This document shows positions 1 to 64,000 of a stretch of 64,000 bases of DNA, piece after piece (position 1 is the first letter of the stretch; each line of letters starts with the position of its first letter). Source of the stretch: Pedobacter lusitanus (GTDB taxonomy: Bacteria; Bacteroidota; Bacteroidia; Sphingobacteriales; Sphingobacteriaceae); the NCBI RefSeq assembly GCF_040026395.1, contig NZ_CP157278.1, positions 4,898,001 through 4,962,000 of the forward strand, written 5' to 3'. The notes beneath the pieces are model-generated. The model saw only the letters and a program-made list of their open reading frames with translations, was not told where the DNA came from and did no database searches. The translations under genes were made by a program, and so were the position numbers.

Positions 1-811
1 CAATCAGGATAGCCTGACTGTCTGTACCATGTTCTGCCTGTGCTAAAAGATCAGCCGCAACAAATGCCGGACTTGCAGTTTCATCAGCAATAACCAGTAC
101 TTCTGACGGACCTGCAGGCATGTCAATTGCAGTAATACCAGATGCCAGCACCTGTTGTTTAGCCTGGGTTACATAACGGTTCCCCGGACCAAAAATCTTG
201 TAAACCTCTGGTACACTTTCTGTGCCGAATGCCATAGCGGCAATAGCTTGTGCACCACCGGCCAGATAAATCTTTTCAATCCCTAAAAGCTGAGCACAGT
301 AAGCCAGAAAACAATTGGTTTTTCCATTTTGCTGAGGTGGTGAACAGACTACGATTTCCTGACAGCCTGCCAGTATTGCCGGTATGCCAAGCATCAGAAA
401 AGTACTCGGTAAAACAGCCGTTCCACCAGGAATATATAAGCCGACACGCGCTATTGCTCTGGCTTCCCGCCAGCACGAAACACCGGGCATAGTCTCCACT
501 TTAGCTTCCTGAGAAATTTGCGCGGCGTGGAATTTTTTGATATTTGCATAGGCCGTATCGATAGCAGCACGGGCATCATCAGGAATCTCTGAGGCAATCT
601 GTGCGATCTCATCTTTGGTGAGGAAGAGCTGGTCCAGATTTACCTTGTCAAACTGCAGGGCGTAATCTCTGAGCGCCTGGTCTCCTGCTGATTTTACCTT
701 TCCAATGATCGCTTTGACGCTTTTAGCAATGCTTGCATCATCAGCCAGTTGTCTTAAACAGAGTTCTTCAATATTCTGTTTAGATAAATCAGTATACTTG
801 TAGATTTTCAA
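1..811 (-). CDS. hisD: Histidinol dehydrogenase (N-terminal part, cut by window edge)
   Basis: HisD oxidises L-histidinol to L-histidine in two NAD-dependent steps, the last reactions of histidine synthesis, in the cytoplasm. About 270 N-terminal residues are present; the full enzyme is normally about 430. Visible family motifs include ARVGLYIPGG, the GGAQAIAAMAFGT stretch, IFGPGN and, at the window edge, AQAEHG, whose Gln and His are zinc ligands. The start is TTG at 811: it is the only start codon after an in-frame TAA 12 to 14 bases upstream. The gene lies 65 bp downstream of hisG on the same strand, so the two probably share the hisG promoter and leader. The C-terminal half and the rest of the operon lie outside the window. 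Confidence 0.95.
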   Translation of the reverse strand, partial: MKIYKYTDLSKQNIEELCLRQLADDASIAKSVKAIIGKVKSAGDQALRDYALQFDKVNLDQLFLTKDEIAQIASEIPDDARAAIDTAYANIKKFHAAQISQEAKVETMPGVSCWREARAIARVGLYIPGGTAVLPSTFLMLGIPAILAGCQEIVVCSPPQQNGKTNCFLAYCAQLLGIEKIYLAGGAQAIAAMAFGTESVPEVYKIFGPGNRYVTQAKQQVLASGITAIDMPAGPSEVLVIADETASPAFVAADLLAQAEHGTDSQAILI

Positions 812-876
812 TGTTTTATATTTTTATGTTAACTAATAGTTAACGGTAAAAAGAAGCTATTTGATTAAAATAATGC

Positions 877-1728
877 CTAAGAAATGATCTTTTCAATCGG
901 CATAACCACAATTCCTTCTGCACCTGCAGCTTTTAAACTGTTGATCTTTTCCCAGAAGTCCTGCTCTGCAATTACCGAATGCACGGCTACCCAGTCTTCT
1001 TCAAAAAGAGGTACAATTGTCGGGCTTTTAACTCCCGGAAGTAAACTCACGACTTTATCAAGATTGGATTTGGCAACATTCAGGACTACATATTTTGTCT
1101 CTTTGGCGCGCAGTACGGAACGGATTCTTTGCAGCAATTCTATGACGTCTTCATTGAGTTCCATACCTTTACTGGCAATCAGTACAGCTTCAGATTTCAT
1201 GACTTCACCAAAGGGTTTCAGTCCATTGCTTTTTAAAGTTCCGCCGGTAGAAACAATATCACATATCGCGTCACTCAGACCCAGCCCGGGACCAATTTCT
1301 ACTGATCCGGAAATGGTACGGACTACTGCATTTACTTTGTTATCATCCAGATATTTTTGAAGGATTACCGGATAAGAAGTGGCGATTACTTTTCCTTCCA
1401 GTCCGCTGACACTGGTAACTTCACTGTCATTGGGAACAGCAATTTTCAGCGTGCATTTTCCAAAGCCCAGTTTTTGAAGATAGGCTACATCCGCATCAAC
1501 TTCTGTGATTACGTTTTCGCCGACTATACCCAGATCGGCAATACCATCCTGAACATATTCAGGAATATCATCATCTCTCAGAAATAAGATTTCCAGTGGG
1601 AAATTTGTAACAGTCGATATTAAGGAGCTTTTGTAGTTTTCGAATGATAAACCACAATTTTTAAGAATCTCTACGGATTTTTCGTTAAGCCTGCCAGATT
1701 TCTGGATAGCAATTTTAAGTGTTTTCAA
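877..1728 (-). CDS. hisG: ATP phosphoribosyltransferase, long form
   Basis: HisG condenses ATP with PRPP to phosphoribosyl-ATP, the committed and feedback-inhibited first step of histidine synthesis. The 283-residue product has the N-terminal signature IAIQKSGRLNEKS, the DLGIVGENV stretch, and a C-terminal regulatory domain, so it is the long HisG form that works without HisZ. I chose TTG at 1728, giving M-K-T-L-K-I. An in-frame ATG at 1773 would add 15 residues (MFPNYFPVSFNNFNQ) that do not look like HisG. hisD also starts at TTG followed by AAA. First gene of the operon, behind a candidate His-rich leader peptide. Confidence 0.93.
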   Translation of the reverse strand: MKTLKIAIQKSGRLNEKSVEILKNCGLSFENYKSSLISTVTNFPLEILFLRDDDIPEYVQDGIADLGIVGENVITEVDADVAYLQKLGFGKCTLKIAVPNDSEVTSVSGLEGKVIATSYPVILQKYLDDNKVNAVVRTISGSVEIGPGLGLSDAICDIVSTGGTLKSNGLKPFGEVMKSEAVLIASKGMELNEDVIELLQRIRSVLRAKETKYVVLNVAKSNLDKVVSLLPGVKSPTIVPLFEEDWVAVHSVIAEQDFWEKINSLKAAGAEGIVVMPIEKIIS

Positions 1729-1799
1729 TTGATTGAAATTATTGAATGAAACAGGAAAATAATTCGGAAACAAGTTTTGAAGTACAAAACATTAAATAT

Positions 1800-1856
1800 C
1801 TATCGCCATAACTGGCGATGGTACAAATGTGAGTGATGGTTCAAAATATTGTTCAT
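1800..1856 (-). CDS. Candidate histidine-operon leader peptide (18 aa)
   Basis: This short ORF between the promoter and hisG encodes MNNILNHHSHLYHRQLWR. Four of 18 residues are His, clustered as HHSHLYH, which is what a histidine attenuation leader needs to sense charged tRNA-His. A 7-bp perfect stem with a 4-nt loop (1802-1819) overlaps its last codons and stop, so a ribosome stalled at the His codons would change RNA folding. I do not see a classic GC-rich hairpin followed by a U-tract between here and hisG, so the mechanism is open. The function is inferred from composition and position. Confidence 0.7.
   Translation of the reverse strand: MNNILNHHSHLYHRQLWR
1802..1819 (-). promoter_or_regulatory. 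Hairpin at the end of the His leader ORF
   Basis: The stem ATCGCCA / TGGCGAT with a 4-nt loop covers the last codons and the first stop base of the leader ORF. It could be the RNA element that responds to ribosome position. A second weak AT-rich stem (GTTTTG/CAAAAC, 1774-1790) lies just downstream. Confidence 0.55.
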
Positions 1857-1899
1857 AATCTATGTCTCTATTCAATAATGCGTTGCACACTGAGTGCCA

Positions 1900-1929
1900 C
1901 AAATATATAGATAGAATTGACAAATCAAA
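1900..1929 (-). promoter_or_regulatory. Bacteroidota-type promoter of the his operon
   Basis: The -7 element TATATTTG (1900-1907) matches TAnnTTTG exactly. A -33 element TTTG lies at 1926-1929, 18 bp away. The predicted transcript starts near 1894 and contains the whole His-rich leader ORF before hisG. Confidence 0.6.
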
Positions 1930-2006
1930 AATATATGGCATTTTATTTGTTTAGCATGCTCGTGAAGCCTGTTAACAAAGCTCAATTTATTTAAATACCG
2001 CTCATT

Positions 2007-3584
2007 TTGAAAAAAGCACTAACACTAATTTTACCTGTTTGCCTCTTCCTGTCGTCCTGTAACTGGTTTAAAACCACACCAGAGGTCGGTGTGATCCTCT
2101 CTGAACATTTTAAGAATAAAATTTATAAAGATTTTGATACTGCAGCCTATAATGTAGTTTTTAACCGTCACCTTGATTCTTTACAGTCTAAATTAAGTAA
2201 TCCTAAAGTAATCGGTAATTTTTATGCAGATAAAGACCGCAGAAATCTGCTGGTTACCCGTTTTTATATTAATGGGGAATTAGATACCCTGAAAAATTAT
2301 CTGGAAAATAGTAATATTCACGGATATAATCCGGAGGTATTCCGTTATAAAGAGCTGGAGAAAACGTTATCGGCCTTATCAGCCAATCAATTCAAATCTG
2401 TGAGTGAAGCTTATCCGGTTCTTGCCGATCTGGAGCTTTATGCAGCTTCGGCACTGTTAAAGTATGACACTTTTGTAGGTTATGGAAGCGTTAATCCTAA
2501 AAAAGTACTCAACAGGTATTATGTAACTACTACCAGACCAGATAGTGCGGCGATGAATAAAGTGCTGGAGACAAAAAGTCTGACAAAACTGTTAAAGGAT
2601 ATTCAGCCTGCCTCAGAAAACTACAAAGTCTTGCAGCATACGCTTGCTGTACTCAAAAAAGATCCTTCCCGTAATGCAGTAGCCATTAAAGCTGTTGAAG
2701 TGAACATGGAAAGAGCAAGATGGAAAATCCCCGGGCTGAGCTCAGAATATGTGGAAGTAAATATCCCCGATTTTTCTCTGACCTGGTTTAAAGAACAGGA
2801 TACGGTTACCCATATGAAAGTTTGTGTAGGCGCCAGACGTGAAAAAGCTTACGAAGAAAAATTGAAAACTTATGCCAAAACTCATTCGCTGGATGATAAA
2901 CCTAAAAATCACCAGACCCCGGTTCTGTTAAGTAAATTCAGTGCTATCGAGGTAAACCCTGTCTGGAATATTCCGGTTAGTATAGCTAAAAATGAGATTT
3001 ATAATCAGGCCAGAAGAGATCCTTATTATTTATCAAATAATAACATGAAGGTTTATTACAAAGGTAAGCTGGTTAATGATACAGATACTATACAATGGGA
3101 AAAGTATTCAAGAGACCATTTGCCTTTTCAGTTTAAACAGGGCTCCGGTTCAGGTAATGCACTGGGTAAGTTTAAATTTATGTTTGATAACGGAGCGAGT
3201 ATTTATCTGCATGATACCAATAATAAATCGGCGTTTGGTCTGGCCAGCCGGGCAATAAGCCATGGTTGTGTAAGAGTTGAAAAACCTTTGGAATTTGCGC
3301 AGAAGATGGTGAATGGAAATGCTGAATACGATCAGCTGAGGATGGAAGTCAATCTGCCGCCTGTTGACACGACAAAAATGGGCATCTACAGAAAGAAACT
3401 GGCTAAAAAAGCTGATACACTGAATGTATTCCAGTTAAAACCAAAATGGTTTGGCACCAGGAAAAACATTTCTGTGTTTATCAATTACAAAACAGCATGG
3501 GCTGAAAACGGCAGAGTTGAATATCGCAATGATGTTTACGGACTGGATGATGCTTTGTATGCAGCCATGAAAAAATACCTGTAA
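2007..3584 (+). CDS. L,D-transpeptidase (YkuD fold, YcbB-like) lipoprotein
   Basis: The predicted enzyme makes 3-3 cross-links in peptidoglycan in the periplasm. The 525-residue product starts with a lipoprotein signal peptide ending in the lipobox LSSC. A helical region resembling the YcbB scaffold follows. Around residues 230-250 comes the NMERARWKIP segment typical of that group. The catalytic motif SHGCVRVE follows, with its Cys at about residue 421. The tail after the catalytic domain is about 100 residues. The start is TTG at 2007, directly before MKKALTLILPVCLF. It is transcribed divergently from the his operon. Confidence 0.88.
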   Translation: MKKALTLILPVCLFLSSCNWFKTTPEVGVILSEHFKNKIYKDFDTAAYNVVFNRHLDSLQSKLSNPKVIGNFYADKDRRNLLVTRFYINGELDTLKNYLENSNIHGYNPEVFRYKELEKTLSALSANQFKSVSEAYPVLADLELYAASALLKYDTFVGYGSVNPKKVLNRYYVTTTRPDSAAMNKVLETKSLTKLLKDIQPASENYKVLQHTLAVLKKDPSRNAVAIKAVEVNMERARWKIPGLSSEYVEVNIPDFSLTWFKEQDTVTHMKVCVGARREKAYEEKLKTYAKTHSLDDKPKNHQTPVLLSKFSAIEVNPVWNIPVSIAKNEIYNQARRDPYYLSNNNMKVYYKGKLVNDTDTIQWEKYSRDHLPFQFKQGSGSGNALGKFKFMFDNGASIYLHDTNNKSAFGLASRAISHGCVRVEKPLEFAQKMVNGNAEYDQLRMEVNLPPVDTTKMGIYRKKLAKKADTLNVFQLKPKWFGTRKNISVFINYKTAWAENGRVEYRNDVYGLDDALYAAMKKYL

Positions 3585-3676
3585 AATTTTATTGAATACG
3601 TACTGGAGTTACGGTTTTGAACAAGATCGCACGAAGTTCTGTGTGATTCCACTTCAGGTCCGTAACAATTCCATAG

Positions 3677-3746
3677 CGAGTCCACCTTTTTTTTGGAAAA
3701 ACGTGGACTCGACGTGGACTCACTGTGGACTTGCGGCGGACTCACA
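3677..3746 (+). repeat. Four 11-bp tandem repeats with an inverted copy upstream
   Basis: Four head-to-tail 11-bp units (3703-3713, 3714-3724, 3725-3735, 3736-3746) share the core GTGGACTC with small changes. The reverse complement, CGAGTCCAC, lies at 3677-3685 and can pair with the first unit across a 17-nt T-rich loop (9-bp stem). The rest of the 283-bp gap holds no convincing ORF. Confidence 0.75.
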
Positions 3747-3852
3747 GAGAAGTTGAACCTAACCTGAACGGTCACTGGTATAACCTCAATCAACAGGGGA
3801 TTTAGCCGCATTGAAATTTCTGATTTTTGAGAAATGATGTTAATAAAATTTA

Positions 3853-3860
3853 TACCTTTG
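3853..3860 (+). promoter_or_regulatory. -7 element TACCTTTG just before the BatA-type gene
   Basis: An exact TAnnTTTG match ends 7 bp before the ATG at 3868. A TTTG lies 23 bp upstream, slightly far for a -33 element. If used, the transcript would start almost at the start codon. Confidence 0.35.
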
Positions 3861-3867
3861 GTTTTTA

Positions 3868-5895
3868 ATGAATTTCCTCTACCCAGGTTTTCTTTTTTCT
3901 CTGCTGGCGGTAGCCATTCCTATCCTTATTCATTTATTTAATTTCCGGAAATTCAAGAAGATATATTTCAGTAATGTAGCCTTCTTAAAGGCTGTTACCA
4001 TACAACATTCTTCCAGAGAAAAACTACGTAATTTATTAATTCTGATCTGCAGGATACTGGCCATCGTATTTCTGGCATTTGCTTTCGCACGTCCTTACTG
4101 GTCATGGGGACCGGCCGGATCGCCGGAAAACGGGAATCTGGTCAATATCTATCTCGATAATTCCTATAGTATGGAAGCAGTCAATCAAGAGGGATCTTTG
4201 CTGGATGAGGCTAAGCGTAAAGCCAAAGAGATTGTAAAACAGTTTAAAATCAATGATAAGTTTCAGCTAACCACCAATGATTTTGAAGGACGCCATCAGC
4301 GTCCGGTCAATTCAGAAGAATTATTCCGTTTGATTGATGAAGTCAGAGTTTCTCCTGCTGAACGTACTTTACAACAGGTTATAAACCGTCAGAACACGGC
4401 AGAGGCAGGAAAGCGAAATCAGTACAATTATATTTTATCAGATTTCCAGGAGCAGTTTGCAGGGAAGTCGCCACTGCATACCAATCCGAAAAGTACACTC
4501 AGTCTGGTCAGATTGAAGGCAAATACGATACCCAATGTAGCAGTGGACTCTGTCTGGTCCTTATCTCCGGCGCATAAACCGGGTGATCAGGAGAAGTTTG
4601 TCGTCCAGCTGCGTAACTATTCGGCCCAGGCCAGTCCGGGAATTCCGGTAAAACTGATCATTAATAATCAGCAGAGAGCTTTAGCTACATTGAATATACC
4701 GGCAGGAAAAGCAGTAAGAGATACTTTAAAGTTCAGTGGGTTATCAGCCGGCTGGCAAAAAGCAAAGATCAGTATCAAAGATTTTCCGGTAACTTTTGAT
4801 GATCAGCTGCAATTTGCCTTTAAGGTGAGTACCGGGCTGAAAGTTTTACAGCTTACGGGTGAAACCTCTGAAAAATATATCAGTGCTCTTTTTGGGGCAG
4901 ATCCTTATTTCAAACTCAGTACCCTGTCTGAGTCAGCTATCGTCTATGCAGGTTTTCATCACTATAATCTGATTATACTTTCGGGTTTAAAGACACCTTC
5001 GAGCGGACTGGCCCAGGAATTGAAAACTTATATGAAAAATGGGGGTACTGTGGTGATTTTTCCTGATTTAGAGGTTAATCCTGCTGTTTATGCTTCATTT
5101 TTACAGGCGCTGGATATTCCGCAGTCAGTTTCATTAAGCAGGGATACTGTCGGGGTGAGTTCCATCGCACTGAAAAATAAAGTCTTTAATGATGTATTTG
5201 AAGAAATACCATCAAAGCTGGATCTGCCAAAAATTAACAGGCATTTTGTGTATGCCGGCAATCATCAGAACGGGAGGGAAGAGCTGATGGGACTGCCTCT
5301 TAATCAACCTTTTTTTAGTAAATACAGTGCCGGAAAAGGACGCTTGTATTTATGTGCCACTTCTTTAAATATCAGGGATAGCAATCTGCCTCAGCATCCT
5401 GTATTTGTGCCACTGATTTATAAAATTGCTTTAACCAGTGTGCAGGAGCAGCCTTTGTATTATACCATAGGAAAAAGTAATTATCTGCAGACAGCACCAG
5501 TTACGCTGAATCCGAATCAGTCGCTGCGGCTAATTACTGATAAACAGGAAGTTATTCCTGAAATCAGGCAGGTTCCGGGACAGACTTTACTGTATGTTGC
5601 CGATCAGATTAAGACGCCGGGTATTTATGAATTATATAAAGCTGATTCCCTGTTAAGTACTTATGCATTTAACCAGGGACGTGCAGAATCAGATATGCAT
5701 TATGCTGATGATAAAGCTCTTCAGACAATTTTCGGGTCTGAAAAAGTGAACCTGACAAAACCCGGGGGCGATTTGTCGTGGAAAGCTGTGGAAAATAACC
5801 GCACAGAGTTATGGAAACTTTGCCTAGTTTTGTGTGCTGTTTTTTTAGCCGTTGAAGCCCTATTGATTCGATTTTTTAACAAATTAAAAACATAA
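3868..5895 (+). CDS. BatA-domain membrane protein with VWA-like region
   Basis: A 675-residue inner-membrane protein. Two N-terminal membrane segments (about 5-25 and 55-75) match the BatA N-terminal domain (FLYPGFLFSLLAVAIPILIHLF). A VWA-like region follows with a MIDAS-type LDNSYSME near residue 97. The middle holds a Rossmann-like stretch (LIILSGLKTPSSG, GGTVVIFPD) similar to glutamine-amidotransferase-like modules. The C-terminus has one last membrane segment. Bat-type proteins are associated with aerotolerance or envelope stress in Bacteroidota. The exact role here is unknown. The dihydroorotase homologue starts 6 bp downstream, so the two are probably co-transcribed. Confidence 0.75.
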   Translation: MNFLYPGFLFSLLAVAIPILIHLFNFRKFKKIYFSNVAFLKAVTIQHSSREKLRNLLILICRILAIVFLAFAFARPYWSWGPAGSPENGNLVNIYLDNSYSMEAVNQEGSLLDEAKRKAKEIVKQFKINDKFQLTTNDFEGRHQRPVNSEELFRLIDEVRVSPAERTLQQVINRQNTAEAGKRNQYNYILSDFQEQFAGKSPLHTNPKSTLSLVRLKANTIPNVAVDSVWSLSPAHKPGDQEKFVVQLRNYSAQASPGIPVKLIINNQQRALATLNIPAGKAVRDTLKFSGLSAGWQKAKISIKDFPVTFDDQLQFAFKVSTGLKVLQLTGETSEKYISALFGADPYFKLSTLSESAIVYAGFHHYNLIILSGLKTPSSGLAQELKTYMKNGGTVVIFPDLEVNPAVYASFLQALDIPQSVSLSRDTVGVSSIALKNKVFNDVFEEIPSKLDLPKINRHFVYAGNHQNGREELMGLPLNQPFFSKYSAGKGRLYLCATSLNIRDSNLPQHPVFVPLIYKIALTSVQEQPLYYTIGKSNYLQTAPVTLNPNQSLRLITDKQEVIPEIRQVPGQTLLYVADQIKTPGIYELYKADSLLSTYAFNQGRAESDMHYADDKALQTIFGSEKVNLTKPGGDLSWKAVENNRTELWKLCLVLCAVFLAVEALLIRFFNKLKT

Positions 5896-5901
5896 AAAGA
5901 C

Positions 5902-7164
5902 ATGAACCTTCTCCTCACAGGCGTAACCATTACCGATCCGAATAGCCAGCATAATCAGAAAATCTGTGATGTTCGTGTGGTACAGGGAAAAATCGCTGAG
6001 ATTGAGCCTACCTTGAAGCCATTGGAAAATGAACAGTTGATCAATGGTCAGGGAGCCTTTCTTGCGCCGGGATTTTTTGACCTGAACTGTTCCATTGGAG
6101 ATCCGGGGTTAGAGACCAAAGAAGATATCAAAACGGCAACTGCTGCTGCACAGGCCGGAGGATTTACCGGACTTGCAGTTTTACCGCATACCAAACCTGT
6201 AGTTCATTCCAAAGCGGAAATAGAATATATTATCAATAAAGCAAAAAATAACCTGGTTGATGTTTATCCTCTGGGAGCAATCAGTCATGATCTGGAAGGG
6301 AAAGAGCTGGCAGAGCTTTATGATATGCAGCAGGCAGGTGCAATAGCTTTTACTGACGGAACCAAACCAGTCAGCGATGATGGTTTTATGAGCCGTGCAT
6401 TGCAATATTGCAAAGGGATTGATGGTTTACTGATGGTCTATCCTGAAAATAAAGCAATCGCTGGTAAATGCCAGGTTAATGAGAGCAAAACAAGTGTATT
6501 GCTGGGGATGAAGGGAATGCCGGCACTGGCTGAAGAAATGCAGATTTCAAGGGATATTTTCCTGGCTACCTATCACCAGGCTCCGGTACATATTACCAAT
6601 ATTTCTACTGCGGGTTCTGTCGCGCTGATTAAAAGGGCAAAAAAAGACGGTCTGCAGATTTCCTGCGATGTGGCTGCCCATCACCTGGTATTCACTGAAG
6701 AGCTTTTGAATGATTTTGACAGCAATTACAAAATTAAGCCACCACTGAGAGGTAAATCAGATATCAAAGCTTTACTGGCGGGTCTTAAAGACGGTACTAT
6801 TGATGCGGTTTCTTCGCAGCACCGTCCGCATGAACCTGAATTTAAGGATGTGGAATTTGAGATTGCAGCTTATGGTATTATTGCTTTACAGACTGTATTA
6901 CCATTACTGGTTAAAGCAGGGCTGGACGCTGCACAGATTGTAGAGAAACTTTCAGTAAATCCACGTAAATTACTCAGACTGCCTGTACCTGTTATCGCCG
7001 CTGGTGAAAATGCAAATTTTGTACTTTTCGGTCTGACAGAAAAATGGGAATATAACCGTGACAATAATTTTTCGAAGTCGAGAAATACCCCATTATTAAA
7101 CCAAACCCTGACAGGGAAAGTTCAACTCGTTTATAATAACAATCAATTTCAAGTATATGGATAG
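5902..7164 (+). CDS. Dihydroorotase-like protein lacking metal ligands
   Basis: A 420-residue amidohydrolase-fold protein close to dihydroorotase of the multifunctional-complex type: PGFFDLN, DPGLETKEDI, AAQAGGFTG and a C-terminal LSVNPRKLL. The zinc ligands are missing. The usual HxH after the first strand reads DLNCSIGDPG, and the catalytic TDHAPH motif reads SSQHRPHE. Some bacteria carry such inactive paralogues as structural partners of aspartate carbamoyltransferase, and I infer that kind of role or a changed activity. It may still be annotated as pyrC. Its last 8 bases overlap the next gene. Confidence 0.82.
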   Translation: MNLLLTGVTITDPNSQHNQKICDVRVVQGKIAEIEPTLKPLENEQLINGQGAFLAPGFFDLNCSIGDPGLETKEDIKTATAAAQAGGFTGLAVLPHTKPVVHSKAEIEYIINKAKNNLVDVYPLGAISHDLEGKELAELYDMQQAGAIAFTDGTKPVSDDGFMSRALQYCKGIDGLLMVYPENKAIAGKCQVNESKTSVLLGMKGMPALAEEMQISRDIFLATYHQAPVHITNISTAGSVALIKRAKKDGLQISCDVAAHHLVFTEELLNDFDSNYKIKPPLRGKSDIKALLAGLKDGTIDAVSSQHRPHEPEFKDVEFEIAAYGIIALQTVLPLLVKAGLDAAQIVEKLSVNPRKLLRLPVPVIAAGENANFVLFGLTEKWEYNRDNNFSKSRNTPLLNQTLTGKVQLVYNNNQFQVYG

Positions 7165-7831
7165 TAAAGTACAGAGCGCTCTTGTAGCCTCATTAGATAA
7201 ATTTGCAGCACTTTCGGGTAATGATTCTTTAAAATTACAACAGGATTTACTGGATGTTTTTAACAAAGACCTGGGTTTCCTGGAAAAAGTAGAAGAGTTT
7301 GATGGTGTATTTGATGAATACCCGGCTTTTGATGAATTGAGAGAGGTTTATTTTGATTTACTGATGATCAACTTCTTTGCAAGTGATATCAAGAAACTGG
7401 AAGAAGATTACCTGGACACAGATGAGTGGGCAAATATCGAGGAAGAAACTATTGACCGTGGAACAGAGTTGTTAAACCTGTTATTGTATATCAATGAGTG
7501 TCATGATGAGCAGATCAAACCTGAACTGGGAGATTTCTTAAGAGAATTCTTACTGGTAGAGGAAGATGAGTTCCAGGATGAGTTCCATATCTATGAAGAC
7601 CTGATCAGTAACCAGCAGCTTGCAGAAAGCAGTATTGAAGATATTGTGAGTCATAAAGCGATGATTGAGCTTGGTGATGAAATGGAAGAATTATTTGTTC
7701 CTTTTATGAGTTTCTTCAATCAGCCAAAGGCAAATGAGCAGGCCTTTAAGGATCTGGAAGAATTCAGTGCGAATAAAGAATTTGACAGTGCTGTATATGC
7801 ATTAATTGCTGTTTTCAACGAAAAAAACTAA
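7157..7831 (+). CDS. Acidic hypothetical protein
   Basis: I do not recognise the family. The 224-residue product is very rich in Asp and Glu, mostly helical in appearance, and has no signal peptide or membrane segment, so it is probably cytoplasmic. It overlaps the end of the dihydroorotase-like gene by 8 bp and is followed 10 bp later by a DUF4199 gene, so it sits inside an operon. Confidence 0.7.
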   Translation: MDSKVQSALVASLDKFAALSGNDSLKLQQDLLDVFNKDLGFLEKVEEFDGVFDEYPAFDELREVYFDLLMINFFASDIKKLEEDYLDTDEWANIEEETIDRGTELLNLLLYINECHDEQIKPELGDFLREFLLVEEDEFQDEFHIYEDLISNQQLAESSIEDIVSHKAMIELGDEMEELFVPFMSFFNQPKANEQAFKDLEEFSANKEFDSAVYALIAVFNEKN

Positions 7832-7841
7832 TCCGGGTTTT

Positions 7842-8381
7842 ATGGAACAACAATTAAAAGAAATATCAGTTAAACCTAATAAAGTTGCTTTTCAGGCGGC
7901 GATCGTATTTTCATTATATACGCTTGCACTGGTTTTTATATTTAAGCTGCTTCATATTGATACGCAGGATGACCATATCAGTGTTCCAACCAGGATCGTC
8001 AGCATGATCTGTACTTATGTGCCTTTTATTTTGGCTATTTTGTATGCGCAGAGCAGACACAGAACTGAACTTGGTGGCTATATGTCTTTTGGCAGAGGTT
8101 TTTCTGCGGGATTTAAAGTTGCAGCTTATTCAGGTTTGTTTATCGCCCTGCTGTATATTTTATATTATAAAGTACTGGATCGTTCTGCTTTGGACAGTGC
8201 CGTTGAAATGGCTCTGGAAAAAGCCGGAGATGATCAGAAAGCAATTCAGGGCGTCAACATGATGAAGCCTTATCTCGCAGTATTTATAGGTTTCGGTGCT
8301 GCTATAACCTATACTATTTTTGGATTGATACTGAGTCTTATCGGCGCTGCAATCCTGAAAAAAGATAACCCTGCTGTTTAG
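7842..8381 (+). CDS. DUF4199 family membrane protein
   Basis: A 179-residue integral membrane protein with four hydrophobic segments (about 14-35, 50-65, 88-105, 145-170) and a cytoplasmic tail. Its layout fits DUF4199, common in Bacteroidota and of unknown function. I chose ATG 7842 (MEQQLKEIS) over an upstream in-frame ATG at 7806 that lies inside the preceding gene. The operon ends here: a strong terminator follows at 8437. Confidence 0.75.
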   Translation: MEQQLKEISVKPNKVAFQAAIVFSLYTLALVFIFKLLHIDTQDDHISVPTRIVSMICTYVPFILAILYAQSRHRTELGGYMSFGRGFSAGFKVAAYSGLFIALLYILYYKVLDRSALDSAVEMALEKAGDDQKAIQGVNMMKPYLAVFIGFGAAITYTIFGLILSLIGAAILKKDNPAV

Positions 8382-8436
8382 CCGGATTACATTTATACAG
8401 ACTTCCGGTACTGTGTAAATAACAAGATAAATTTCA

Positions 8437-8486
8437 AACGTGCAGGTTTTATCATTTTAATTGATAAAATTTGCACGTTATTTTTA
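8437..8486 (+). terminator. Intrinsic terminator, 18-bp stem
   Basis: AACGTGCAGGTTTTATCA (8437-8454) pairs with 8462-8479 over 18 bp, including two G-U pairs, around a 7-nt loop. ATTTTT follows. It closes the DUF4199 operon and lies just before the glycosyltransferase gene at 8504. Confidence 0.85.
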
Positions 8487-8503
8487 ATACACATTATACC
8501 TGC

Positions 8504-9457
8504 ATGGATATTTCTGTTGTCATTCCCCTATTTAACGAAGACGAATCATTGCCCGAACTGACCACCTGGATTGCCAGGGTTATGGCCGACAATAATTTTT
8601 CTTATGAGATCCTTTTTGTCGATGATGGAAGTACAGACACCTCATGGCAGGTTATTGAGGAACTGAAAAAAACTTATCCTGCTGTAAAGGCAATTAAGTT
8701 CAGACGTAATTACGGAAAATCGGCTGCACTGAATGTTGCTTTTGAAGCTTCGCAGGGCGACGTGATCATTACTATGGATGCAGATCTGCAGGATAGTCCG
8801 GATGAAATTCCGGAATTATACCGCAGAATCAGGGAAGAGAAGTTTGATCTGATTTCAGGCTGGAAAAAGAAACGCTACGACCCGATTACCAAAACTATTC
8901 CAACAAAACTATTCAATGCGGCAACGCGCAAAATGTCGGGCATACAGCTGAATGATTTCAACTGTGGTTTAAAGGCATACCGCTCTGATGTTGTTAAAAC
9001 AATAGAAGTTTATGGGGAGATGCACCGTTATATCCCGGTTATTGCAAAATGGGCAGGATTTAAAAAGATCGGGGAACAGGTAGTAGAGCATCGTGCCCGT
9101 AAATATGGCGTAACCAAATTTGGTTTCAGCCGTTTTATCAACGGTTTTCTGGATCTGTTATCTATATTTTTTGTCGGGAAATTTGGCAAAAGACCGATGC
9201 ACTTTTTCGGTTCGCTTGGTGTGCTGAGTTTTATGATCGGAATGATTATGGCCTTATGGATTATCGGAGAAAAGCTATATCATATTTCAATGAATCTGCC
9301 TATCAGAAGAGAGGTGACCGAACAGCCGGGATTCTATATTGCCCTGGTAGCTATCATTGTAGGTTCACAGCTCTTTTTAACAGGATTTGTGGCCGAACTG
9401 GTTACCCGCAATGCCACTGAACGTAATCAATACCTGATAGAAAAAGAAATACTTTAA
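8504..9457 (+). CDS. Family 2 glycosyltransferase, membrane-anchored (GtrB/DPM-like)
   Basis: The predicted enzyme moves a sugar from a nucleotide donor to a lipid carrier at the inner membrane. The GT-A domain shows VVIPLFNEDESL, the VDDGSTD motif and the metal-binding MDADLQD. Two membrane segments lie near residues 225-260 and 280-305, as in GtrB, ArnC and dolichyl-phosphate mannose synthase relatives. I chose ATG 8504 (MDISVVIPLFNE). An upstream TTG at 8471 lies inside the terminator stem. The next glycosyltransferase starts 2 bp after the stop. Donor and acceptor cannot be read from the sequence. Confidence 0.88.
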   Translation: MDISVVIPLFNEDESLPELTTWIARVMADNNFSYEILFVDDGSTDTSWQVIEELKKTYPAVKAIKFRRNYGKSAALNVAFEASQGDVIITMDADLQDSPDEIPELYRRIREEKFDLISGWKKKRYDPITKTIPTKLFNAATRKMSGIQLNDFNCGLKAYRSDVVKTIEVYGEMHRYIPVIAKWAGFKKIGEQVVEHRARKYGVTKFGFSRFINGFLDLLSIFFVGKFGKRPMHFFGSLGVLSFMIGMIMALWIIGEKLYHISMNLPIRREVTEQPGFYIALVAIIVGSQLFLTGFVAELVTRNATERNQYLIEKEIL

Positions 9458-9459
9458 GC

Positions 9460-10428
9460 ATGTTTTTCTCGATCATCATTCCTTTATACAACAGGCCGCA
9501 GGAAATAGACGAATTACTGGCTACCCTGTGTCTGCAGACTTATACGCAATTTGAGGTTGTAGTGATTGAAGACGGATCTTCATTAACTGCAGAAGACATT
9601 GTGAAAAGTTATGCGGATAAACTGGATATCAAATATTTCTTTAAGCCGAATGCAGGGCAGGGTTTTGCCAGAAATTATGGCTTTGAAAGAGCAAAAGGCG
9701 ATTATTTTGTCATTTTTGATTCTGACTGTCTGATTCCGGCCGATTACCTGGAAACTGTTAAAGATTATCTCTTTGATCATCATCTGGATGCTTATGGTGG
9801 TCCGGATGCGGCTCATGATTCTTTTACTCCGGTGCAGAAAGCGATCAGTTATGGGATGACTTCTGTTTTTACTACCGGAGGTATCAGGGGAAATAAGAAA
9901 CATGTCGGGCAGTTTCATCCCCGCAGTTTCAATATGGGGGTTTCCAGAGAAGTCTGGGAGAAAGCTGGCGGATTTATATTAACCAGGCTGGGAGAGGATA
10001 TCGAATACAGTATCCGTATTCACGAGAGTGGTTTTAAAATCGGGCTGATCCCGGGGGCAAAGGTTTTTCATAAAAGAAGGACAAGTATGTTCCAGTTTTA
10101 TAAACAGATCCACTTTTTTGGCCGTGCCCGTATTAATATCTACAAACATTTTCCTTCTGAGCTGAAACTGGTACATTTTTTTCCGGCAGCATTCACTTTA
10201 GGTGTCATATCTGTCCTGTTATTGAATATATTTTATCCGCCACTGGCATATTTCGGGAATTTATTTCTTCTGGTATACTTTATGCTGATATTTTTTCATT
10301 CATTAGTGCTTAATAAGTTACTGAAAGTTGCATTTTTGAGTATTATTTCCTCATTTATACAACTAACGGCTTACGGATTAGGATTTATGCAAGATTTTTT
10401 CAAAAGAATAGTACTTAAAAAACCATGA
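9460..10428 (+). CDS. Family 2 glycosyltransferase
   Basis: A 322-residue GT-A glycosyltransferase with SIIIPLYNRP, VIEDGSS and a metal-binding FDSDC near residue 87. Hydrophobic C-terminal segments (about 245-270 and 285-305) suggest membrane association. It starts 2 bp after the previous glycosyltransferase and its stop overlaps the next start as ATGA, so the three genes are translationally linked. The pair may act in sequence on the same lipid-linked glycan; this is inference. Confidence 0.87.
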   Translation: MFFSIIIPLYNRPQEIDELLATLCLQTYTQFEVVVIEDGSSLTAEDIVKSYADKLDIKYFFKPNAGQGFARNYGFERAKGDYFVIFDSDCLIPADYLETVKDYLFDHHLDAYGGPDAAHDSFTPVQKAISYGMTSVFTTGGIRGNKKHVGQFHPRSFNMGVSREVWEKAGGFILTRLGEDIEYSIRIHESGFKIGLIPGAKVFHKRRTSMFQFYKQIHFFGRARINIYKHFPSELKLVHFFPAAFTLGVISVLLLNIFYPPLAYFGNLFLLVYFMLIFFHSLVLNKLLKVAFLSIISSFIQLTAYGLGFMQDFFKRIVLKKP

Positions 10429-11210
10429 TAAACTTTTTAAAGGAGAGCACGTTTATAGTGAATGTAGTTATCCGCAAAGCCTGGGAGGTAACTAAACGGA
10501 ATTATTTTTCCATTGCTACTTTATGTTTTCTGATGTTCATTACGTCAAACGCATCGAGTTTAATGGCATTTTTCCTGAAAGACGTAAACAAGGGTTTAAG
10601 TATATTAATGGCGTTCTTTTTCGCCCTGTTATATTTTACCATCAACCTTTCCCTGCTGAAGTATATATTTCATCTGCTCGATAATGAAGAACATGATGTA
10701 AGTATTGTCAGCACATTACCTACCCGTCAGCAAATCATCCGTTTTATCATGGGGATGCTTTATTTTATGCTGGTGATCATTGGTGTTTATGCCGTGGTTA
10801 TTCTGGTTGCATTTCCATTTATCTATACTGGTATAAAAATGGCCGTAATTACCAATATTGCGGTGTCGGTAGGTATAGTAGCGATATTTATCACCTGGGT
10901 ACGTATTTCTTTTTTCCCTTTCTTTATCATTGATAAAAATCAGCCTCCTTTCGGCTCTTTGAAATTCAGCCTTGCGATAACTAAAGGAAACTTCACGAAG
11001 ATATTAATGTTATTATTGGTATTGGGTGGATTTCATGTGCTGTATTTGTTCCTGAATTACCTTCAATGGCCGGTAATTGCATTTTTTGTCAATATTCTTA
11101 GTTCATTTATCATTGTTCCTTTATCCAGCGTAGCTTTAACCATTGCCTATAGAATGATGATGGGAGCTTATAAAGGGGATGAAAATGATATTATTCATAA
11201 CATAGTTTAA
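10425..11210 (+). CDS. Hypothetical polytopic membrane protein
   Basis: I do not recognise the family. The 261-residue product is strongly hydrophobic with about six membrane segments. Its ATG overlaps the stop of the preceding glycosyltransferase (ATGA), and a GH3-like gene follows after 9 bp. Context suggests an envelope function linked to the glycosyltransferases. Confidence 0.7.
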   Translation: MINFLKESTFIVNVVIRKAWEVTKRNYFSIATLCFLMFITSNASSLMAFFLKDVNKGLSILMAFFFALLYFTINLSLLKYIFHLLDNEEHDVSIVSTLPTRQQIIRFIMGMLYFMLVIIGVYAVVILVAFPFIYTGIKMAVITNIAVSVGIVAIFITWVRISFFPFFIIDKNQPPFGSLKFSLAITKGNFTKILMLLLVLGGFHVLYLFLNYLQWPVIAFFVNILSSFIIVPLSSVALTIAYRMMMGAYKGDENDIIHNIV

Positions 11211-11219
11211 AACCAGTTT

Positions 11220-12725
11220 ATGGGATTAAAAGCGGCATTAAGTAAACCGTTTGCAGCCTTTATTGTAAAAGGGGTAAATAAATGGAAAAAAGATGCAGTA
11301 GCTGCTCAAAAGGAAACGCTTTTGCAGCTGATCGATTCAGCTAAACACACGGCTTTCGGTAAAGACCATCAGTTTTCATCAGTAAAGAACTACGAAGATT
11401 TTAAAAAGCTGGTTCCGGTAAGGGATTATGAGCAGCTGCGGCCATATATTGACCGTGTGGTAGCAGGAGAAAAAGACGTGATGTGGAAAGGCAAACCTGC
11501 TTATTTTGCAAAAACGTCTGGTACAACTTCCGGGGCAAAGTATATTCCGATTTCCAGAGAATCCATGCCTGAGCATTTGAAAGCTGCCCGTAATGCATTA
11601 TTAACTTATATTCATGAAACGGGTAATGCCGGTTTTGTAAATGGGAAAATGATCTTTTTACAGGGTAGTCCTGTGATGACCGAGAAAAACGGGATCAAGG
11701 TAGGGCGTTTATCGGGCATAGTTGCGAATCTTGTCCCTGCGTATCTGCAGAAAAACAGGCTGCCATCTTATCAGACCAACTGTATTGAAGACTGGGAAGA
11801 AAAGGTTGATGCGATTGTAGAGGAAACTTACCACCAGAATATGACGCTGATTTCCGGGATTCCACCCTGGGTACAGATGTATTTTGACCGGCTGATCGAA
11901 AAATCGGGTGGTAAACAGATCAGGGATATTTTCAAAAACTTTCAGCTGTTTGTTTACGGAGGGGTGAATTATGAGCCTTATCGGGCAAAAATTGAAAATA
12001 GCATAGGCAGGAAGATTGATGCGATAGAAACTTATCCGGCTTCGGAAGGGTTTATTGCTTATCAGGATAGTCAGCAGGACAAGAGTTTACTGCTGCTGGC
12101 TAAGGCTGGAATGTTCTACGAGTTTATCCCGGCTGATGAATACTATAATGATAACCCGGCACGTTTGAGTCTGGAAGAAGTGGAACTGGATACAAACTAT
12201 GCTTTGATATTAAATACGAATGCGGGTTTATGGGGTTACAGCATTGGGGATACGGTAAAATTCGTCTCTAAAAATCCTTACAAGATTTTGGTGACCGGCA
12301 GGATTAAACATTTTATTTCTGCTTTTGGTGAACATGTAATCGGAGAAGAGGTTGAACATGCACTTTTATCTGTAGCGAATGAACAGGGGGTGGGTATCAC
12401 CGAATTTACGGTTGCTCCCCAGGTGAATCCCGGAGCTGGTGAATTACCTTACCATGAATGGTTTATCGAGTTTTCCAAAGCTCCTGAAGATCTTCCCGCA
12501 TTCAGTAAAAAAGTAGATGAGGCTCTTCAGGCGAAAAATATTTACTACTTTGACCTCATTGAAGGCAAAATTTTGCAGCCACTGATCATACGGACCTTAC
12601 AAAAAGATGCATTTGTTACTTATATGCGATCGGAAGGTAAGCTTGGAGGACAGAATAAAGTTCCCCGTTTGTCCAATGACAGAAAGATTGCAGACAGTCT
12701 GACTAATTTGATAAATACGATTTGA
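11220..12725 (+). CDS. GH3 family acyl-adenylating protein
   Basis: Matches the GH3 family, first known from plant enzymes that join amino acids to acyl acids through an acyl-adenylate. The 501-residue length fits bacterial members. The ATP-binding motif TSGTTSGAKYIPIS lies near residue 100, and the YPASEGF and TGRIKHFISAFGEH motifs of the adenylation core are present. Bacterial substrates are mostly unknown, so the conjugate made here cannot be named. The last 4 bases overlap the TTG start of dxr. Confidence 0.85.
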   Translation: MGLKAALSKPFAAFIVKGVNKWKKDAVAAQKETLLQLIDSAKHTAFGKDHQFSSVKNYEDFKKLVPVRDYEQLRPYIDRVVAGEKDVMWKGKPAYFAKTSGTTSGAKYIPISRESMPEHLKAARNALLTYIHETGNAGFVNGKMIFLQGSPVMTEKNGIKVGRLSGIVANLVPAYLQKNRLPSYQTNCIEDWEEKVDAIVEETYHQNMTLISGIPPWVQMYFDRLIEKSGGKQIRDIFKNFQLFVYGGVNYEPYRAKIENSIGRKIDAIETYPASEGFIAYQDSQQDKSLLLLAKAGMFYEFIPADEYYNDNPARLSLEEVELDTNYALILNTNAGLWGYSIGDTVKFVSKNPYKILVTGRIKHFISAFGEHVIGEEVEHALLSVANEQGVGITEFTVAPQVNPGAGELPYHEWFIEFSKAPEDLPAFSKKVDEALQAKNIYYFDLIEGKILQPLIIRTLQKDAFVTYMRSEGKLGGQNKVPRLSNDRKIADSLTNLINTI

Positions 12726-13888
12726 AAAATATAGCTATACTGGGGTCCACGGGATCTGTTGGTACCCAGGCTCTGGATGTTATCCGGGCGAATCCTGAGT
12801 TGTATAAGGTATCTGCCTTAACAGCGAATGCCAATGCCGGTCTGTTAATTCAGCAGGCAATGGAATTTAAACCTGAACTGGTTGTTATCGGTGACGAAAC
12901 TCAATACACTGAAGTAAAAAATGCACTCTCGGGTAAAGGTATGCATATCCTTTGCGGAGAAGATGCTTTATGTGAGGCTGCTTCTTTACCAGGTGCAGAT
13001 TTTGTACTGACTGCGATTATGGGTTCTGTTGGTTTAAGACCAACAATTGCTGCAATAAAAGCGAAGAAAAACATTGGACTGGCTAATAAAGAAACGCTGG
13101 TTGTAGCAGGAGAACTGATTACACAGCTGGCCGCCGAAAATGGAGTAACTATAATTCCTGTCGATTCTGAGCATTCCGCAATCTTCCAGTGTCTGGTAGG
13201 TGAGGAGCTGGATACGATAGAAAAAATATATATCACGGCTTCGGGCGGGCCGTTCAGAGGCAAAGACCGGAGCTTTGTAGAAAAGGTAAAGAAGGAGCAG
13301 GCGTTAAAGCATCCTAACTGGGTGATGGGCGCAAAGATCACTATAGATTCTGCTTCGCTGATGAACAAAGGACTTGAAGTGATTGAAGCCAAATGGCTGT
13401 TCAATCTGGATATCAGTCAGATCGATGTGATTGTGCATCCTCAGTCCGTTATTCATTCTATGGTACAGTTTAATGATGGATCGATGAAGGCGCAGATGGG
13501 GGTGCCGGATATGAAATTGCCAATTCATTACTCTATGGCCTACCCACAGAGAATAGAAAGCAAATTTCCACGTTTTAACTTCATGGATTATCCTGAATTA
13601 ACTTTTCATAAACCTGATCTGGATACTTTCAGGAATTTACAGTTAGCTTATAATGCGTTGGAAAGAGGCGGAAATATGCCTTGTATCATCAATGCAGCAA
13701 ATGAAATAGTAGTTGAGGCCTTTTTAAATGACCGCATTGGATTCCTCGAAATGAGTGATGTAATTGAGCAGTGTATGTCTGATCTGGCCTTTATTCAGAC
13801 ACCCAGCCTGAATAATTATTTAGAAACTGACCATCATACACGTATATTTGCCCGTCAGTTAGTAACAAAAAAACATTTAGCGATCTAA
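12722..13888 (+). CDS. dxr: 1-deoxy-D-xylulose 5-phosphate reductoisomerase
   Basis: Dxr (IspC) converts DXP to 2-C-methyl-D-erythritol 4-phosphate with NADPH, the committed step of the MEP isoprenoid pathway. The 388-residue product has the nucleotide-binding GSTGSVG at 8-14, PVDSEHSAIFQCL, ASGGPFRGK, and HPNWVMGAKITIDSASLMNK with the metal- and substrate-binding residues. Length matches the family. The start is TTG, overlapping the GH3 stop. rseP follows after 29 bp, an arrangement common in bacteria. Confidence 0.97.
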   Translation: MKNIAILGSTGSVGTQALDVIRANPELYKVSALTANANAGLLIQQAMEFKPELVVIGDETQYTEVKNALSGKGMHILCGEDALCEAASLPGADFVLTAIMGSVGLRPTIAAIKAKKNIGLANKETLVVAGELITQLAAENGVTIIPVDSEHSAIFQCLVGEELDTIEKIYITASGGPFRGKDRSFVEKVKKEQALKHPNWVMGAKITIDSASLMNKGLEVIEAKWLFNLDISQIDVIVHPQSVIHSMVQFNDGSMKAQMGVPDMKLPIHYSMAYPQRIESKFPRFNFMDYPELTFHKPDLDTFRNLQLAYNALERGGNMPCIINAANEIVVEAFLNDRIGFLEMSDVIEQCMSDLAFIQTPSLNNYLETDHHTRIFARQLVTKKHLAI

Positions 13889-13917
13889 TATTCAAAAGTA
13901 AAAACACTATATAAAAT

Positions 13918-15249
13918 ATGAACGGATTAATTATGGTTGCCCAGTTATTGCTGGGATTATCAATATTAGTAATCTTGCACGAATTGGGACATTTTCTTGC
14001 GGCGCGTGCCTTTGGTATTAAAGTGGAGAAATTCTATCTGTTTTTTGATGCATGGGGTGTGAAATTATTCAGTCTCAAACGTGGCGGTGTAGAGTATGGA
14101 ATAGGATGGCTGCCTTTGGGTGGTTATGTTAAAATTGCCGGAATGATTGATGAGTCTATGGATAAAGAGCAGATGGCCTTGCCTCCTCAGCCATGGGAAT
14201 TCAGATCTAAACCAGCATGGCAGCGTCTGATTGTGATGCTTGCAGGGATATTTGTAAATATCATTGTGGGTATCTTTATTTTCTGGATGCTGACTTTCAA
14301 ATTTGGCGAAACTTTTATTCCAAACAGCGCGGTTAAAAACGGGATTAATCCTGGAAGTATCGGAAAAGAGATCGGGTTGAAACAAGGTGACCATATTATT
14401 GCGGTAAATGGTAAAAAAGTTATCCGTTTTGATGAGCTGACCAGTTCAAAAGTATTATTGGATAATACGAATCTGACTGTTGTGCGTGATGGTAAAACAC
14501 TCGATATTAAAGTTCCTGATAACCTTTTGAATAAGGTTGCAGATCTGGGTCTGGAAGAATTTATCAGTCGTGTACCCTTGTTGAGTACAACTGTAGACAC
14601 TGTGATCGCAGGTCGTTCGGCCTTTAAGGTTGGAATGAAAAAAGGGGACAGGATTGTTGCAGTAAACGGCGTGCCTGTAAAGTTTGATGCTGATGTCCGC
14701 AGAGAGCTGAAAAAAGAGAAAAGTAAAAAGCTGATCGTTGAGGCATACCGTGGCAATGAAAAGCTGAATTTTGAAGTGAATACAGATAGTCTTGGTACGA
14801 TAGGTATGGGCTTCAATCCAAACGAGATCAAATTTGAGACTGTTAATTACGGATTTTTTGAAGCTTTGCCAATTGGTGCAAATCAGGCCTGGATTACTTT
14901 TACTGATAATGGAAAAGGTATCTGGAAGGTCTTAACTGGTAAAATCAAAGCGAATAAAGCTTTTGCCGGCCCGGTTGCCCTGGCGCAGAAGGTTTATGGC
15001 GGAGTATGGATCTGGTCACATTTCTGGGCTTCTACTGCATTGATTTCAATTGCACTTGCTTTTATGAACCTGTTACCGATACCTGCACTTGATGGTGGGC
15101 ATGTGGTCTTTCTGATTGTAGAAATGATTAAAGGTAAACCTGTAAGTGATAAATTCCTTGAAGGAGCGCAGATGGTAGGTTTTGTACTGCTGCTGAGTTT
15201 AATGGTATTTGTACTGGGGAATGATATCTTCAAAGCCTTTATTCAGTAG
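13918..15249 (+). CDS. rseP: Site-2 intramembrane zinc protease RseP
   Basis: An inner-membrane metalloprotease that cleaves single-pass substrates such as anti-sigma factors or signal-peptide remnants. The 443-residue product has HELGH at 21-25 in its first membrane segment, two PDZ-like regions (about 125-200 and 205-285), and the third zinc-ligand motif NLLPIPALDGGH near residue 385. All catalytic motifs are intact. It lies between dxr and hscB. Confidence 0.95.
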   Translation: MNGLIMVAQLLLGLSILVILHELGHFLAARAFGIKVEKFYLFFDAWGVKLFSLKRGGVEYGIGWLPLGGYVKIAGMIDESMDKEQMALPPQPWEFRSKPAWQRLIVMLAGIFVNIIVGIFIFWMLTFKFGETFIPNSAVKNGINPGSIGKEIGLKQGDHIIAVNGKKVIRFDELTSSKVLLDNTNLTVVRDGKTLDIKVPDNLLNKVADLGLEEFISRVPLLSTTVDTVIAGRSAFKVGMKKGDRIVAVNGVPVKFDADVRRELKKEKSKKLIVEAYRGNEKLNFEVNTDSLGTIGMGFNPNEIKFETVNYGFFEALPIGANQAWITFTDNGKGIWKVLTGKIKANKAFAGPVALAQKVYGGVWIWSHFWASTALISIALAFMNLLPIPALDGGHVVFLIVEMIKGKPVSDKFLEGAQMVGFVLLLSLMVFVLGNDIFKAFIQ

Positions 15250-15255
15250 CGCTGT

Positions 15256-15786
15256 ATGAACTATTTTGAGTTTTATAATCTTCCGGTATCATTTAATCTG
15301 GATGCGGGACTTGTGAAACGGCAGTTTTATGCACTGAGTAAGCAGTATCATCCGGATTTCTATATTAATCATCCTGTTGAAAAGCAGGATGAGATTCTGG
15401 AATTATCTACGCTGAATAATAAGGCTTATCAGGTTTTGAGTGATCCGCAGAAGCGTCTTCACTATATTCTTGAACTGAAAGGGGTATTGACTGAGGGGGA
15501 GAATTATTCTCTGCCGCAGGATTTCCTGATGGAGATGATGGATGTAAACGAGGCTTTAATGGAACTGCAGTTTTCTCCTGACGGGGAAAAGCTGGAGGGA
15601 ATTAAGAACGAGGTGGAAGTGATCGCTGATCAGATGCAGCAGGAACTGGATAAACTGGTTATTGCCTTTGATGAGCAGAATAAAGACCGTGAGCGCAATA
15701 TATTAGCTTCTGTTAAGGATTTGTACTATAGAAAGAAATATTTGAACAGGATCAATGACAGCTTGCTTAAGCTGGAACAGGGATAA
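15256..15786 (+). CDS. hscB: Fe-S cluster assembly co-chaperone HscB
   Basis: A J-domain co-chaperone that stimulates the HscA ATPase during transfer of Fe-S clusters from the scaffold. The 176-residue product has an N-terminal J domain with HPD at 32-34 and a C-terminal three-helix region for scaffold binding, the usual HscB size and order. It starts 6 bp after rseP and ends the operon at a terminator. No iscU or hscA lies in the window. Confidence 0.9.
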   Translation: MNYFEFYNLPVSFNLDAGLVKRQFYALSKQYHPDFYINHPVEKQDEILELSTLNNKAYQVLSDPQKRLHYILELKGVLTEGENYSLPQDFLMEMMDVNEALMELQFSPDGEKLEGIKNEVEVIADQMQQELDKLVIAFDEQNKDRERNILASVKDLYYRKKYLNRINDSLLKLEQG

Positions 15787-15815
15787 GGTGTCCTGTCAAT
15801 GTAAAAAATAAAGAT

Positions 15816-15846
15816 AACCGGGCATTGCTGTCCCGGTTTTTCTATT
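15816..15846 (+). terminator. Intrinsic terminator after hscB
   Basis: AACCGGG (15816-15822) pairs with CCCGGTT (15832-15838) around a 9-nt loop, followed by TTTCTATTTTT. It closes the GH3-dxr-rseP-hscB operon. Confidence 0.8.
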
Positions 15847-15865
15847 TTTGGACAAATCTGAAATT

Positions 15866-16168
15866 ATGAGCACTTTATCCCTTTTTAGAAAAGTAGCAGT
15901 TGCTGAAGGTATCTCTTACATCGCACTGATCTTTATTGCTATGCCACTAAAGTATTTTGCGAACATGCCTCTGGCTGTAAAATATACAGGATGGGCACAT
16001 GGTGTACTGTTTATGTTCTATGTTGTAATGGTGATTATGTGTTTCCTGGAGTATAAATGGAAAATCGGAAAGACAATTCTGGTGTTCTTAGCTTCATTAC
16101 TGCCTTTTGCTCCTTTTTATGTAGATAAGAAGTTAAAGGAAGAGACTGATGGTCAGGTTAAAGCATAA
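15866..16168 (+). CDS. DUF3817 family membrane protein
   Basis: A 100-residue membrane protein with the DUF3817 pattern: RKVAVAEGISYIALIFIAMPLKY, then GWAHGVLFMFY, and three hydrophobic segments. Function unknown. I chose ATG 15866 (MSTLSLFRK); the in-frame TTG at 15848 lies in the terminator T-tract of the previous operon. Confidence 0.82.
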   Translation: MSTLSLFRKVAVAEGISYIALIFIAMPLKYFANMPLAVKYTGWAHGVLFMFYVVMVIMCFLEYKWKIGKTILVFLASLLPFAPFYVDKKLKEETDGQVKA

Positions 16169-16194
16169 TAATAAGGGTTATTTCAAAATAAGTC

Positions 16195-16225
16195 TTGGAT
16201 TTGTTAGCGTGAATATATAGATTTG
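16195..16225 (+). promoter_or_regulatory. Promoter of tRNA-Leu
   Basis: TTG at 16195-16197, 20 bp, then TAGATTTG at 16218-16225, an exact TAnnTTTG match. Transcription should start near 16231, about 15 bases before the tRNA 5' end. Confidence 0.7.
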
Positions 16226-16245
16226 CATCCCGCTAATAAGGGAAC

Positions 16246-16325
16246 GCCCAGCTGGCGGAATTGGTAGACGCGCTGGTCTCAAACACCTGTGGGAAACCGT
16301 GCCGGTTCGACTCCGGCGCTGGGTA
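16246..16325 (+). tRNA. tRNA-Leu (anticodon CAA)
   Basis: The acceptor GCCCAGC pairs with GCTGGGT and is followed by discriminator A. The D-arm, a long variable arm typical of leucine tRNAs, and a T-arm with GGTTCGA are present. The anticodon loop CTCAAAC reads CAA, for UUG codons. One T-T mismatch lies in the anticodon stem. CCA is not encoded. Confidence 0.93.
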
Positions 16326-16333
16326 CATTGACT

Positions 16334-16366
16334 AAAGCCTCTGATTAAAATCGGGGGCTTTTTTTA
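16334..16366 (+). terminator. Terminator after tRNA-Leu
   Basis: AAAGCCTCTGAT pairs with ATCGGGGGCTTT (with wobble pairs) around a short loop, followed by a T-tract. It starts 9 bases after the tRNA. Confidence 0.8.
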
Positions 16367-16385
16367 ATTTCAACTTAATTAAAGA

Positions 16386-17165
16386 ATGCCTGTGGACTTG
16401 ACAATCATTCCCGATGCACTTTTAGAAAGGTATCTTCACGAGTTATCTCCTGACCTGGAGTCATTGTTTAATCAATTACAGGACGCAGAATTATCTACAG
16501 CCAATTTCAGTTTTTATACCTCTGTTTCCTCTGTGTTTTCCAGTAAAATTGAAGGTGAAACCATAGAACTGGATTCTTTTGTAAAACACAGACGGGATGG
16601 TATTCCGTTTCAAGCCGATTATACCCGAAAGATTGATGATTTATATGATGCTTATACTTTTGCTCAGAACAATAGATTAAACAGCGAAAATATAGCAGCA
16701 GCACACAGATTGCTGAGTAAACATATCCTGAATAAATCAGCGCAGGGCAATTTTCGAAAACATAATATGTATGTTTCCACACCCGATGGTAGAATTGAAT
16801 ATGTTGCTGCCCTACCCGGACAGGTTCCTGATGCGATGGATAAATTTTACCGGGATCTTGATCTGTTGACTGGTGCAGAACTGTCATTTGGAGAAGTGCT
16901 TTATTACGCTGCAATGATTCATCTGGTCTTTGTGAAAATTCACCCATGGAATGATGGGAACGGCCGGAGTGCCAGATTGATTGAAAAATGGTTTATAGCA
17001 GAGAAAATTGGAGAAAAGGCCTGGTATTTGCCAAGTGAAAAGCATTATTATAATCAGCATAATTTATACTATATCAATATTCGTAAGCTTGGATTGGAAT
17101 ATATTGAACTGGACTATAGTCAGGCTTTGCCCTTTTTGCTGATGTTGCCGGACAGCCTGTTATAA
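16386..17165 (+). CDS. Fic-domain protein (AMP transferase type) with N-terminal inhibitory motif
   Basis: Fic proteins usually move AMP from ATP to a hydroxyl of a target protein. The 259-residue product has the full active-site loop HPWNDGNGRSAR, with the catalytic His at residue 186. Its N-terminus (SSVFSSKIEGE, about residues 44-54) matches the (S/T)xxxE(G/N) inhibitory helix of class II Fic proteins, so activity is probably self-restrained. No partner antitoxin gene is evident next to it. It starts 60 bp after tRNA-Leu. The target is unknown. Confidence 0.9.
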   Translation: MPVDLTIIPDALLERYLHELSPDLESLFNQLQDAELSTANFSFYTSVSSVFSSKIEGETIELDSFVKHRRDGIPFQADYTRKIDDLYDAYTFAQNNRLNSENIAAAHRLLSKHILNKSAQGNFRKHNMYVSTPDGRIEYVAALPGQVPDAMDKFYRDLDLLTGAELSFGEVLYYAAMIHLVFVKIHPWNDGNGRSARLIEKWFIAEKIGEKAWYLPSEKHYYNQHNLYYINIRKLGLEYIELDYSQALPFLLMLPDSLL

Positions 17166-17236
17166 GTTGTACATAAAGCATATCAGAAATTCCAGTCCGG
17201 GAAAATGATTATGTAAATAGCTGAAATAAGTGATTT

Positions 17237-17869
17237 ATGATGAGTTGGAGATTAGAAAATGCCTGTGAAATTCGAAAGGAAGCGCCTTATACTTTCTATA
17301 AACCATCTGATAATATAATTGATCTTTTCATACCCGGAGAAGCTGCGGTAAAACTCATGTTTTTATTCGAGTCAGATGATCCGGAAGCTCCTTGTGCAGA
17401 ACGAATGTGGGTGATTCTGGAATCAGTGGATAGGGATGGTAATTATTCTGGTATTTTAGATAACGACCCATTTTATATTAAAGATTTAAAAGCGGGTGAT
17501 TTGATCACTTTTAGGAAAGAACATATTATTCAGTATTATATATTTGATGAATTAAATGTTGAAGATCCATTGAGTGAAATGATTGAAAGATTTACCAAAA
17601 AATGCTTTGTATCTAATCATATAATGAAGGAAGGATATAAGGTTGGCCGAATCTATCGTGAGTATGGAGAGGATGAGGATTATTCAGGCTGGACAATTAT
17701 GAGTAATTATGAAACTCAGGAATATGTTGATGATTCAAACAATCTCCAATATATTTTACTGGGCAAGGTGTTAAATATTGATGACAGTTTTATTCATTTA
17801 CTCGAAGAATCAGTTGGTTCAGAATTTGTGAAAAACGATATGACCGGAGATTATTCTCAAAACTCTTGA
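17237..17869 (+). CDS. DUF2314/DUF2185 (Imm33-like) protein
   Basis: A 210-residue cytoplasmic protein. The N-terminal half (AERMWVILES, GILDNDPF, LKAGDLITF) resembles DUF2314. The C-terminal half (CFVSNHIMKEG, KVGRIYRE, SGWTIMSNYE, a late GSEFVKND) resembles DUF2185, also called Imm33 because it occurs as an immunity protein in polymorphic toxin systems. No toxin gene is beside it, so it is either an orphan immunity gene or serves another role. Base composition is more AT-rich than in the dxr-rseP region. Confidence 0.65.
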   Translation: MMSWRLENACEIRKEAPYTFYKPSDNIIDLFIPGEAAVKLMFLFESDDPEAPCAERMWVILESVDRDGNYSGILDNDPFYIKDLKAGDLITFRKEHIIQYYIFDELNVEDPLSEMIERFTKKCFVSNHIMKEGYKVGRIYREYGEDEDYSGWTIMSNYETQEYVDDSNNLQYILLGKVLNIDDSFIHLLEESVGSEFVKNDMTGDYSQNS

Positions 17870-18271
17870 TTATATAATAATATCAAAGTTATAATACTGC
17901 AAGTAACTTGCTATTTCTCTTTTCCCCTCTTTTTGAATTGATCGGAAATTCTGAACAGTTCCCCCCAGAGTTAATTCGTGAGATTGAGATATGTTTTTAC
18001 ATACTCGCTAATATTAGATTTACTAGTTTGAAAGAGTTCAATGTCATTCGTCACATTTTTCTCCCATTTCGTCACATTTTAAAGAAAGCAAACTCTTATT
18101 GACCTAAATTAAATTACGAATTATATATGAGGCTTAATATTAATCAGATCTCATCACAAATTTTCCTGTTAGATTGTTTGAAAGCATTTTTATCATTGCG
18201 GTGGCCATAGACACAGATAATAGACAGTGAGCAGTAATTTTAAGACTTATACACCTATAAAAGAAATAGAA
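17870..18271. other. 402-bp AT-rich gap with a short direct repeat
   Basis: I see no convincing gene. A 12-bp direct repeat, TCGTCACATTTT, occurs at 18048-18059 and 18069-18080 (21-bp spacing). It may be a binding site or a recombination scar. A 64-codon ORF at 17908-18102 has no recognisable features. Confidence 0.5.
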
Positions 18272-19213
18272 ATGAAATCAATAATAACTTTTGTATCCAT
18301 AATCTTCTTTTCAAATACATTAGTCTTTTCGCAGATTTCTGAAAGAAAATTTGTCCTGATCAATAATAAACAAATGGCATATATAACTTTTGGAATCGAA
18401 AACAGAAAAGATAATGAGCCGTTTATCATTTTTGAATCAGGACTTGGTTCGGGTGGCGGAAGCTATGGAAGTTTATTTCCGTTCATTCAAAAAAGCTTTG
18501 CAGGAATAGCCTATGATAGAAACGGAATTGGAGAATCTGAAATTGATACTTCTATAAAAACAGATGCAGACGTAATAAAAAGACTTCATGATCTATTGAC
18601 AACATTAAAAATAAAACCTCCATATCTATTGGTTGGACATTCCATTGGCGGACCATTTATTCGTCTGTATTCTTCTGTTTACCAGGATGATGTATGTGGC
18701 TTGTTTTTTATAGACCCAACAGATTTTATGTTGACAGAAGACGAGGATGAAAAAGTGAAAATAAAGACATTCAGCGCAACAGGATATAGAGAATTGCTTA
18801 TGAAAAACTTTGATAATATCTTAAATAATGCTTCAACATCGAATGGTTTCAGAGATGAAGTTAAAAGAGAAAAGAATGAAATTTCGCCAGTATTCTTTAA
18901 AAGATACAACTCTTTGCAACCGCTCAAAGACATCCCCGTAACAGTAATGATTTCATATAATAAGCATATAGAACATTATGAAACAGAAATGAACGAAAAT
19001 TTAAAATTGGGTATCAATCTAATCTCCTGGTGGAAAGAATTAGATCAATTGAGAATTTACCACTATTCAGAAATGATAAAAAATAATAGGCATAGCCGAC
19101 TTATCCTATTGCCACGTTATAGTCATGGAATTCATCAGCAAGATCCTAAAACTGTAGCAAAAGCTTTGATTGACACTTATGAAAATTGTATATCGGCCAT
19201 AAATAATAGGTAA
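18272..19213 (+). CDS. Secreted alpha/beta hydrolase
   Basis: A 313-residue alpha/beta-fold hydrolase with an N-terminal signal peptide (MKSIITFVSIIFFSNTLVFS). The nucleophile elbow GHSIGG is present, an acidic residue follows in FIDPTD, and a late His lies in RYSHGIHQ. The substrate is unknown. I chose ATG 18272 because the signal peptide begins there; the upstream GTG at 18227 would add 15 polar residues. The gene is AT-rich compared with its surroundings, which hints at acquisition. Confidence 0.8.
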   Translation: MKSIITFVSIIFFSNTLVFSQISERKFVLINNKQMAYITFGIENRKDNEPFIIFESGLGSGGGSYGSLFPFIQKSFAGIAYDRNGIGESEIDTSIKTDADVIKRLHDLLTTLKIKPPYLLVGHSIGGPFIRLYSSVYQDDVCGLFFIDPTDFMLTEDEDEKVKIKTFSATGYRELLMKNFDNILNNASTSNGFRDEVKREKNEISPVFFKRYNSLQPLKDIPVTVMISYNKHIEHYETEMNENLKLGINLISWWKELDQLRIYHYSEMIKNNRHSRLILLPRYSHGIHQQDPKTVAKALIDTYENCISAINNR

Positions 19214-19352
19214 AGCTAATGCTAACACGTGTGCCTGGTAATGATAGGGTTGAATTAAATTTTATCGCCCATCAATCTAAGTCAGATAATACTACACACA
19301 AGTGTAGTCGTTATCAGAACAAACTGTAATATTTTTGAACAGAATAAGGTAG

Positions 19353-19889
19353 ATGAAAAAAACACTGACATTAATTTTAATTCCAATAATTACAATTGCC
19401 TCAATTTGCGCATTGATTATTTATATTAAAATGGATGGTTTTGCTTTCGCATGGGTTCTGAACTTCTTGTTGATGCTATTTGTTGTTTTCTTCACTGAAA
19501 TACTAAACAGCCCGTTTTCTTCTTCTTACTATAAGGAAAAGAGATGGGAACAGAGAGGAAAGATATACGAATATTTTGGAATAAATATTTTCAGAAAATT
19601 ATTGGTTTGGATTGGCTGGGAGAAAGTGATCAGAAAATCTAATCCGATAGAAAAAAATACTAGTGCCCTGATGAATTTGCTTTATAAAACAAAGAAATCT
19701 GAACTGGATCATATAGTTATCTTACTTATCGTTCTGGGATTTAATGTTTTTGTGGTATTCGAATTTGACGTTCTCAGATCTTTGTGGTTACTCCTGTTAA
19801 ATGTCTTACTAAATCTTTACCCAATTTTTCTTCAGCGATATAATCGTCCACGAATAGAAAGAGCTGTAAATTTAAGCAGAGGGAGTTAA
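19353..19889 (+). CDS. Membrane protein resembling CrtO-type acyltransferase
   Basis: A 178-residue protein with two N-terminal and two C-terminal membrane segments. The middle motif YYKEKRWEQRGKIYEYFGI and the ending NLYPIFLQRYNRPRI resemble the small CrtO family, which acylates a glycosylated carotenoid in staphylococci. Similarity is judged by eye. No carotenoid genes lie nearby, so the substrate is unknown. Confidence 0.5.
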   Translation: MKKTLTLILIPIITIASICALIIYIKMDGFAFAWVLNFLLMLFVVFFTEILNSPFSSSYYKEKRWEQRGKIYEYFGINIFRKLLVWIGWEKVIRKSNPIEKNTSALMNLLYKTKKSELDHIVILLIVLGFNVFVVFEFDVLRSLWLLLLNVLLNLYPIFLQRYNRPRIERAVNLSRGS

Positions 19890-19959
19890 AGAGCAGAACC
19901 GGCTTGTCAAATTTTGAATCAGACAGATACTGCATCGCCATAATCTGATGTCTTTCCCT

Positions 19960-19967
19960 TATCTTTG
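19960..19967 (+). promoter_or_regulatory. -7 element upstream of the ABC-F gene
   Basis: TATCTTTG is an exact TAnnTTTG match 22 bp before the GTG start. I see no clear -33 TTG at the right distance. Confidence 0.35.
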
Positions 19968-19989
19968 TCAGTAAACAATACCCCATACT

Positions 19990-21624
19990 GTGATTAATGT
20001 AAATAACATCTCCGTTTCATTCGGCGGAACCACGCTGTTTAGTGACGTAACCTTTTCGATAAACGAGAACGATAAGATAGCCCTGATGGGTAAGAATGGT
20101 GCAGGAAAGTCAACGATCCTGAAGATTATTGCCGATGCGGCTAAACCTACTTCTGGTAATGTAAGTGGTCCAAAGGACGCGGTAATTGCGTATTTGCCAC
20201 AGCATTTGCTTACCCAGGATAAGGTTACCGTTTTCGAAGAGACCATGAAAGCTTTTGCAGAGGTAAACCAGATGCAAAAAGAGCTTGATGAGCTGAATGA
20301 ACAGCTTACTGTTCGTACTGATTACGAAAGTGATGACTACATGAAGCTGATCGAACGTGTGTCGGATCTGAGTGAGAAATTTTATTCGATCGAAGAGATC
20401 AATTATGATGCAGAGGTAGAGAAGGTGCTAAAAGGCCTGGGTTTTGAACGCAGGGACTTTACCCGCCAGACTTCTGAGTTTTCGGGTGGATGGCGCATGC
20501 GTATCGAGCTGGCCAAAATTCTGTTGAAGAAACCCGATCTCATCTTATTGGATGAGCCTACCAACCACATGGATATCGAAAGTATACAATGGCTGGAAGA
20601 TTTCCTGATCAATTCGGCAAAAGCAGTCATGGTGATTTCTCACGACCGTGCCTTTGTAGATAATATTACCAATCGTACCATCGAGGTTACCATGGGTAGA
20701 ATATATGATTACAAAGCCAAATACAGTCATTATCTCCAGTTACGTGCCGACCGCCGTGTTCACCAGTTGAAAGCTTACGAGGAACAACAGCGTTTTATTG
20801 CAGATAACCAGGAGTTTATTGACCGGTTTAGAGGAACTTATTCTAAAACCCTGCAGGTGCAATCACGCGTGAAGATGCTTGAAAAACTTGAAGTTATTGA
20901 GATCGATGAAGTAGATACTTCGGCATTACGCCTGAAGTTCCCACCATCACCACGCTCTGGTCAATACCCTGTAATTGTAGAAGAGCTGACTAAAACTTAT
21001 GGCGATCATGTCGTGTTCGAAAAAGCCTCTTTGGTGATTGAACGCGGAGAAAAAGTGGCTTTTGTTGGTAAAAATGGTGAAGGTAAGTCAACCATGATCA
21101 AAGCCATCATGGGCGAGATTGATTTTGAAGGAGGTTTAAAAGTAGGTCACAATGCTAAGATCGGATACTTTGCCCAAAATCAGGCCGCATTGCTTGATGA
21201 AAACTTGACGGTATTCGAAACCATTGACCAGATTCCATTGAGCGATGGTACGATAAAAATTAAAGATCTTTTAGGTGCCTTTATGTTCAGCGGTGATGAT
21301 ACCACGAAAAAAGTTAAGGTGCTTTCCGGAGGTGAGAAAACCCGTTTAGCCATGATCAAGTTGCTGCTGGAACCTGTAAATGTGTTAATACTGGATGAGC
21401 CAACCAACCATTTGGATATGAAGACCAAAGACATTATCAAAGACGCTTTAAAGGATTTTGATGGTACTTTGATCCTGGTATCCCATGACAGGGATTTCCT
21501 GGATGGACTGGCAGAAAAAGTATTCGAATTTGGTAATAAGCGGGTCCGAGAGCACTTTGAGGATATCAAAGGATTCCTGGCTTATAAAAAAATGGATAAC
21601 TTAAAAGAAATCGAACAAAGCTAA
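19990..21624 (+). CDS. ABC-F ATPase (ribosome-associated type)
   Basis: ABC-F proteins have two ATPase domains and no membrane domain, and act on ribosomes in translation or antibiotic protection. The 544-residue product has Walker A motifs GKNGAGKS (34-41) and GKNGEGKS, signatures SGGWRMR and SGGEKTR, Walker B LLDEPTNHMD and LILDEPTNHLD, and a charged linker between domains. Length and order fit the YbiT-like branch. The start is GTG at 19990. Its own terminator follows. It has more G+C than the preceding genes. Confidence 0.9.
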   Translation: MINVNNISVSFGGTTLFSDVTFSINENDKIALMGKNGAGKSTILKIIADAAKPTSGNVSGPKDAVIAYLPQHLLTQDKVTVFEETMKAFAEVNQMQKELDELNEQLTVRTDYESDDYMKLIERVSDLSEKFYSIEEINYDAEVEKVLKGLGFERRDFTRQTSEFSGGWRMRIELAKILLKKPDLILLDEPTNHMDIESIQWLEDFLINSAKAVMVISHDRAFVDNITNRTIEVTMGRIYDYKAKYSHYLQLRADRRVHQLKAYEEQQRFIADNQEFIDRFRGTYSKTLQVQSRVKMLEKLEVIEIDEVDTSALRLKFPPSPRSGQYPVIVEELTKTYGDHVVFEKASLVIERGEKVAFVGKNGEGKSTMIKAIMGEIDFEGGLKVGHNAKIGYFAQNQAALLDENLTVFETIDQIPLSDGTIKIKDLLGAFMFSGDDTTKKVKVLSGGEKTRLAMIKLLLEPVNVLILDEPTNHLDMKTKDIIKDALKDFDGTLILVSHDRDFLDGLAEKVFEFGNKRVREHFEDIKGFLAYKKMDNLKEIEQS

Positions 21625-21647
21625 AAAAGGTTTCTGTCTGAATATGC

Positions 21648-21690
21648 AATAGCCCATCACCGGATTTATCCGGTGATGGGCTATTTTGTT
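21648..21690 (+). terminator. Strong terminator after the ABC-F gene
   Basis: An 18-bp perfect stem (AATAGCCCATCACCGGAT and its complement, 21648-21685) with a 2-nt centre, followed by TTGTTTAT. Confidence 0.85.
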
Positions 21691-21794
21691 TATCGATTCT
21701 TTGGTCCGGGATAGATAAGATGGTGTGATATTAAAGAGATACAGTAACAAAATGCTAGATTTAATCTCCAAGAATAGATTAACCATCTCAACGC

Positions 21795-23285
21795 ATGAAA
21801 CTTAAAATTCTTACTTCGATTTTTCTTATCCAATTCGGCTTGCTTACATTATCTGTTAAAGCACAAGAAGCTCCTGCTACTGATAGCATAGATACTTTTT
21901 TAAAAAGTAAAATGCAGCAACGCCATATTCCGGCATTGCAGATTGCTGTTGTACATGATGGTAAAATTATCAAAGACACAACTTTTGGAACCGCTAACCT
22001 GGAATACAATATTAAGGCTAATGACCAGACCATATTCTCTGTAAATTCCATTACAAAGGCTTTTACCGGCATTGCGGTAATGCAACTGGCAGAAGAGAAC
22101 AAGCTGAAGATAACAGATCCCTTATCACTTTATCTGGACAGCCTGCCGGATAGCTGGAAAAATATCACGCTGCAACAGGTATTAACCCATACTTCAGGGC
22201 TGCCAGACCTGATGGATGCTGAAGAACAGATTATGGGACATAACGACGAAAGGGAAGCTATGCAAACGGTAAAGTTACTTCCGGTTGAGTTTAAACCAGG
22301 GCAAAAGTTTAGTTATAACCAAACCGGCTACGTACTGATAGGACAAATCATTACCAAACTAAGCGGTATGCATTTTACACGTTTTATTGAAGAACGACAG
22401 TTTAAAGTGGCAGGAATGAATTTAACCCGTTTTGGCGATTCGTATGATGTGATCCCTAATTATGCCGGAGCGTATACTTTGACCCGGCAAATGGGGGCTG
22501 GTTTTGTGAAAAACAGTACGCCAGGTCATGCTTATATGCAAATACCTGTATTTTTCAGAACAGCTGCAGGTATTCAATCGACAGCAACTGATTTAGCAAA
22601 CTGGATCATCGCTTTAAAAAGCGGCAAACTACTTAAAAAGCAATCCAGCATAGATCTGTTGTGGACTCCTGCTATACTCGCTAATGGTAAAATTGGTGGT
22701 TTTAATAGATTAACTAATGGTTATGCAATAGGCTGGCCAACCGTGACAAGGGATGAGCATCCTGCAGTCGGCCCGGTAGGTGGCGGTAGATCGGCCCTGT
22801 TTGTTTACTTAAAAGACGACCTGTCGATAGTTGTACTGACTAATTTAATGCAGGGTAATCCAGATCAGTTTATAGATGAAATTGCAGGCTACTATATTCC
22901 TGAAATGCATAAAGCCAATGGATTTGGCCTGCCGAAGGATTTGAAAAAGTTAAGAGCAGAACTGCTGAAGCAAGGCTTTGACAAGGCCATACCAGTTGCC
23001 GCACGTTTGAAAAAGAATGATCCTTCTTTCAATCCAGGTGAAAATGAACTTAACGGCTGGGGATATGAACTTTTAGCCCAGAAAAATATTAAAGCCGCAC
23101 TGTCCGTTTTCCAGCTCAACGTGTCTCTGTTTCCAAAGAGTGCAAATGTATATGATAGCCTGGCCGAAGTACAGGAAGCTACTGATAACCGTACAGAGGC
23201 ACTGATTAATTACAGGCAAGCGCTAAAAATTGATCCGCAAAATAAGCACGCGGCTGGAAGAATTCAGGCGCTTATAAAACAGTAG
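21795..23285 (+). CDS. Secreted serine hydrolase (class C beta-lactamase fold) with C-terminal TPR
   Basis: A 496-residue protein with a signal peptide ending near VKAQ. A penicillin-binding/beta-lactamase domain follows with the nucleophile motif SITK at 85-88, then FSYNQTGYVLIG where the usual Y-S-N reads YNQ, and a GPVGGG motif near the KTG position. The last 110 residues form TPR-like helices. Such proteins act as esterases, peptidases or beta-lactamase relatives in the periplasm; the substrate cannot be called. Confidence 0.87.
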   Translation: MKLKILTSIFLIQFGLLTLSVKAQEAPATDSIDTFLKSKMQQRHIPALQIAVVHDGKIIKDTTFGTANLEYNIKANDQTIFSVNSITKAFTGIAVMQLAEENKLKITDPLSLYLDSLPDSWKNITLQQVLTHTSGLPDLMDAEEQIMGHNDEREAMQTVKLLPVEFKPGQKFSYNQTGYVLIGQIITKLSGMHFTRFIEERQFKVAGMNLTRFGDSYDVIPNYAGAYTLTRQMGAGFVKNSTPGHAYMQIPVFFRTAAGIQSTATDLANWIIALKSGKLLKKQSSIDLLWTPAILANGKIGGFNRLTNGYAIGWPTVTRDEHPAVGPVGGGRSALFVYLKDDLSIVVLTNLMQGNPDQFIDEIAGYYIPEMHKANGFGLPKDLKKLRAELLKQGFDKAIPVAARLKKNDPSFNPGENELNGWGYELLAQKNIKAALSVFQLNVSLFPKSANVYDSLAEVQEATDNRTEALINYRQALKIDPQNKHAAGRIQALIKQ

Positions 23286-23315
23286 TTTAAGAAGTTGTTT
23301 ATTCCCGCTTATGCG

Positions 23316-23352
23316 CAGAAACCCCTCTTTAATTCATAAAGAGGGGTTTCTG
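23316..23352. terminator. Bidirectional terminator between convergent genes
   Basis: CAGAAACCCCTCTTTA and its perfect complement (16 bp) around a short loop. It serves the hydrolase gene on plus and purA on minus. Confidence 0.85.
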
Positions 23353-23403
23353 CCTGTAGCTCTGACTAAGGAACCTGACCGAACCAGTTTTGTCTGAATC
23401 TTT

Positions 23404-24687
23404 TTAACTAAGAGAAAGATCCAGTGTTTGCTTTCTGTCCGGGCCAACGGACAAATATTTAATCGGTACTCCTAATTCTGTTTCCAGGAGATGAATATAG
23501 GTTTGTAGTTTAGCTGGAATCTGCAGCTTACCAGTCACAGCTGTAATATCTTCATTCCAGCCGTCAACTTCTTTTAAGACAGGTTCCGGCTTCTCTGTGC
23601 ATATATCATAAGGCATAAAATCAATCAATTGACCCTGATAATTGTAATGTGTGCACACGTATATCTTTGCTAAACCACTCAGTACATCAGCTTTTGTCAT
23701 CACAAGCTGAGTTACGCCATTCAGCATAATAGCGTATTTTAATGCAGGCAGATCTATCCAGCCAGTACGGCGGGGACGACCGCTTACCGCACCAAATTCT
23801 TTTCCTGTCTGCCTTATATGCTCACCCGTTTCATCAGCAAGCTCGGTAGGGAAGGGGCCGCCGCCTACACGTGTGCAATATGCTTTGAAAATACCTATAA
23901 CCTCACGAATTTTGTTCGGTGCAACGCCTAAACCTGTACAGGCACCAGCGGTCGTTGTATTAGATGAAGTCACAAAAGGATAAGAACCAAAGTCAATATC
24001 CAGCAGCGTGCCCTGTGCACCTTCAGCTAAAACTTTCTTTCCCTGTTTAAGATAATCATTCACTAAATGCTCTGCATCAACCAGTGGAAATTGTTTCAAA
24101 ACTTCCAGCGCTGTGAAGAATGCTTTTTCCCGTTCGCTAAAATCGGCTACTTCACCATAAGTGCTAAGTATAGCTGTATGTTTAGCAACCAGGTTTTGAT
24201 AACGTTCTTTAAAATCCTGTGAGGTGATATCGCCTATGCGCAATCCATTACGGGCCGTTTTGTCCATATAAACAGGGCCGATACCTTTTAATGTAGAGCC
24301 TATTTTATTTTCGCCTAGTTTCTGCTCTGATGCAGCATCCAGTAACAGGTGTGTAGGCAGAATCAAATGTGCTTTTCGGGAGATCATCAGATTGCCTTTG
24401 GCTAATAAATTATGACCCGCAGCTTTAAGCATTTCAAGTTCTTTTACCAAAGTAACAGGGTCAATCACCACACCGTTACCAATCAGGTTCATCGTGTTAT
24501 TGAAAAATATACCCGACGGCACAGTATTCAATACAAACCTTTGATGATCAAATTCCAGCGTATGACCGGCATTTGGGCCACCCTGAAAACGGGCAATCAG
24601 ATCATAATCCGAACTAAGCACATCCACAACTTTTCCTTTGCCCTCGTCGCCCCACTGGAGGCCTAATAAAACATCAACATTCTTCAT
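23404..24687 (-). CDS. purA: Adenylosuccinate synthetase
   Basis: PurA joins IMP and aspartate using GTP, the first committed step to AMP. The 427-residue product has GLQWGDEGKGK near the N-terminus, GPNAGHT, and GRPRRTGWIDLPALKYA, with full family length. I chose ATG 24687 (MKNVDVLLGLQWGDEGKGK); a longer frame from 24747 adds 20 residues and runs through the predicted promoter. It lies 75 bp downstream of a Crp/Fnr-type regulator on the same strand and has its own promoter with a dyad at an activator position. Confidence 0.97.
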   Translation of the reverse strand: MKNVDVLLGLQWGDEGKGKVVDVLSSDYDLIARFQGGPNAGHTLEFDHQRFVLNTVPSGIFFNNTMNLIGNGVVIDPVTLVKELEMLKAAGHNLLAKGNLMISRKAHLILPTHLLLDAASEQKLGENKIGSTLKGIGPVYMDKTARNGLRIGDITSQDFKERYQNLVAKHTAILSTYGEVADFSEREKAFFTALEVLKQFPLVDAEHLVNDYLKQGKKVLAEGAQGTLLDIDFGSYPFVTSSNTTTAGACTGLGVAPNKIREVIGIFKAYCTRVGGGPFPTELADETGEHIRQTGKEFGAVSGRPRRTGWIDLPALKYAIMLNGVTQLVMTKADVLSGLAKIYVCTHYNYQGQLIDFMPYDICTEKPEPVLKEVDGWNEDITAVTGKLQIPAKLQTYIHLLETELGVPIKYLSVGPDRKQTLDLSLS

Positions 24688-24710
24688 AATCCTTATTTTT
24701 TTTAACAGGA

Positions 24711-24740
24711 CAAAGTTCAGCAGGAAATTATGTGCTGCAA
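24711..24740 (-). promoter_or_regulatory. Predicted purA promoter
   Basis: On the minus strand, TTG (24740-24738), 19 bp, then GAACTTTG (24718-24711), one mismatch from TAnnTTTG. Predicted start near 24705, about 18 bases before the ATG. Confidence 0.5.
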
Positions 24741-24754
24741 TTGCCAATTGACAA
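24741..24754. promoter_or_regulatory. Crp/Fnr-like dyad, copy 1 (purA promoter)
   Basis: TTGCCAATTGACAA, a near-palindrome TTGYCAATTGRCAA like Crp/Fnr half-sites. Its centre lies about 42 bases upstream of the predicted purA start, abutting the -33 element, where class II activators bind. The reverse complement recurs exactly at 25367-25380. Confidence 0.6.
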
Positions 24755-24762
24755 GAAAAAAC

Positions 24763-25332
24763 CTAGAGAACAGTTTTTCTGATACGGCTAAGTGAGGATG
24801 CCGTAATTCCCAGGTAAGAAGCCAGCATAAGCTGCGGAATCCGGTTGGCTAATCCCGGATAGTGTGCTAAAAAGTGTAAATAGCGGGTCTGAGCATCTTG
24901 TACCAGCATATTACTGCTTGCCCTCATTTTATTTTCCATCACATAAGAAGTGATTTTGGAAAAAATATCAGTCCAGCCGGGTATGGTTAATGATAATTCC
25001 GTAAAATCCTTTTTGGAGAAGACGAGAATTTCGCAGTCAGTGACAGCTTCAATATATTCTGCTGAAGGTAACTCATCAATAAAACTATTGATATCGGCAA
25101 CAAAGCGATTCTCGTAAACAAAATACCGGGTAAAACTTTCACCGGCTTTACTATAATAACAAATTCTGAAAACACCTTTGGTAACATAGCCTACATTTCT
25201 GGCTACTTTACCTGCCTCGGAAAAATAATCTCCTTTCTTTACTTTTTTAAATTGTGCTTTCAATTGAATTAAAGCACATTGGGATTCATTCAACTGTCCA
25301 AATTTGAGCAAGTATTGGATTAAGTCCTTCAT
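24763..25332 (-). CDS. Crp/Fnr family transcription regulator
   Basis: A 189-residue regulator with an N-terminal cyclic-nucleotide-binding-type beta-roll (about 20-110: GDYFSEAGKVARNVGYVTKG), a dimer helix, and a short C-terminal helix-turn-helix (LMLASYLGITASSLSRIRK). No cysteines arranged for an Fe-S cluster are visible, so it is not a classic oxygen-sensing FNR. Many Bacteroidota members of this group have no known ligand. Identical 14-bp dyads lie upstream of it and upstream of purA. fdhD is divergent from it. Confidence 0.88.
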   Translation of the reverse strand: MKDLIQYLLKFGQLNESQCALIQLKAQFKKVKKGDYFSEAGKVARNVGYVTKGVFRICYYSKAGESFTRYFVYENRFVADINSFIDELPSAEYIEAVTDCEILVFSKKDFTELSLTIPGWTDIFSKITSYVMENKMRASSNMLVQDAQTRYLHFLAHYPGLANRIPQLMLASYLGITASSLSRIRKTVL

Positions 25333-25366
25333 CCTCCAAAAATAAGATTATAACCATCATATAAAA

Positions 25367-25380
25367 TTGTCAATTGGCAA
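25367..25380. promoter_or_regulatory. Crp/Fnr-like dyad, copy 2 (regulator/fdhD intergenic)
   Basis: TTGTCAATTGGCAA is the exact reverse complement of the site at 24741-24754. It lies 35 bp upstream of the regulator start and 118 bp before fdhD, so it may control the regulator itself, fdhD, or both. Confidence 0.6.
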
Positions 25381-25497
25381 GATTTGTGAGCTCATCAGTT
25401 TATTTGCTAAATTGTTTGCTGTATCAGGAATGTCAATGAAATTTAATCTGATAATTACTGAAAAAATGACAATATTGCTTCATCTTATCAAATCGCT

Positions 25498-26373
25498 ATG
25501 GTCGTAAACGATTCAGAATCAATTTCTACCAAAAATGTAGTTATCAATAGGATAAACAGTCACTCCAGTTCTGCATTGTGGGATGTACTTTCTGTTGAAG
25601 AACCTTTGGAGATCAGAATATGCTACGGCTCTGCTTCCAGGCAGGTGAAGAAAAATATATCTGTGACCATGCGGACTCCCGGCAATGATGCTGATCTTGC
25701 CATTGGTTTCCTCTTTACTGAAGGAATCATTTCTTCTTATGTTAACATAAAGAAAGTTTATCATTTAGAAGTGGATTGCTCCATGCAGAAACAGAATATT
25801 GTTCAGGTTGAGCTGGCTGATAATTTTGTTCCCCATTTAATGCAATCAGACAGGAACTTTTATACGACTTCAAGTTGTGGCGTTTGTGGCAAAGGCTCTA
25901 TTCAATCTATAAAAACAGTTAGTCCTTTTAGCCACATCAACAGGCCTGAAATATGTTTGCCTATCGATGTGTTCTATCAATTGCCTGTAAAGTTAAAGGA
26001 AGCACAAAATGAGTTTGCCGCTACAGGAGGAATTCATGCCTCGGGACTTTTTACACTGGAGGGGGATCTGATACTTTTAAGAGAAGATGTTGGAAGGCAT
26101 AATGCGCTCGATAAATTGATCGGCAGAGCCCTAAGCGATAATTCTTTACCCTTAGCAGAACATATTTTATTACTGAGCGGAAGAGCGAGCTTTGAACTGA
26201 TACAGAAAGCTGCCATGGCGGGTATTTCGATAGTCGCTGCAATTGGTGCACCTTCCAGCCTGGCAGTAGAACTGGCTAAAGAATTTGATATGACCCTTTT
26301 GGGCTTTCTGAAAGAAAACAGGTTTAATATTTATAACGAGAGCAAATACCACAGGATTATGAGCCAGTTATAG
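25498..26373 (+). CDS. fdhD: Formate dehydrogenase accessory sulfurtransferase FdhD
   Basis: FdhD passes sulfur from a cysteine desulfurase to the molybdenum cofactor, which FdhF-type enzymes need. The 291-residue product has the functional CGVC loop (Cys127 and Cys130), the TGGIHASGLF stretch and EDVGRHNALDKLIG. It is divergent from the Crp/Fnr-type regulator and precedes DUF7009 and an FdhF/YdeP oxidoreductase on the same strand, the expected client. Confidence 0.95.
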   Translation: MVVNDSESISTKNVVINRINSHSSSALWDVLSVEEPLEIRICYGSASRQVKKNISVTMRTPGNDADLAIGFLFTEGIISSYVNIKKVYHLEVDCSMQKQNIVQVELADNFVPHLMQSDRNFYTTSSCGVCGKGSIQSIKTVSPFSHINRPEICLPIDVFYQLPVKLKEAQNEFAATGGIHASGLFTLEGDLILLREDVGRHNALDKLIGRALSDNSLPLAEHILLLSGRASFELIQKAAMAGISIVAAIGAPSSLAVELAKEFDMTLLGFLKENRFNIYNESKYHRIMSQL

Positions 26374-26419
26374 CTGCTGATGAACATAATTCCTGCATTA
26401 ACGACTAAAATTAAAATAG

Positions 26420-26770
26420 ATGAAAATCAGAATTAAAGGCAATTCTATAAGATACAGACTCATTCAGTCAGAGGTTACTAAATTGTTCGCGACCGGGCAT
26501 CTGGAAGAGTACACTGAGTTTGCAGGCAAAACTTTTGGGTATCTGGTTATTGTGGGAGATGAAGAGGGGCTTACAGCAAACTTTAACGGGAATGATATTG
26601 TACTTAAGATATCCAGAAAGATGATTGAAGAGCTTCATCATACGGATAGAGTCGGATTTGAAGACAAAACGGGTCCTGTAAGTCTGCTTATTGAAAAAGA
26701 TTTCGTTTGTCTGGACAATGTAGATGAGGATCAGAGTGATAATTATCCGAATCCTGCTTTAAAATGTTGA
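26420..26770 (+). CDS. DUF7009-like small protein
   Basis: A 116-residue protein between fdhD and the molybdopterin oxidoreductase. It has no signal peptide, begins MKIRIKGNSIRYRL, and ends with an acidic CLDNVDEDQSDNYPNP. I match it to DUF7009 from memory and am only moderately sure of the number. Position suggests a helper in maturation or control of the oxidoreductase. Confidence 0.65.
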   Translation: MKIRIKGNSIRYRLIQSEVTKLFATGHLEEYTEFAGKTFGYLVIVGDEEGLTANFNGNDIVLKISRKMIEELHHTDRVGFEDKTGPVSLLIEKDFVCLDNVDEDQSDNYPNPALKC

Positions 26771-26791
26771 TTGGTAATAAATTGATGAGTT

Positions 26792-29164
26792 ATGAAAGAA
26801 GATAATTTAGAAAAGAAAGCGGCAATCAAAAAACCTGACGCAGAGAATCCATATACTCTTTTGGACTTGAAATTAACTCCTGTAAAGACCTGGTCGGCAG
26901 GTATCCCTGCGGTATTGGCGGCTTTCGCTGACTTGATTGAAGAAAAGGCTGTCATTCGTGGGACAAAAGCATTGTTTAAAATGAACCAGGCAGGTGGTTT
27001 TGACTGTCCAAGCTGTGCATGGCCAGATCCGGATGATGAGCGGTCTCCTATAGGTGAATATTGTGAAAATGGTGCTAAAGCACTGGCAGAAGAGGCGACG
27101 AGCAAAAGGGTAACGCCTGAGTTTTTTAAAGTAAATTCTGTCTTCGAACTCGCTAAATTAACGGACTACGAAATTGGAAAAATGGGGCGGTTAACCGACC
27201 CCGTGTATCTTCCTGAAAATGCGACACATTATGTGCCAATTAGCTGGGACGATGCTTTTAAAAAGATTGCTCAGCATCTTAATGAGCTGAAAGATCCGAA
27301 TGAAGCTGCATTTTATACTTCAGGAAGAACAAGTAATGAGGCCTCTTTTTTATATCAGCTTTTTGCGAAAGAATTTGGGACCAATAACATGCCCGACTGC
27401 TCAAATATGTGCCATGAAACATCTGGTTCAGCTTTGCGCCCAACTATTGGTATAGGGAAAGGTACTGTTACCCTGGAAGATTTTTATGATACAGATGTTA
27501 TCGTTATAATTGGTCAGAATCCGGGAACAAATGCTCCCCGGATGATGAGTGCATTGGCGAAAGGGAAGAAAAACGGAGCGAAAATTATCGCGATTAATCC
27601 ATTACCGGAAGCTGGATTATTCGGTTTCCGTAATCCGCAGGAAATCAGCGGGATTTTAGGGGATGGAGATAAACTGGCAGATCTTTACCTGCCTGTAAAG
27701 ATCAATGGAGATATGGCCTTGCTCAAAGCTCTTGAATGTTTTTTAGTGGATTTCGAGAGAAAATCACCAGGAGAAGTATTTGACCGTGAGTTTATCAAAG
27801 AAAAAACCACTGGGTATGATGCATTTGTAGAGCGGGTTGAGGGGTATAATGCAGAAGAATTAGCTCAATTGTCGGGCGTTCCACTATCGGCAATATACGA
27901 TGCGGCTCAGATGATTGCTTTTAAAAAAAGAATCATTGTCTGTTGGGGAATGGGACTTACTCAGCAGCCTAATGGTGTACATATGATACGGGAGATCCTA
28001 AACATTTTATTGCTGAAGGGAAGTATCGGTAAGCAGGGGGCTGGTGTTTGCCCGGTGCGGGGACATAGTAACGTACAGGGGAACCGGACGATGATGATCG
28101 ATGAGAAACCCACAGATGAACAACTGGATCGGTTACAGGCTTATTTTGGATTTAACCCTCCAAGAGCACATGGGTACGATGTGGTCAGAGCAATAAAGGC
28201 CATGGACGAAGGAAAGGTAAAGTTACTGTTCTGTATGGGCGGGAATTTCCTGTCAGCAACGCCTGATACTACTTATACGGCCAATGCGATACGCAAGCTG
28301 AATTTAATCGTTAGTGTTTCCACAAAATTAAACCGTGGACATTTGGTACATGGCAAAGAATCTATCATACTCCCAACTTACGGACGCAGTGATGAAGATA
28401 TTGTAAAGGGCCAGGTACAAATTGTCAGCACGGAAAATTCTATGGGTGTGGTACAGTCTTCTAAAGGGATGTTAAAACCGGTATCAGATAACCTGGTCAA
28501 TGAGACACAGATTGTCTGTAGAATGGCTATGGCGACTCTTGGAGATAGGTCTGTTGTGAACTGGCAGCTCTATCACGATAGTTATAATGCGGTTCGGGAC
28601 GCCATTGAAAAGTGCATCCCGGGTTTTGAAAATTATAATGAAAGGGTAAGAGAAAAAGCTGGATTTTACTTGCCCAATGCAGCAAGGGATGGCAAATTTA
28701 TTACCAAGAATTTTGGAGATCGCGCGCCATTTACACTTACAGAATTACCGGATAATAAGCTCGATGATGATGAATATATGATGGCAACCACTCGTACACA
28801 TGATCAGTTTAATACCACTATTTACGGATTAGATGATCGTTACAGGGGAATAAAAAATGAAAGACGGGTTGTATTTATGAATCAGGTTGATATTGAAAAA
28901 GGCGGATTTAAGGCAGGTGACAAAGTAGATTTGTTTAATTATGATGATGGTATAGAAAGAATTGCTCCGCTATTTATTATTGTATCGTATCAGATTCCAG
29001 AGAGAAATACGGTTACCTATTTCCCAGAAACAAATGTTTTGGTTTCCATTAATAATGTAGTGGAGGAGAGTAATATGCCAGCATCTAAATATGTAAGAAT
29101 AAAAATCAGAAAACATACTCCAGAGATATTTGAACGGGTTAAAAAAATTGAAGCATCATCTTAA
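26792..29164 (+). CDS. FdhF/YdeP family molybdopterin oxidoreductase
   Basis: A 790-residue molybdopterin-guanine-dinucleotide enzyme of the YdeP branch. It has the conserved GGFDCPSCAWPDP (Cys72, Cys75), IGQNPGTNAPRMM and GVCPVRGHSNVQGN motifs, and a C-terminal dinucleotide-binding domain (about 650-780). It lacks the N-terminal four-cysteine ferredoxin-like motif of true formate dehydrogenases. No signal peptide is seen. The substrate is not established; YdeP relatives have been linked to acid resistance. Clustering with fdhD supports a sulfurated cofactor. Confidence 0.9.
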   Translation: MKEDNLEKKAAIKKPDAENPYTLLDLKLTPVKTWSAGIPAVLAAFADLIEEKAVIRGTKALFKMNQAGGFDCPSCAWPDPDDERSPIGEYCENGAKALAEEATSKRVTPEFFKVNSVFELAKLTDYEIGKMGRLTDPVYLPENATHYVPISWDDAFKKIAQHLNELKDPNEAAFYTSGRTSNEASFLYQLFAKEFGTNNMPDCSNMCHETSGSALRPTIGIGKGTVTLEDFYDTDVIVIIGQNPGTNAPRMMSALAKGKKNGAKIIAINPLPEAGLFGFRNPQEISGILGDGDKLADLYLPVKINGDMALLKALECFLVDFERKSPGEVFDREFIKEKTTGYDAFVERVEGYNAEELAQLSGVPLSAIYDAAQMIAFKKRIIVCWGMGLTQQPNGVHMIREILNILLLKGSIGKQGAGVCPVRGHSNVQGNRTMMIDEKPTDEQLDRLQAYFGFNPPRAHGYDVVRAIKAMDEGKVKLLFCMGGNFLSATPDTTYTANAIRKLNLIVSVSTKLNRGHLVHGKESIILPTYGRSDEDIVKGQVQIVSTENSMGVVQSSKGMLKPVSDNLVNETQIVCRMAMATLGDRSVVNWQLYHDSYNAVRDAIEKCIPGFENYNERVREKAGFYLPNAARDGKFITKNFGDRAPFTLTELPDNKLDDDEYMMATTRTHDQFNTTIYGLDDRYRGIKNERRVVFMNQVDIEKGGFKAGDKVDLFNYDDGIERIAPLFIIVSYQIPERNTVTYFPETNVLVSINNVVEESNMPASKYVRIKIRKHTPEIFERVKKIEASS

Positions 29165-29958
29165 TTTTTTGTCATCAGATATAGTCCTGTCTCTTTCTGG
29201 TCAAAATACTTGTCAGCTACATAAAGCAATGCTGTTTCTTTTTCAGTAAAATGCCTGGGCAGCCTGTATAGTCTCATTTCAAAACTGGCTGTATTAGCAG
29301 TATTTATTTTGAATTCAATTGGCTGTGCATCCATTAATAGTCTGAAAAAAGCTGTTCCCTGCCAGGTATGGGAGGAAGCTCCGTTAGAAAAGCCAATACC
29401 GCGGACCGGATTCATAGCACTCCAGTTAAATTTCTCTCTGAAGAAATAATCCATATAAAACTTCTGATTTTTATCATTCCATTTATAGAAATTCACTATT
29501 TCGTCTTCCAGAATGATGCCCGGAGAAGTTTTAATGCTGTCTCTGTGTTTTACTGCAATGATATTTCCTTTCAGGTCTGTATTTAACCATTCCTCATAGG
29601 GAAGAGGAAGGTGACCGTCTTTACGGTGAGGCTTTTCAGTGGTTTCTATCCAAAACTGATGTTTAAGTGTATCATAATATACGAAGCCGTCTGTATTTTT
29701 CTTTGGCTTGTTTATCCGGTAGTATTCCTTTCTTTCATCGCTGGTTGCAAACCTATCACTAAACTGCAGGTAAAGCTTTTTGTCTGTTATTTTTTTGATG
29801 GTATACCCACCGGAACTCTTCAATTGAGATAATAAGCTATAGTTGTTATAGATTGACTTGTAGCCGATATAGCGGGAAAAGTAAGTCCAGGCTATTATCA
29901 GCACTATCGTAGTCAAAACAATATAAAAAATCCTCATTGACTTGAAATCTTTCATCAA
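29161..29958 (-). CDS. Hypothetical membrane-anchored protein
   Basis: Not recognised. The 265-residue product has one N-terminal membrane segment (about 8-26, IFYIVLTTIVLIIAWTYF) and a long soluble part, probably periplasmic. It is convergent with the oxidoreductase, overlapping its stop by 4 bp. Internal Met codons at positions 2 and 8 are alternative starts. Confidence 0.65.
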   Translation of the reverse strand: MMKDFKSMRIFYIVLTTIVLIIAWTYFSRYIGYKSIYNNYSLLSQLKSSGGYTIKKITDKKLYLQFSDRFATSDERKEYYRINKPKKNTDGFVYYDTLKHQFWIETTEKPHRKDGHLPLPYEEWLNTDLKGNIIAVKHRDSIKTSPGIILEDEIVNFYKWNDKNQKFYMDYFFREKFNWSAMNPVRGIGFSNGASSHTWQGTAFFRLLMDAQPIEFKINTANTASFEMRLYRLPRHFTEKETALLYVADKYFDQKETGLYLMTKN

Positions 29959-30069
29959 ATATAAGAAAACCTGTTAAGGACCGGCTTTTGCGATGCGTTA
30001 TAAAGATATGATTGCATAGGCTATAATACAGTCCTGAGTTTAGTATTTTATTTTCTTAAAAGGACTTGC

Positions 30070-30111
30070 GAAACCAACTAGTTGCATATATATTTACAAC
30101 TAATTGGTTTC
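30070..30111. promoter_or_regulatory. 15-bp inverted repeat in the DoxX promoter, likely ArsR operator
   Basis: GAAACCAACTAGTTG (30070-30084) and CAACTAATTGGTTTC (30097-30111) are complementary with one mismatch and 12 bp between. The spacer holds an AT-rich TATATATTTA that could be a promoter -7 region. An ArsR-type gene lies in the operon below, so autorepression is likely. Confidence 0.6.
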
Positions 30112-30131
30112 TTATTTAAATTAAAATAATC

Positions 30132-30512
30132 ATGAAAAGTAAAATTCTCTTCGTTTTATGCCTGCTCACCGGGCTGATGTTTATTAATGCAGGTCTGGAT
30201 AAATTCCTGCACTACATGCCCATGCCAAAAGAAATGCCTGAGAAAATGGTAAAAGCATTTAAAGCATTTATGGAAATAGGCTGGTTAATGCCACTTGTGG
30301 GTACTATAGAAATCCTTGGTGGTTTGTTGCTGATCTTTGGAAAAACACGGGCGCTGGGTGCTATTGTTATCGTTCCTATCTTAACAGGTATTCTACTGGC
30401 CAACATTAGTATGGCTCCATCGGGATTGCCTATAGTTTTTATTCTGATCGCAGTTATTCTTTGGGTAATTATTGAGAATTGGGAAAAATATCTGCACTTA
30501 ATCAGGAAATAA
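30132..30512 (+). CDS. DoxX family membrane protein
   Basis: A 126-residue protein with four membrane segments and a DoxX-like layout (FINAGLDKFLHY, GTIEILGGLLLIFGKTRALGA). Roles in the family vary. First gene of a small operon with an ArsR-type regulator and a decayed SRPBCC gene, behind a perfect-looking operator. Confidence 0.82.
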   Translation: MKSKILFVLCLLTGLMFINAGLDKFLHYMPMPKEMPEKMVKAFKAFMEIGWLMPLVGTIEILGGLLLIFGKTRALGAIVIVPILTGILLANISMAPSGLPIVFILIAVILWVIIENWEKYLHLIRK

Positions 30513-30556
30513 TTTTAATGTTACGGAGCCTTAAGCTCATCTTATCACAACAATCA

Positions 30557-30868
30557 ATGAGAAGAGATATATTTCAAGCTATATCAGATCCTACAAGAAG
30601 AGCTATTATCGCTCTGATTGCTATTCAAGCTATGACACCTAATACGATTGCTGAGCATTTTGATACCACACGCCAGGCAGTTTCGAAACATCTGAAAGTT
30701 TTAACTGAATGTGAACTGGTAAAACAGGAGCATCAGGGCCGCGAAATATATTATCAACTTGAAATTGACAAAATGAAAGAAATAGACAAGTGGTTAGAAC
30801 AATTCCGCGAGATCTGGGAAACCCGCTATCAGCAGCTGGATGATCTTTTGCTAACTATTCAGGGATAA
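30557..30868 (+). CDS. ArsR family winged-helix regulator
   Basis: A 103-residue DNA-binding protein with MRRDIFQAISDPTRRAII, the recognition region TTRQAVSKHLKVL and a wing (KQEHQGREIYYQL). No metal-binding cysteine motif is seen. This type usually sits with SRPBCC and DoxX genes. I chose ATG 30557 as typical of the family; an upstream in-frame start at 30479 overlaps DoxX. It probably represses its own operon through the inverted repeat at 30070-30111. Confidence 0.87.
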   Translation: MRRDIFQAISDPTRRAIIALIAIQAMTPNTIAEHFDTTRQAVSKHLKVLTECELVKQEHQGREIYYQLEIDKMKEIDKWLEQFREIWETRYQQLDDLLLTIQG

Positions 30869-30873
30869 AAAAA

Positions 30874-30967
30874 ATGAAACACAACTTACTAACCTTGAAA
30901 AAATAAAAAGCAGACAACAAAATTACTGTTACTACTACTGTAAATGCAGTTAAAGCTGTTTTTTAAA
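30874..30967 (+). pseudogene. Remnant of an SRPBCC (AHSA1-type) gene
   Basis: From ATG 30874 the frame reads MKHNLLTLKK, a TAA, then ADNKITVTTTVNAVKAVF and another stop. The second part matches the N-terminus of SRPBCC/AHSA1 proteins (NKITVTTTVNAP...), the usual third gene of ArsR-DoxX operons. The rest of the domain, normally about 140 residues, is missing and a terminator stem begins within the remnant. Confidence 0.65.
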
Positions 30968-30994
30968 ATGAAAAGCAGCTTTAACTCCTTTTTT
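30948..30994 (+). terminator. Terminator of the DoxX-ArsR operon
   Basis: AGTTAAAGCT (30948-30957) pairs with AGCTTTAACT (30977-30986), followed by CCTTTTTTA. The stem begins inside the SRPBCC remnant. Confidence 0.7.
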
Positions 30995-31775
30995 ATCCAG
31001 CCAGTTCCGTCGCGTTATATCCGAAATGTCTTTTGAAAGCAAAGGAAAAATGTGACAGATCCTCGAAACCCAGATCCAGGTAAATTTCATTGGATATTTT
31101 CTTCTCTTTTTCAATCAGAAAATGTGCTTCCTGCAGACGCCTTTGTACGAGCCACCGATTGGGTGTTTGTCTGAATATAGCTTTAAAATCTCTTTTAAAT
31201 GCAGATAGGCTTCGTCCGGTAAGGTAAGCCAAACGTTCTAAGCTGACATTGAACTTGTAGTGCTTTTGCATATAGGCTTCCAGGTCAATTCTGCCAGGCT
31301 TTCCAAAATCAAAGAAAAGGTTTACCAGTTCCGGATATACATCCAGCAGGACTTGCAGGAACTTTTCTCTTATTTCATCAGTGCGTTGCAAGGTTGTTTC
31401 CTGACTTTCGTAAGCGGGCAGCTGTTCCTGTATGAAATTTATAACCGATGGTGAACTTTCCAACGGAATAAAAATATCAGAAACAAAATATTCTGATGAA
31501 GAAAGCGCATATTTCTTTTGATACTTTTTCAAGAACTCTTCATCCAATATGACTACTACTTTTTCAAAATCATTCTGATCTTTTTGCTTGTTGTATCTTG
31601 CCAACCGGTTCTTACGTACTATACAACATTCTCCAGGTCCTATTTTTGTATGTTTTGTACCATCATAACCATTCATTCTGCCCTTGAGCAAAAAGATGAA
31701 AATATGCTCCGGGACAAATTGCTCAGGTGAGATCTGCGGGCCAAGATAGCAGGACGTTATTTCTGTAATTTTCAT
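30993..31775 (-). CDS. AraC family transcription regulator
   Basis: A 260-residue regulator with an N-terminal cupin-like sensing region and a C-terminal double helix-turn-helix (LAYLTGRSLSAFKRDFKAIF, then ISNEIYLDLGFEDLSHFSFAFKRHFG). I chose ATG 31775 (MKITEITSCYLG); the longer frame from 31802 overlaps the preceding metallo-hydrolase gene. Last gene of a four-gene minus-strand group and perhaps its regulator. Confidence 0.87.
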   Translation of the reverse strand: MKITEITSCYLGPQISPEQFVPEHIFIFLLKGRMNGYDGTKHTKIGPGECCIVRKNRLARYNKQKDQNDFEKVVVILDEEFLKKYQKKYALSSSEYFVSDIFIPLESSPSVINFIQEQLPAYESQETTLQRTDEIREKFLQVLLDVYPELVNLFFDFGKPGRIDLEAYMQKHYKFNVSLERLAYLTGRSLSAFKRDFKAIFRQTPNRWLVQRRLQEAHFLIEKEKKISNEIYLDLGFEDLSHFSFAFKRHFGYNATELAG

Positions 31776-31780
31776 CGGCA

Positions 31781-32911
31781 CTAATTTACTCTTTCCCACC
31801 ACTTTGTAAATACCTGTTGATCATCATTCAGATGTACGGTTTCGCCAATCATAGGTGTAGCCAAACGATAGGGTTTATGATTAGAAAACTCCGTTATTTT
31901 ATTCAGTGGTTCATTCCAGGGATGATTAGCCAGTGTAAATTTAGAATGATGGACAGGAAGCATGTTCTTTGCCTTTAATTGCACGGTTGCACGGGCTACT
32001 TCTTCGGGTAACTCATGTACCGCCTGCCAGGCTTTATTATATTGCCCGCATTCCATAATTGCCCAGTCTATTACACCATATTTTCTGCCGATTTCTGCAA
32101 AACGATTATCGTAACCACCATCACCACTATAATATACTTTCATAGTTGGAGATTGGATTAAAAAGGATAACCACAATGCTTTACTCCTTGTAAATCCTCT
32201 GCCAGATTCATGATGTGTTGATTCTGTAAAGATGGTATAACCTTCAGCTACTTCTACTTTTTCATACCAGTCTTTTTCTATGATTTGTTCCGGGCTATAA
32301 CCCCAATACTCAAAATGTGCACCTACACCTAAACCACATATGACCTGTTTTACTTTGTTTTTCAGTGCGATAGCCGTTTCATAATCCAGGTGATCATAAT
32401 GGTCATGGGAGATCAGCATATAGTCTATTGCAGGCATATCGTCTGCTGTATAAATATCACTTCCTTTATATGCCTTAACTGAACCTGGAACAGGGGATGC
32501 TGATCCGCTGAATACCGGGTCTGCTAAAAATCTTTTTCCGTCAAGCTGCATATAAAAAGAAGAATGTCCAAACCAGACAATCAGATTACTGTCAATTGGT
32601 AAAGACTTTAAATCTGTTTTCAGCGAAGGCAAAGAATCAACAGGATTGCGGTTGGGAAATTTTGTAAAGATTGTTTTATATAATTCACCTGGTATGGAAT
32701 ATCCTTCGGTTAGTGTAGGTTTTTCAATCAGGTTCCGAAAGCCGCCGTCTTTATAGTGTGGTGATTTTTCAATTCTTGCTAATCGTTCTCCGGCAGGCAA
32801 TTTCCCGAATTTGGCCTGACGCATATAAAAAAATGAAGTAACCGCGATCAATACGATCAGCATTAAAAGAATCTGCATTGTTCGTTTTAAAATTTTAAAG
32901 TTTTTCTTCAT
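31781..32911 (-). CDS. MBL-fold metallo-hydrolase, membrane-anchored
   Basis: A 376-residue metallo-beta-lactamase-fold protein of the UlaG/NAPE-PLD-like type. The zinc motif SHDHYDHLD is intact, with further ligands in ESTHHESGRG, YYSGDGGYDNRF and LPVHHSKF. An N-terminal membrane segment (MQILLMLIVLIAVTSFF) places the catalytic part in the periplasm. I chose ATG 32911 (MKKNFKILKR); the longer frame overlaps the upstream gene. It starts 4 bp after the epimerase-like gene. Confidence 0.85.
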   Translation of the reverse strand: MKKNFKILKRTMQILLMLIVLIAVTSFFYMRQAKFGKLPAGERLARIEKSPHYKDGGFRNLIEKPTLTEGYSIPGELYKTIFTKFPNRNPVDSLPSLKTDLKSLPIDSNLIVWFGHSSFYMQLDGKRFLADPVFSGSASPVPGSVKAYKGSDIYTADDMPAIDYMLISHDHYDHLDYETAIALKNKVKQVICGLGVGAHFEYWGYSPEQIIEKDWYEKVEVAEGYTIFTESTHHESGRGFTRSKALWLSFLIQSPTMKVYYSGDGGYDNRFAEIGRKYGVIDWAIMECGQYNKAWQAVHELPEEVARATVQLKAKNMLPVHHSKFTLANHPWNEPLNKITEFSNHKPYRLATPMIGETVHLNDDQQVFTKWWERVN

Positions 32912-32915
32912 AGCC

Positions 32916-33563
32916 CTATCCTTTGGCCAGTAATTTAATATCGCTGATTTCCAGAACCTGTTTAGGGTAGCCTTTTTGTACGGCATTAATCATCGCCTGT
33001 CCCAGTTCATTAAGACTGATAATGCTTTTTGGTGCAAAAATTTTAATGATGTTTACAATGACAACATAAATCATTTTGACACTTTTTTGCCCTTTTACAG
33101 GTGCCATACCTCCCGGACGAAAATTATACTGCCCTTTAAAAGGTAATTTCATCAAATCGTTTTCGGTTTTACCTTTTACCCTGGCCCACATCGTTTTACT
33201 TTGTTCTGTGCTGTCTGTATTTGCTCCTGTGATATAATTGAAAACCATGTCAGGATTAATGGTCACCAGTGTTTTAGCAAATTGCATGGTTGTATCATAG
33301 GTGATAATAGTGTATTTCTCTTCATTCATACCTACTGAACTAATACCAGCGCAGAAGAAACAGGCATCATATCCGTGTAACGAATTACTATAGTCTTCTA
33401 TTTTCAGAAAATCGGGAACCAGTAATTCATTTAGTTTGGGGTGTACAATGTCCAGATGTTTTCTATTGATCATTAATATCTCTGTAACGGCATTATTTTG
33501 CAGACATTCTAATAAAACGCCCTGGCCAGCCATTCCTGTAGCCCCTGTTAATATGATTTTCAT
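32916..33563 (-). CDS. NAD(P)-binding epimerase/dehydratase-like protein
   Basis: A 215-residue Rossmann-fold protein with TGATGMAGQGV at its N-terminus, then CFFCAGISSVGM and the FNYITGANTDST segment. It is shorter than full epimerases and close to the atypical SDR (NmrA/HTATIP2-like) group. ATG 33563 overlaps the stop of the truncated SDR frame upstream as ATGA, so its translation may depend on that remnant. Confidence 0.85.
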   Translation of the reverse strand: MKIILTGATGMAGQGVLLECLQNNAVTEILMINRKHLDIVHPKLNELLVPDFLKIEDYSNSLHGYDACFFCAGISSVGMNEEKYTIITYDTTMQFAKTLVTINPDMVFNYITGANTDSTEQSKTMWARVKGKTENDLMKLPFKGQYNFRPGGMAPVKGQKSVKMIYVVIVNIIKIFAPKSIISLNELGQAMINAVQKGYPKQVLEISDIKLLAKG

Positions 33564-33772
33564 AGGTGTAAATTTGTTTTTAATGGTGATGAAGCTATCA
33601 TGGTTATACCGGCTGCTTTCAGCATGGAGAGTACCTCGTTTTTTCTGTTTAAAGAACGAAGCGTAGTTTTTATTTGGTAACCTTTTTGCAACAGCTGATG
33701 AATAGCATGAATACCTACAAAGCCCATACCACCAGTAACTAAAACCCATGTTTGATTATTTTCCTTTGTCAT
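33560..33772 (-). pseudogene. Truncated NAD-dependent epimerase (SDR) remnant
   Basis: The 70-codon frame begins MTKENNQTWVLVTGGMGFVG and continues through TLRSLNRKNEVLSMLKAAG, the first two strands and helices of an extended SDR, then ends. The rest of the fold, over 200 residues, is missing. The frame runs into the next gene with an ATGA overlap, so a deletion probably left the 5' end in place as the entry for downstream translation. Confidence 0.75.
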
Positions 33773-33863
33773 AATGATGAAATCAGGATACAAAGATGAG
33801 AGTTAATCTGATTGCTGGCTTTGTTGAAAAGTCCAAATTTCAGCGGGTGCTGATAGAGAGAAA

Positions 33864-33898
33864 TTCAGTGGCCTTAATTCCGGGAAAAAGCCACTGAA
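33864..33898 (-). terminator. Hairpin after the sterol desaturase gene
   Basis: TTCAGTGGC and GCCACTGAA (9 bp) around a 17-nt loop, 12 bp past the stop at 33910. The following minus-strand sequence is only moderately T-rich, so termination is likely but not certain. Confidence 0.5.
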
Positions 33899-33909
33899 GC
33901 GTTGTAGTT

Positions 33910-34911
33910 TTATTTGACGGTTTTGGTAAGTTCTTCTTCGATAAATGATCGTCGTGTAATTTTTGCAGTTTTATGATCTCCTGTATGATTCCATCCCGGT
34001 GGCATAATGATGTATAATAGCTTGTTTTTGAGACCTGGAGCTGCGACAATATCTTTTCCTAAACAAATAAATTCACCGAAATAAACATCCCACAGACTGT
34101 TGGGATCCATCTCTCGGGTGATGCCATATTCTATTATGATATCTCTTCTTTCATCCTGATAAGTTTTGAAAACCCGGTCCCAGATATTCAGCAGGTTGCA
34201 GAAATTGGTGTCCATGTATAATGGATTTCTGGCGTGATGTACCCGGTGATGTGAAGGAGAAAGCAGAATATGATTTAAGAATCCCAATCTTCCATCTTTA
34301 ATGACATTTTCTCCTATATGTATAAAGGAACCCCAGAATCCATCAATGAACATAATGAAAAAAAGCAGGGCCGGATTTACGCCTAAAAGTATACATATTG
34401 AAGTCCGGATTACATCCGCATAAGGCGCCTCTAAAAAGAAATGGGCAAAATTAACAGAGAGGTTCATTTGCTGGGGGGCATGATGTGTGGAATGCAGACA
34501 CCATAAGATTCTGACTTTATGAGCAAGGGCATGGTAAACAAAATGAGAAAATTCCCAGATAATATAGCCATAAATCAGCCAGTACCACGTAAAGGTTGTT
34601 GTGAAAATAGCATGTTTTTCGAGTAATCCTATACAGAATGCTACTGCAGCTATTGATATAAATCTGGAGATTAAACGGTTGATTACAAATACTAAAAAGG
34701 GAATGCGGTATTCGTCTATTTTAAAACGTTTATAAAAAAAAGCCCTTAATATTTCTATCAGTAACAGAAAGGGGATAATGGGTGCGATAAGATGTTGTAT
34801 GCCTTCAAATGTAGACAGTGAGCCATAATCTCCGCTTTGCACCATCTTTATAATACCACCGATACCAAAGAAGCCTGTTAGTTCGTCATAGAATGTTTGA
34901 AAGATATTCAT
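33910..34911 (-). CDS. Sterol desaturase / fatty acid hydroxylase family protein
   Basis: A 333-residue integral membrane di-iron enzyme. The histidine clusters are present: HFVYHALAH, STHHAPQQMN and SPSHHRVHHARN, with membrane segments between. The family hydroxylates or desaturates sterols, fatty acids, carotenoids or ether lipids; the substrate is not evident. A second member lies at 47276. Confidence 0.88.
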   Translation of the reverse strand: MNIFQTFYDELTGFFGIGGIIKMVQSGDYGSLSTFEGIQHLIAPIIPFLLLIEILRAFFYKRFKIDEYRIPFLVFVINRLISRFISIAAVAFCIGLLEKHAIFTTTFTWYWLIYGYIIWEFSHFVYHALAHKVRILWCLHSTHHAPQQMNLSVNFAHFFLEAPYADVIRTSICILLGVNPALLFFIMFIDGFWGSFIHIGENVIKDGRLGFLNHILLSPSHHRVHHARNPLYMDTNFCNLLNIWDRVFKTYQDERRDIIIEYGITREMDPNSLWDVYFGEFICLGKDIVAAPGLKNKLLYIIMPPGWNHTGDHKTAKITRRSFIEEELTKTVK

Positions 34912-34972
34912 TAGCTGATATAATTGTTTTTACAATGATTTATAATTAATTCTATTAGTGATCGCAGACGAT

Positions 34973-35905
34973 TTACAGATACCTTTTTCTCCAGACCTGC
35001 ATCATATATACATTTATTTCCCATTGATCGGCTACAGGGCGATTAGTAAAAGGAATAGTAGGCATATAAGAGGGGGGACCAAATTCGGTTAACATCGTAA
35101 GCACTTTGCCCTGTCTTTTTTTTAAGTTAACTACTTTATCCCACCAGGCAAAATGAGCAGCTAATTCTGCTTTCCATTCCGGAGCACGGGGATCGCTGAC
35201 CTGTGGCCCTTCAGCATGTCCAACTCTGGAGTGTACATGATCTGTGCGGGAAATAGCCAGTTCAACAGTAGCTGGCTGATCTTCCAGTAAGCTTTCACTA
35301 ACATTACACCAGTGGGAAATATCCAGCGTAAGTCTCAGACCTGGATTTTTTTGTAAATAAGGCAAGGCCGCCGGTGCTGAATAAAGCATACGCGATCTGT
35401 GGGTTTCATGATAAATGGGAACACCAGTTTTCTTTGAATAATTAATAGTAAAATCTATAAACTGCTTATTCTCTTGGTAACTAAAGAAATCCCTGCCTGA
35501 ATGGACGTTTATGTATAGTGGCTGCTGGTATTTGTTTTCGGTTGCTTCGCTGATTACCTTTTTAAAAGTTGCAAAATTGTTATCCGGAAGCGGCTCATCT
35601 CCGCGGCAAAGAAATCCTGCGTCCAGCTGATACTCTTTTAATGCCGCAAATAACTCTTTTTGCAGGGTAATATCAGATGGCCATAAAATTTCTATCCCAT
35701 CATATCCATCATGTTTTGCCTTTTTGCAAAAATCAGTTACAGTTCCGTTGAAACCCCAGAAGGGGGCCATGATCTTTAAGGCAAAACCTTTTTCTATGTG
35801 TTCTGTGACGAGCCTTGAAGATCCGAATATGTCCAGTGAAGGTAAAAGCATTGCGGTTGTTACGGCAAGACTATTCCCTATAAAATTTCTTCGGTTATAT
35901 TTCAT
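34973..35905 (-). CDS. Tat-exported TIM-barrel sugar isomerase/epimerase
   Basis: A 310-residue protein of the xylose-isomerase-like TIM-barrel superfamily with an N-terminal twin-arginine signal (NRRNFIG followed by a hydrophobic stretch). Likely metal-site residues lie in YDGIEILWPSD, VHSGRDFF, PIYHETHRSR, LDISHWCN and DHVHSRVGHAEG. Export suggests a role in periplasmic carbohydrate processing. I chose ATG 35905; a TTG 9 bases upstream is possible. Confidence 0.85.
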   Translation of the reverse strand: MKYNRRNFIGNSLAVTTAMLLPSLDIFGSSRLVTEHIEKGFALKIMAPFWGFNGTVTDFCKKAKHDGYDGIEILWPSDITLQKELFAALKEYQLDAGFLCRGDEPLPDNNFATFKKVISEATENKYQQPLYINVHSGRDFFSYQENKQFIDFTINYSKKTGVPIYHETHRSRMLYSAPAALPYLQKNPGLRLTLDISHWCNVSESLLEDQPATVELAISRTDHVHSRVGHAEGPQVSDPRAPEWKAELAAHFAWWDKVVNLKKRQGKVLTMLTEFGPPSYMPTIPFTNRPVADQWEINVYMMQVWRKRYL

Positions 35906-36088
35906 GGTTAGCAAGGTTTTGAAAAATCAAAATACATATTTTAAATCTCTGTGGTATGCATTTTATGTAACATCGTGATTGTAATATTGGAAACGTTTTC
36001 ATCTTACGGAAATTTAATTATCTGATAACCCCTGTTTAATAAATAACCCGGAATGTTTTTTGATCTTTATTATATAAAACTATTTATT

Positions 36089-36523
36089 ATGAAAAAGATA
36101 ATTTCTATTTGCCTGATCCTGTTATCAGTCGTTTCTTTAACTGCTTTTGCAACTTCTGCAGTAAGTACACCACCAAAAAATACTGAACCACCGGTAAGCT
36201 ATAATGTCCGTTTTGGTTTTAAACATCTGGATGGCAGTCTGTCAACTACTGGTTATACTGATAGTCCGGGTTTTACTGCAACTAACACAAATACAGGTAG
36301 TGACTTTGAATGTCAGTTGGGTTCTTCGCCTCTGGGAGTTTATCTGCCTTATCAGTTACCTGGAACTATTAATAATCTGCCAGCCGGAACTTATGAGTTT
36401 AATGTGCTGAGAGGTCAGGGAAACTGGACTGGTTATGGTAATGTTATCGCAACACTGTCTCCGGAAATGATCGGTCCTGATGGTTATGTGACTATTTACA
36501 TTCCTATTGCCTGGGAAGAATAA
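36089..36523 (+). CDS. Small secreted protein, unknown
   Basis: A 144-residue protein with a clear signal peptide (MKKIISICLILLSVVSLTAFA). The mature part is Gly-, Thr- and Pro-rich, with one Cys and strand-like segments ending VTIYIPIAWEE. No family recognised. I chose ATG 36089; the frame extends upstream to 36053 without a plausible signal. A 44-bp palindromic terminator follows. Confidence 0.7.
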   Translation: MKKIISICLILLSVVSLTAFATSAVSTPPKNTEPPVSYNVRFGFKHLDGSLSTTGYTDSPGFTATNTNTGSDFECQLGSSPLGVYLPYQLPGTINNLPAGTYEFNVLRGQGNWTGYGNVIATLSPEMIGPDGYVTIYIPIAWEE

Positions 36524-36602
36524 ATAATTAAAACCAAAAATCAATGCAGATCTTTTAGCTTTTACTAAAGCTTAATGAAATCTGATTCTATTTATGCTTA
36601 TT

Positions 36603-36650
36603 AACAAGAAGAGCTGTCAGCATTAATGCTGACAGCTCTTCTTGTTTTGG
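36603..36650. terminator. 44-bp perfect palindrome, terminator
   Basis: Positions 36603-36624 and 36625-36646 are exact reverse complements with no spacer (core CATTAATG). The RNA would form a long hairpin followed by TTGG. It lies about 80 bp past the small secreted gene. Confidence 0.75.
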
Positions 36651-36808
36651 TTATGTCGTTAATGATTAAACCAAAATATTTTTCCGGCTCTGATCTGCCA
36701 GTTCTTAATCTTAATAAGGTTAATGTCTTGTATAACAATAAATTGAGCTATTTTTATTATGTCGACCTAAAATAACTCATTAATTAACCTTTTTAAATCT
36801 AAATTATT

Positions 36809-37222
36809 ATGAAAAACCTATTAAGAACATTATTTGTATTTAGCCTGATTGTATTTGCTGGGTTTACTGCCATTGCGCAAATGCCCAGAGTTATAAGAGA
36901 AGGGACTGGTGTAGCCTGCCAGGCAGACGTTACCGTAATGAGTATGACTGCTGCAAGTACAACCTACAGGTATGAATGGCTAGTGGCACCTGAATCTCAC
37001 GTCTTTCAGATTAACCCGGTTTATCAGTTTAAAGTTCTGGCAACACTTTCAGGTGGTGCAGTCTATGTATATTATGTAACTAAGTCTGCTATTGATGCAA
37101 ATCCAAATGTGTACTATGTGGCTTATCCGCAGGGAGGAGGGACTGCACTGAAATTATATATTAAGAATGATATTCCAGCTTATCCTAATAAAAATCAGTA
37201 TACCTTCCGTTTTCAGCTTTAA
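36809..37222 (+). CDS. Small secreted protein, unknown
   Basis: A 137-residue protein with a signal peptide (MKNLLRTLFVFSLIVFAGFTAIAQ). The mature part is strand-rich with a single Cys and many Tyr, Val and Thr. No family recognised. Single-gene unit with its own terminator; similar in style, but not in sequence, to the gene at 36089. Confidence 0.68.
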   Translation: MKNLLRTLFVFSLIVFAGFTAIAQMPRVIREGTGVACQADVTVMSMTAASTTYRYEWLVAPESHVFQINPVYQFKVLATLSGGAVYVYYVTKSAIDANPNVYYVAYPQGGGTALKLYIKNDIPAYPNKNQYTFRFQL

Positions 37223-37254
37223 ATTGAGAACAATTCCAGAAGGGTCTGCTTATT

Positions 37255-37300
37255 AAAACAAAGAGACTGTATCATAATTCATGATCAGTCTCTTTGTTTT
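37255..37300. terminator. Bidirectional terminator
   Basis: AAAACAAAGAGACTG with an inner ATCAT/ATGAT stem and a matching right arm ending TCTCTTTGTTTT. It separates the secreted gene from the convergent DUF2625-like gene. Confidence 0.8.
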
Positions 37301-37318
37301 AATACTATGCAGATATAT

Positions 37319-38086
37319 TTATTGAGCAGGAGCAACCCCGGCTGTTTTAAGCTCTTTCTGCTTGCTCAGATTAAATTTGAAAAGTTCAGCTGTTGATACT
37401 AATTTTCTTCTGCACTTTTCTATATCAGTTCCCTCTTTTGTCCATAAATAAGGGGAGAAACTATATGACTTATTACCGTCCAGATTCGCAATAAATTTAT
37501 TCCAGGTTGACCATCTCAGGCCTTTGTAGAATTCATTCAGGTCACCATCAAGACAGAAACGAATAAACTCGCTGTAACCAAGACCTAGCGGTTCCCAGTT
37601 CAGGCTGTTGGGAGCTAAATAATAAACGTTTTTCAAATCTTTACCAAAAGCCCCATAATTTATGGCGAAAAAACCACCAGCTGCATCATCAGCAACTAAA
37701 AAATAGTCTGGCTTATCACCATATTCTTCTATCGTTTTTCCTTTATTCCATTCCGGAACAGAGCGATTCAGTCTGGTACTTCCGGATCCTAAGATTCTTA
37801 ACCAGCCATTATCAATCATAATGCCTCCACTATTGTAAATCACTGCGCCTAAAGTGGAATAGGTGGAGACCTGAGTGTTAAACAGGGCATTTTTAGCATT
37901 GGCAGAATCAGCTTCAAGAACCTCAACTTTGTTTTTTGCAGAGTCAATCCATTTTTGAACCAGTGGCCATGCAGGATCGGTCTTGTTGATGAGTTCATCC
38001 AGACTCTGCATCTTATTTTGCGCGAAAACAGTAGTAGAAAGAAGGGTTATGCCAAGAATTAAAAGGCTTTTAAATACACTTTTCAT
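37319..38086 (-). CDS. DUF2625 family protein, secreted
   Basis: A 255-residue protein with a signal peptide (MKSVFKSLLILGITLLSTTVFAQ) followed by a domain matching DUF2625: ELINKTDPAWPLVQKWI, GGIMIDNGWLRILGSG, FLVADDAAGGFFAINYGAFG and WEPLGLGYSEFI. Most members are cytoplasmic; export here is a variation. Function unknown. Confidence 0.75.
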   Translation of the reverse strand: MKSVFKSLLILGITLLSTTVFAQNKMQSLDELINKTDPAWPLVQKWIDSAKNKVEVLEADSANAKNALFNTQVSTYSTLGAVIYNSGGIMIDNGWLRILGSGSTRLNRSVPEWNKGKTIEEYGDKPDYFLVADDAAGGFFAINYGAFGKDLKNVYYLAPNSLNWEPLGLGYSEFIRFCLDGDLNEFYKGLRWSTWNKFIANLDGNKSYSFSPYLWTKEGTDIEKCRRKLVSTAELFKFNLSKQKELKTAGVAPAQ

Positions 38087-38185
38087 TGAAATAGAACTTA
38101 TCTTCTCAAAGATAGGATGATAAACTGAAATTAATCCAAAAAATTGATAAGTGCTTATTATAGTGTGATTCTTGTGAAGAACTGG

Positions 38186-38193
38186 TATATTTG
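38186..38193 (+). promoter_or_regulatory. -7 element TATATTTG before the 38202 gene
   Basis: An exact TAnnTTTG match ending 8 bp before the ATG. No clear -33 element. If used, the transcript would have almost no leader. Confidence 0.4.
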
Positions 38194-38201
38194 CCGCAAT
38201 T

Positions 38202-38519
38202 ATGGGTTACGCAAAAGAAAGAGGAAAGCTTGAAAAGCTATTAAGAATAGTTGGTTTAAATACTTATGACGAGAAAAGTTTTGCTGCTCTCGTTGATACG
38301 CATGAAAAATATTCTCATACTGTCAGAATATTGAAAAATAAAGAACCAGAGACATTTGGTGATTTATATAAAAATGAGTTGGAAGAAGTGAAAATCAGTA
38401 GAAAAGCTGTTAAGGATGCTGATTCAGATGAGACTCGTCAGAGTACCTTTATCGCTTATAAAGAGACACTGTTACGTGCTTTAAATAATACTATTCAGGC
38501 TACAAACGAAACGTTGTAG
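38202..38519 (+). CDS. Small helical hypothetical protein
   Basis: Not recognised. A 105-residue, charged, helix-rich soluble protein (KERGKLEKLLRIVGLNTYDEKSF...). It has its own -7 promoter element and a strong terminator, which supports it being a real single gene. Confidence 0.6.
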   Translation: MGYAKERGKLEKLLRIVGLNTYDEKSFAALVDTHEKYSHTVRILKNKEPETFGDLYKNELEEVKISRKAVKDADSDETRQSTFIAYKETLLRALNNTIQATNETL

Positions 38520-38607
38520 TAATTAATCGTATTTCGGTTGATTGATAAAATATATAGCTGATTAGAAAGATAATCAAGGCTGATCAGGTTTAACAAATCA
38601 TAGAATG

Positions 38608-38646
38608 GGGCCATATCATTAAATAAATGATATGGCCCTTTTTTTT
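38608..38646 (+). terminator. Strong terminator
   Basis: GGGCCATATCATT / AATGATATGGCCC (13 bp) around a 5-nt loop, followed by eight T. Confidence 0.88.
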
Positions 38647-38733
38647 ATGGAATGCTTATAGAATTAGCATCCATACTATAAATAAGCCGGAGGCTATTTT
38701 ACGGTATGGTATTCACTTCTAAATTCTAAAGCA

Positions 38734-39555
38734 ATGTTAGGTTCAAAAATCGATTTATTTGGCAATGAGTGGCTTGATGTAGTATTTGATAAAAAAAACA
38801 AAAGCTACGGCGCATATATGCTTCGCAGACAGAGTGATTCAGATACGGTTAAAGCACTTTTTATTGCAGGAACACTTTTTATCCTGCTTTTTTTATCTCC
38901 CAGAATTATTAGTTTGATTAAAGGGAGCAGTTCTGTAGAGGATGTTCAGGAACAAAAAGTTGCTGTGACTATTCAGCCTCCTCCCGCAGTTGATCCCAAA
39001 ACTCCGCCACCGGCTGCGGTTGAGCCACCTAAAGCGAAAGAGAATACGCTGAAGTTTCCGCCGCCAATAGTGGTTGATAAGGTAGTTAATGAAGACCCGC
39101 CACAAATTAAGGAGCTGGAGGTTGCAACACCAGGGCAGAAAACCATAGTAGGTGAACCTGATGGAGAAATTGTTGTCACTGGTCCTACCGGCGAGGGGGT
39201 AAAAAGAGCTGCTATGGTTGAGGATAATACTATTCATACTGAATTCGCAGCTCTTGAAGTTCAGCCCATGTTTCCTGGCGGAATAAATAAATTCTATGCC
39301 TATCTTTCAAAAGCTATCAGATACCCTGCAATGGCCCAGGAGAATGGTGTACAGGGCAAAGTGTTTATGTCTTTTATTATTGAAAAGGACGGTAGCCTTA
39401 CTGATATTAAAGTAGAGAGAAAATTAGGTGCCGGTACGGATGAAGAAGCCATACGTGTATTGAAAGCCAGTCCGCACTGGTTACCCGGAATTCAGAATGG
39501 TAATAAGGTTCGTGTAAAGTATAATATTCCCATTAGTTTCGCTTTATCTCAATAA
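38734..39555 (+). CDS. Energy transducer TonB
   Basis: Links the inner-membrane proton-motive complex to outer-membrane receptors. The 273-residue product has the Bacteroidota N-terminus (WLDVVFDKKNKSYGAYMLRR), one membrane segment (about 45-62), a Pro-rich stretch (about 80-125) and a C-terminal TonB domain with YPAMAQENGVQGKVFMSFII. No exbB or exbD is adjacent. Confidence 0.9.
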   Translation: MLGSKIDLFGNEWLDVVFDKKNKSYGAYMLRRQSDSDTVKALFIAGTLFILLFLSPRIISLIKGSSSVEDVQEQKVAVTIQPPPAVDPKTPPPAAVEPPKAKENTLKFPPPIVVDKVVNEDPPQIKELEVATPGQKTIVGEPDGEIVVTGPTGEGVKRAAMVEDNTIHTEFAALEVQPMFPGGINKFYAYLSKAIRYPAMAQENGVQGKVFMSFIIEKDGSLTDIKVERKLGAGTDEEAIRVLKASPHWLPGIQNGNKVRVKYNIPISFALSQ

Positions 39556-39558
39556 AAA

Positions 39559-39597
39559 ATCAAAGGCGGTATCATCTGAAATGATACCGCCTTTGAT
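39559..39597. terminator. Bidirectional terminator after tonB
   Basis: ATCAAAGGCGGTATCAT with a perfect 17-bp complement around a 5-nt loop, beginning 3 bp after the stop. It also faces the convergent GNAT gene. Confidence 0.8.
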
Positions 39598-39634
39598 ATA
39601 GTGACCTGGCCTGAATAGCGACCGACTGTTGTTG

Positions 39635-40135
39635 TTAAATTTTAATTCCCAGTATTTTAAGGCTTTTTTCTTCGCCATCAAGTACAGCTACCTCGGGTAA
39701 TGTACCCCAATCTTCAAAACCAAAATGCCTGAATAGTTTAAGACTGGGCTCATTATGAGCGAATATGAATCCCAAAATAGTTTTGATCCCGAGTCCGGGG
39801 CATTGACTTAATGAATAGGCAAGTGTCTTTTTACCCATTCCTTTGCCACGCTGGTTTTCATCGAGATAAATGCTTATTTCTGCTGTTTCGCTATAAGCGG
39901 GTCTGCCGTAAAATGCGCGGAAACTTATCCAGCCTGTAATCTGATTCTTTTCATCTTCAATTACCCAAAGCGGATGTTTTTCCGGTGTATGGGTTTCAAA
40001 CCATTGTATTTTGCTTTCTACACTTACTGGTTCAGTATCAGCAGTGACCATTCTGGATGGTATTGTTGAATTATATATGTTGACTATAGATTCCAGATCT
40101 GAGAATGTAGCGTTTCTGTAGTTTACTTCTGACAT
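39635..40135 (-). CDS. GNAT N-acetyltransferase (phosphinothricin acetyltransferase-like)
   Basis: A 166-residue acetyl-CoA-dependent acetyltransferase. It opens VNYRNATFSDLESIVNIYN, as in the PAT/Bar-like branch, has the acetyl-CoA loop ENQRGKGMGK and a C-terminal NEPSLKLFRHFGF. The substrate is likely an amine of a small molecule. Single-gene unit. Confidence 0.85.
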   Translation of the reverse strand: MSEVNYRNATFSDLESIVNIYNSTIPSRMVTADTEPVSVESKIQWFETHTPEKHPLWVIEDEKNQITGWISFRAFYGRPAYSETAEISIYLDENQRGKGMGKKTLAYSLSQCPGLGIKTILGFIFAHNEPSLKLFRHFGFEDWGTLPEVAVLDGEEKSLKILGIKI

Positions 40136-40399
40136 TTTTTTGATGTACGGCGTTAATATTTGCCTAATTTATATTTTTTACAGAATTGTGGACGGATTTT
40201 ATTTGAAAAACTGTGGTTTTTAGGTGATGGACTACTTATTTATTCTGTTTTGTGGCTTTTTATGTGTGTTGCTTTAACAAAATCATTGAATGTTTAGCTA
40301 AATGGGATTAAAGACTACAGGAGCATTTATTATTATATTGGTCTGGAATAAAGGTGGGATTCCATTCTTCAGAACCCACCCGATAATAATAGCCGGGAT

Positions 40400-42766
40400 A
40401 TGATCAAGTATACATTAAGTCTGCGGGTGATGCTGTTCACCTTTCTTTGTTTATTGCTGAATAATATAAGTTTGGCGAAAGATATATACGTTTCCCGTAA
40501 TGGAAACGATACTTATCAGGGGACTAAAGAAAAGCCATTCGCAACTTTAAAAAGGGCTCAGATAGCAGTAAGATCAATAAAAGGGGCTGTTGTAGTTTAT
40601 ATCCGTGGTGGTACGTATTATTTAACTGCTCCAATTATTTTTACTGACAAAGACTCAAGAGAGGAAGGAGCAGCTGTAAGCTATACAGCTTATCCGGGTG
40701 AAAAAGTGGTGATAAGCGGAGGTGTGCCATTAAAGCTGAAATGGGAAAACTATCTTAATGGTATTAAAAGAGCAAGGGTTAATCAGAACATAGAATTTGA
40801 CCAGTTATTTGCCGGCGGCTCTCAGCAACGTATGGCCAGGTATCCAAATTATAACCCAAAGATCAGATTTTTTGGGGGTTATGCAGAGGATGTAATGAGT
40901 CCTGAAAAGATTAAACAATGGAAAAATCCCGAAGGAGGATTTATTCATGCCCTGCATAAGCATGAGTGGGGTGGTTATCAGTATAAGATTTTAGGAAAGG
41001 ATGATAAAGGCGGATTAAAGCTGGAAGGAGGATTCCAGAATAACAGGCAAATGGGGATGCACGACAAATACCGTTTTGCTGAAAATATCTTTGAAGAACT
41101 GGATACTGTGGGCGAGTGGTACTATAATAAAAGTGACCGGCTGCTTTATTATTATCCACTGAATAATACTGATTTAAATAATACTTTGATAGAAGTTCCG
41201 CAGCTGAAAAGTATCTTTGAATTCCGCGGAAGTGCCAGTAATCCTGTAAAGAATATCAGTATAGAAGGATTGGAATTAAAACATACTTTACGGACATTCA
41301 TGGAGACGAAAGAACCTCTGCTACGCAGTGACTGGACAATATACAGAGGTGGAGCGGTGATAATGGAAGGAGCAGAGCATTGTGAAATCAAGAATTGTTT
41401 GCTCAATACTGTTGGTGGAAATGCCGTGTTTATGAGCAATTATAACCGGTATAATAAGGTTTCAGGTTGTCAGATTGCTTACGCAGGTGCCAGCGGTGTA
41501 TGTTTTGTTGGTGATCCGAAAGCGGTAAGATCTCCGGTTTTTGAATATAATCAATTTATTTCTTTTAATCAGCTGGATACAGCGAGAGGACCAAAAACAA
41601 ATAATTATCCTGCTGATTGCCGTGTTGAAAATACGCTGATGTATGGTTTGGGACAAGTGGAAAAACAAATTGCTGGTGTGGAAATTTCAATGGCAATGGA
41701 CATTACAGTAAGTCATAATACAATTTATGATGTTCCCAGAGCAGGAATAAATGTCAGTGAAGGAACCTGGGGTGGACATAATATTGAATATAATGATGTA
41801 TTTAATACAGTTTTGGAATCGGGAGATCATGGCGCTTTTAATTCTTGGGGAAGAGATCGTTACTGGCACCCTGATTATGCCGTAATGTCGGATATCGTGA
41901 AGCGCAATCCGGAATTAATAACTGCTGATGTGGTTAAAACAATCACACTCCATGATAATCGGTTCCGTTGTGACCATGGCTGGGATATTGACCTGGACGA
42001 TGGTTCTGGTAATTATCATATTTATAATAATGTATGTCTTAACGGGGGGCTTAAATTGCGGGAAGGATTTTACAGAACCGTAGAGAATAATATTATAATC
42101 AATAACTCTTTTCATCCGCATGTCTGGTTTAATAATAGCGGAGATATTTTTAGAAATAATATTGTGACCAGGGGTTATTTCCCTATCAGAATTACCGATT
42201 GGGGAAAACAAGTGGATTTCAATTTGTTTCCTGATCATGAAGCTCTTGCCGAAGCACAAAAAGCAGGTACAGATTTACATTCAGTAGCCGGAGATCCGGA
42301 ATTTGTTAACCCTGTGAATGGTGATTATCGTGTTGAAAAAAGCTCTCCGGCGCTTCAGTTGGGTTTTAAGAATTTCCGAATGGATGAATTCGGGGTTACT
42401 TCTCCAGCCTTGAAAGCTATAGCGCATCGGGTTAATATACCAGCACTAACCGAAGTAAAAGAGCGTGGACAGCAGATTTATGAATTTTTGGGTGCAAAAA
42501 TAAAGGACCTGAATACTCTGGGAGAGCGGTCAGCTACCGGAATGGCCGAAGAAACTGGAGTACTGATTCTGGAAGTGCCGCAAAGCAGTATACTCTACGG
42601 TAAAATCCTGCCAAATGATGTAATTCTGAAATTAAATGAATTGCCTGTCCGTAACAGAAAGGACTTACTCAAAATACAAATGGGGCTGCAATATAAGTCT
42701 GAAGCGAATATTGATCTGTTTAGAAACCAATCTATGAAAAAAATCATCATTCCATTGATTAACTGA
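40400..42766 (+). CDS. Secreted right-handed beta-helix protein with C-terminal PDZ domain
   Basis: A 788-residue exported protein. The signal peptide is followed by a DUF1565-type start (DIYVSRNGNDTYQGTKEKPFATLKRAQ), then a parallel beta-helix (about 250-640, with repeated N-N-I-I and H-N-T-I turns) as in polysaccharide lyases and hydrolases. The last 90 residues are PDZ-like (GKILPNDVILKLNELPVRNRKDLL). A glycan-active enzyme is likely. The PDZ ending is unusual and could recruit a protease or a partner. Confidence 0.82.
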   Translation: MIKYTLSLRVMLFTFLCLLLNNISLAKDIYVSRNGNDTYQGTKEKPFATLKRAQIAVRSIKGAVVVYIRGGTYYLTAPIIFTDKDSREEGAAVSYTAYPGEKVVISGGVPLKLKWENYLNGIKRARVNQNIEFDQLFAGGSQQRMARYPNYNPKIRFFGGYAEDVMSPEKIKQWKNPEGGFIHALHKHEWGGYQYKILGKDDKGGLKLEGGFQNNRQMGMHDKYRFAENIFEELDTVGEWYYNKSDRLLYYYPLNNTDLNNTLIEVPQLKSIFEFRGSASNPVKNISIEGLELKHTLRTFMETKEPLLRSDWTIYRGGAVIMEGAEHCEIKNCLLNTVGGNAVFMSNYNRYNKVSGCQIAYAGASGVCFVGDPKAVRSPVFEYNQFISFNQLDTARGPKTNNYPADCRVENTLMYGLGQVEKQIAGVEISMAMDITVSHNTIYDVPRAGINVSEGTWGGHNIEYNDVFNTVLESGDHGAFNSWGRDRYWHPDYAVMSDIVKRNPELITADVVKTITLHDNRFRCDHGWDIDLDDGSGNYHIYNNVCLNGGLKLREGFYRTVENNIIINNSFHPHVWFNNSGDIFRNNIVTRGYFPIRITDWGKQVDFNLFPDHEALAEAQKAGTDLHSVAGDPEFVNPVNGDYRVEKSSPALQLGFKNFRMDEFGVTSPALKAIAHRVNIPALTEVKERGQQIYEFLGAKIKDLNTLGERSATGMAEETGVLILEVPQSSILYGKILPNDVILKLNELPVRNRKDLLKIQMGLQYKSEANIDLFRNQSMKKIIIPLIN

Positions 42767-42815
42767 TGCTGAAGAACTCATGAAACTGCGTAAGGGTGAG
42801 TAGATAGTTGGTTCG

Positions 42816-42856
42816 AAAAAAAAGGGAGTGTAGTCTACTTACACTCCCTTTTTTTT
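42816..42856. terminator. Bidirectional terminator between convergent genes
   Basis: A8GGGAGTGTA and its complement around a 7-nt loop, with T8 at either end. It overlaps the stop codon of the multicopper oxidase gene. Confidence 0.88.
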
Positions 42857-45086
42857 AGTAGGTGATGGTCATTCCACCTCCATAACCCATATCACTGTCA
42901 TAGTGTGTGGATAAAGAGAAATATTTGGTTATAGTATAGCGGAAGCCGGCCATATACTCTCTGTCTGTATTACCTGAAAGATTTAATCTCAGTCTGTTGG
43001 TGATAGGGATGTCCTCACGTTTCAGCTGGAAACGTAATTTTCCTTTGCTGTCCAGTCTTGCTTCAGCAGTGACCAGCATTGGCAGGGTATATTGCATACC
43101 CACAACAAAAGCTTTTCTGTTTGACTGATTGGTTTGCTGCCCGAACATATTTTTCTCATGTTCATTTTTTCTGCTGTTATAATGATAATCAAAACCAATA
43201 AATGGCATGAACCACTGCATTTTACCTATGTATTTTCCAAAATACGTTTCGCTTTCAAAACCATGTTTTGCATTCAGCCCCAGTCTCCATTCAGTTGAAA
43301 TGCTGTAACGGGTATTTGCCAATCGGGCAGTACCATCACTACCATTGCTTTCCAGACCTATGTTTGCCATCAGGTACATTTTCCTGTCATCGCTATATAG
43401 TTTCTGTAGTGCAGCCTTCGGATCCGGGATCTGAAGATTGGCAGGCGAGTTTTCATAACTGAAGATTCTACCCATTCCACTCATCATGTGATACAGGATA
43501 TGACAATGGAAAAACCAGTCGCCACTTTCGGTTGCGGCAAATTCTATGGTGTCAGTTTCCATTGGCATAATATCAAGCACGTTTTTTAAAGGTGCATATT
43601 CGCCCTGCCCATTCAGTACGCGGAAATCATGTCCGTGTAAATGCATAGGATGGCGCATCATCGAGTTATTATAGATTACAATCTTTACATTTTCCCCTTT
43701 TTTGATCAGAATTTTATCAGTCTCTGATACTGTTTTATTATCGATTGTCCAGACATAACGATTCATATTTCCGGTAAGCTCGAAACGTAACAACCTTTCA
43801 GGACCTTTTCTTAAAGTGGTTTTTTCAGTTGCCTTTAACATTCCATAATTAAGGGTAACCAGGTCAGGCTTGTCGTCCATATCCATTTTATCGTCCATCT
43901 CATTTTTACCTGTCTTAACCGGAACAGCAGTTTTTTTCTTTCCATAATTATCTCCGGTAATTTCCGGGTACATTACAGCATTCATATCCATTTGCTGATT
44001 ACTCATTTCCATGCCCATAGGCTTCATGTCGCCATTCATTTTCATCATGCCGTTCATCATTTTCATCCCTTCAAAGTATTTTAGTTTCCCTAAAGGTTTA
44101 GCAGGGACTTTGGTGCCACTGCCAAGCCATAAAGAAGTGGAACCTGTACGATCTTCAGCAGTGGATAAGAATTCGTAACTCTTGTTCTCAGGAAGAGTTA
44201 CAATGACATCATAAGTCTCTGAAGGAGATATAAGCAGGCGGTCTACTTCTACAGGTTCGACATCATTACCATCATTGCCTACAACGGTGATTTTGCCGCC
44301 TGAATAAGTTAACCAGAAATAGGTGGAAGAAGCCCCGCCAACAAGACGCAGTTTTACTTTGTCTCCGCCTTTAAACTGAGGTTGCTCAGAAGTCTGCTGA
44401 CCATTGGTTAAGAACTTTTCATAATAGACATCGCTCACGTCCATAGCATTCATCCTTTTCCATTCATTGGCGATTTTGGTTTTAAAATATCCTTTTTTTA
44501 CTGCTTCGGCATATCCCTGTGTAGTTCCTTTACGGATAGCAAACCAGTCATTTGCATTGTGAAGTGAACGTTGTACTTCTTCAGGATTCATATCTGTCCA
44601 GTCACTCAGTACTACCGGAATAGCAGGGATAGCCGGTTCATCTTTCTTATTGAAAATTAATGCACCGTACATCCCGCTTTGTTCCTGCAGCATAGTGTGA
44701 CTATGATACCAGTAGGTCCCATTCTGAATAACAGGGAATTTGTATAAAAAGGTGGAGTGCGGTTTAATAGGCATCTGCGTCAGAAAAGGAACACCATCCA
44801 TGTTATTAGGCAGGAATACCCCATGCCAGTGGATAGATGTTTCCATGTTCATCAGGTTGTGAACATAAATTTCTGCTGTATCACCTTCGGTGAAGATTAA
44901 TGCCGGGCCTGGAATACTTCCATTAACAGCCATGGCCATTTTTGGCTTTCCCGAGTAATTTACTGTAGTGTCATTCACATAAAGATCATAGCGGACAACT
45001 TTTGGCTGATGCTTGTTTTCACGGTTTTGCGCGGAGGCAAAGCTGTATATGCTCATGAATAATATATAGATGATTAATTTCTTCAT
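42855..45086 (-). CDS. Multicopper oxidase fused to a CopB-like beta-barrel
   Basis: A 743-residue secreted protein. Residues 1-20 are a signal peptide. Residues about 25-580 form a CopA-type multicopper oxidase with HWHG (86-89), HSH (128-130), HPMHLHGHDF and the type-1 site HCHILYHMMSGMG. A Met-rich insert (about 345-385) would bind Cu(I). From about residue 590 the sequence becomes strand-rich (WFMPFIGFDYHY, GFRYTITKY, GMTITY end) like the outer-membrane protein CopB. It probably oxidises Cu(I) at the outer membrane. Last gene of the copper operon, 2 bp after its neighbour. Confidence 0.88.
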   Translation of the reverse strand: MKKLIIYILFMSIYSFASAQNRENKHQPKVVRYDLYVNDTTVNYSGKPKMAMAVNGSIPGPALIFTEGDTAEIYVHNLMNMETSIHWHGVFLPNNMDGVPFLTQMPIKPHSTFLYKFPVIQNGTYWYHSHTMLQEQSGMYGALIFNKKDEPAIPAIPVVLSDWTDMNPEEVQRSLHNANDWFAIRKGTTQGYAEAVKKGYFKTKIANEWKRMNAMDVSDVYYEKFLTNGQQTSEQPQFKGGDKVKLRLVGGASSTYFWLTYSGGKITVVGNDGNDVEPVEVDRLLISPSETYDVIVTLPENKSYEFLSTAEDRTGSTSLWLGSGTKVPAKPLGKLKYFEGMKMMNGMMKMNGDMKPMGMEMSNQQMDMNAVMYPEITGDNYGKKKTAVPVKTGKNEMDDKMDMDDKPDLVTLNYGMLKATEKTTLRKGPERLLRFELTGNMNRYVWTIDNKTVSETDKILIKKGENVKIVIYNNSMMRHPMHLHGHDFRVLNGQGEYAPLKNVLDIMPMETDTIEFAATESGDWFFHCHILYHMMSGMGRIFSYENSPANLQIPDPKAALQKLYSDDRKMYLMANIGLESNGSDGTARLANTRYSISTEWRLGLNAKHGFESETYFGKYIGKMQWFMPFIGFDYHYNSRKNEHEKNMFGQQTNQSNRKAFVVGMQYTLPMLVTAEARLDSKGKLRFQLKREDIPITNRLRLNLSGNTDREYMAGFRYTITKYFSLSTHYDSDMGYGGGMTITY

Positions 45087-45088
45087 TT

Positions 45089-45553
45089 TTAATTTATTAA
45101 TGAAAGGCTGTCTTTCGTTTTTTCAATCCAGCTGATCACTGATTTTTTATCGGTTTCAGTTAGTTTAGCATTTTTGTGGATCAAAGTATAAGCTGTAAGA
45201 GGCATCTTTTTATCCTGGATACTGTTAATGATGGCTTTTAATTTACTTTGTTGTCTGCGTCCTGAATAGCTGCCGAACTCACTGAAATTCAGTTCTTTTT
45301 TACCCTGGTTAATATGTGATGTCATCCAGCTGTTTACGGGCTGTATACGGGCATACCAGGGGTACCGGGTATAGTCACTGTGACAATCATAACAGGAGTT
45401 TTTTAAGACCGCCTGTACCTTTGGAGGTACAGGGTAGATCCTGGTTATATCAGTGGCTTTAATCCGGCTATCCTGGTCGTAAGTTCGGGGGATAAACTGC
45501 ATAGCTATTACAGCTATTAATATTACAGTTATTATCCATTTCATCCGGTTCAT
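45089..45553 (-). CDS. Haem-binding domain protein (single CxxCH)
   Basis: A 154-residue protein with an N-terminal membrane anchor and one haem-attachment motif, CYDCH, in the context NSCYDCHSDYTRYPWYARIQP, typical of the periplasmic haem-binding domain found in Bacteroidota. It may carry electrons to or from the multicopper oxidase encoded 2 bp downstream. It follows DUF3347 protein 2 by 4 bp. Confidence 0.85.
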   Translation of the reverse strand: MNRMKWIITVILIAVIAMQFIPRTYDQDSRIKATDITRIYPVPPKVQAVLKNSCYDCHSDYTRYPWYARIQPVNSWMTSHINQGKKELNFSEFGSYSGRRQQSKLKAIINSIQDKKMPLTAYTLIHKNAKLTETDKKSVISWIEKTKDSLSLIN

Positions 45554-45557
45554 AAGC

Positions 45558-46133
45558 TTAATTCAGTTCTTCCTGAACACTGCCGCAGGTAGTCATTTTT
45601 TTGCCCAGATAAGGGTTACTGATAGTTTTTGTTTCACTAATCCAGTTGCCACCTTTTTTGTTATTGTACATCGGGCAGTGATCATAATAGAGTTTCTGAC
45701 CAGATTTTTCATTCGCTTTTGCCAGATCGTAGATTTCCTGGCTCAGCATCTCAAAATGCTCCCGCTGATGTTCAATATTTCCGGCATTTGCGGCAATATG
45801 TTCTCCATGCTCTTTAACATCGTCAGTTATATCTTTAAATACTTTGGCCAGCGCTGGACTCAGCGTGGATGGCATTACTTTCTCTGCTGCGGTTTTCAGT
45901 GTATTACCAGCTGTGGCTGCTGCCTTGTCATCGTCATTGACCAAAGCATTTTTAAGTTGCAGATAGGCAGATATGACCTCATTAACAGGTGATTTTGCTA
46001 TTTGTTTTTCAGACCTGCTGCCAGAGGCAGTATCATTTGCTGTAGTCTGGTTTTTTATCTTTTGATTTGAATTGCTATTACATGCAGCTAAAAAAATAGT
46101 TGCCATAGCTATACTGAACAGAAATGTTTTCAT
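45558..46133 (-). CDS. DUF3347 lipoprotein (copper operon)
   Basis: A 191-residue lipoprotein (lipobox LAAC) with a DUF3347 domain: SAYLQLKNALVNDDDKAAA, HREHFEMLSQE-like segment, and a C-terminal YDHCPMYNNKKGGNW ... MTTCG. The last Cys, Met and His residues suggest copper binding, as in the related C-terminus of CusB-like proteins. Paralogue of the gene at 46207; the two share the ending NPYLGKKMTTCG / NPYFGSSMLTCG. Confidence 0.85.
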   Translation of the reverse strand: MKTFLFSIAMATIFLAACNSNSNQKIKNQTTANDTASGSRSEKQIAKSPVNEVISAYLQLKNALVNDDDKAAATAGNTLKTAAEKVMPSTLSPALAKVFKDITDDVKEHGEHIAANAGNIEHQREHFEMLSQEIYDLAKANEKSGQKLYYDHCPMYNNKKGGNWISETKTISNPYLGKKMTTCGSVQEELN

Positions 46134-46148
46134 GTTTTTTGATTAAAT

Positions 46149-46172
46149 CCCTGATCTTTTGAAGGATCAGGG
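46149..46172 (-). other. Hairpin between the two DUF3347 genes
   Basis: CCCTGATC (46149-46156) and GATCAGGG (46165-46172) form an 8-bp stem around an 8-nt loop inside the copper operon. No T-tract follows on the minus strand beyond ATTTAATC. It may tune the relative mRNA levels of the operon rather than end it. Confidence 0.5.
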
Positions 46173-46206
46173 TAATTAAATATAAGTTGTTTTAAAGAAA
46201 AGAGGG

Positions 46207-46680
46207 CTATTTTATCGTTTCTGATACTTTGCCACAGGTTAACATAGAACTTCCGAAATAAGGATTCCTGATCGCTTGTTTATTACTTAACCAACTACTT
46301 TTTTTCATTGGGCAGTAAAGCTCATAAACAGGTTCGGCAGATAATCTTGAAGTTTTTGCTAAGGCAATGATATGCGTGGAGAGAACCGCAAAATAATCCC
46401 GCTGGCTTTTCAGTTCGTTGCTGGCAGCAATTTTGCCAGCATTTTCTGTGAGGGTCTTCTGTTGAGCTGCATCTATGGTTTTGTAATCTCCGCCATTGAG
46501 CGTTTTAACAAATTCAGCAGCTTTAACTGCCGCTAGTTTAGCGTTGTCGGCAATGAGCGCATCTTTAATGCTATAATAAGATAATAATAATGCAGCAGGC
46601 TGATCATTTTTTTGCTGTGCGAATCCAGATTGAGTGAAGATTGCTGTTATCAAAGCAATCATAAAAAATATCTTTTTCAT
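46207..46680 (-). CDS. DUF3347 protein, secreted (copper operon)
   Basis: A 157-residue protein with a signal peptide (MKKIFFMIALITAIFTQSGFAQ) and a DUF3347 domain ending in LYCPMKKSSWLSNKQAIRNP and SMLTCGKVSE, a likely metal-binding ending. Not a lipoprotein, unlike its paralogue downstream. I chose ATG 46680; an upstream ATG at 46704 would add eight residues before the signal. Confidence 0.83.
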   Translation of the reverse strand: MKKIFFMIALITAIFTQSGFAQQKNDQPAALLLSYYSIKDALIADNAKLAAVKAAEFVKTLNGGDYKTIDAAQQKTLTENAGKIAASNELKSQRDYFAVLSTHIIALAKTSRLSAEPVYELYCPMKKSSWLSNKQAIRNPYFGSSMLTCGKVSETIK

Positions 46681-46746
46681 TTTATTGATATTAATGGTGA
46701 ACATAATTAATCAGGAAAAATCCTGTAAAAATTAAATAACCTTAAA

Positions 46747-47184
46747 TCAAATCTGGAAGCTTCGTATAGCAATTCTGATATCCGGTGCAGGAGCACGGCT
46801 GAGTCTTGCAAAATATATATTGGGAATATTTACAACAGTAGAAATCAGGCCGTTCTGAAGATAAACAGGTGCTGGTAAAATACCACTGAAAGATAACTGA
46901 AAGCTGAATACAGAAGCAGACTGAGTCTCTTTATCAGCAGCTGTTAGTTTAGAAACTTCTTCCTTGCAACAATTATCTTTATCGCTTTTTGTCTTTTGCT
47001 CAGTGTGATGGTGATGAGGTGTAGCTTTATCATGCTGATGAGATACCGGATGACCTTCAGGATGATGCCCCTGATTAAATCCCATATTTGTTCCGATCGC
47101 ACAGGCAAAACCAACTACTGTATTCAAAAAGAATACAATAATCAGCAAGACTGCCTTAAGTTTTATGGAACCTGGAGTTTTCAT
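46747..47184 (-). CDS. His-rich metal-binding membrane protein
   Basis: A 145-residue protein with one N-terminal membrane segment and a His-rich stretch (GHHPEGHPVSHQHD, then PHHHHTE) followed by a CC pair, suited to bind copper or another metal. The layout resembles the small HYC_CC_PP proteins of copper and silver loci, matched by eye. First gene of the operon that leads to the multicopper oxidase. I chose ATG 47184 (MKTPGSIKLK). Confidence 0.72.
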   Translation of the reverse strand: MKTPGSIKLKAVLLIIVFFLNTVVGFACAIGTNMGFNQGHHPEGHPVSHQHDKATPHHHHTEQKTKSDKDNCCKEEVSKLTAADKETQSASVFSFQLSFSGILPAPVYLQNGLISTVVNIPNIYFARLSRAPAPDIRIAIRSFQI

Positions 47185-47190
47185 GTGACA

Positions 47191-47198
47191 CAAATCTA
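47191..47198 (-). promoter_or_regulatory. -7 element TAGATTTG of the copper operon
   Basis: An exact TAnnTTTG match on the minus strand, ending 6 bp before ATG 47184. No clear -33 element. The leader would be very short. Confidence 0.4.
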
Positions 47199-47275
47199 CT
47201 GTCAAATGTTTTGTTGAATTTACAGAATTTGAATAAAAATATTCAAAATTTCGTAGGTTTTGGTTATACTGCGCT

Positions 47276-48004
47276 ATGTCAGCTGATTTTAATATAAATA
47301 ATGGACTTACCTGTTTGTCTGAATTACCAGCATTATCATTATGGCTGATTTTTCTGGCAGAAAATATACTGATAACTATTCTCGTTCTGTTTTTCGGTAA
47401 GCTGGTGCAACAAAGATATTATTCAGCGTCTGCTTTTATTTCCTATTCTTATGAAGCCCGTGAATGGCAGATCTGTGCAGTGACTAATGTGCTGAATACA
47501 GCAGTTACCTATGCGGGATTTAAATTGTGGGAGTATAATTATATAAATATAACTGCGCACATTTCAGTAACTATACTCACAGACTTTTTACTGCTGTTTT
47601 TTGCAATGGATTTACTGATGTTTATATTTCATTACCTGATACACCAGACTTTTTTATACAAGATAGTACATCAGTTACATCATTTGGCTGTCCATCCCAA
47701 ACCGATCGACCTGTTTATTCTGCACCCACTGGAAACTATATCTTTTGGAGCATTATGGCTGGTTTTACTGATGCTGTTTCCTTTCAATATTTATGCGATT
47801 GTAATTTACCTTATTATCAATGTTGTATTTGGGTTGACTGGTCATTTAGGAATAGAACCATTACCACTCAGATTCCGGAATCTACCTGTGATCAGATACC
47901 TCGGGACATCGACTTTTCACCATCAGCATCATCAGTATGAAGACTTTAATTTTGGTTTTTATACCAGTATATGGGACAGGCTATTCGGAACGTACAAATC
48001 CTGA
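47276..48004 (+). CDS. Sterol desaturase / fatty acid hydroxylase family protein
   Basis: A 242-residue membrane di-iron protein with the histidine motifs HYLIH, HQLHH and STFHHQHHQYED among four membrane segments. Divergent from the copper operon. The substrate is unknown. Smaller than the paralogue at 33910 and not closely similar to it. Confidence 0.87.
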   Translation: MSADFNINNGLTCLSELPALSLWLIFLAENILITILVLFFGKLVQQRYYSASAFISYSYEAREWQICAVTNVLNTAVTYAGFKLWEYNYINITAHISVTILTDFLLLFFAMDLLMFIFHYLIHQTFLYKIVHQLHHLAVHPKPIDLFILHPLETISFGALWLVLLMLFPFNIYAIVIYLIINVVFGLTGHLGIEPLPLRFRNLPVIRYLGTSTFHHQHHQYEDFNFGFYTSIWDRLFGTYKS

Positions 48005-48121
48005 AATATTCCTGACTTAAATTTCATTTATAACGCTTATGTTTCTGAAATCTGTAAATGTGCTGACATAAAGGAAGAAGGGGAAACCGATATTTGCAGC
48101 ACGTTTTAAAAAAAATATCAT

Positions 48122-48601
48122 ATGAAGTTATTAATGACTTGTGTTGCTGTTCTCTTTTTTTCTTTTTCTGTTTCAGCGCAGGATATAGGTTCTGTAATGC
48201 CTAATGCTATCTTTTACAATAGAGACAATACGCCGTTTTCTACTTATAGTATCCCTAAGGGTAAAAAATCACTGATCCTGTTTTTTGATGCAACCTGTGA
48301 GCATTGCCAAAAAGTAGTTGCCCAGATGAGTAAAAGAACTAAAGAGTTAAAAGATGTGAATGTTTACCTGATTTCTCAGGATGAATACAGATCTATAGAT
48401 TATTTCATGACTAATTTCGGGAAACCGTTTTTACAGCAGAAAAATGTAAAAGTAGTTCAGGACCGGGATCATGTTTTTATCATGGCTTTCCATCCTAAAC
48501 AATACCCTGCTATTTATTTATATAATCCGGATAAGAGCCTGGTTTTTACATCAAGTAATCAGAATGATGTGCCTAAGTTTTTTAAACTGATTAATCCATA
48601 G
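48122..48601 (+). CDS. Secreted thioredoxin-fold protein (TlpA/AhpC-like)
   Basis: A 159-residue exported protein with a signal peptide (MKLLMTCVAVLFFSFSVSAQ) and a thioredoxin-like domain. The active-site motif is CEHC in FFDATCEHCQKVV. Probably a periplasmic thiol reductant or maturation factor. Single-gene unit with a terminator. Confidence 0.85.
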   Translation: MKLLMTCVAVLFFSFSVSAQDIGSVMPNAIFYNRDNTPFSTYSIPKGKKSLILFFDATCEHCQKVVAQMSKRTKELKDVNVYLISQDEYRSIDYFMTNFGKPFLQQKNVKVVQDRDHVFIMAFHPKQYPAIYLYNPDKSLVFTSSNQNDVPKFFKLINP

Positions 48602-48643
48602 GAACTATTCGCTGTAGTAGTTGTTGATCAGCGATAAGTAATA

Positions 48644-48690
48644 AACCCCTTCTGATTTATAAGTGAAATCAGAAGGGGTTATTTTTTAAT
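48644..48690. terminator. Bidirectional terminator between convergent genes
   Basis: AACCCCTTCTGATTT and its 15-bp complement around a 7-nt loop, then a T-tract, overlapping the stop of the convergent gene at 48686. Confidence 0.85.
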
Positions 48691-49702
48691 CTTCAGTAAC
48701 AGTTGTGTGTACCAATACAACTGCTTCCCGTCTGCGAGCGGCAATACCAGCCCCGATACTTGCACTTATTGCGCCGAGTATTAAACCAAAGAAAGAGAAA
48801 ACAGCAAATTTAGAAAGCCCGGAAGCAACGTCTTCACCTACCTGTTTCGCTTTTTCTGTAGCCTGATCTTTAGCCTGTTTCACCTTTTCTTTTGTTGTTT
48901 TAATGGTACTGACCCAGTTGTCAACAATTTTTTCAGATTCCACTTTAGATTTACCAGTCTTGTTAGCTACTATATTAACCAGGGCATCGCGGTCTGCTGC
49001 CTCAAATACAGCATCTCCGCTACTGAATAATTTTGAAACCAGAGAATCCAGTTTGGCCTGTGCCTGCTGAGGGTTTTCCAAAACTGATTTACCAGTAGCT
49101 TCTGCTTTTCCAGCTGCCTGTTTTGCTTTGTTGCCAATGTTTTCTGGCTGCAATTCCTTTTTACCGGTTTGCTTTAGCAGTAATTCTGCTTCGCTTTTCA
49201 TTTTCTCAATTGAACTTCCATCAATATTCAATTGATCCTTAATCATATCTCCGGCTTCAGGAGCCGCGTTTTTGATCCCTGTACCAACAATTGAAAATCC
49301 TTTACTGATGACAGCACCAACACCGCCGGCAATTTTACTAACTGAAAGTGCAGTTACATAAATGTTTAAGAAGGTAAATAAACACCAGGTAATTAAGCCA
49401 TGTAGAATCAGATCTGTTTTCTGAACCTGGTTAGAAAGCCAGCCTGCCACCCAGCCACCGGCAAACAGGGAAATCAATACCGTAATGACCCACCAGATCA
49501 GGGCACCGGTGCCTAAACCACTGAATGGTTTTGCATCTTCTACAGGATTAATACTTCCAAAACCTATACTCAGGCCTAATAAACTCAGTAATAATTGAAC
49601 TGCAACAGCAATAAATACGCCTGCAAATACGGCACTCCATGATAAACGGCTGATAAATCCCACGGGAGATTTATCACTTAACGCATGAATAGATTTAGTC
49701 AT
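48686..49702 (-). CDS. Membrane protein with long helical insert (YrzE-like start)
   Basis: A 338-residue inner-membrane protein. The first 120 residues have three membrane segments (SAVFAGVFIAVAVQLLLSLLGLSIGFGS, WWVITVLISLFAGGWVAGWLS) resembling YrzE-type proteins. The middle (about 140-290) is a long Lys- and Glu-rich helical region. A last membrane segment with Gly-Ala repeats ends the protein. Function unknown. Confidence 0.65.
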   Translation of the reverse strand: MTKSIHALSDKSPVGFISRLSWSAVFAGVFIAVAVQLLLSLLGLSIGFGSINPVEDAKPFSGLGTGALIWWVITVLISLFAGGWVAGWLSNQVQKTDLILHGLITWCLFTFLNIYVTALSVSKIAGGVGAVISKGFSIVGTGIKNAAPEAGDMIKDQLNIDGSSIEKMKSEAELLLKQTGKKELQPENIGNKAKQAAGKAEATGKSVLENPQQAQAKLDSLVSKLFSSGDAVFEAADRDALVNIVANKTGKSKVESEKIVDNWVSTIKTTKEKVKQAKDQATEKAKQVGEDVASGLSKFAVFSFFGLILGAISASIGAGIAARRREAVVLVHTTVTED

Positions 49703-49805
49703 AATTTTTGATTTTTAATAAGTAGATAAATAAATAGTAGCCTGGAATATGGATAAATACCATTTTTCTTACGATACTGACAGATAACAGTATAATTTTG
49801 ATAAT

Positions 49806-49823
49806 GTTTGAATCGGTTCAAAC
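49806..49823. promoter_or_regulatory. Inverted repeat upstream of a small gene
   Basis: GTTTGAA and TTCAAAC separated by 4 bp, 39 bp before the ATG at 49862. A possible operator. Confidence 0.4.
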
Positions 49824-49861
49824 AAATAGGGAATGTCAGCCTAAGTTAATATGTTTACAGA

Positions 49862-50053
49862 ATGGAAGTTAAACTCGATAAAACTACTTTACCGCAGCAT
49901 GGACAGCAAGTCCTTTTTCAGACTGTAATTGATGAGGGATATGAGACCTGGCAGGAGGGAATCTATAACGCAAAAGAGGAATATATTCGTATATCAAAAG
50001 GTGATATTTATGACATGTGGGGAGACGTTGTCAGATGGGAACCTTCTACTTAA
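49862..50053 (+). CDS. Small hypothetical protein
   Basis: A 63-residue soluble protein with an aromatic-rich ending (YDMWGDVVRWEPST). The pattern of a WxxG and a closing VxxWxP recalls small DUF551-like proteins; low confidence. Single gene with its own inverted repeat upstream and a hairpin downstream. Confidence 0.5.
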   Translation: MEVKLDKTTLPQHGQQVLFQTVIDEGYETWQEGIYNAKEEYIRISKGDIYDMWGDVVRWEPST

Positions 50054-50201
50054 AGACTTTTGCATCGAAACCTTGTTCATTATTACATGAGGGCCGAAAT
50101 TAACTAAAAAATAAAAGATAAAATTGTCTTAAAATACCGGTATCCTCAATACGGACGGATGTTTAAGATATATTGTTCGGTTTGTGTCCTGTGCGAAAAT
50201 A

Positions 50202-50237
50202 TAGCTACCATAGCCCTGTGGTGGCTATTTTGTTTTT
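50202..50237. terminator. Terminator between convergent small genes
   Basis: TAGCTACCA and TGGTGGCTA (one wobble) around an 8-nt loop, followed by TTTTGTTTTT on the plus strand. Confidence 0.65.
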
Positions 50238-50394
50238 AAACAATCTGATTTTCAGTTGTTTGTATTTTGGTTTTGTCGTCTGTTAAAACCTGTGGAATTT
50301 CATTTTCTGATGCTGAGATAACATTGGTAGAGACTAGTTTGCTTAATTTCATTTCATTCTGTTTTGCCTGTTTTTCGGTTTTTATTTCTTTCAT
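50236..50394 (-). CDS. Small Lys/Glu-rich peptide, divergent from the PKS operon
   Basis: A 52-residue peptide starting MKEIKTEKQAKQNEMKLSK, without cysteine, signal or membrane segment. In-frame ATGs at 50442 and 50466 could extend it by 16 or 24 residues. A convergent terminator sits at its 3' end, which supports a real gene. It does not show the GG cleavage motif of common Bacteroidota RiPP precursors. The function is unknown and it may be unrelated to the synthase. Confidence 0.4.
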   Translation of the reverse strand: MKEIKTEKQAKQNEMKLSKLVSTNVISASENEIPQVLTDDKTKIQTTENQIV

Positions 50395-50534
50395 GTTATT
50401 ATATTGTGAATAAATAATACCTCTTTTATTCTTTTTGTTCATTCCTCTTTCTGAGGCAGAAAGCAATCCTCAGAGTCGTAAATTTGTTTTATTGAAAGAA
50501 TTAAGACTCACCTCGATTATTGTTTTTTCGATTT

Positions 50535-50550
50535 AGCTAATTTATTAGCT
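50535..50550. promoter_or_regulatory. Palindrome in the PKS upstream region, site 1
   Basis: AGCTAAT-TT-ATTAGCT, a perfect 7-bp dyad, 118 bp before the PKS start. A candidate operator for control of the synthase operon; no regulator gene lies in the window nearby. Confidence 0.4.
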
Positions 50551-50565
50551 TAATTCTAAATTTAA

Positions 50566-50575
50566 GGCAATTGCC
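50566..50575. promoter_or_regulatory. Palindrome in the PKS upstream region, site 2
   Basis: GGCAATTGCC, a perfect 10-bp palindrome, 92 bp before the PKS start. No clear TAnnTTTG promoter is evident between here and the ATG. Confidence 0.3.
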
Positions 50576-50667
50576 GGGGTGTATTCTTTGACATATTGGT
50601 TCAAATTGTAATCGATGTTTTTGACAGAATAATATCTATAAAGTTTAATATTTATCTACCTAATAAT

Positions 50668-53600
50668 ATGGAAAATCTTAAGATAATCGGAATAACCCCA
50701 TTTGAGAAGCCAGATACCGAACTTGCGATTGCTTTAATACAGGCTGGAATTTTCCCTGTGATTAACCTTGGATATAGGCAATCTGATGCTGTTGAGGCAA
50801 TTAATGAATTAGTAAAGCGTGGTGTAACAGATTTTGGAGTATGCTTTCCATCGGCTGATTTTACATCAATTGCACTTCCTGTCCAGGTGACTTTGATTAT
50901 TATACCTTATGGTGTAGAAATCGTCCTTAAAGCCGGAGTTAAACTGATTTATCAGGTTTATGATATTGAATCAGCAAGACAAGCAAAAGCATTATCTGCT
51001 GATGGAATTATTGTAAAAGGTAATGAAGGCGCCGGAAGAGTTGGACACGAGTCATCTTTTGTACTTTTTCAACGTATTATAAAAGAGATTAAAGATATAC
51101 CTGTTTGGGTACAGGGTGGAGCAGGAGTACATACTGCTGCAGCTTTAATAGCCCAGGGAGCTGCGGGTATAATACTGGATAGCCAGCTGGTTTTATTTCC
51201 TGAGTGCAGTGCACCTAAAGCAATCAAAGATATATGTGCTAAATTGAGTGGTACAGAAACAAAGCTGGTAGATAACTGCCGTGTCCTGTACCGTCCTAAT
51301 TCGCCTGCTATTGCACATCATATATCCTATAAAGATCTTTCAGCATATTTTACAGATTTCGATCTTGAAAAAAGCTACCTTCCTTTAGGACAGGATATCG
51401 CTTTATCAGTTGATCTCTTCAGCAGATATAAAAAGTTAAATAAACTTGCATTCGGTATAAGGGAAGCTGTTTACGGACATTTAAATCAGGCAAAGTCATT
51501 AAATGTTATCAGTCCTGAAAATCCACTGGCCAAAGAACTGAACCTGACTTATCCTATTGCACAGGGACCAATGACAAGAGTCAGTGATGTTGCCGGCTTT
51601 GCAGATGCTGTTTCTGAAGCGGGAGCCTTATCATTTATTGCTTTATCCTTATTAAAAGGAGAAACTGCTAAAAACCTCATTAAAGATACAAAAAAGCTTG
51701 CAGGCACCAGAACCTGGGGCGTTGGTATTCTTGGTTTTGCTCCTCAGGAATTAAGGGACGAACAAATGAAATATATCCTGGAAGAGAAGCCACCGGTAGT
51801 TTTGATTGCCGGCGGACGTCCTTCACAGGCAAAACCACTTGAAAAAGCGGGTATAAAAACATTCCTTCATGTTCCATCAGCATCTCTGCTGGATATGTTT
51901 TTAAAAGAAGGAGCAAGAAGCTTTGTTTTTGAAGGCCGGGAATGCGGTGGTCACGTTGGCCCTTTATCAAGTATGGTCCTTTGGGAAAAGCAGATTGAAC
52001 GCTTACTTAAAGAAGATAATCCTGAGCAGATCAGTGTATTTTTTGCCGGTGGTATCCATGATTCTTTTTCTGCCGCATTTATTGCCGTTATGGCTGCTCC
52101 ACTTGCCGCTAAAGGTGTAAAAGTAGGTGTACTGATGGGAACTGCCTATTTATATACTAAAGAAGCCGTAACTACAGGTGCTATTCAAAATAAGTTTCAG
52201 CAGCAGGCTGTGAATGCCAGTGATACCATATTACTGGAAACTGCGCCGGGCCACGAAACAAGATGTCTTAAATCTCCGTTTTCTGACTTTTTCAGTGAAG
52301 AAAAAGAGAAACTTCAGCAGCAGGGAGTTGATAAAAAAGTGATCTGGGAAAAACTGGAAACACTTAACGTTGGCCGTTTAAGAATTGCTGCCAAAGGTAT
52401 AGAGCGCAGAGGCGATCAGCTGGTTAATATTGACGAAGCAGAACAGCTTACCTTAGGGATGTATATGATTGGCCAGGTGGCTGCAATGCAAAACAAAGTC
52501 GTTTCTCTTCTTGAATTGCATCAGGATGTTGCTGAAGGCAATTATCAGCATATTCTGGATGCCGAACTTTCTTCTCCACCTGAAAGAACAGGGAAATCTC
52601 TTGATGTGGCTATTGTTGGTATGGCCTGTATCTTTCCGGGAGCAAAAAATATTGAAGAATACTGGCGCAATATTATCCTGGGAAAAGATAGTGTGACAGA
52701 AGTTCCTGATGAACGCTGGAACAAAGAACTCTATTATAATCCCGACTCTACAGCTGGCGATATGTCACACTCTAAATGGGGTGGCTTTATTCCAAAAATA
52801 GATTTCGACCCGCTTGAATTTGGTATTCCGCCACAGTCACTTGCTGCCATTGAACCTACACAACTGTTAACACTGATGGTTGCTAAACAGGCGATGGAAA
52901 ACGCAGGTTATCAGGATGGCAGTTTCGATCATGAAAATGTATCTGTAATTATAGGTGCAGAAGGTGGGAATGACCTCGCGAACAGCTATGGATTCAGATG
53001 TTTCTATAAACAAGTATTTGGAGAAATGCCACCTGAAATAGATCAGGCATTGCCAAAAATGACAGAAGACTCATTCCCCGGAATTCTGGCCAATGTCATA
53101 TCCGGAAGAGTAGCTAACCGCTTGAATTTAGGCGGCCGTAACTTTACTGTAGATGCAGCTTGTGCATCTTCTCTCGCAGCTGTTGATCTGGCTTGCCAGG
53201 AGCTGTTTCTGGGAAAGTCTGATATGGTACTTGCAGGCGGAGCCGATTTACATAATGGAATCAATGATTACCTGATGTTTTCCAGTACACATGCACTTTC
53301 ACGTAAAGGCAGATGTGCAACTTTTGATGCCGGAGCAGATGGAATTGCACTGGGTGAGGGAATTGCAATGGTTGTCTTAAAAAGACATGAAGATGCACTG
53401 AGAGACGGAGACAGGATTTATTCTGTTATCAAAGGATTAGGTGGTTCAAGCGATGGTAAAAGTTTAGGTTTAACTGCACCACGTAAAAATGGGCAGGTTC
53501 AGGCATTGGAACGTGCTTATGATCAGGCTGGTATTACACCATCTGTTGTAGGTCTGGTAGAAGCTCACGGAACAGGAACTGTGGTTGGGGACAGAACAGA

Positions 53601-56600
53601 GCTTAGTGCTTTGACAGATAAGTTTATACAATCAGGTGCTGTAGCAGGTCAGGCACATCTGGGATCTGTAAAAACCCAGATCGGACATACCAAATGTGCA
53701 GCCGGGCTGGCAGGTCTGATTAAAGCATCGTTATCAGTTTATCACGGTATTAAACCTCCAACTATACATTTAAATAATCCAAACAGTTATTATAATGCAA
53801 AAACCAGTCCTTTTGCTTTCCATACTGAAGCAGGACTATGGATGCAGAACAGACGTTATGCAGGAATAAGTGCCTTTGGCTTTGGAGGAACTAATTTCCA
53901 TGCTGTTATTGAGAATAATAATCCGGTAAATACTGCTGTTCCAACTTTAAAATCATGGCCTTCAGAGTTATTTGTTTTCAGAGGAGATACCTACGAAGAA
54001 GCAAAACTAAAACTTACAGCAGTTAAGACATTGCTGGATAGTAACGCACAGATAGATTTAAAAGATATTGCTTATAGTCTGGCAATGGCCGATAATAAAC
54101 CCGTACAGTTATGTATTGTGGCCGATCGTGCTGAAGACCTGAATATGAAGCTCGAACTGACACTTTCTGGTATAGAAAGTAAAGATACTTATGCCACTAA
54201 AAAAAGAGAGGGTAAAGTAGCCTTTATGTTCCCCGGGCAGGGAAGTCAGCGGATTAATATGGCAAGAGATCTTTTTGTCATTTTCCCCGCTATGCGTGAA
54301 CTGTTAAAAGATCTGCCTCAATATGAAAAAGTGTTATTCCCTAATGCTGTGTTTAGTGCGGCATTGCTGAAAGAGCAAAAGGAGAATATTAAAGATACCC
54401 GTATGGCGCAGCCCTTACTTGGGATTGTGAATCTGGCTATAGCCAACTTCTTGAGAACTCTTGGAATTGTACCTGATATGGTTGCAGGACATAGTTATGG
54501 AGAGTTACCTGCTTTATGTTTCGCAGGTGCTTTTGCCGAAGATCAGCTGGTACAATTGAGTGCAGCAAGAGCACAGTCTATTCTGGATGCTGTTGAAGGC
54601 GGAGACACAGGTGCTATGGTTGCTGTGAATGCGAAACAGGAAGAATTACAAAAGGTTATTTCTGGTTTGACAGGTATCTATGCTGTGAACTATAACTCAC
54701 CGATGCAATGTGTACTGGCAGGTTCTACACCAGCAATAACCCATTTAATGGAAGTACTCAAAACGGCAAAAATATCTTTCAGACAACTGGAAGTTGCCTG
54801 TGCATTCCATAGTCCGCTTGTAGTTAAATCCAAAGAACTTTATCAGCAGACACTGGAGAAAGTACAGTTCACTGATCTGAACTTACCAGTATGGTCAAAT
54901 ACTACTGCGCAGGAATATCCTTTGCAGGCAGAACAGATCAAAGAAAGATTGACTGATCATCTGATTAAGCCGGTGAAATTTGTAGATCAGGTTCAGGAAA
55001 TGTATGCCGCAGGAGCCAGAATCTTTATCGAAGTTGGCCCGGGCAAAGTGCTGTCAGGTTTAACTAAAGCTTGTCTGGGTAAAGAAGAACTTTTACTGCA
55101 TGCAGAAGATAACGGACAGAATAAGCTGACCCATCTTTTATGTATGCTGGCAACCTACATCTCTACCGGACGTGATATCCATATCGAAAAATTATTTGAA
55201 GGCCGTGGCGCAAGATTATTAAATCTTAATGAACCGGCATTGTATAAAAAAAGCCCTGCAGTCTGGTTCGTTAATGGCCAGCATGCAATTCCTTCAAATG
55301 GGAAATTACCGGCAAACGGGGCATTACCTATCATAGAACCTATCCAAATGAAAAATAGAGAATTAAGATCGGAACCTTTACAGACGGCAACTTCTGCCAG
55401 TGACCTGATGATGCAGGAATACCTGAACAGTATGAAATTATTGATTCAGGCACAACGGGATGTGATGCTGACTTTTCTGGGACAGCATGTCCCTCTCCAT
55501 ACTGGTTTGTCCAATCCGGTAGCTATGCCGCAACCTGCTCAGCAGGTACAACAGGTATCGCAGGAACGTTATACGGTGGCAGCACCTCAGACACAGCCTG
55601 TCTTACAGCAAGCTGCAGCTGTTCCTGTTCAGGCGGTAGCAGAACAGAAAGATGTGAAACTGGCTTTGTTACAAATTGTCAGTGATAAAACCGGATATCC
55701 GCAGGAAATGTTAGGCATGGAGATGGATCTGGAAGCAGACCTGAGTATTGACTCTATTAAACGTCTGGAAATTATAGGAGCACTGCGTACTGAATTAGGA
55801 GGTTTTAGCAGTACCCAGAGTGAAGACACCGTAATGGAACAGCTGGCTGGTATAAAAACATTAAACGGGCTGGTTAACTGGATAACTGAAAATGCAGCAC
55901 CGGCTCATACCAATGTATCTGCCACCATCAATATAGAAGTTACTGTAAAAAGTAATCAGCCTAAATTTTCAGCAGAAGAACTGAGAACAGCTATTCTGTC
56001 CGTAGTCAGTGAAAAAACGGGTTATCCTGAAGAAATGCTGGGTATGGATCTTGATCTGGAAGCTGATTTAAGTATCGATTCCATTAAAAGAATGGAGATT
56101 ATCGGAGAATTAAAACTTAAAATAGGCTTTAATCAGGAACAGGAGCAGGGGGATGATTTAATGGAAAAACTTGCAGCTATTAAAACCCTGAATGGTTTGG
56201 TGAACTGGATCTCTGATCTGGAATCTGGCACTGATGAGGTTTTGACTGAAGCAAAGAAGATCATAGAAGAAGGTGTCGCTGATGCTGCCGGTTTAGAGAA
56301 ATTGTCCAGACTGAGATTTGAACTTACTCCTGCAGCACTCGCTGATATAGAAGCTGCAATCCTTAAAGGGCAGCGTTTTGCAATTACTGATGATGGCTAT
56401 GGTCAGGCTATTAAGATCAAAAATCTGTTTAAGAAACACGGTGCTGTGGTCAATGTGGTATGTGCAGGAGACAATCTGAGCAGTTACCAGGGATTGATTA
56501 TTCTGAACATGTTTACTACAGAGAAAAAATCAGGTATAATAGAGCATTTTGAGATGATCAAACAGCTGAATTTTGAAGCGGTGAAATGGGTTTATATGAT

Positions 56601-57717
56601 CTCTGATGTCAGAACCTATCTGAATGACAGTACTGATGTAGAAATGCTCAGACTTTATCAGGGATATTCAGGTTTCTTCAAAAGTCTGGACAGAGAGTAT
56701 GAAAATACTAAATGCAGACTGGTGAGTCTGGAAACAAAAATGACAGCAGAAGAGACCGCTAATATCACACTGAATGAGATTCTAAATCCGGATACACCTT
56801 CAGAAATCATCTATCATGGTGATAAAAGACAGATTATGGATCTGATCCCTGCTGAACTGATTACCGGACTGGAAGATTCTCATATTCAGCTGGATAAAGA
56901 TGCAGTTGTACTGGTCTTTGGTGGAGCACAGGGAATTACCGCCGAGCTGATGATTCACTTTGCTAAGGATTATCCTTGTAACTATATTCTTGTTGGCCGT
57001 TCAGCTGATCCAAAATCAGCAGTTCAGGGGAAAGCAGCATCCTTAAAGACAAAAGATGAGATCAGAAGTTATCTGGTTCAGCAGGGAGAACTTAAAAAAC
57101 CAGCGGAGATAGAACAGGAAACAGCCAGAATCTACAAGAATAATCAAATTCTGCATAGCATCGCCATGCTTGAAAATGGAGGTTCTAAAGTTGTTTATGA
57201 ATCCATGGATCTACGTGATGAAGAAGGACTGAGTCGTTTTGTTGACAATGTTTATCAAAAATATGGCCGTATAGACGGTGTTGTCCATGGAGCAGGTTTG
57301 CTGGAAGATAAATTATTCCACAGTAAAACTTCAGAGTCTTTTGAACGTGTATTTGATACCAAAGTTACTCCGCTGAGAGTGCTTGCAGAAAAGCTGAGAG
57401 CCGAAACTCAGTTTGTAATTCTCTTTTCAAGTATTGCTTCTGTTTATGGTAATCGCGGACAAACAGATTATGCTGCTGCAAACAGTGTAATGGATAAATA
57501 TGCCTGGGCGCTGAAACAAAAAATCAGTGGTAAAGTACTGGCTATTAACTGGGGACCGTGGAAAGGTGCTGGTATGGTTTCTCCGACACTGGAAAAAGAA
57601 TATGAAAGAAGAGGTATTGCACTTATTCCTTTGCAGGATGGTATGGAAACTTTTCTGAATGAACTGAAATATGGTAAGGAGAGTCAGGTTCTCATTATGG
57701 CTGGAAATAACTGGTAG
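50668..57717 (+). CDS. PUFA-synthase-like type I PKS: ER-like barrels (2), KS, AT, ACP, ACP, KR
   Basis: A 2349-residue iterative synthase. Residues about 1-230 and 300-610 are two FMN-barrel domains of the nitronate-monooxygenase/PfaD/FabK type. The second keeps GGHVG (His429); the first has GAGRVG there and looks degenerate. KS spans about 644-1085, with Cys832 in DAACASS, His967 in HGTGT and His1007. AT spans about 1180-1490, with PGQGSQ, GHSYGE (Ser1276) and a conserved Arg after it. Two ACPs carry LEADLSIDSIKR, with the phosphopantetheine Ser at 1696 and 1805. A structural half precedes the KR (about 2075-2330; Tyr2268). KS-AT-ACP-KR order and the ACP motif match PfaA. I chose ATG 50668 (MENLKIIGITPFE). 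First gene of the operon. Confidence 0.9.
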   Translation: MENLKIIGITPFEKPDTELAIALIQAGIFPVINLGYRQSDAVEAINELVKRGVTDFGVCFPSADFTSIALPVQVTLIIIPYGVEIVLKAGVKLIYQVYDIESARQAKALSADGIIVKGNEGAGRVGHESSFVLFQRIIKEIKDIPVWVQGGAGVHTAAALIAQGAAGIILDSQLVLFPECSAPKAIKDICAKLSGTETKLVDNCRVLYRPNSPAIAHHISYKDLSAYFTDFDLEKSYLPLGQDIALSVDLFSRYKKLNKLAFGIREAVYGHLNQAKSLNVISPENPLAKELNLTYPIAQGPMTRVSDVAGFADAVSEAGALSFIALSLLKGETAKNLIKDTKKLAGTRTWGVGILGFAPQELRDEQMKYILEEKPPVVLIAGGRPSQAKPLEKAGIKTFLHVPSASLLDMFLKEGARSFVFEGRECGGHVGPLSSMVLWEKQIERLLKEDNPEQISVFFAGGIHDSFSAAFIAVMAAPLAAKGVKVGVLMGTAYLYTKEAVTTGAIQNKFQQQAVNASDTILLETAPGHETRCLKSPFSDFFSEEKEKLQQQGVDKKVIWEKLETLNVGRLRIAAKGIERRGDQLVNIDEAEQLTLGMYMIGQVAAMQNKVVSLLELHQDVAEGNYQHILDAELSSPPERTGKSLDVAIVGMACIFPGAKNIEEYWRNIILGKDSVTEVPDERWNKELYYNPDSTAGDMSHSKWGGFIPKIDFDPLEFGIPPQSLAAIEPTQLLTLMVAKQAMENAGYQDGSFDHENVSVIIGAEGGNDLANSYGFRCFYKQVFGEMPPEIDQALPKMTEDSFPGILANVISGRVANRLNLGGRNFTVDAACASSLAAVDLACQELFLGKSDMVLAGGADLHNGINDYLMFSSTHALSRKGRCATFDAGADGIALGEGIAMVVLKRHEDALRDGDRIYSVIKGLGGSSDGKSLGLTAPRKNGQVQALERAYDQAGITPSVVGLVEAHGTGTVVGDRTELSALTDKFIQSGAVAGQAHLGSVKTQIGHTKCAAGLAGLIKASLSVYHGIKPPTIHLNNPNSYYNAKTSPFAFHTEAGLWMQNRRYAGISAFGFGGTNFHAVIENNNPVNTAVPTLKSWPSELFVFRGDTYEEAKLKLTAVKTLLDSNAQIDLKDIAYSLAMADNKPVQLCIVADRAEDLNMKLELTLSGIESKDTYATKKREGKVAFMFPGQGSQRINMARDLFVIFPAMRELLKDLPQYEKVLFPNAVFSAALLKEQKENIKDTRMAQPLLGIVNLAIANFLRTLGIVPDMVAGHSYGELPALCFAGAFAEDQLVQLSAARAQSILDAVEGGDTGAMVAVNAKQEELQKVISGLTGIYAVNYNSPMQCVLAGSTPAITHLMEVLKTAKISFRQLEVACAFHSPLVVKSKELYQQTLEKVQFTDLNLPVWSNTTAQEYPLQAEQIKERLTDHLIKPVKFVDQVQEMYAAGARIFIEVGPGKVLSGLTKACLGKEELLLHAEDNGQNKLTHLLCMLATYISTGRDIHIEKLFEGRGARLLNLNEPALYKKSPAVWFVNGQHAIPSNGKLPANGALPIIEPIQMKNRELRSEPLQTATSASDLMMQEYLNSMKLLIQAQRDVMLTFLGQHVPLHTGLSNPVAMPQPAQQVQQVSQERYTVAAPQTQPVLQQAAAVPVQAVAEQKDVKLALLQIVSDKTGYPQEMLGMEMDLEADLSIDSIKRLEIIGALRTELGGFSSTQSEDTVMEQLAGIKTLNGLVNWITENAAPAHTNVSATINIEVTVKSNQPKFSAEELRTAILSVVSEKTGYPEEMLGMDLDLEADLSIDSIKRMEIIGELKLKIGFNQEQEQGDDLMEKLAAIKTLNGLVNWISDLESGTDEVLTEAKKIIEEGVADAAGLEKLSRLRFELTPAALADIEAAILKGQRFAITDDGYGQAIKIKNLFKKHGAVVNVVCAGDNLSSYQGLIILNMFTTEKKSGIIEHFEMIKQLNFEAVKWVYMISDVRTYLNDSTDVEMLRLYQGYSGFFKSLDREYENTKCRLVSLETKMTAEETANITLNEILNPDTPSEIIYHGDKRQIMDLIPAELITGLEDSHIQLDKDAVVLVFGGAQGITAELMIHFAKDYPCNYILVGRSADPKSAVQGKAASLKTKDEIRSYLVQQGELKKPAEIEQETARIYKNNQILHSIAMLENGGSKVVYESMDLRDEEGLSRFVDNVYQKYGRIDGVVHGAGLLEDKLFHSKTSESFERVFDTKVTPLRVLAEKLRAETQFVILFSSIASVYGNRGQTDYAAANSVMDKYAWALKQKISGKVLAINWGPWKGAGMVSPTLEKEYERRGIALIPLQDGMETFLNELKYGKESQVLIMAGNNW

Positions 57718-57743
57718 CTGATTTGTATTAAATAATACGCCTA

Positions 57744-60700
57744 ATGAAGAAAACGGATGTAGCTGTAATCGGAATGTCCTGCATTTTCCCGGGTGCGGGA
57801 GATCTGGATACATTCTGGAAAAATATAATAAATAAGGTTGATTCTACTCAGGTTGTGCCACCGGATCGTATTGATCCGGTGCACTTCAATAAAGATTCTT
57901 CTGGTGTAGACCGTTTTTATTGCAATCGGGGAGGTTTTATTCCCGAATATAACTTCGATCCTCAGCGCTTTGGTATACTTCCTGTAGCAGTCAATGGTAC
58001 AGAACCTGATCATTTGCTAACGCTGGATCTGGTTTACCGGGCACTGGAAGATGCTGGCGTATTTGAAAAGAATGCCTCACTGGAAAAAACAGGTATTATC
58101 ATTGGAAAAGGTAATTATGCGGGTCCGGGAGCAACCAGAGCAATTGAAATTGTAAGAACCGGTGAACAGATTGCAGCAATATTGAAAGATTTACTGCCTC
58201 ATCTGGGAACTGAAGATATAGAAAAAGTAAAACACGAATTCCAATTGCGTAAGGGTCGTTTCGGACCCGATACAGCGATGGGGTTAATACCAAATCTGGT
58301 AGCCTCACTGGTAGCCAACCGTTTAAATCTGGGTGGAGTAGCCTTCACACTTGATGCCGCGTGTGCAAGTTCACTGATCGCAATAGATCATGCGGTTCAG
58401 GAATTGAATAGCGGCCGGTGTGATATGGTCATTGCCGGTGGTGTACATGTTGGACAAAATGCAGCTTTTTGGAGTATATTCTCCAATCTGGGTGCCTTAT
58501 CAAAGCAGGAAAAAATAAAGCCTTTTGATACCCATGCCGATGGGTTGATTATTGGCGAAGGCTGCGGATTTGTAGTTTTAAAACGCCTGGAAGATGCAAT
58601 TCAGGATAAGGACAGGATTTATGCAGTAATAAAGGGCGTTGGTGTAAGCAGTGACGGCAGTGGTACAAGCGTAATGAGTCCTTCGGTAAAAGGTCAGCTC
58701 AGAGCGATAGCGCAAGCCTGGAGCAATTCTGAGATCTCACCTGCCACTATAGGTTATATTGAAGCACATGGTACAGGAACCCCTCTGGGAGACAAAACTG
58801 AGCTGGAGACGCTGACGCAGTTTTTTGGTTTTGATGCTGAATTGCCGAAAGCAGGTATCGGAACAGTAAAATCAAATATTGGTCATGCGATGCCGGCAGC
58901 TGGAATTGCTGGTTTGATCAAAACCTGTTTAGCCTTATATCACGATACGCTGCCACCTACATTACATTGTGAAAATCCTTTGGCACAAATGGAAAAAACA
59001 CGGTTTTTAGCTGTGCAGGAACCATTGAGCTGGGAGAAAGCTGGTCTGCCTAAAATTGCCGGAGTTAATGCTTTTGGTTTTGGGGGAATCAATGCTCATG
59101 TTGTACTTGAAGGGTTTAATGCACCAAAAAAAGATGAGGTATTGTTAATTGCCCGCCCAACTCATGAAGAACTGATCTCTGCACTGGAAAATCAGGATTA
59201 TAGTGATGGCACAGGGAATTACCGTATTGCCGTATTTGATCCGACACCAGAAAGAATTAATAAAGCAATTAAAATAGCTTCAAAAAATAATCCGTGGCGT
59301 AATAAACAGGATATCTGGTATACCAACGAACCATTGATCAGCAATGGCGGAAAAGTTGCTTTTGTATTTCCCGGTCTGGACGGCCTGGCAGGTGGAGAAG
59401 TAGCCAGTGTTGCCGATTATTTTAATATCACAGACGATCAGCATATTAAAGCTGATGGTTTACTGAGTGAAGCCTTAAAAACCTTAAATAAAAGCAGCGT
59501 ACTTGATACAGCTCTTAAGCAACTGGGTGTAAAACCTGACATGAATGCAGGTCATAGCTTAGGCGAATGGCTGGCTGCGAGATCATCAGAACTTGCAGAA
59601 GAGAGTTCTGTTTTACAATTGCTTAAAGTGCTTAATCCTGAGACTTTTGAGCTGAAAGATTCCAGATTTATTGCAGTAGGTTGCGGAATAGAACAGCTTT
59701 TACCAATCATTGCTGATATTAATGACGTATATCTGTCCAATGACAACTGTCCGCAACAGGTTATTCTTTGTGGAAGTAAAAATGCGCTGGAAGAACTGAC
59801 GCCTGTTTTAAAAGCAAAACAGATCTTTCATCAGATATTACCTTTTCAGTCCGGGTTCCATTCTCCGTTTATAGCGGACAAGCTGGAAGTGATTCTGGAA
59901 GGGATGAAGGATATGCAATTCCGTAAAACAACCACCCCATTGTGGTCTGCAACAACTTTAGAGCTATACCCTGAAGGTTTTGAAGCAATCAGACAATTAA
60001 GTGCTGAACATTTGATTCAACCTGTCCGTTTCCGTGAACTGACAGAAAAACTATATGAACAGGGAGCAAGAGTATTTATACAGATCGGGTCAGGAGGACT
60101 AACAGGGTTTATAGATGATACACTAAAAGGAAAGAATTTCAGTACAATTTCTTCCAATGTACCAATCAGATCAGGACTAACTCAATTGCAGCGTGTAATC
60201 GCAGCTTTATTTGTAGAAGGCAGAGAAGTAGGAGTAAACTTTACAGGTAAAATCAAATCAGGGCCATCTTTCAGAGACAGAGGAATCAGATTAGAATTAG
60301 GCTTGCCGATTATTACCGGGTTAAGCACACTGAAAGGGCTTGCAGAGCAGCCGTCAGTTTATACAAAGCCAGACCCGATGGTCTATGCCAAAGGATTACT
60401 GGAAGATGTAGCTGATCCTGTAATGCAGGCTTTTAATGAAAATATACTGGAAATGGTAAATATCCAGGCAGAGATACAACAGCTGTTTAAAAACAGAGTT
60501 CTACAACCTGCAAACTATGCTATTAAACCTTCACCTGCTCAGGCATCACCAGTGATTTCAGCACCAGCTATCAGGGTACCATTTTCAAAACAGTTGGATA
60601 TTACTCTTGAAAATTGTCCTTACCTGATAGATCACGCACTGTTAAGGCAGCCTAAAGGCTGGCATTGCGTCGATGACATGGATCCGGTTATTCCAATGAC

Positions 60701-62018
60701 AATGATCTTTGAGTTATTTGGAGAGATTGCCGAAGAACAGTCACCAGGAGAGCAGGTGCAAAAAATATTGAATATCAAGGTATTCCAATGGATGAATGTG
60801 ATTAAGCCTTTCCGCGAAACCATTACCGGTGAATGGAAGGATCAGCAGAGCGTATATCTCAATCTGGAGCGGTTTGCAAATGCTGAAGTCATTTTATCAG
60901 AAAAGCTGGGTTCACCAGCTCAGGAATCATTTGATATTGGTAAAGTGCTGGATATCCAGAGAACTCCGGAACAGATTTATGAAAATCACATGTTTCACGG
61001 ACCAGGTTATCAGGGTATAAAATCACTGAAGGCTGTGGGTGAAAAAGGAATCACCGGTATTATTGAAAGTGGTGCAGGGAAAGGCTCTCTGCTGGATAAT
61101 GCAGGACAGCTTTTTGGTTTATGGCTTCAGCTGATCCTGACCAAAGACAGAATAGCCTTTCCGGTAAAAATACAGGAAATCGAGTTTTTTGAGAATATGC
61201 ACGATCAGCAGGGAGAGTTTGAATGTACCTGTGTACTGACGGAAATGAATGGAGAATTTGCTACAGGAAATTTTATCATCAAACGTAGTAATCGTGTATG
61301 GGCAATTATCTCAGGCTGGCAGAACAGGAGACTGGAAATAGATGACGCCTTATGGAGTGTTTCTATGTCACCGCTGCATAACCGTTTATCAAAGGAAATT
61401 GCACCGGGTATTTTTATGTTCCATAATGCCTATTCCAGAGTAGTTTCATGGGATTTTATCCTGAAACGTTATTTCAATCAGGACGAGAAAAAACATCATA
61501 ATTCATTGCTGCCCAATAAAAGGAAAGCCTGGATGATCAGCCGTGTGGCGGTAAAAGATGCAGTGAGAAATTTACTCAATAAAGAGAAACAACATGCATG
61601 TTACCCGATCACGTTTGAAATCAGGTCAGACGAGCGGCAAAAGCCTTACCCTCACGGTGGTCAAACTGCTGGTATTCATGTTTCTTTAGCACATAAAGGA
61701 ACTGATGCCGTGGGGGTTGCCCGCCTGGACAGACCTGTGGGTATTGATATTGAAAGTATTGAAGAACGCAGTAGCGGTTTCTTTGACCTGGCATTTGCCG
61801 ACACAGAGATGGTTTTGCTGGAAGGTAAAGATAAGGCCGAATGGGCTACCCGTTTCTGGACAGCCAAAGAAGCCTATGGCAAATATCTTGGCAAGGGCTT
61901 ACAGGGTAACCCTAAAGCTTATGTTATAGAAGAAATCAGAGGAGAAGAATTAAGAATCAAAGACGTATTTATAAAGACCATTAAACATCATAACTACATA
62001 ATCGGATGGACACAATAG
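57744..62018 (+). CDS. PKS subunit 2: KS, degenerate AT, DH, integrated Sfp-type PPTase
   Basis: A 1424-residue partner synthase. KS spans about 1-450 with an intact triad: Cys207 in DAACASS, His342 in HGTGT, His381 in NIGHAM. An AT-like domain (about 520-830) keeps GHSLGE (Ser605) and FHSP but reads FPGLDGL instead of FPGQGSQ, and lacks the Arg that usually binds the malonyl carboxylate. A PKS-type dehydratase follows (about 950-1170): His964 in YLIDHALL, MFHGPGYQG, and Asp1118 in LLDNAGQ. The last 150 residues are a phosphopantetheinyl transferase (VGIDIES, FWTAKEAYGKY). An integrated PPTase recalls enediyne synthases. It starts 26 bp after subunit 1 and overlaps the ACP gene by 13 bp. Confidence 0.88.
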   Translation: MKKTDVAVIGMSCIFPGAGDLDTFWKNIINKVDSTQVVPPDRIDPVHFNKDSSGVDRFYCNRGGFIPEYNFDPQRFGILPVAVNGTEPDHLLTLDLVYRALEDAGVFEKNASLEKTGIIIGKGNYAGPGATRAIEIVRTGEQIAAILKDLLPHLGTEDIEKVKHEFQLRKGRFGPDTAMGLIPNLVASLVANRLNLGGVAFTLDAACASSLIAIDHAVQELNSGRCDMVIAGGVHVGQNAAFWSIFSNLGALSKQEKIKPFDTHADGLIIGEGCGFVVLKRLEDAIQDKDRIYAVIKGVGVSSDGSGTSVMSPSVKGQLRAIAQAWSNSEISPATIGYIEAHGTGTPLGDKTELETLTQFFGFDAELPKAGIGTVKSNIGHAMPAAGIAGLIKTCLALYHDTLPPTLHCENPLAQMEKTRFLAVQEPLSWEKAGLPKIAGVNAFGFGGINAHVVLEGFNAPKKDEVLLIARPTHEELISALENQDYSDGTGNYRIAVFDPTPERINKAIKIASKNNPWRNKQDIWYTNEPLISNGGKVAFVFPGLDGLAGGEVASVADYFNITDDQHIKADGLLSEALKTLNKSSVLDTALKQLGVKPDMNAGHSLGEWLAARSSELAEESSVLQLLKVLNPETFELKDSRFIAVGCGIEQLLPIIADINDVYLSNDNCPQQVILCGSKNALEELTPVLKAKQIFHQILPFQSGFHSPFIADKLEVILEGMKDMQFRKTTTPLWSATTLELYPEGFEAIRQLSAEHLIQPVRFRELTEKLYEQGARVFIQIGSGGLTGFIDDTLKGKNFSTISSNVPIRSGLTQLQRVIAALFVEGREVGVNFTGKIKSGPSFRDRGIRLELGLPIITGLSTLKGLAEQPSVYTKPDPMVYAKGLLEDVADPVMQAFNENILEMVNIQAEIQQLFKNRVLQPANYAIKPSPAQASPVISAPAIRVPFSKQLDITLENCPYLIDHALLRQPKGWHCVDDMDPVIPMTMIFELFGEIAEEQSPGEQVQKILNIKVFQWMNVIKPFRETITGEWKDQQSVYLNLERFANAEVILSEKLGSPAQESFDIGKVLDIQRTPEQIYENHMFHGPGYQGIKSLKAVGEKGITGIIESGAGKGSLLDNAGQLFGLWLQLILTKDRIAFPVKIQEIEFFENMHDQQGEFECTCVLTEMNGEFATGNFIIKRSNRVWAIISGWQNRRLEIDDALWSVSMSPLHNRLSKEIAPGIFMFHNAYSRVVSWDFILKRYFNQDEKKHHNSLLPNKRKAWMISRVAVKDAVRNLLNKEKQHACYPITFEIRSDERQKPYPHGGQTAGIHVSLAHKGTDAVGVARLDRPVGIDIESIEERSSGFFDLAFADTEMVLLEGKDKAEWATRFWTAKEAYGKYLGKGLQGNPKAYVIEEIRGEELRIKDVFIKTIKHHNYIIGWTQ

Positions 62019-62308
62019 CGAAAAACAAACAATTAAATAACGACGAGATCTTTGAGCTGATGAAGCAATTTATCACAGAGGTTATAGGAGAAGAATTTGT
62101 AGAAGAAATGGATATCACTCCTAAAAGCTCTTTTACCAAAGATCTGGAAATGGACAGTATAGAAATTGTATCCTTCTCTGAAAAGATAAAAACACACTTT
62201 GGCGACCAGATTGATTTTACAGGATGGTTATCTGCTATGGATCTTGATCAGCTGATTAATCTGAACCTGGAAATGATCATTAATTATATACACGAATGCC
62301 AGTCATAA
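62006..62308 (+). CDS. Stand-alone acyl carrier protein
   Basis: A 100-residue acidic ACP with the attachment motif LEMDSIEIVS (Ser51) and helical ends. Its ATG lies inside the previous gene (13-bp overlap) and its end overlaps the hydrolase gene by 13 bp, so expression is tightly tied to the synthase. It probably holds a starter, or the finished chain for release or transfer. Confidence 0.9.
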   Translation: MDTIAKNKQLNNDEIFELMKQFITEVIGEEFVEEMDITPKSSFTKDLEMDSIEIVSFSEKIKTHFGDQIDFTGWLSAMDLDQLINLNLEMIINYIHECQS

Positions 62309-63057
62309 AAGTAAATCACAGAGATGTACACATTCAGGAACTGAATAAAGGAGCGGCCGAAACCGTTCTCTTAATTCATGGAATGTTCAGTAACCTCTCT
62401 GTTTATTACTTTAATATTGCCCCGGTACTGGCCGAACATTTTCATGTGGTGATGTACGATCTGAAAAGTCATGGAATGAGTGAACGTACACTGGAAGGTT
62501 ATGACCTGAACAGTATGACTGATGATCTTTATGCTTTAATGGAAGTACTTAAGCTGGAGAAGGTGCATCTGGCAGGTTATAGTTTTGGTGGTCTGATTGC
62601 TTTAAAAATGGCCGTTCGTTTCCCGGAAAAACTGAGGAAACTTGTCCTGATAGAAGCGCCGGACCCCAATGATGATAAAACCCGTGGTATTATTGAAGAA
62701 TACAGCAGGGAGTTTCTGGAACATTATGTAGCTAATTTTACGGATACAACTAAAGTGAAAATGGGTAAAAGACAGATGGACCGTAACCACCGGATGTATG
62801 AATATCTGTTTTATCAGACCAGTATCAAAAAAGACATGATTCAGGAGAGCGGTTTTTTTAGCGCACCTGAAATCAATACGATGCAGAAAGATACCCTTTT
62901 GTTGTATGGATCTGCTTCCAATTGTCTGGAAGCGGGTAAACAGCTTCATCAGAAAATCAGAAAATCAGATCTGATTCCATTAGATGGAGATCATAATATT
63001 CCTATTCAGGAACCCGTGATGATCGCGGAGATTGTTTCTGGATTTTTTAAGAATTAG
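62296..63057 (+). CDS. Alpha/beta hydrolase, likely release or editing enzyme
   Basis: A 253-residue alpha/beta-fold hydrolase with oxyanion region LLIHGMFSN, nucleophile elbow GYSFGG (Ser96), an acidic residue after LLYG, and the catalytic His in DGDHNIP. Within a PKS operon it may act as a thioesterase releasing the chain. It overlaps the ACP gene by 13 bp and ends 22 bp before the glycosyltransferase gene. Confidence 0.87.
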   Translation: MPVIKVNHRDVHIQELNKGAAETVLLIHGMFSNLSVYYFNIAPVLAEHFHVVMYDLKSHGMSERTLEGYDLNSMTDDLYALMEVLKLEKVHLAGYSFGGLIALKMAVRFPEKLRKLVLIEAPDPNDDKTRGIIEEYSREFLEHYVANFTDTTKVKMGKRQMDRNHRMYEYLFYQTSIKKDMIQESGFFSAPEINTMQKDTLLLYGSASNCLEAGKQLHQKIRKSDLIPLDGDHNIPIQEPVMIAEIVSGFFKN

Positions 63058-63079
63058 TTGTCAACTTAATACCTTATCA

Positions 63080-64000
63080 ATGGCGAAATTTGTATTTATA
63101 GTTCCTCCTTTAACAGGTCATATTAATCCTACCCTGAGTATGGGCGCTGTTTTGATTGGGCGTGGACATCAGGTTGGCTGGATTACACTTGACCCTGATT
63201 TAGGTTCCAGATTGCCCGAAGGTGGTGAATTGTTATTAATCAAATATAACGAGAGTGATCAGCAGAAACAGGATAGTGAGCAATATCTTGATATCATTAC
63301 CAAAAAAATTGTCTACGGAATAGACAGTATCAAGTTTTTATATGAAGAAGTTTTAATTCCATTAAACCGTCATAGTTATGAAGGGATAATAGAATGGCTG
63401 GAAAAGTATAAGCCCGATCTGGTCATTACAGATCACCAGATGTTTGCCGGAGCTATCGCCGCGGTCAATCAGAAAATACCTTATGCTACATCAGTAACGG
63501 CACCCGCTGCTATAAAAATCATGGATGAGCTACCCAAAGTCCACGAATGGGAGGTTAAGCAGATTGTTGATCTGCAAAAGGAACTGGGTATTGATAAACC
63601 AGTGTCAATTGCATGTTCGGGTCTGTTAACTATGGTTTTAACTTCAAAAGCATTTTTTGGGGAACTAGAATTGCCTGCACATTATCATTTTGTAGGACCG
63701 GTAATCAATCGCAAATCAGTAAAATCATCTTTTGACTGGGAGTTACTGCAAAAAAATAACAGGCCAAAAATATTAGTCAGTATCGGAACTACTTTTGATC
63801 ACGAGCATAAAAAGAACTTTTTTGCCAAAGTGATAGAAGCCTTCGGAGAAGAAGACATAACTGTAGTGGTTGTTTCAGAACCCTCACTATTTGAAGTCTG
63901 GCCAGATAATTTCATCGTTCAGCGGATGGTTCCGCAATTAGAATTATTACCGCATTTAGATGCAGTAGTTTGTCATGGCGGACATAATACTGTCTGTGAA
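63080..64000 (+). CDS. Family 1 (UGT/MGT-like) glycosyltransferase, cut by window end
   Basis: At least 307 residues of a GT-B glycosyltransferase. The N-terminus KFVFIVPPLTGHINPTLSMG is the acceptor-side signature of the macrolide/flavonoid GT1 group, and the C-terminal part shows CHGGHNT, a nucleotide-sugar-binding motif. Such enzymes attach a sugar to a hydroxyl of a small hydrophobic acceptor, here probably the product of the upstream synthase. The end lies beyond the window. Confidence 0.9.
   Translation, partial: MAKFVFIVPPLTGHINPTLSMGAVLIGRGHQVGWITLDPDLGSRLPEGGELLLIKYNESDQQKQDSEQYLDIITKKIVYGIDSIKFLYEEVLIPLNRHSYEGIIEWLEKYKPDLVITDHQMFAGAIAAVNQKIPYATSVTAPAAIKIMDELPKVHEWEVKQIVDLQKELGIDKPVSIACSGLLTMVLTSKAFFGELELPAHYHFVGPVINRKSVKSSFDWELLQKNNRPKILVSIGTTFDHEHKKNFFAKVIEAFGEEDITVVVVSEPSLFEVWPDNFIVQRMVPQLELLPHLDAVVCHGGHNTVCE

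Follow-up and report, generated by a model that had tools for sequence, protein, structure and literature searches.

Near the right end of the window (64,000 nucleotides in all, positions 4898001-4962000 of C1, the single contig of a 6.05 Mb genome) begins an operon of nine genes on the forward strand, which starts at position 50668 and continues past the window end to 68803 (Table 1). Sequence beyond the window, from the same genome, covers the operon to its last gene. This extension past position 64000 completes GT A, the last gene in the window, and adds a second glycosyltransferase gene, two genes for PapA-like acyltransferases and one for a small membrane protein. Adjacent genes share at most 13 bases or are spaced by no more than 26 bases, except for 156 bases before acyltransferase A. 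A GNAT gene, a gene for an Lrp-type regulator and a PALP gene follow on the 3' side. A large KS protein encoded about 50 kb downstream was considered as a second copy and rejected; by eye it resembles the start of an NRPS-PKS.

Table 1. Genes of the operon and domains of the two synthase proteins, in window coordinates (positions above 64000 lie outside the window).
Feature	Position	Strand	Evidence or remark
PKS1	50668-57717	+	
ER1, TIM-barrel-like degenerate enoyl reductase half	50668..51297	+	Pfam NMO, E 2e-8; eight beta strands in model
ER2, FabK/PfaD-type enoyl reductase	51499..52575	+	motif ECGGH intact
KS1	52591..53916	+	Pfam; Cys-His-His intact, 80/80 orthologues
AT1, malonyl-type	54223..55056	+	GHSYGE, Arg, AFHSP; Ser, Arg, His 80/80
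ACP1	55645..55872 (limits approximate)	+	LSIDSIKR; Ser 80/80
ACP2	55975..56202 (limits approximate)	+	LSIDSIKR; Ser 80/80
KR	56902..57564	+	Pfam KR; Ser, Tyr, Asn 80/80
PKS2	57744-62018	+	
KS2	57744..59138	+	Pfam; Cys-His-His 81/81
AT2, PfaB-like	59316..60143	+	GHSLGE Ser and His kept, malonyl Arg absent
DH, PKS-type dehydratase	60555..61334	+	alignment and PKS fold; resembles DH of Type P DH-PPTase
4'-phosphopantetheinyl transferase (PPTase), C-terminal	61371..62018 (start approximate)	+	Pfam ACPS
Free ACP	62006-62308	+	NCBIfam ACP models below cut-off; DSIE Ser
Alpha/beta hydrolase	62296-63057	+	
GT A (GT1 glycosyltransferase)	63080-64285	+	starts at its ATG; crosses window end at 64000
GT B (GT1)	64295-65500	+	outside window
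Acyltransferase A, PapA-like	65657-66934	+	outside window
Acyltransferase B, PapA-like	66937-68211	+	outside window
Small membrane protein	68204-68803	+	outside window

A scan with PKS2 over one genome per species matched 166 stretches, 131 of which encode relatives, and the best 80 of these 131 together with the window make up a comparison set of 81 loci (30 of the 80 and the window entered the structure alignments, A1 and A2). The loci come from Pedobacter, Mucilaginibacter, Sphingobacterium, Chryseobacterium, Flavobacterium, Chitinophaga, Flavihumibacter, Taibaiella, Filimonas and Dyadobacter. PKS2 is present in all 81, PKS1 in 80, the hydrolase in 79, the membrane protein in 73, and the ACP, counted as an open reading frame of at least 80 aa, in 75. 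The order PKS1, PKS2, hydrolase, GT and PapA-like gene on one strand holds in 79 of the 81 loci, 70 of which also have the ACP and the membrane protein called; the other two loci (L085 and L117) are cut by contig ends. The glycosyltransferase function is encoded by a pair of genes in 51 loci, by one fused gene of about 800 aa in 27 and by a single gene in one, and the PapA-like genes number two in 68 loci, three in 10 and one in one. No flanking family is shared by more than 11 loci within about 3 kb per side (medians 2.9 and 3.4 kb). The nine genes form a real unit, and the multi-domain PKS operon of the earlier note is confirmed.

Among genomes of the window's genus, 23 of 60 have PKS2, as do 56 of 98 in a second genus, probably Chryseobacterium. 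A full-length match was found in 7 of 151 genomes of the family and in 4 of 395 of the phylum (here and for the genus, the window's genome is counted where sampled); any match at the limit used was found in 31 of the 151 family genomes, those not of full length matching by the KS alone. In two Pedobacter genomes (G029 and G018) the Lrp-PALP pair known from the right flank of the window is retained, with other genes in the operon's place; G029 has no PKS2 match, and in G018 the operon lies on a different contig. The nearest named relatives of PKS2, at 86-91% identity, are from Pedobacter sp. PAMC26386 and P. cryoconitis strains. The operon is present in P. cryoconitis DSM 14825, a member of the branch in which gene deletion has been established, in strain PAMC 27485, according to the available portion of PMC12181424. 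A PKS2 tree was built from 42 of the 81 rows, with at most 5-8 per genus and proteins below 1300 aa omitted. In this tree Sphingobacterium groups with Chryseobacterium and Flavobacterium, and the fused glycosyltransferase gene is common to these three genera. Monophyly of the Sphingobacteriaceae is rejected (AU p 4.7e-5; 42 rows, L054 placed inside the family), and this failure of the family's rows to hold together fits horizontal transfer of the operon.

PKS1 has the architecture ER*-ER-KS-AT-ACP-ACP-KR, in which ER* is the degenerate ER1. The proposed catalytic His of motif III is kept in ER1 of 3 of the 80 orthologues and missing in the other 77, and it is likewise missing in four aligned distant proteins from Streptomyces, Beijerinckia, Methylosinus and Rhodobacteraceae SC52. 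The residue is kept in the second barrel only, and with its loss from ER1 the reading that both enoyl reductases are active is rejected. This corrects the complete reductive set proposed earlier in respect of ER1. The fold of ER1 rests on Pfam and the strands of the model because the list of relatives for residues 1-636 of PKS1 spans chiefly residues 248-636. The DSIKR motif in tandem ACPs is a trait of Pfa-type secondary lipid synthases, and PKS1 has this trait in two successive carrier domains. In addition, PKS1 clears the cut-off of the NCBIfam PfaA model (1051 versus 1010 bits).

The domains announced for PKS2 are present in the order KS-AT-DH-PPTase, with the qualification that AT2 does not look like a malonyl acyltransferase: the position of the malonyl Arg is occupied by Asn in 73 loci, Thr in three, Asp in three and His in two, and by Arg in none of the 81. 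The PfaB of S. baltica is described, in the excerpt available, as a long-chain acyltransferase with Asn482 at this position and a pseudo-KS (PMC12895367). Judged by that description, the KS-AT unit of PKS2 with its Arg-less AT is PfaB-like, yet the active site of KS2 is intact and PKS2 continues into the DH and PPTase. The Asp and Glu of the PPTase are found in 80 of 81 loci, the remaining row having a gap. On the sequence evidence, PKS1 and PKS2 together represent an iterative type I fatty-acid/polyketide synthase of the secondary-lipid superfamily, in which the active sites that were checked are predicted to be intact except that of ER1.

The synthase differs from those that make EPA and DHA. 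The P0 motif hRxhLS is given as a mark of the PPTases of EPA/DHA synthases (Types A and B) in the accessible text of Shulse and Allen 2011 (PMC3098273), and a search of the last 260 aa finds no such pattern in 78 of 80 full-length PKS2 proteins. Pfam detects no FabA-like domain in PKS1 or PKS2, and no second KS/CLF pair on one protein, the arrangement (KS-CLF-DH2) of PfaC in Types A and B. The lack of a FabA domain, a single DH of PKS fold and the absence of P0 argue against an EPA/DHA synthase, and since Pfam shows no FabA-like domain, a polyunsaturated fatty acid is not the default product.

Two trees place the KS domains. The KS tree holds 49 of the 51 KS domains found, two partial rows having been dropped; KS1 falls within a group of Pfa-like and Type P rows (unstarred fork, 94/91), and KS2 forms a clade of its own with the KS2 of Streptomyces (100/99). 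The KS-AT tree consists of 19 hand-picked rows, six of them designated as the outgroup and taken as ordinary type I PKSs. The other 13, which are Pfa-like and include the enediyne protein SgcE, are split from these six at 100/100, which rules out an ordinary modular PKS. The earlier note had staked its reading on the KS domains lying outside modular PKS clades, and this is where KS1 falls; its view of an iterative synthase of Pfa type that is self-contained, having a PPTase of its own and a glycosyltransferase, is supported. Within the Pfa-like rows, a Streptomyces protein (L126) is sister to the Bacteroidota (100/99), and the next join is of PKS1 to Type P (77/81, unstarred). An alternative grouping of PKS1 with rows from Persicobacter, Azospirillum and Streptomyces NBC_00503 is unrejected (AU p 0.24).

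Pairwise comparison points to the phenolic-lipid (Type P) synthase, with the protein names ArsA/ArsD, as the nearest relative of a characterised type, a placement that the KS-AT tree leaves unsettled. A Type P protein of Beijerinckia matches PKS1 at 41% over 1651 columns, from residue 4 and with both ER barrels included, and a 629-aa protein of the Beijerinckia plasmid aligns with residues 953-1422 of PKS2, the DH and PPTase, at 26% over 524 columns. Persicobacter, whose 'PfaA' and 'PfaC' were named from domain order, matches PKS1 in KS-AT, ACP and KR, with no match to the ER barrels in the stretch compared. The PUFA-like synthase of the earlier note is supported in its Pfa-type kinship and corrected in its emphasis on PUFA. 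Because the match to Beijerinckia includes the ER barrels, Type P is taken as the best guide to the chain. Beijerinckia and Methylosinus resemble the operon in having an ER-ER-KS-AT-ACP-KR protein with a degenerate ER1 and a homologous DH-PPTase. However, a KS-AT is fused ahead of the DH-PPTase here, whereas their DH-PPTase is without one, and so the Type P analogy may fail for the product. In the accessible text of PMC3098273, Type P chains pass to type III PKSs, the Azotobacter products carry C22-26 alkyl chains, and Beijerinckia, the relative compared here, is assigned to Type P and was not found to make phenolic lipids. Pfam identifies no type III PKS among the operon genes; the Beijerinckia plasmid encodes two proteins with a KAS III C-terminal domain. 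The operon also resembles the heterocyst glycolipid (hgl) island in joining a secondary-lipid synthase to a glycosyltransferase, but its gene set differs, judged from the partial description in PMC11804610.

Downstream of the synthase genes, the Ser of the DSIE motif in the free ACP is at least 97% conserved (n=75). In the hydrolase, Ser96 and His233 were identified, and Ser and His are found in 79 of 79 loci; the usual position of the acid is Asn in 76 of 79, and Asp123 or Glu120 may possibly take its role. GT A is close to YjiC and macrolide glycosyltransferases. Both acyltransferases have the active site of the HHxxxDG type found in the condensation-domain family: the first gene encodes HHxxxDG in 78 of 78 loci, and in the second the catalytic residues His and Asp are conserved throughout (78 of 78), the residue ahead of the His being Pro in 74 and Ala in 4. 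Both score above the Pfam PapA_C cut-off, the first one barely. The nearest solved relative of both is 8s6l, annotated as 'phthiocerol/phthiodiolone dimycocerosyl transferase' (E 2.8e-19 and 1.3e-21), the mycobacterial enzyme PapA5; although this is the best solved relative, the similarity is weak. The glycosylated product proposed earlier was incomplete, as a second GT and two PapA-like acyltransferases follow and a product that is both glycosylated and acylated is expected.

Two Streptomyces plasmids, NZ_CP108735 and NZ_CP108492, carry a run of six genes, PKS1-PKS2-ACP-hydrolase-GT-methyltransferase, with an IS3-type transposase gene within about 1 kb after it. The two-protein synthase, ACP, hydrolase and GT stand in the same order as in the window, and the five core proteins of NZ_CP108492 are 44%, 34%, 27%, 30% and 34% identical to the window's. 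A methyltransferase gene follows the GT on the plasmids, whereas the window has a second GT and the PapA-like pair there; no PapA-like gene lies within the six-gene run of either plasmid. These plasmids suggest a core of synthase and GT common to both groups, the second GT, the two PapA-like genes and the membrane protein being particular to the Bacteroidota. Of 7989 candidates scored in a search with the PKS2 of NZ_CP108492, 2183 reached E 1e-20 or better, and the organisms named among the 120 listed of these 2183 are Streptomyces or actinobacterial.

The synthase of the operon is probably the Type N of Shulse and Allen 2011, which, in the accessible text of PMC3098273, is recorded from Chitinophaga pinensis DSM 2588 and Chryseobacterium gleum ATCC 35910 with an uncharacterised product. 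There, the order of the types follows the KS phylogeny, placing N between M, O and P, Type N is counted among the types with a nearby PPTase, and a role in resting cells is suggested. Type N comes from the same phylum, and both of its genera, Chitinophaga and Chryseobacterium, carry the operon. Neither strain name occurs among the best 80 loci kept, nor among the 120 listed of 4984 or the 120 of 1929. The word glycosyltransferase does not occur in PMC3098273. Fused pfaDA and pfaBC-PPTase genes, likened to those of Renibacterium, are described for NRPS-PKS hybrids of Aquimarina and Flavobacterium in the available part of PMC13291983, and by that description their fusion pattern is similar to that of PKS1 and PKS2. 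The literature searched, as titles and abstract openings mostly outside subscription journals, names no product for the operon and describes no operon with a GT and PapA-like genes. PUFA, hglE and T1PKS go unmentioned in the excerpts of PMC12181424 and PMC10609062, and the excerpt of PMC8510958 gives no product for the operon.

We consider it somewhat probable that the nine genes form an operon for a glycosylated, acylated long-chain lipid made by an iterative synthase. We infer a long and mostly reduced chain, its delivery by AT2 to the free ACP, and a product that is glycosylated and esterified. The PPTase would arm three carrier proteins, AT1 would load malonyl units and KS1 would elongate, while KR, DH and ER2 would reduce each new unit to yield a mostly saturated long chain, as in Type P; ER1 may be a structural partner of ER2. 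The PfaB-like AT2 would then transfer the finished chain to the free ACP; release, glycosylation and esterification would fall to the hydrolase, the two GT1 enzymes and the PapA-like pair.

Mycobacterial PapA enzymes esterify with PKS-made acids, and a decidedly less probable scheme is that the synthase here makes acyl groups only, while the glycosyltransferases build a sugar head on another acceptor and the PapA-like pair esterifies that head, the PKS product being acyl donor and not aglycone. The position of the two PapA-like genes directly after the GT genes would suit this scheme, and the free ACP could act as the donor. However, the six-gene run of the two Streptomyces plasmids includes a GT gene and none for a PapA-like enzyme, and the GT therefore probably acts together with the synthase even where such enzymes are missing. 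Rather unlikely, in our estimate, is a polyunsaturated, polyene or hydroxylated chain, nearer to PUFA and heterocyst glycolipid products, with reduction skipped in some cycles. Iterative enzymes can programme reduction, the PfaA model score lies above its cut-off and the grouping of PKS1 with Pfa-like rows stands unrejected, but the ER lies on the KS polypeptide as in Type P, the DH has a PKS fold with no FabA-like domain in Pfam, and the P0 motif is missing from nearly all PKS2 proteins. The resemblance of GT A to macrolide glycosyltransferases, together with the intact KS2, would be consistent with a non-lipid polyketide, for instance a pyrone or lactone, that is glycosylated and for which the alpha/beta hydrolase serves as cyclase or transesterase; we regard such a product as improbable, as PKS1 falls outside the ordinary type I PKS rows by its KS-AT and the reductive active sites are conserved.

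If the glycosylated, acylated lipid is taken further, a bolder and doubtful extension is that soil Bacteroidota owe to this horizontally spread operon a mycobacteria-like lipid, secreted or in the envelope and as yet chemically undescribed: a diglycosylated very-long-chain lipid, twice esterified by PapA-like enzymes and made by a synthase of phenolic-lipid type whose PfaB-like KS-AT is active. The synthase type was probably catalogued in 2011 without a product, and the ends of its operon and its tailoring genes are now defined. Should the mycobacteria-like reading be true, the core of synthase and GT would represent one pathway common to Bacteroidota and Streptomyces.

The operon is closed by a gene for a small membrane protein in 73 of the 81 loci compared (the best 80 of 131 relatives and the window), and in 69 of these 73 the protein has three or four hydrophobic stretches. 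The window's copy has no match in Pfam. The upstream gene of the fatty acid hydroxylase type (PF04116) lies outside the conserved operon unit. About 48–59 kb downstream of the window is a separate NRPS-PKS-like locus, which encodes proteins of 1358 aa and 2194 aa.

Features flanking or ending the operon (extended, window numbering carried past its end; L010 and L012, stretches of the same genome, G000)
Feature	Window or extended	Other coordinates	Strand
Fatty acid hydroxylase-type gene	47276-48004		
Small membrane protein gene	68204-68803 (extended)	L010:11204-11803	
NRPS-PKS-like locus		L012:1639-13067 = G000:5009639-5021067	minus

In Pedobacter sp. PAMC26386 (locus L043, 17787-19063), and seemingly also in P. 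jeongneungensis (locus L060), a break divides the first PapA-like gene into two reading frames, which may reflect decay or sequencing error there. The neighbouring GT1 pair is a single fused gene of ~800 aa in 27 loci (L074 and 26 more), which belong to Chryseobacterium, Sphingobacterium, and Flavobacterium.
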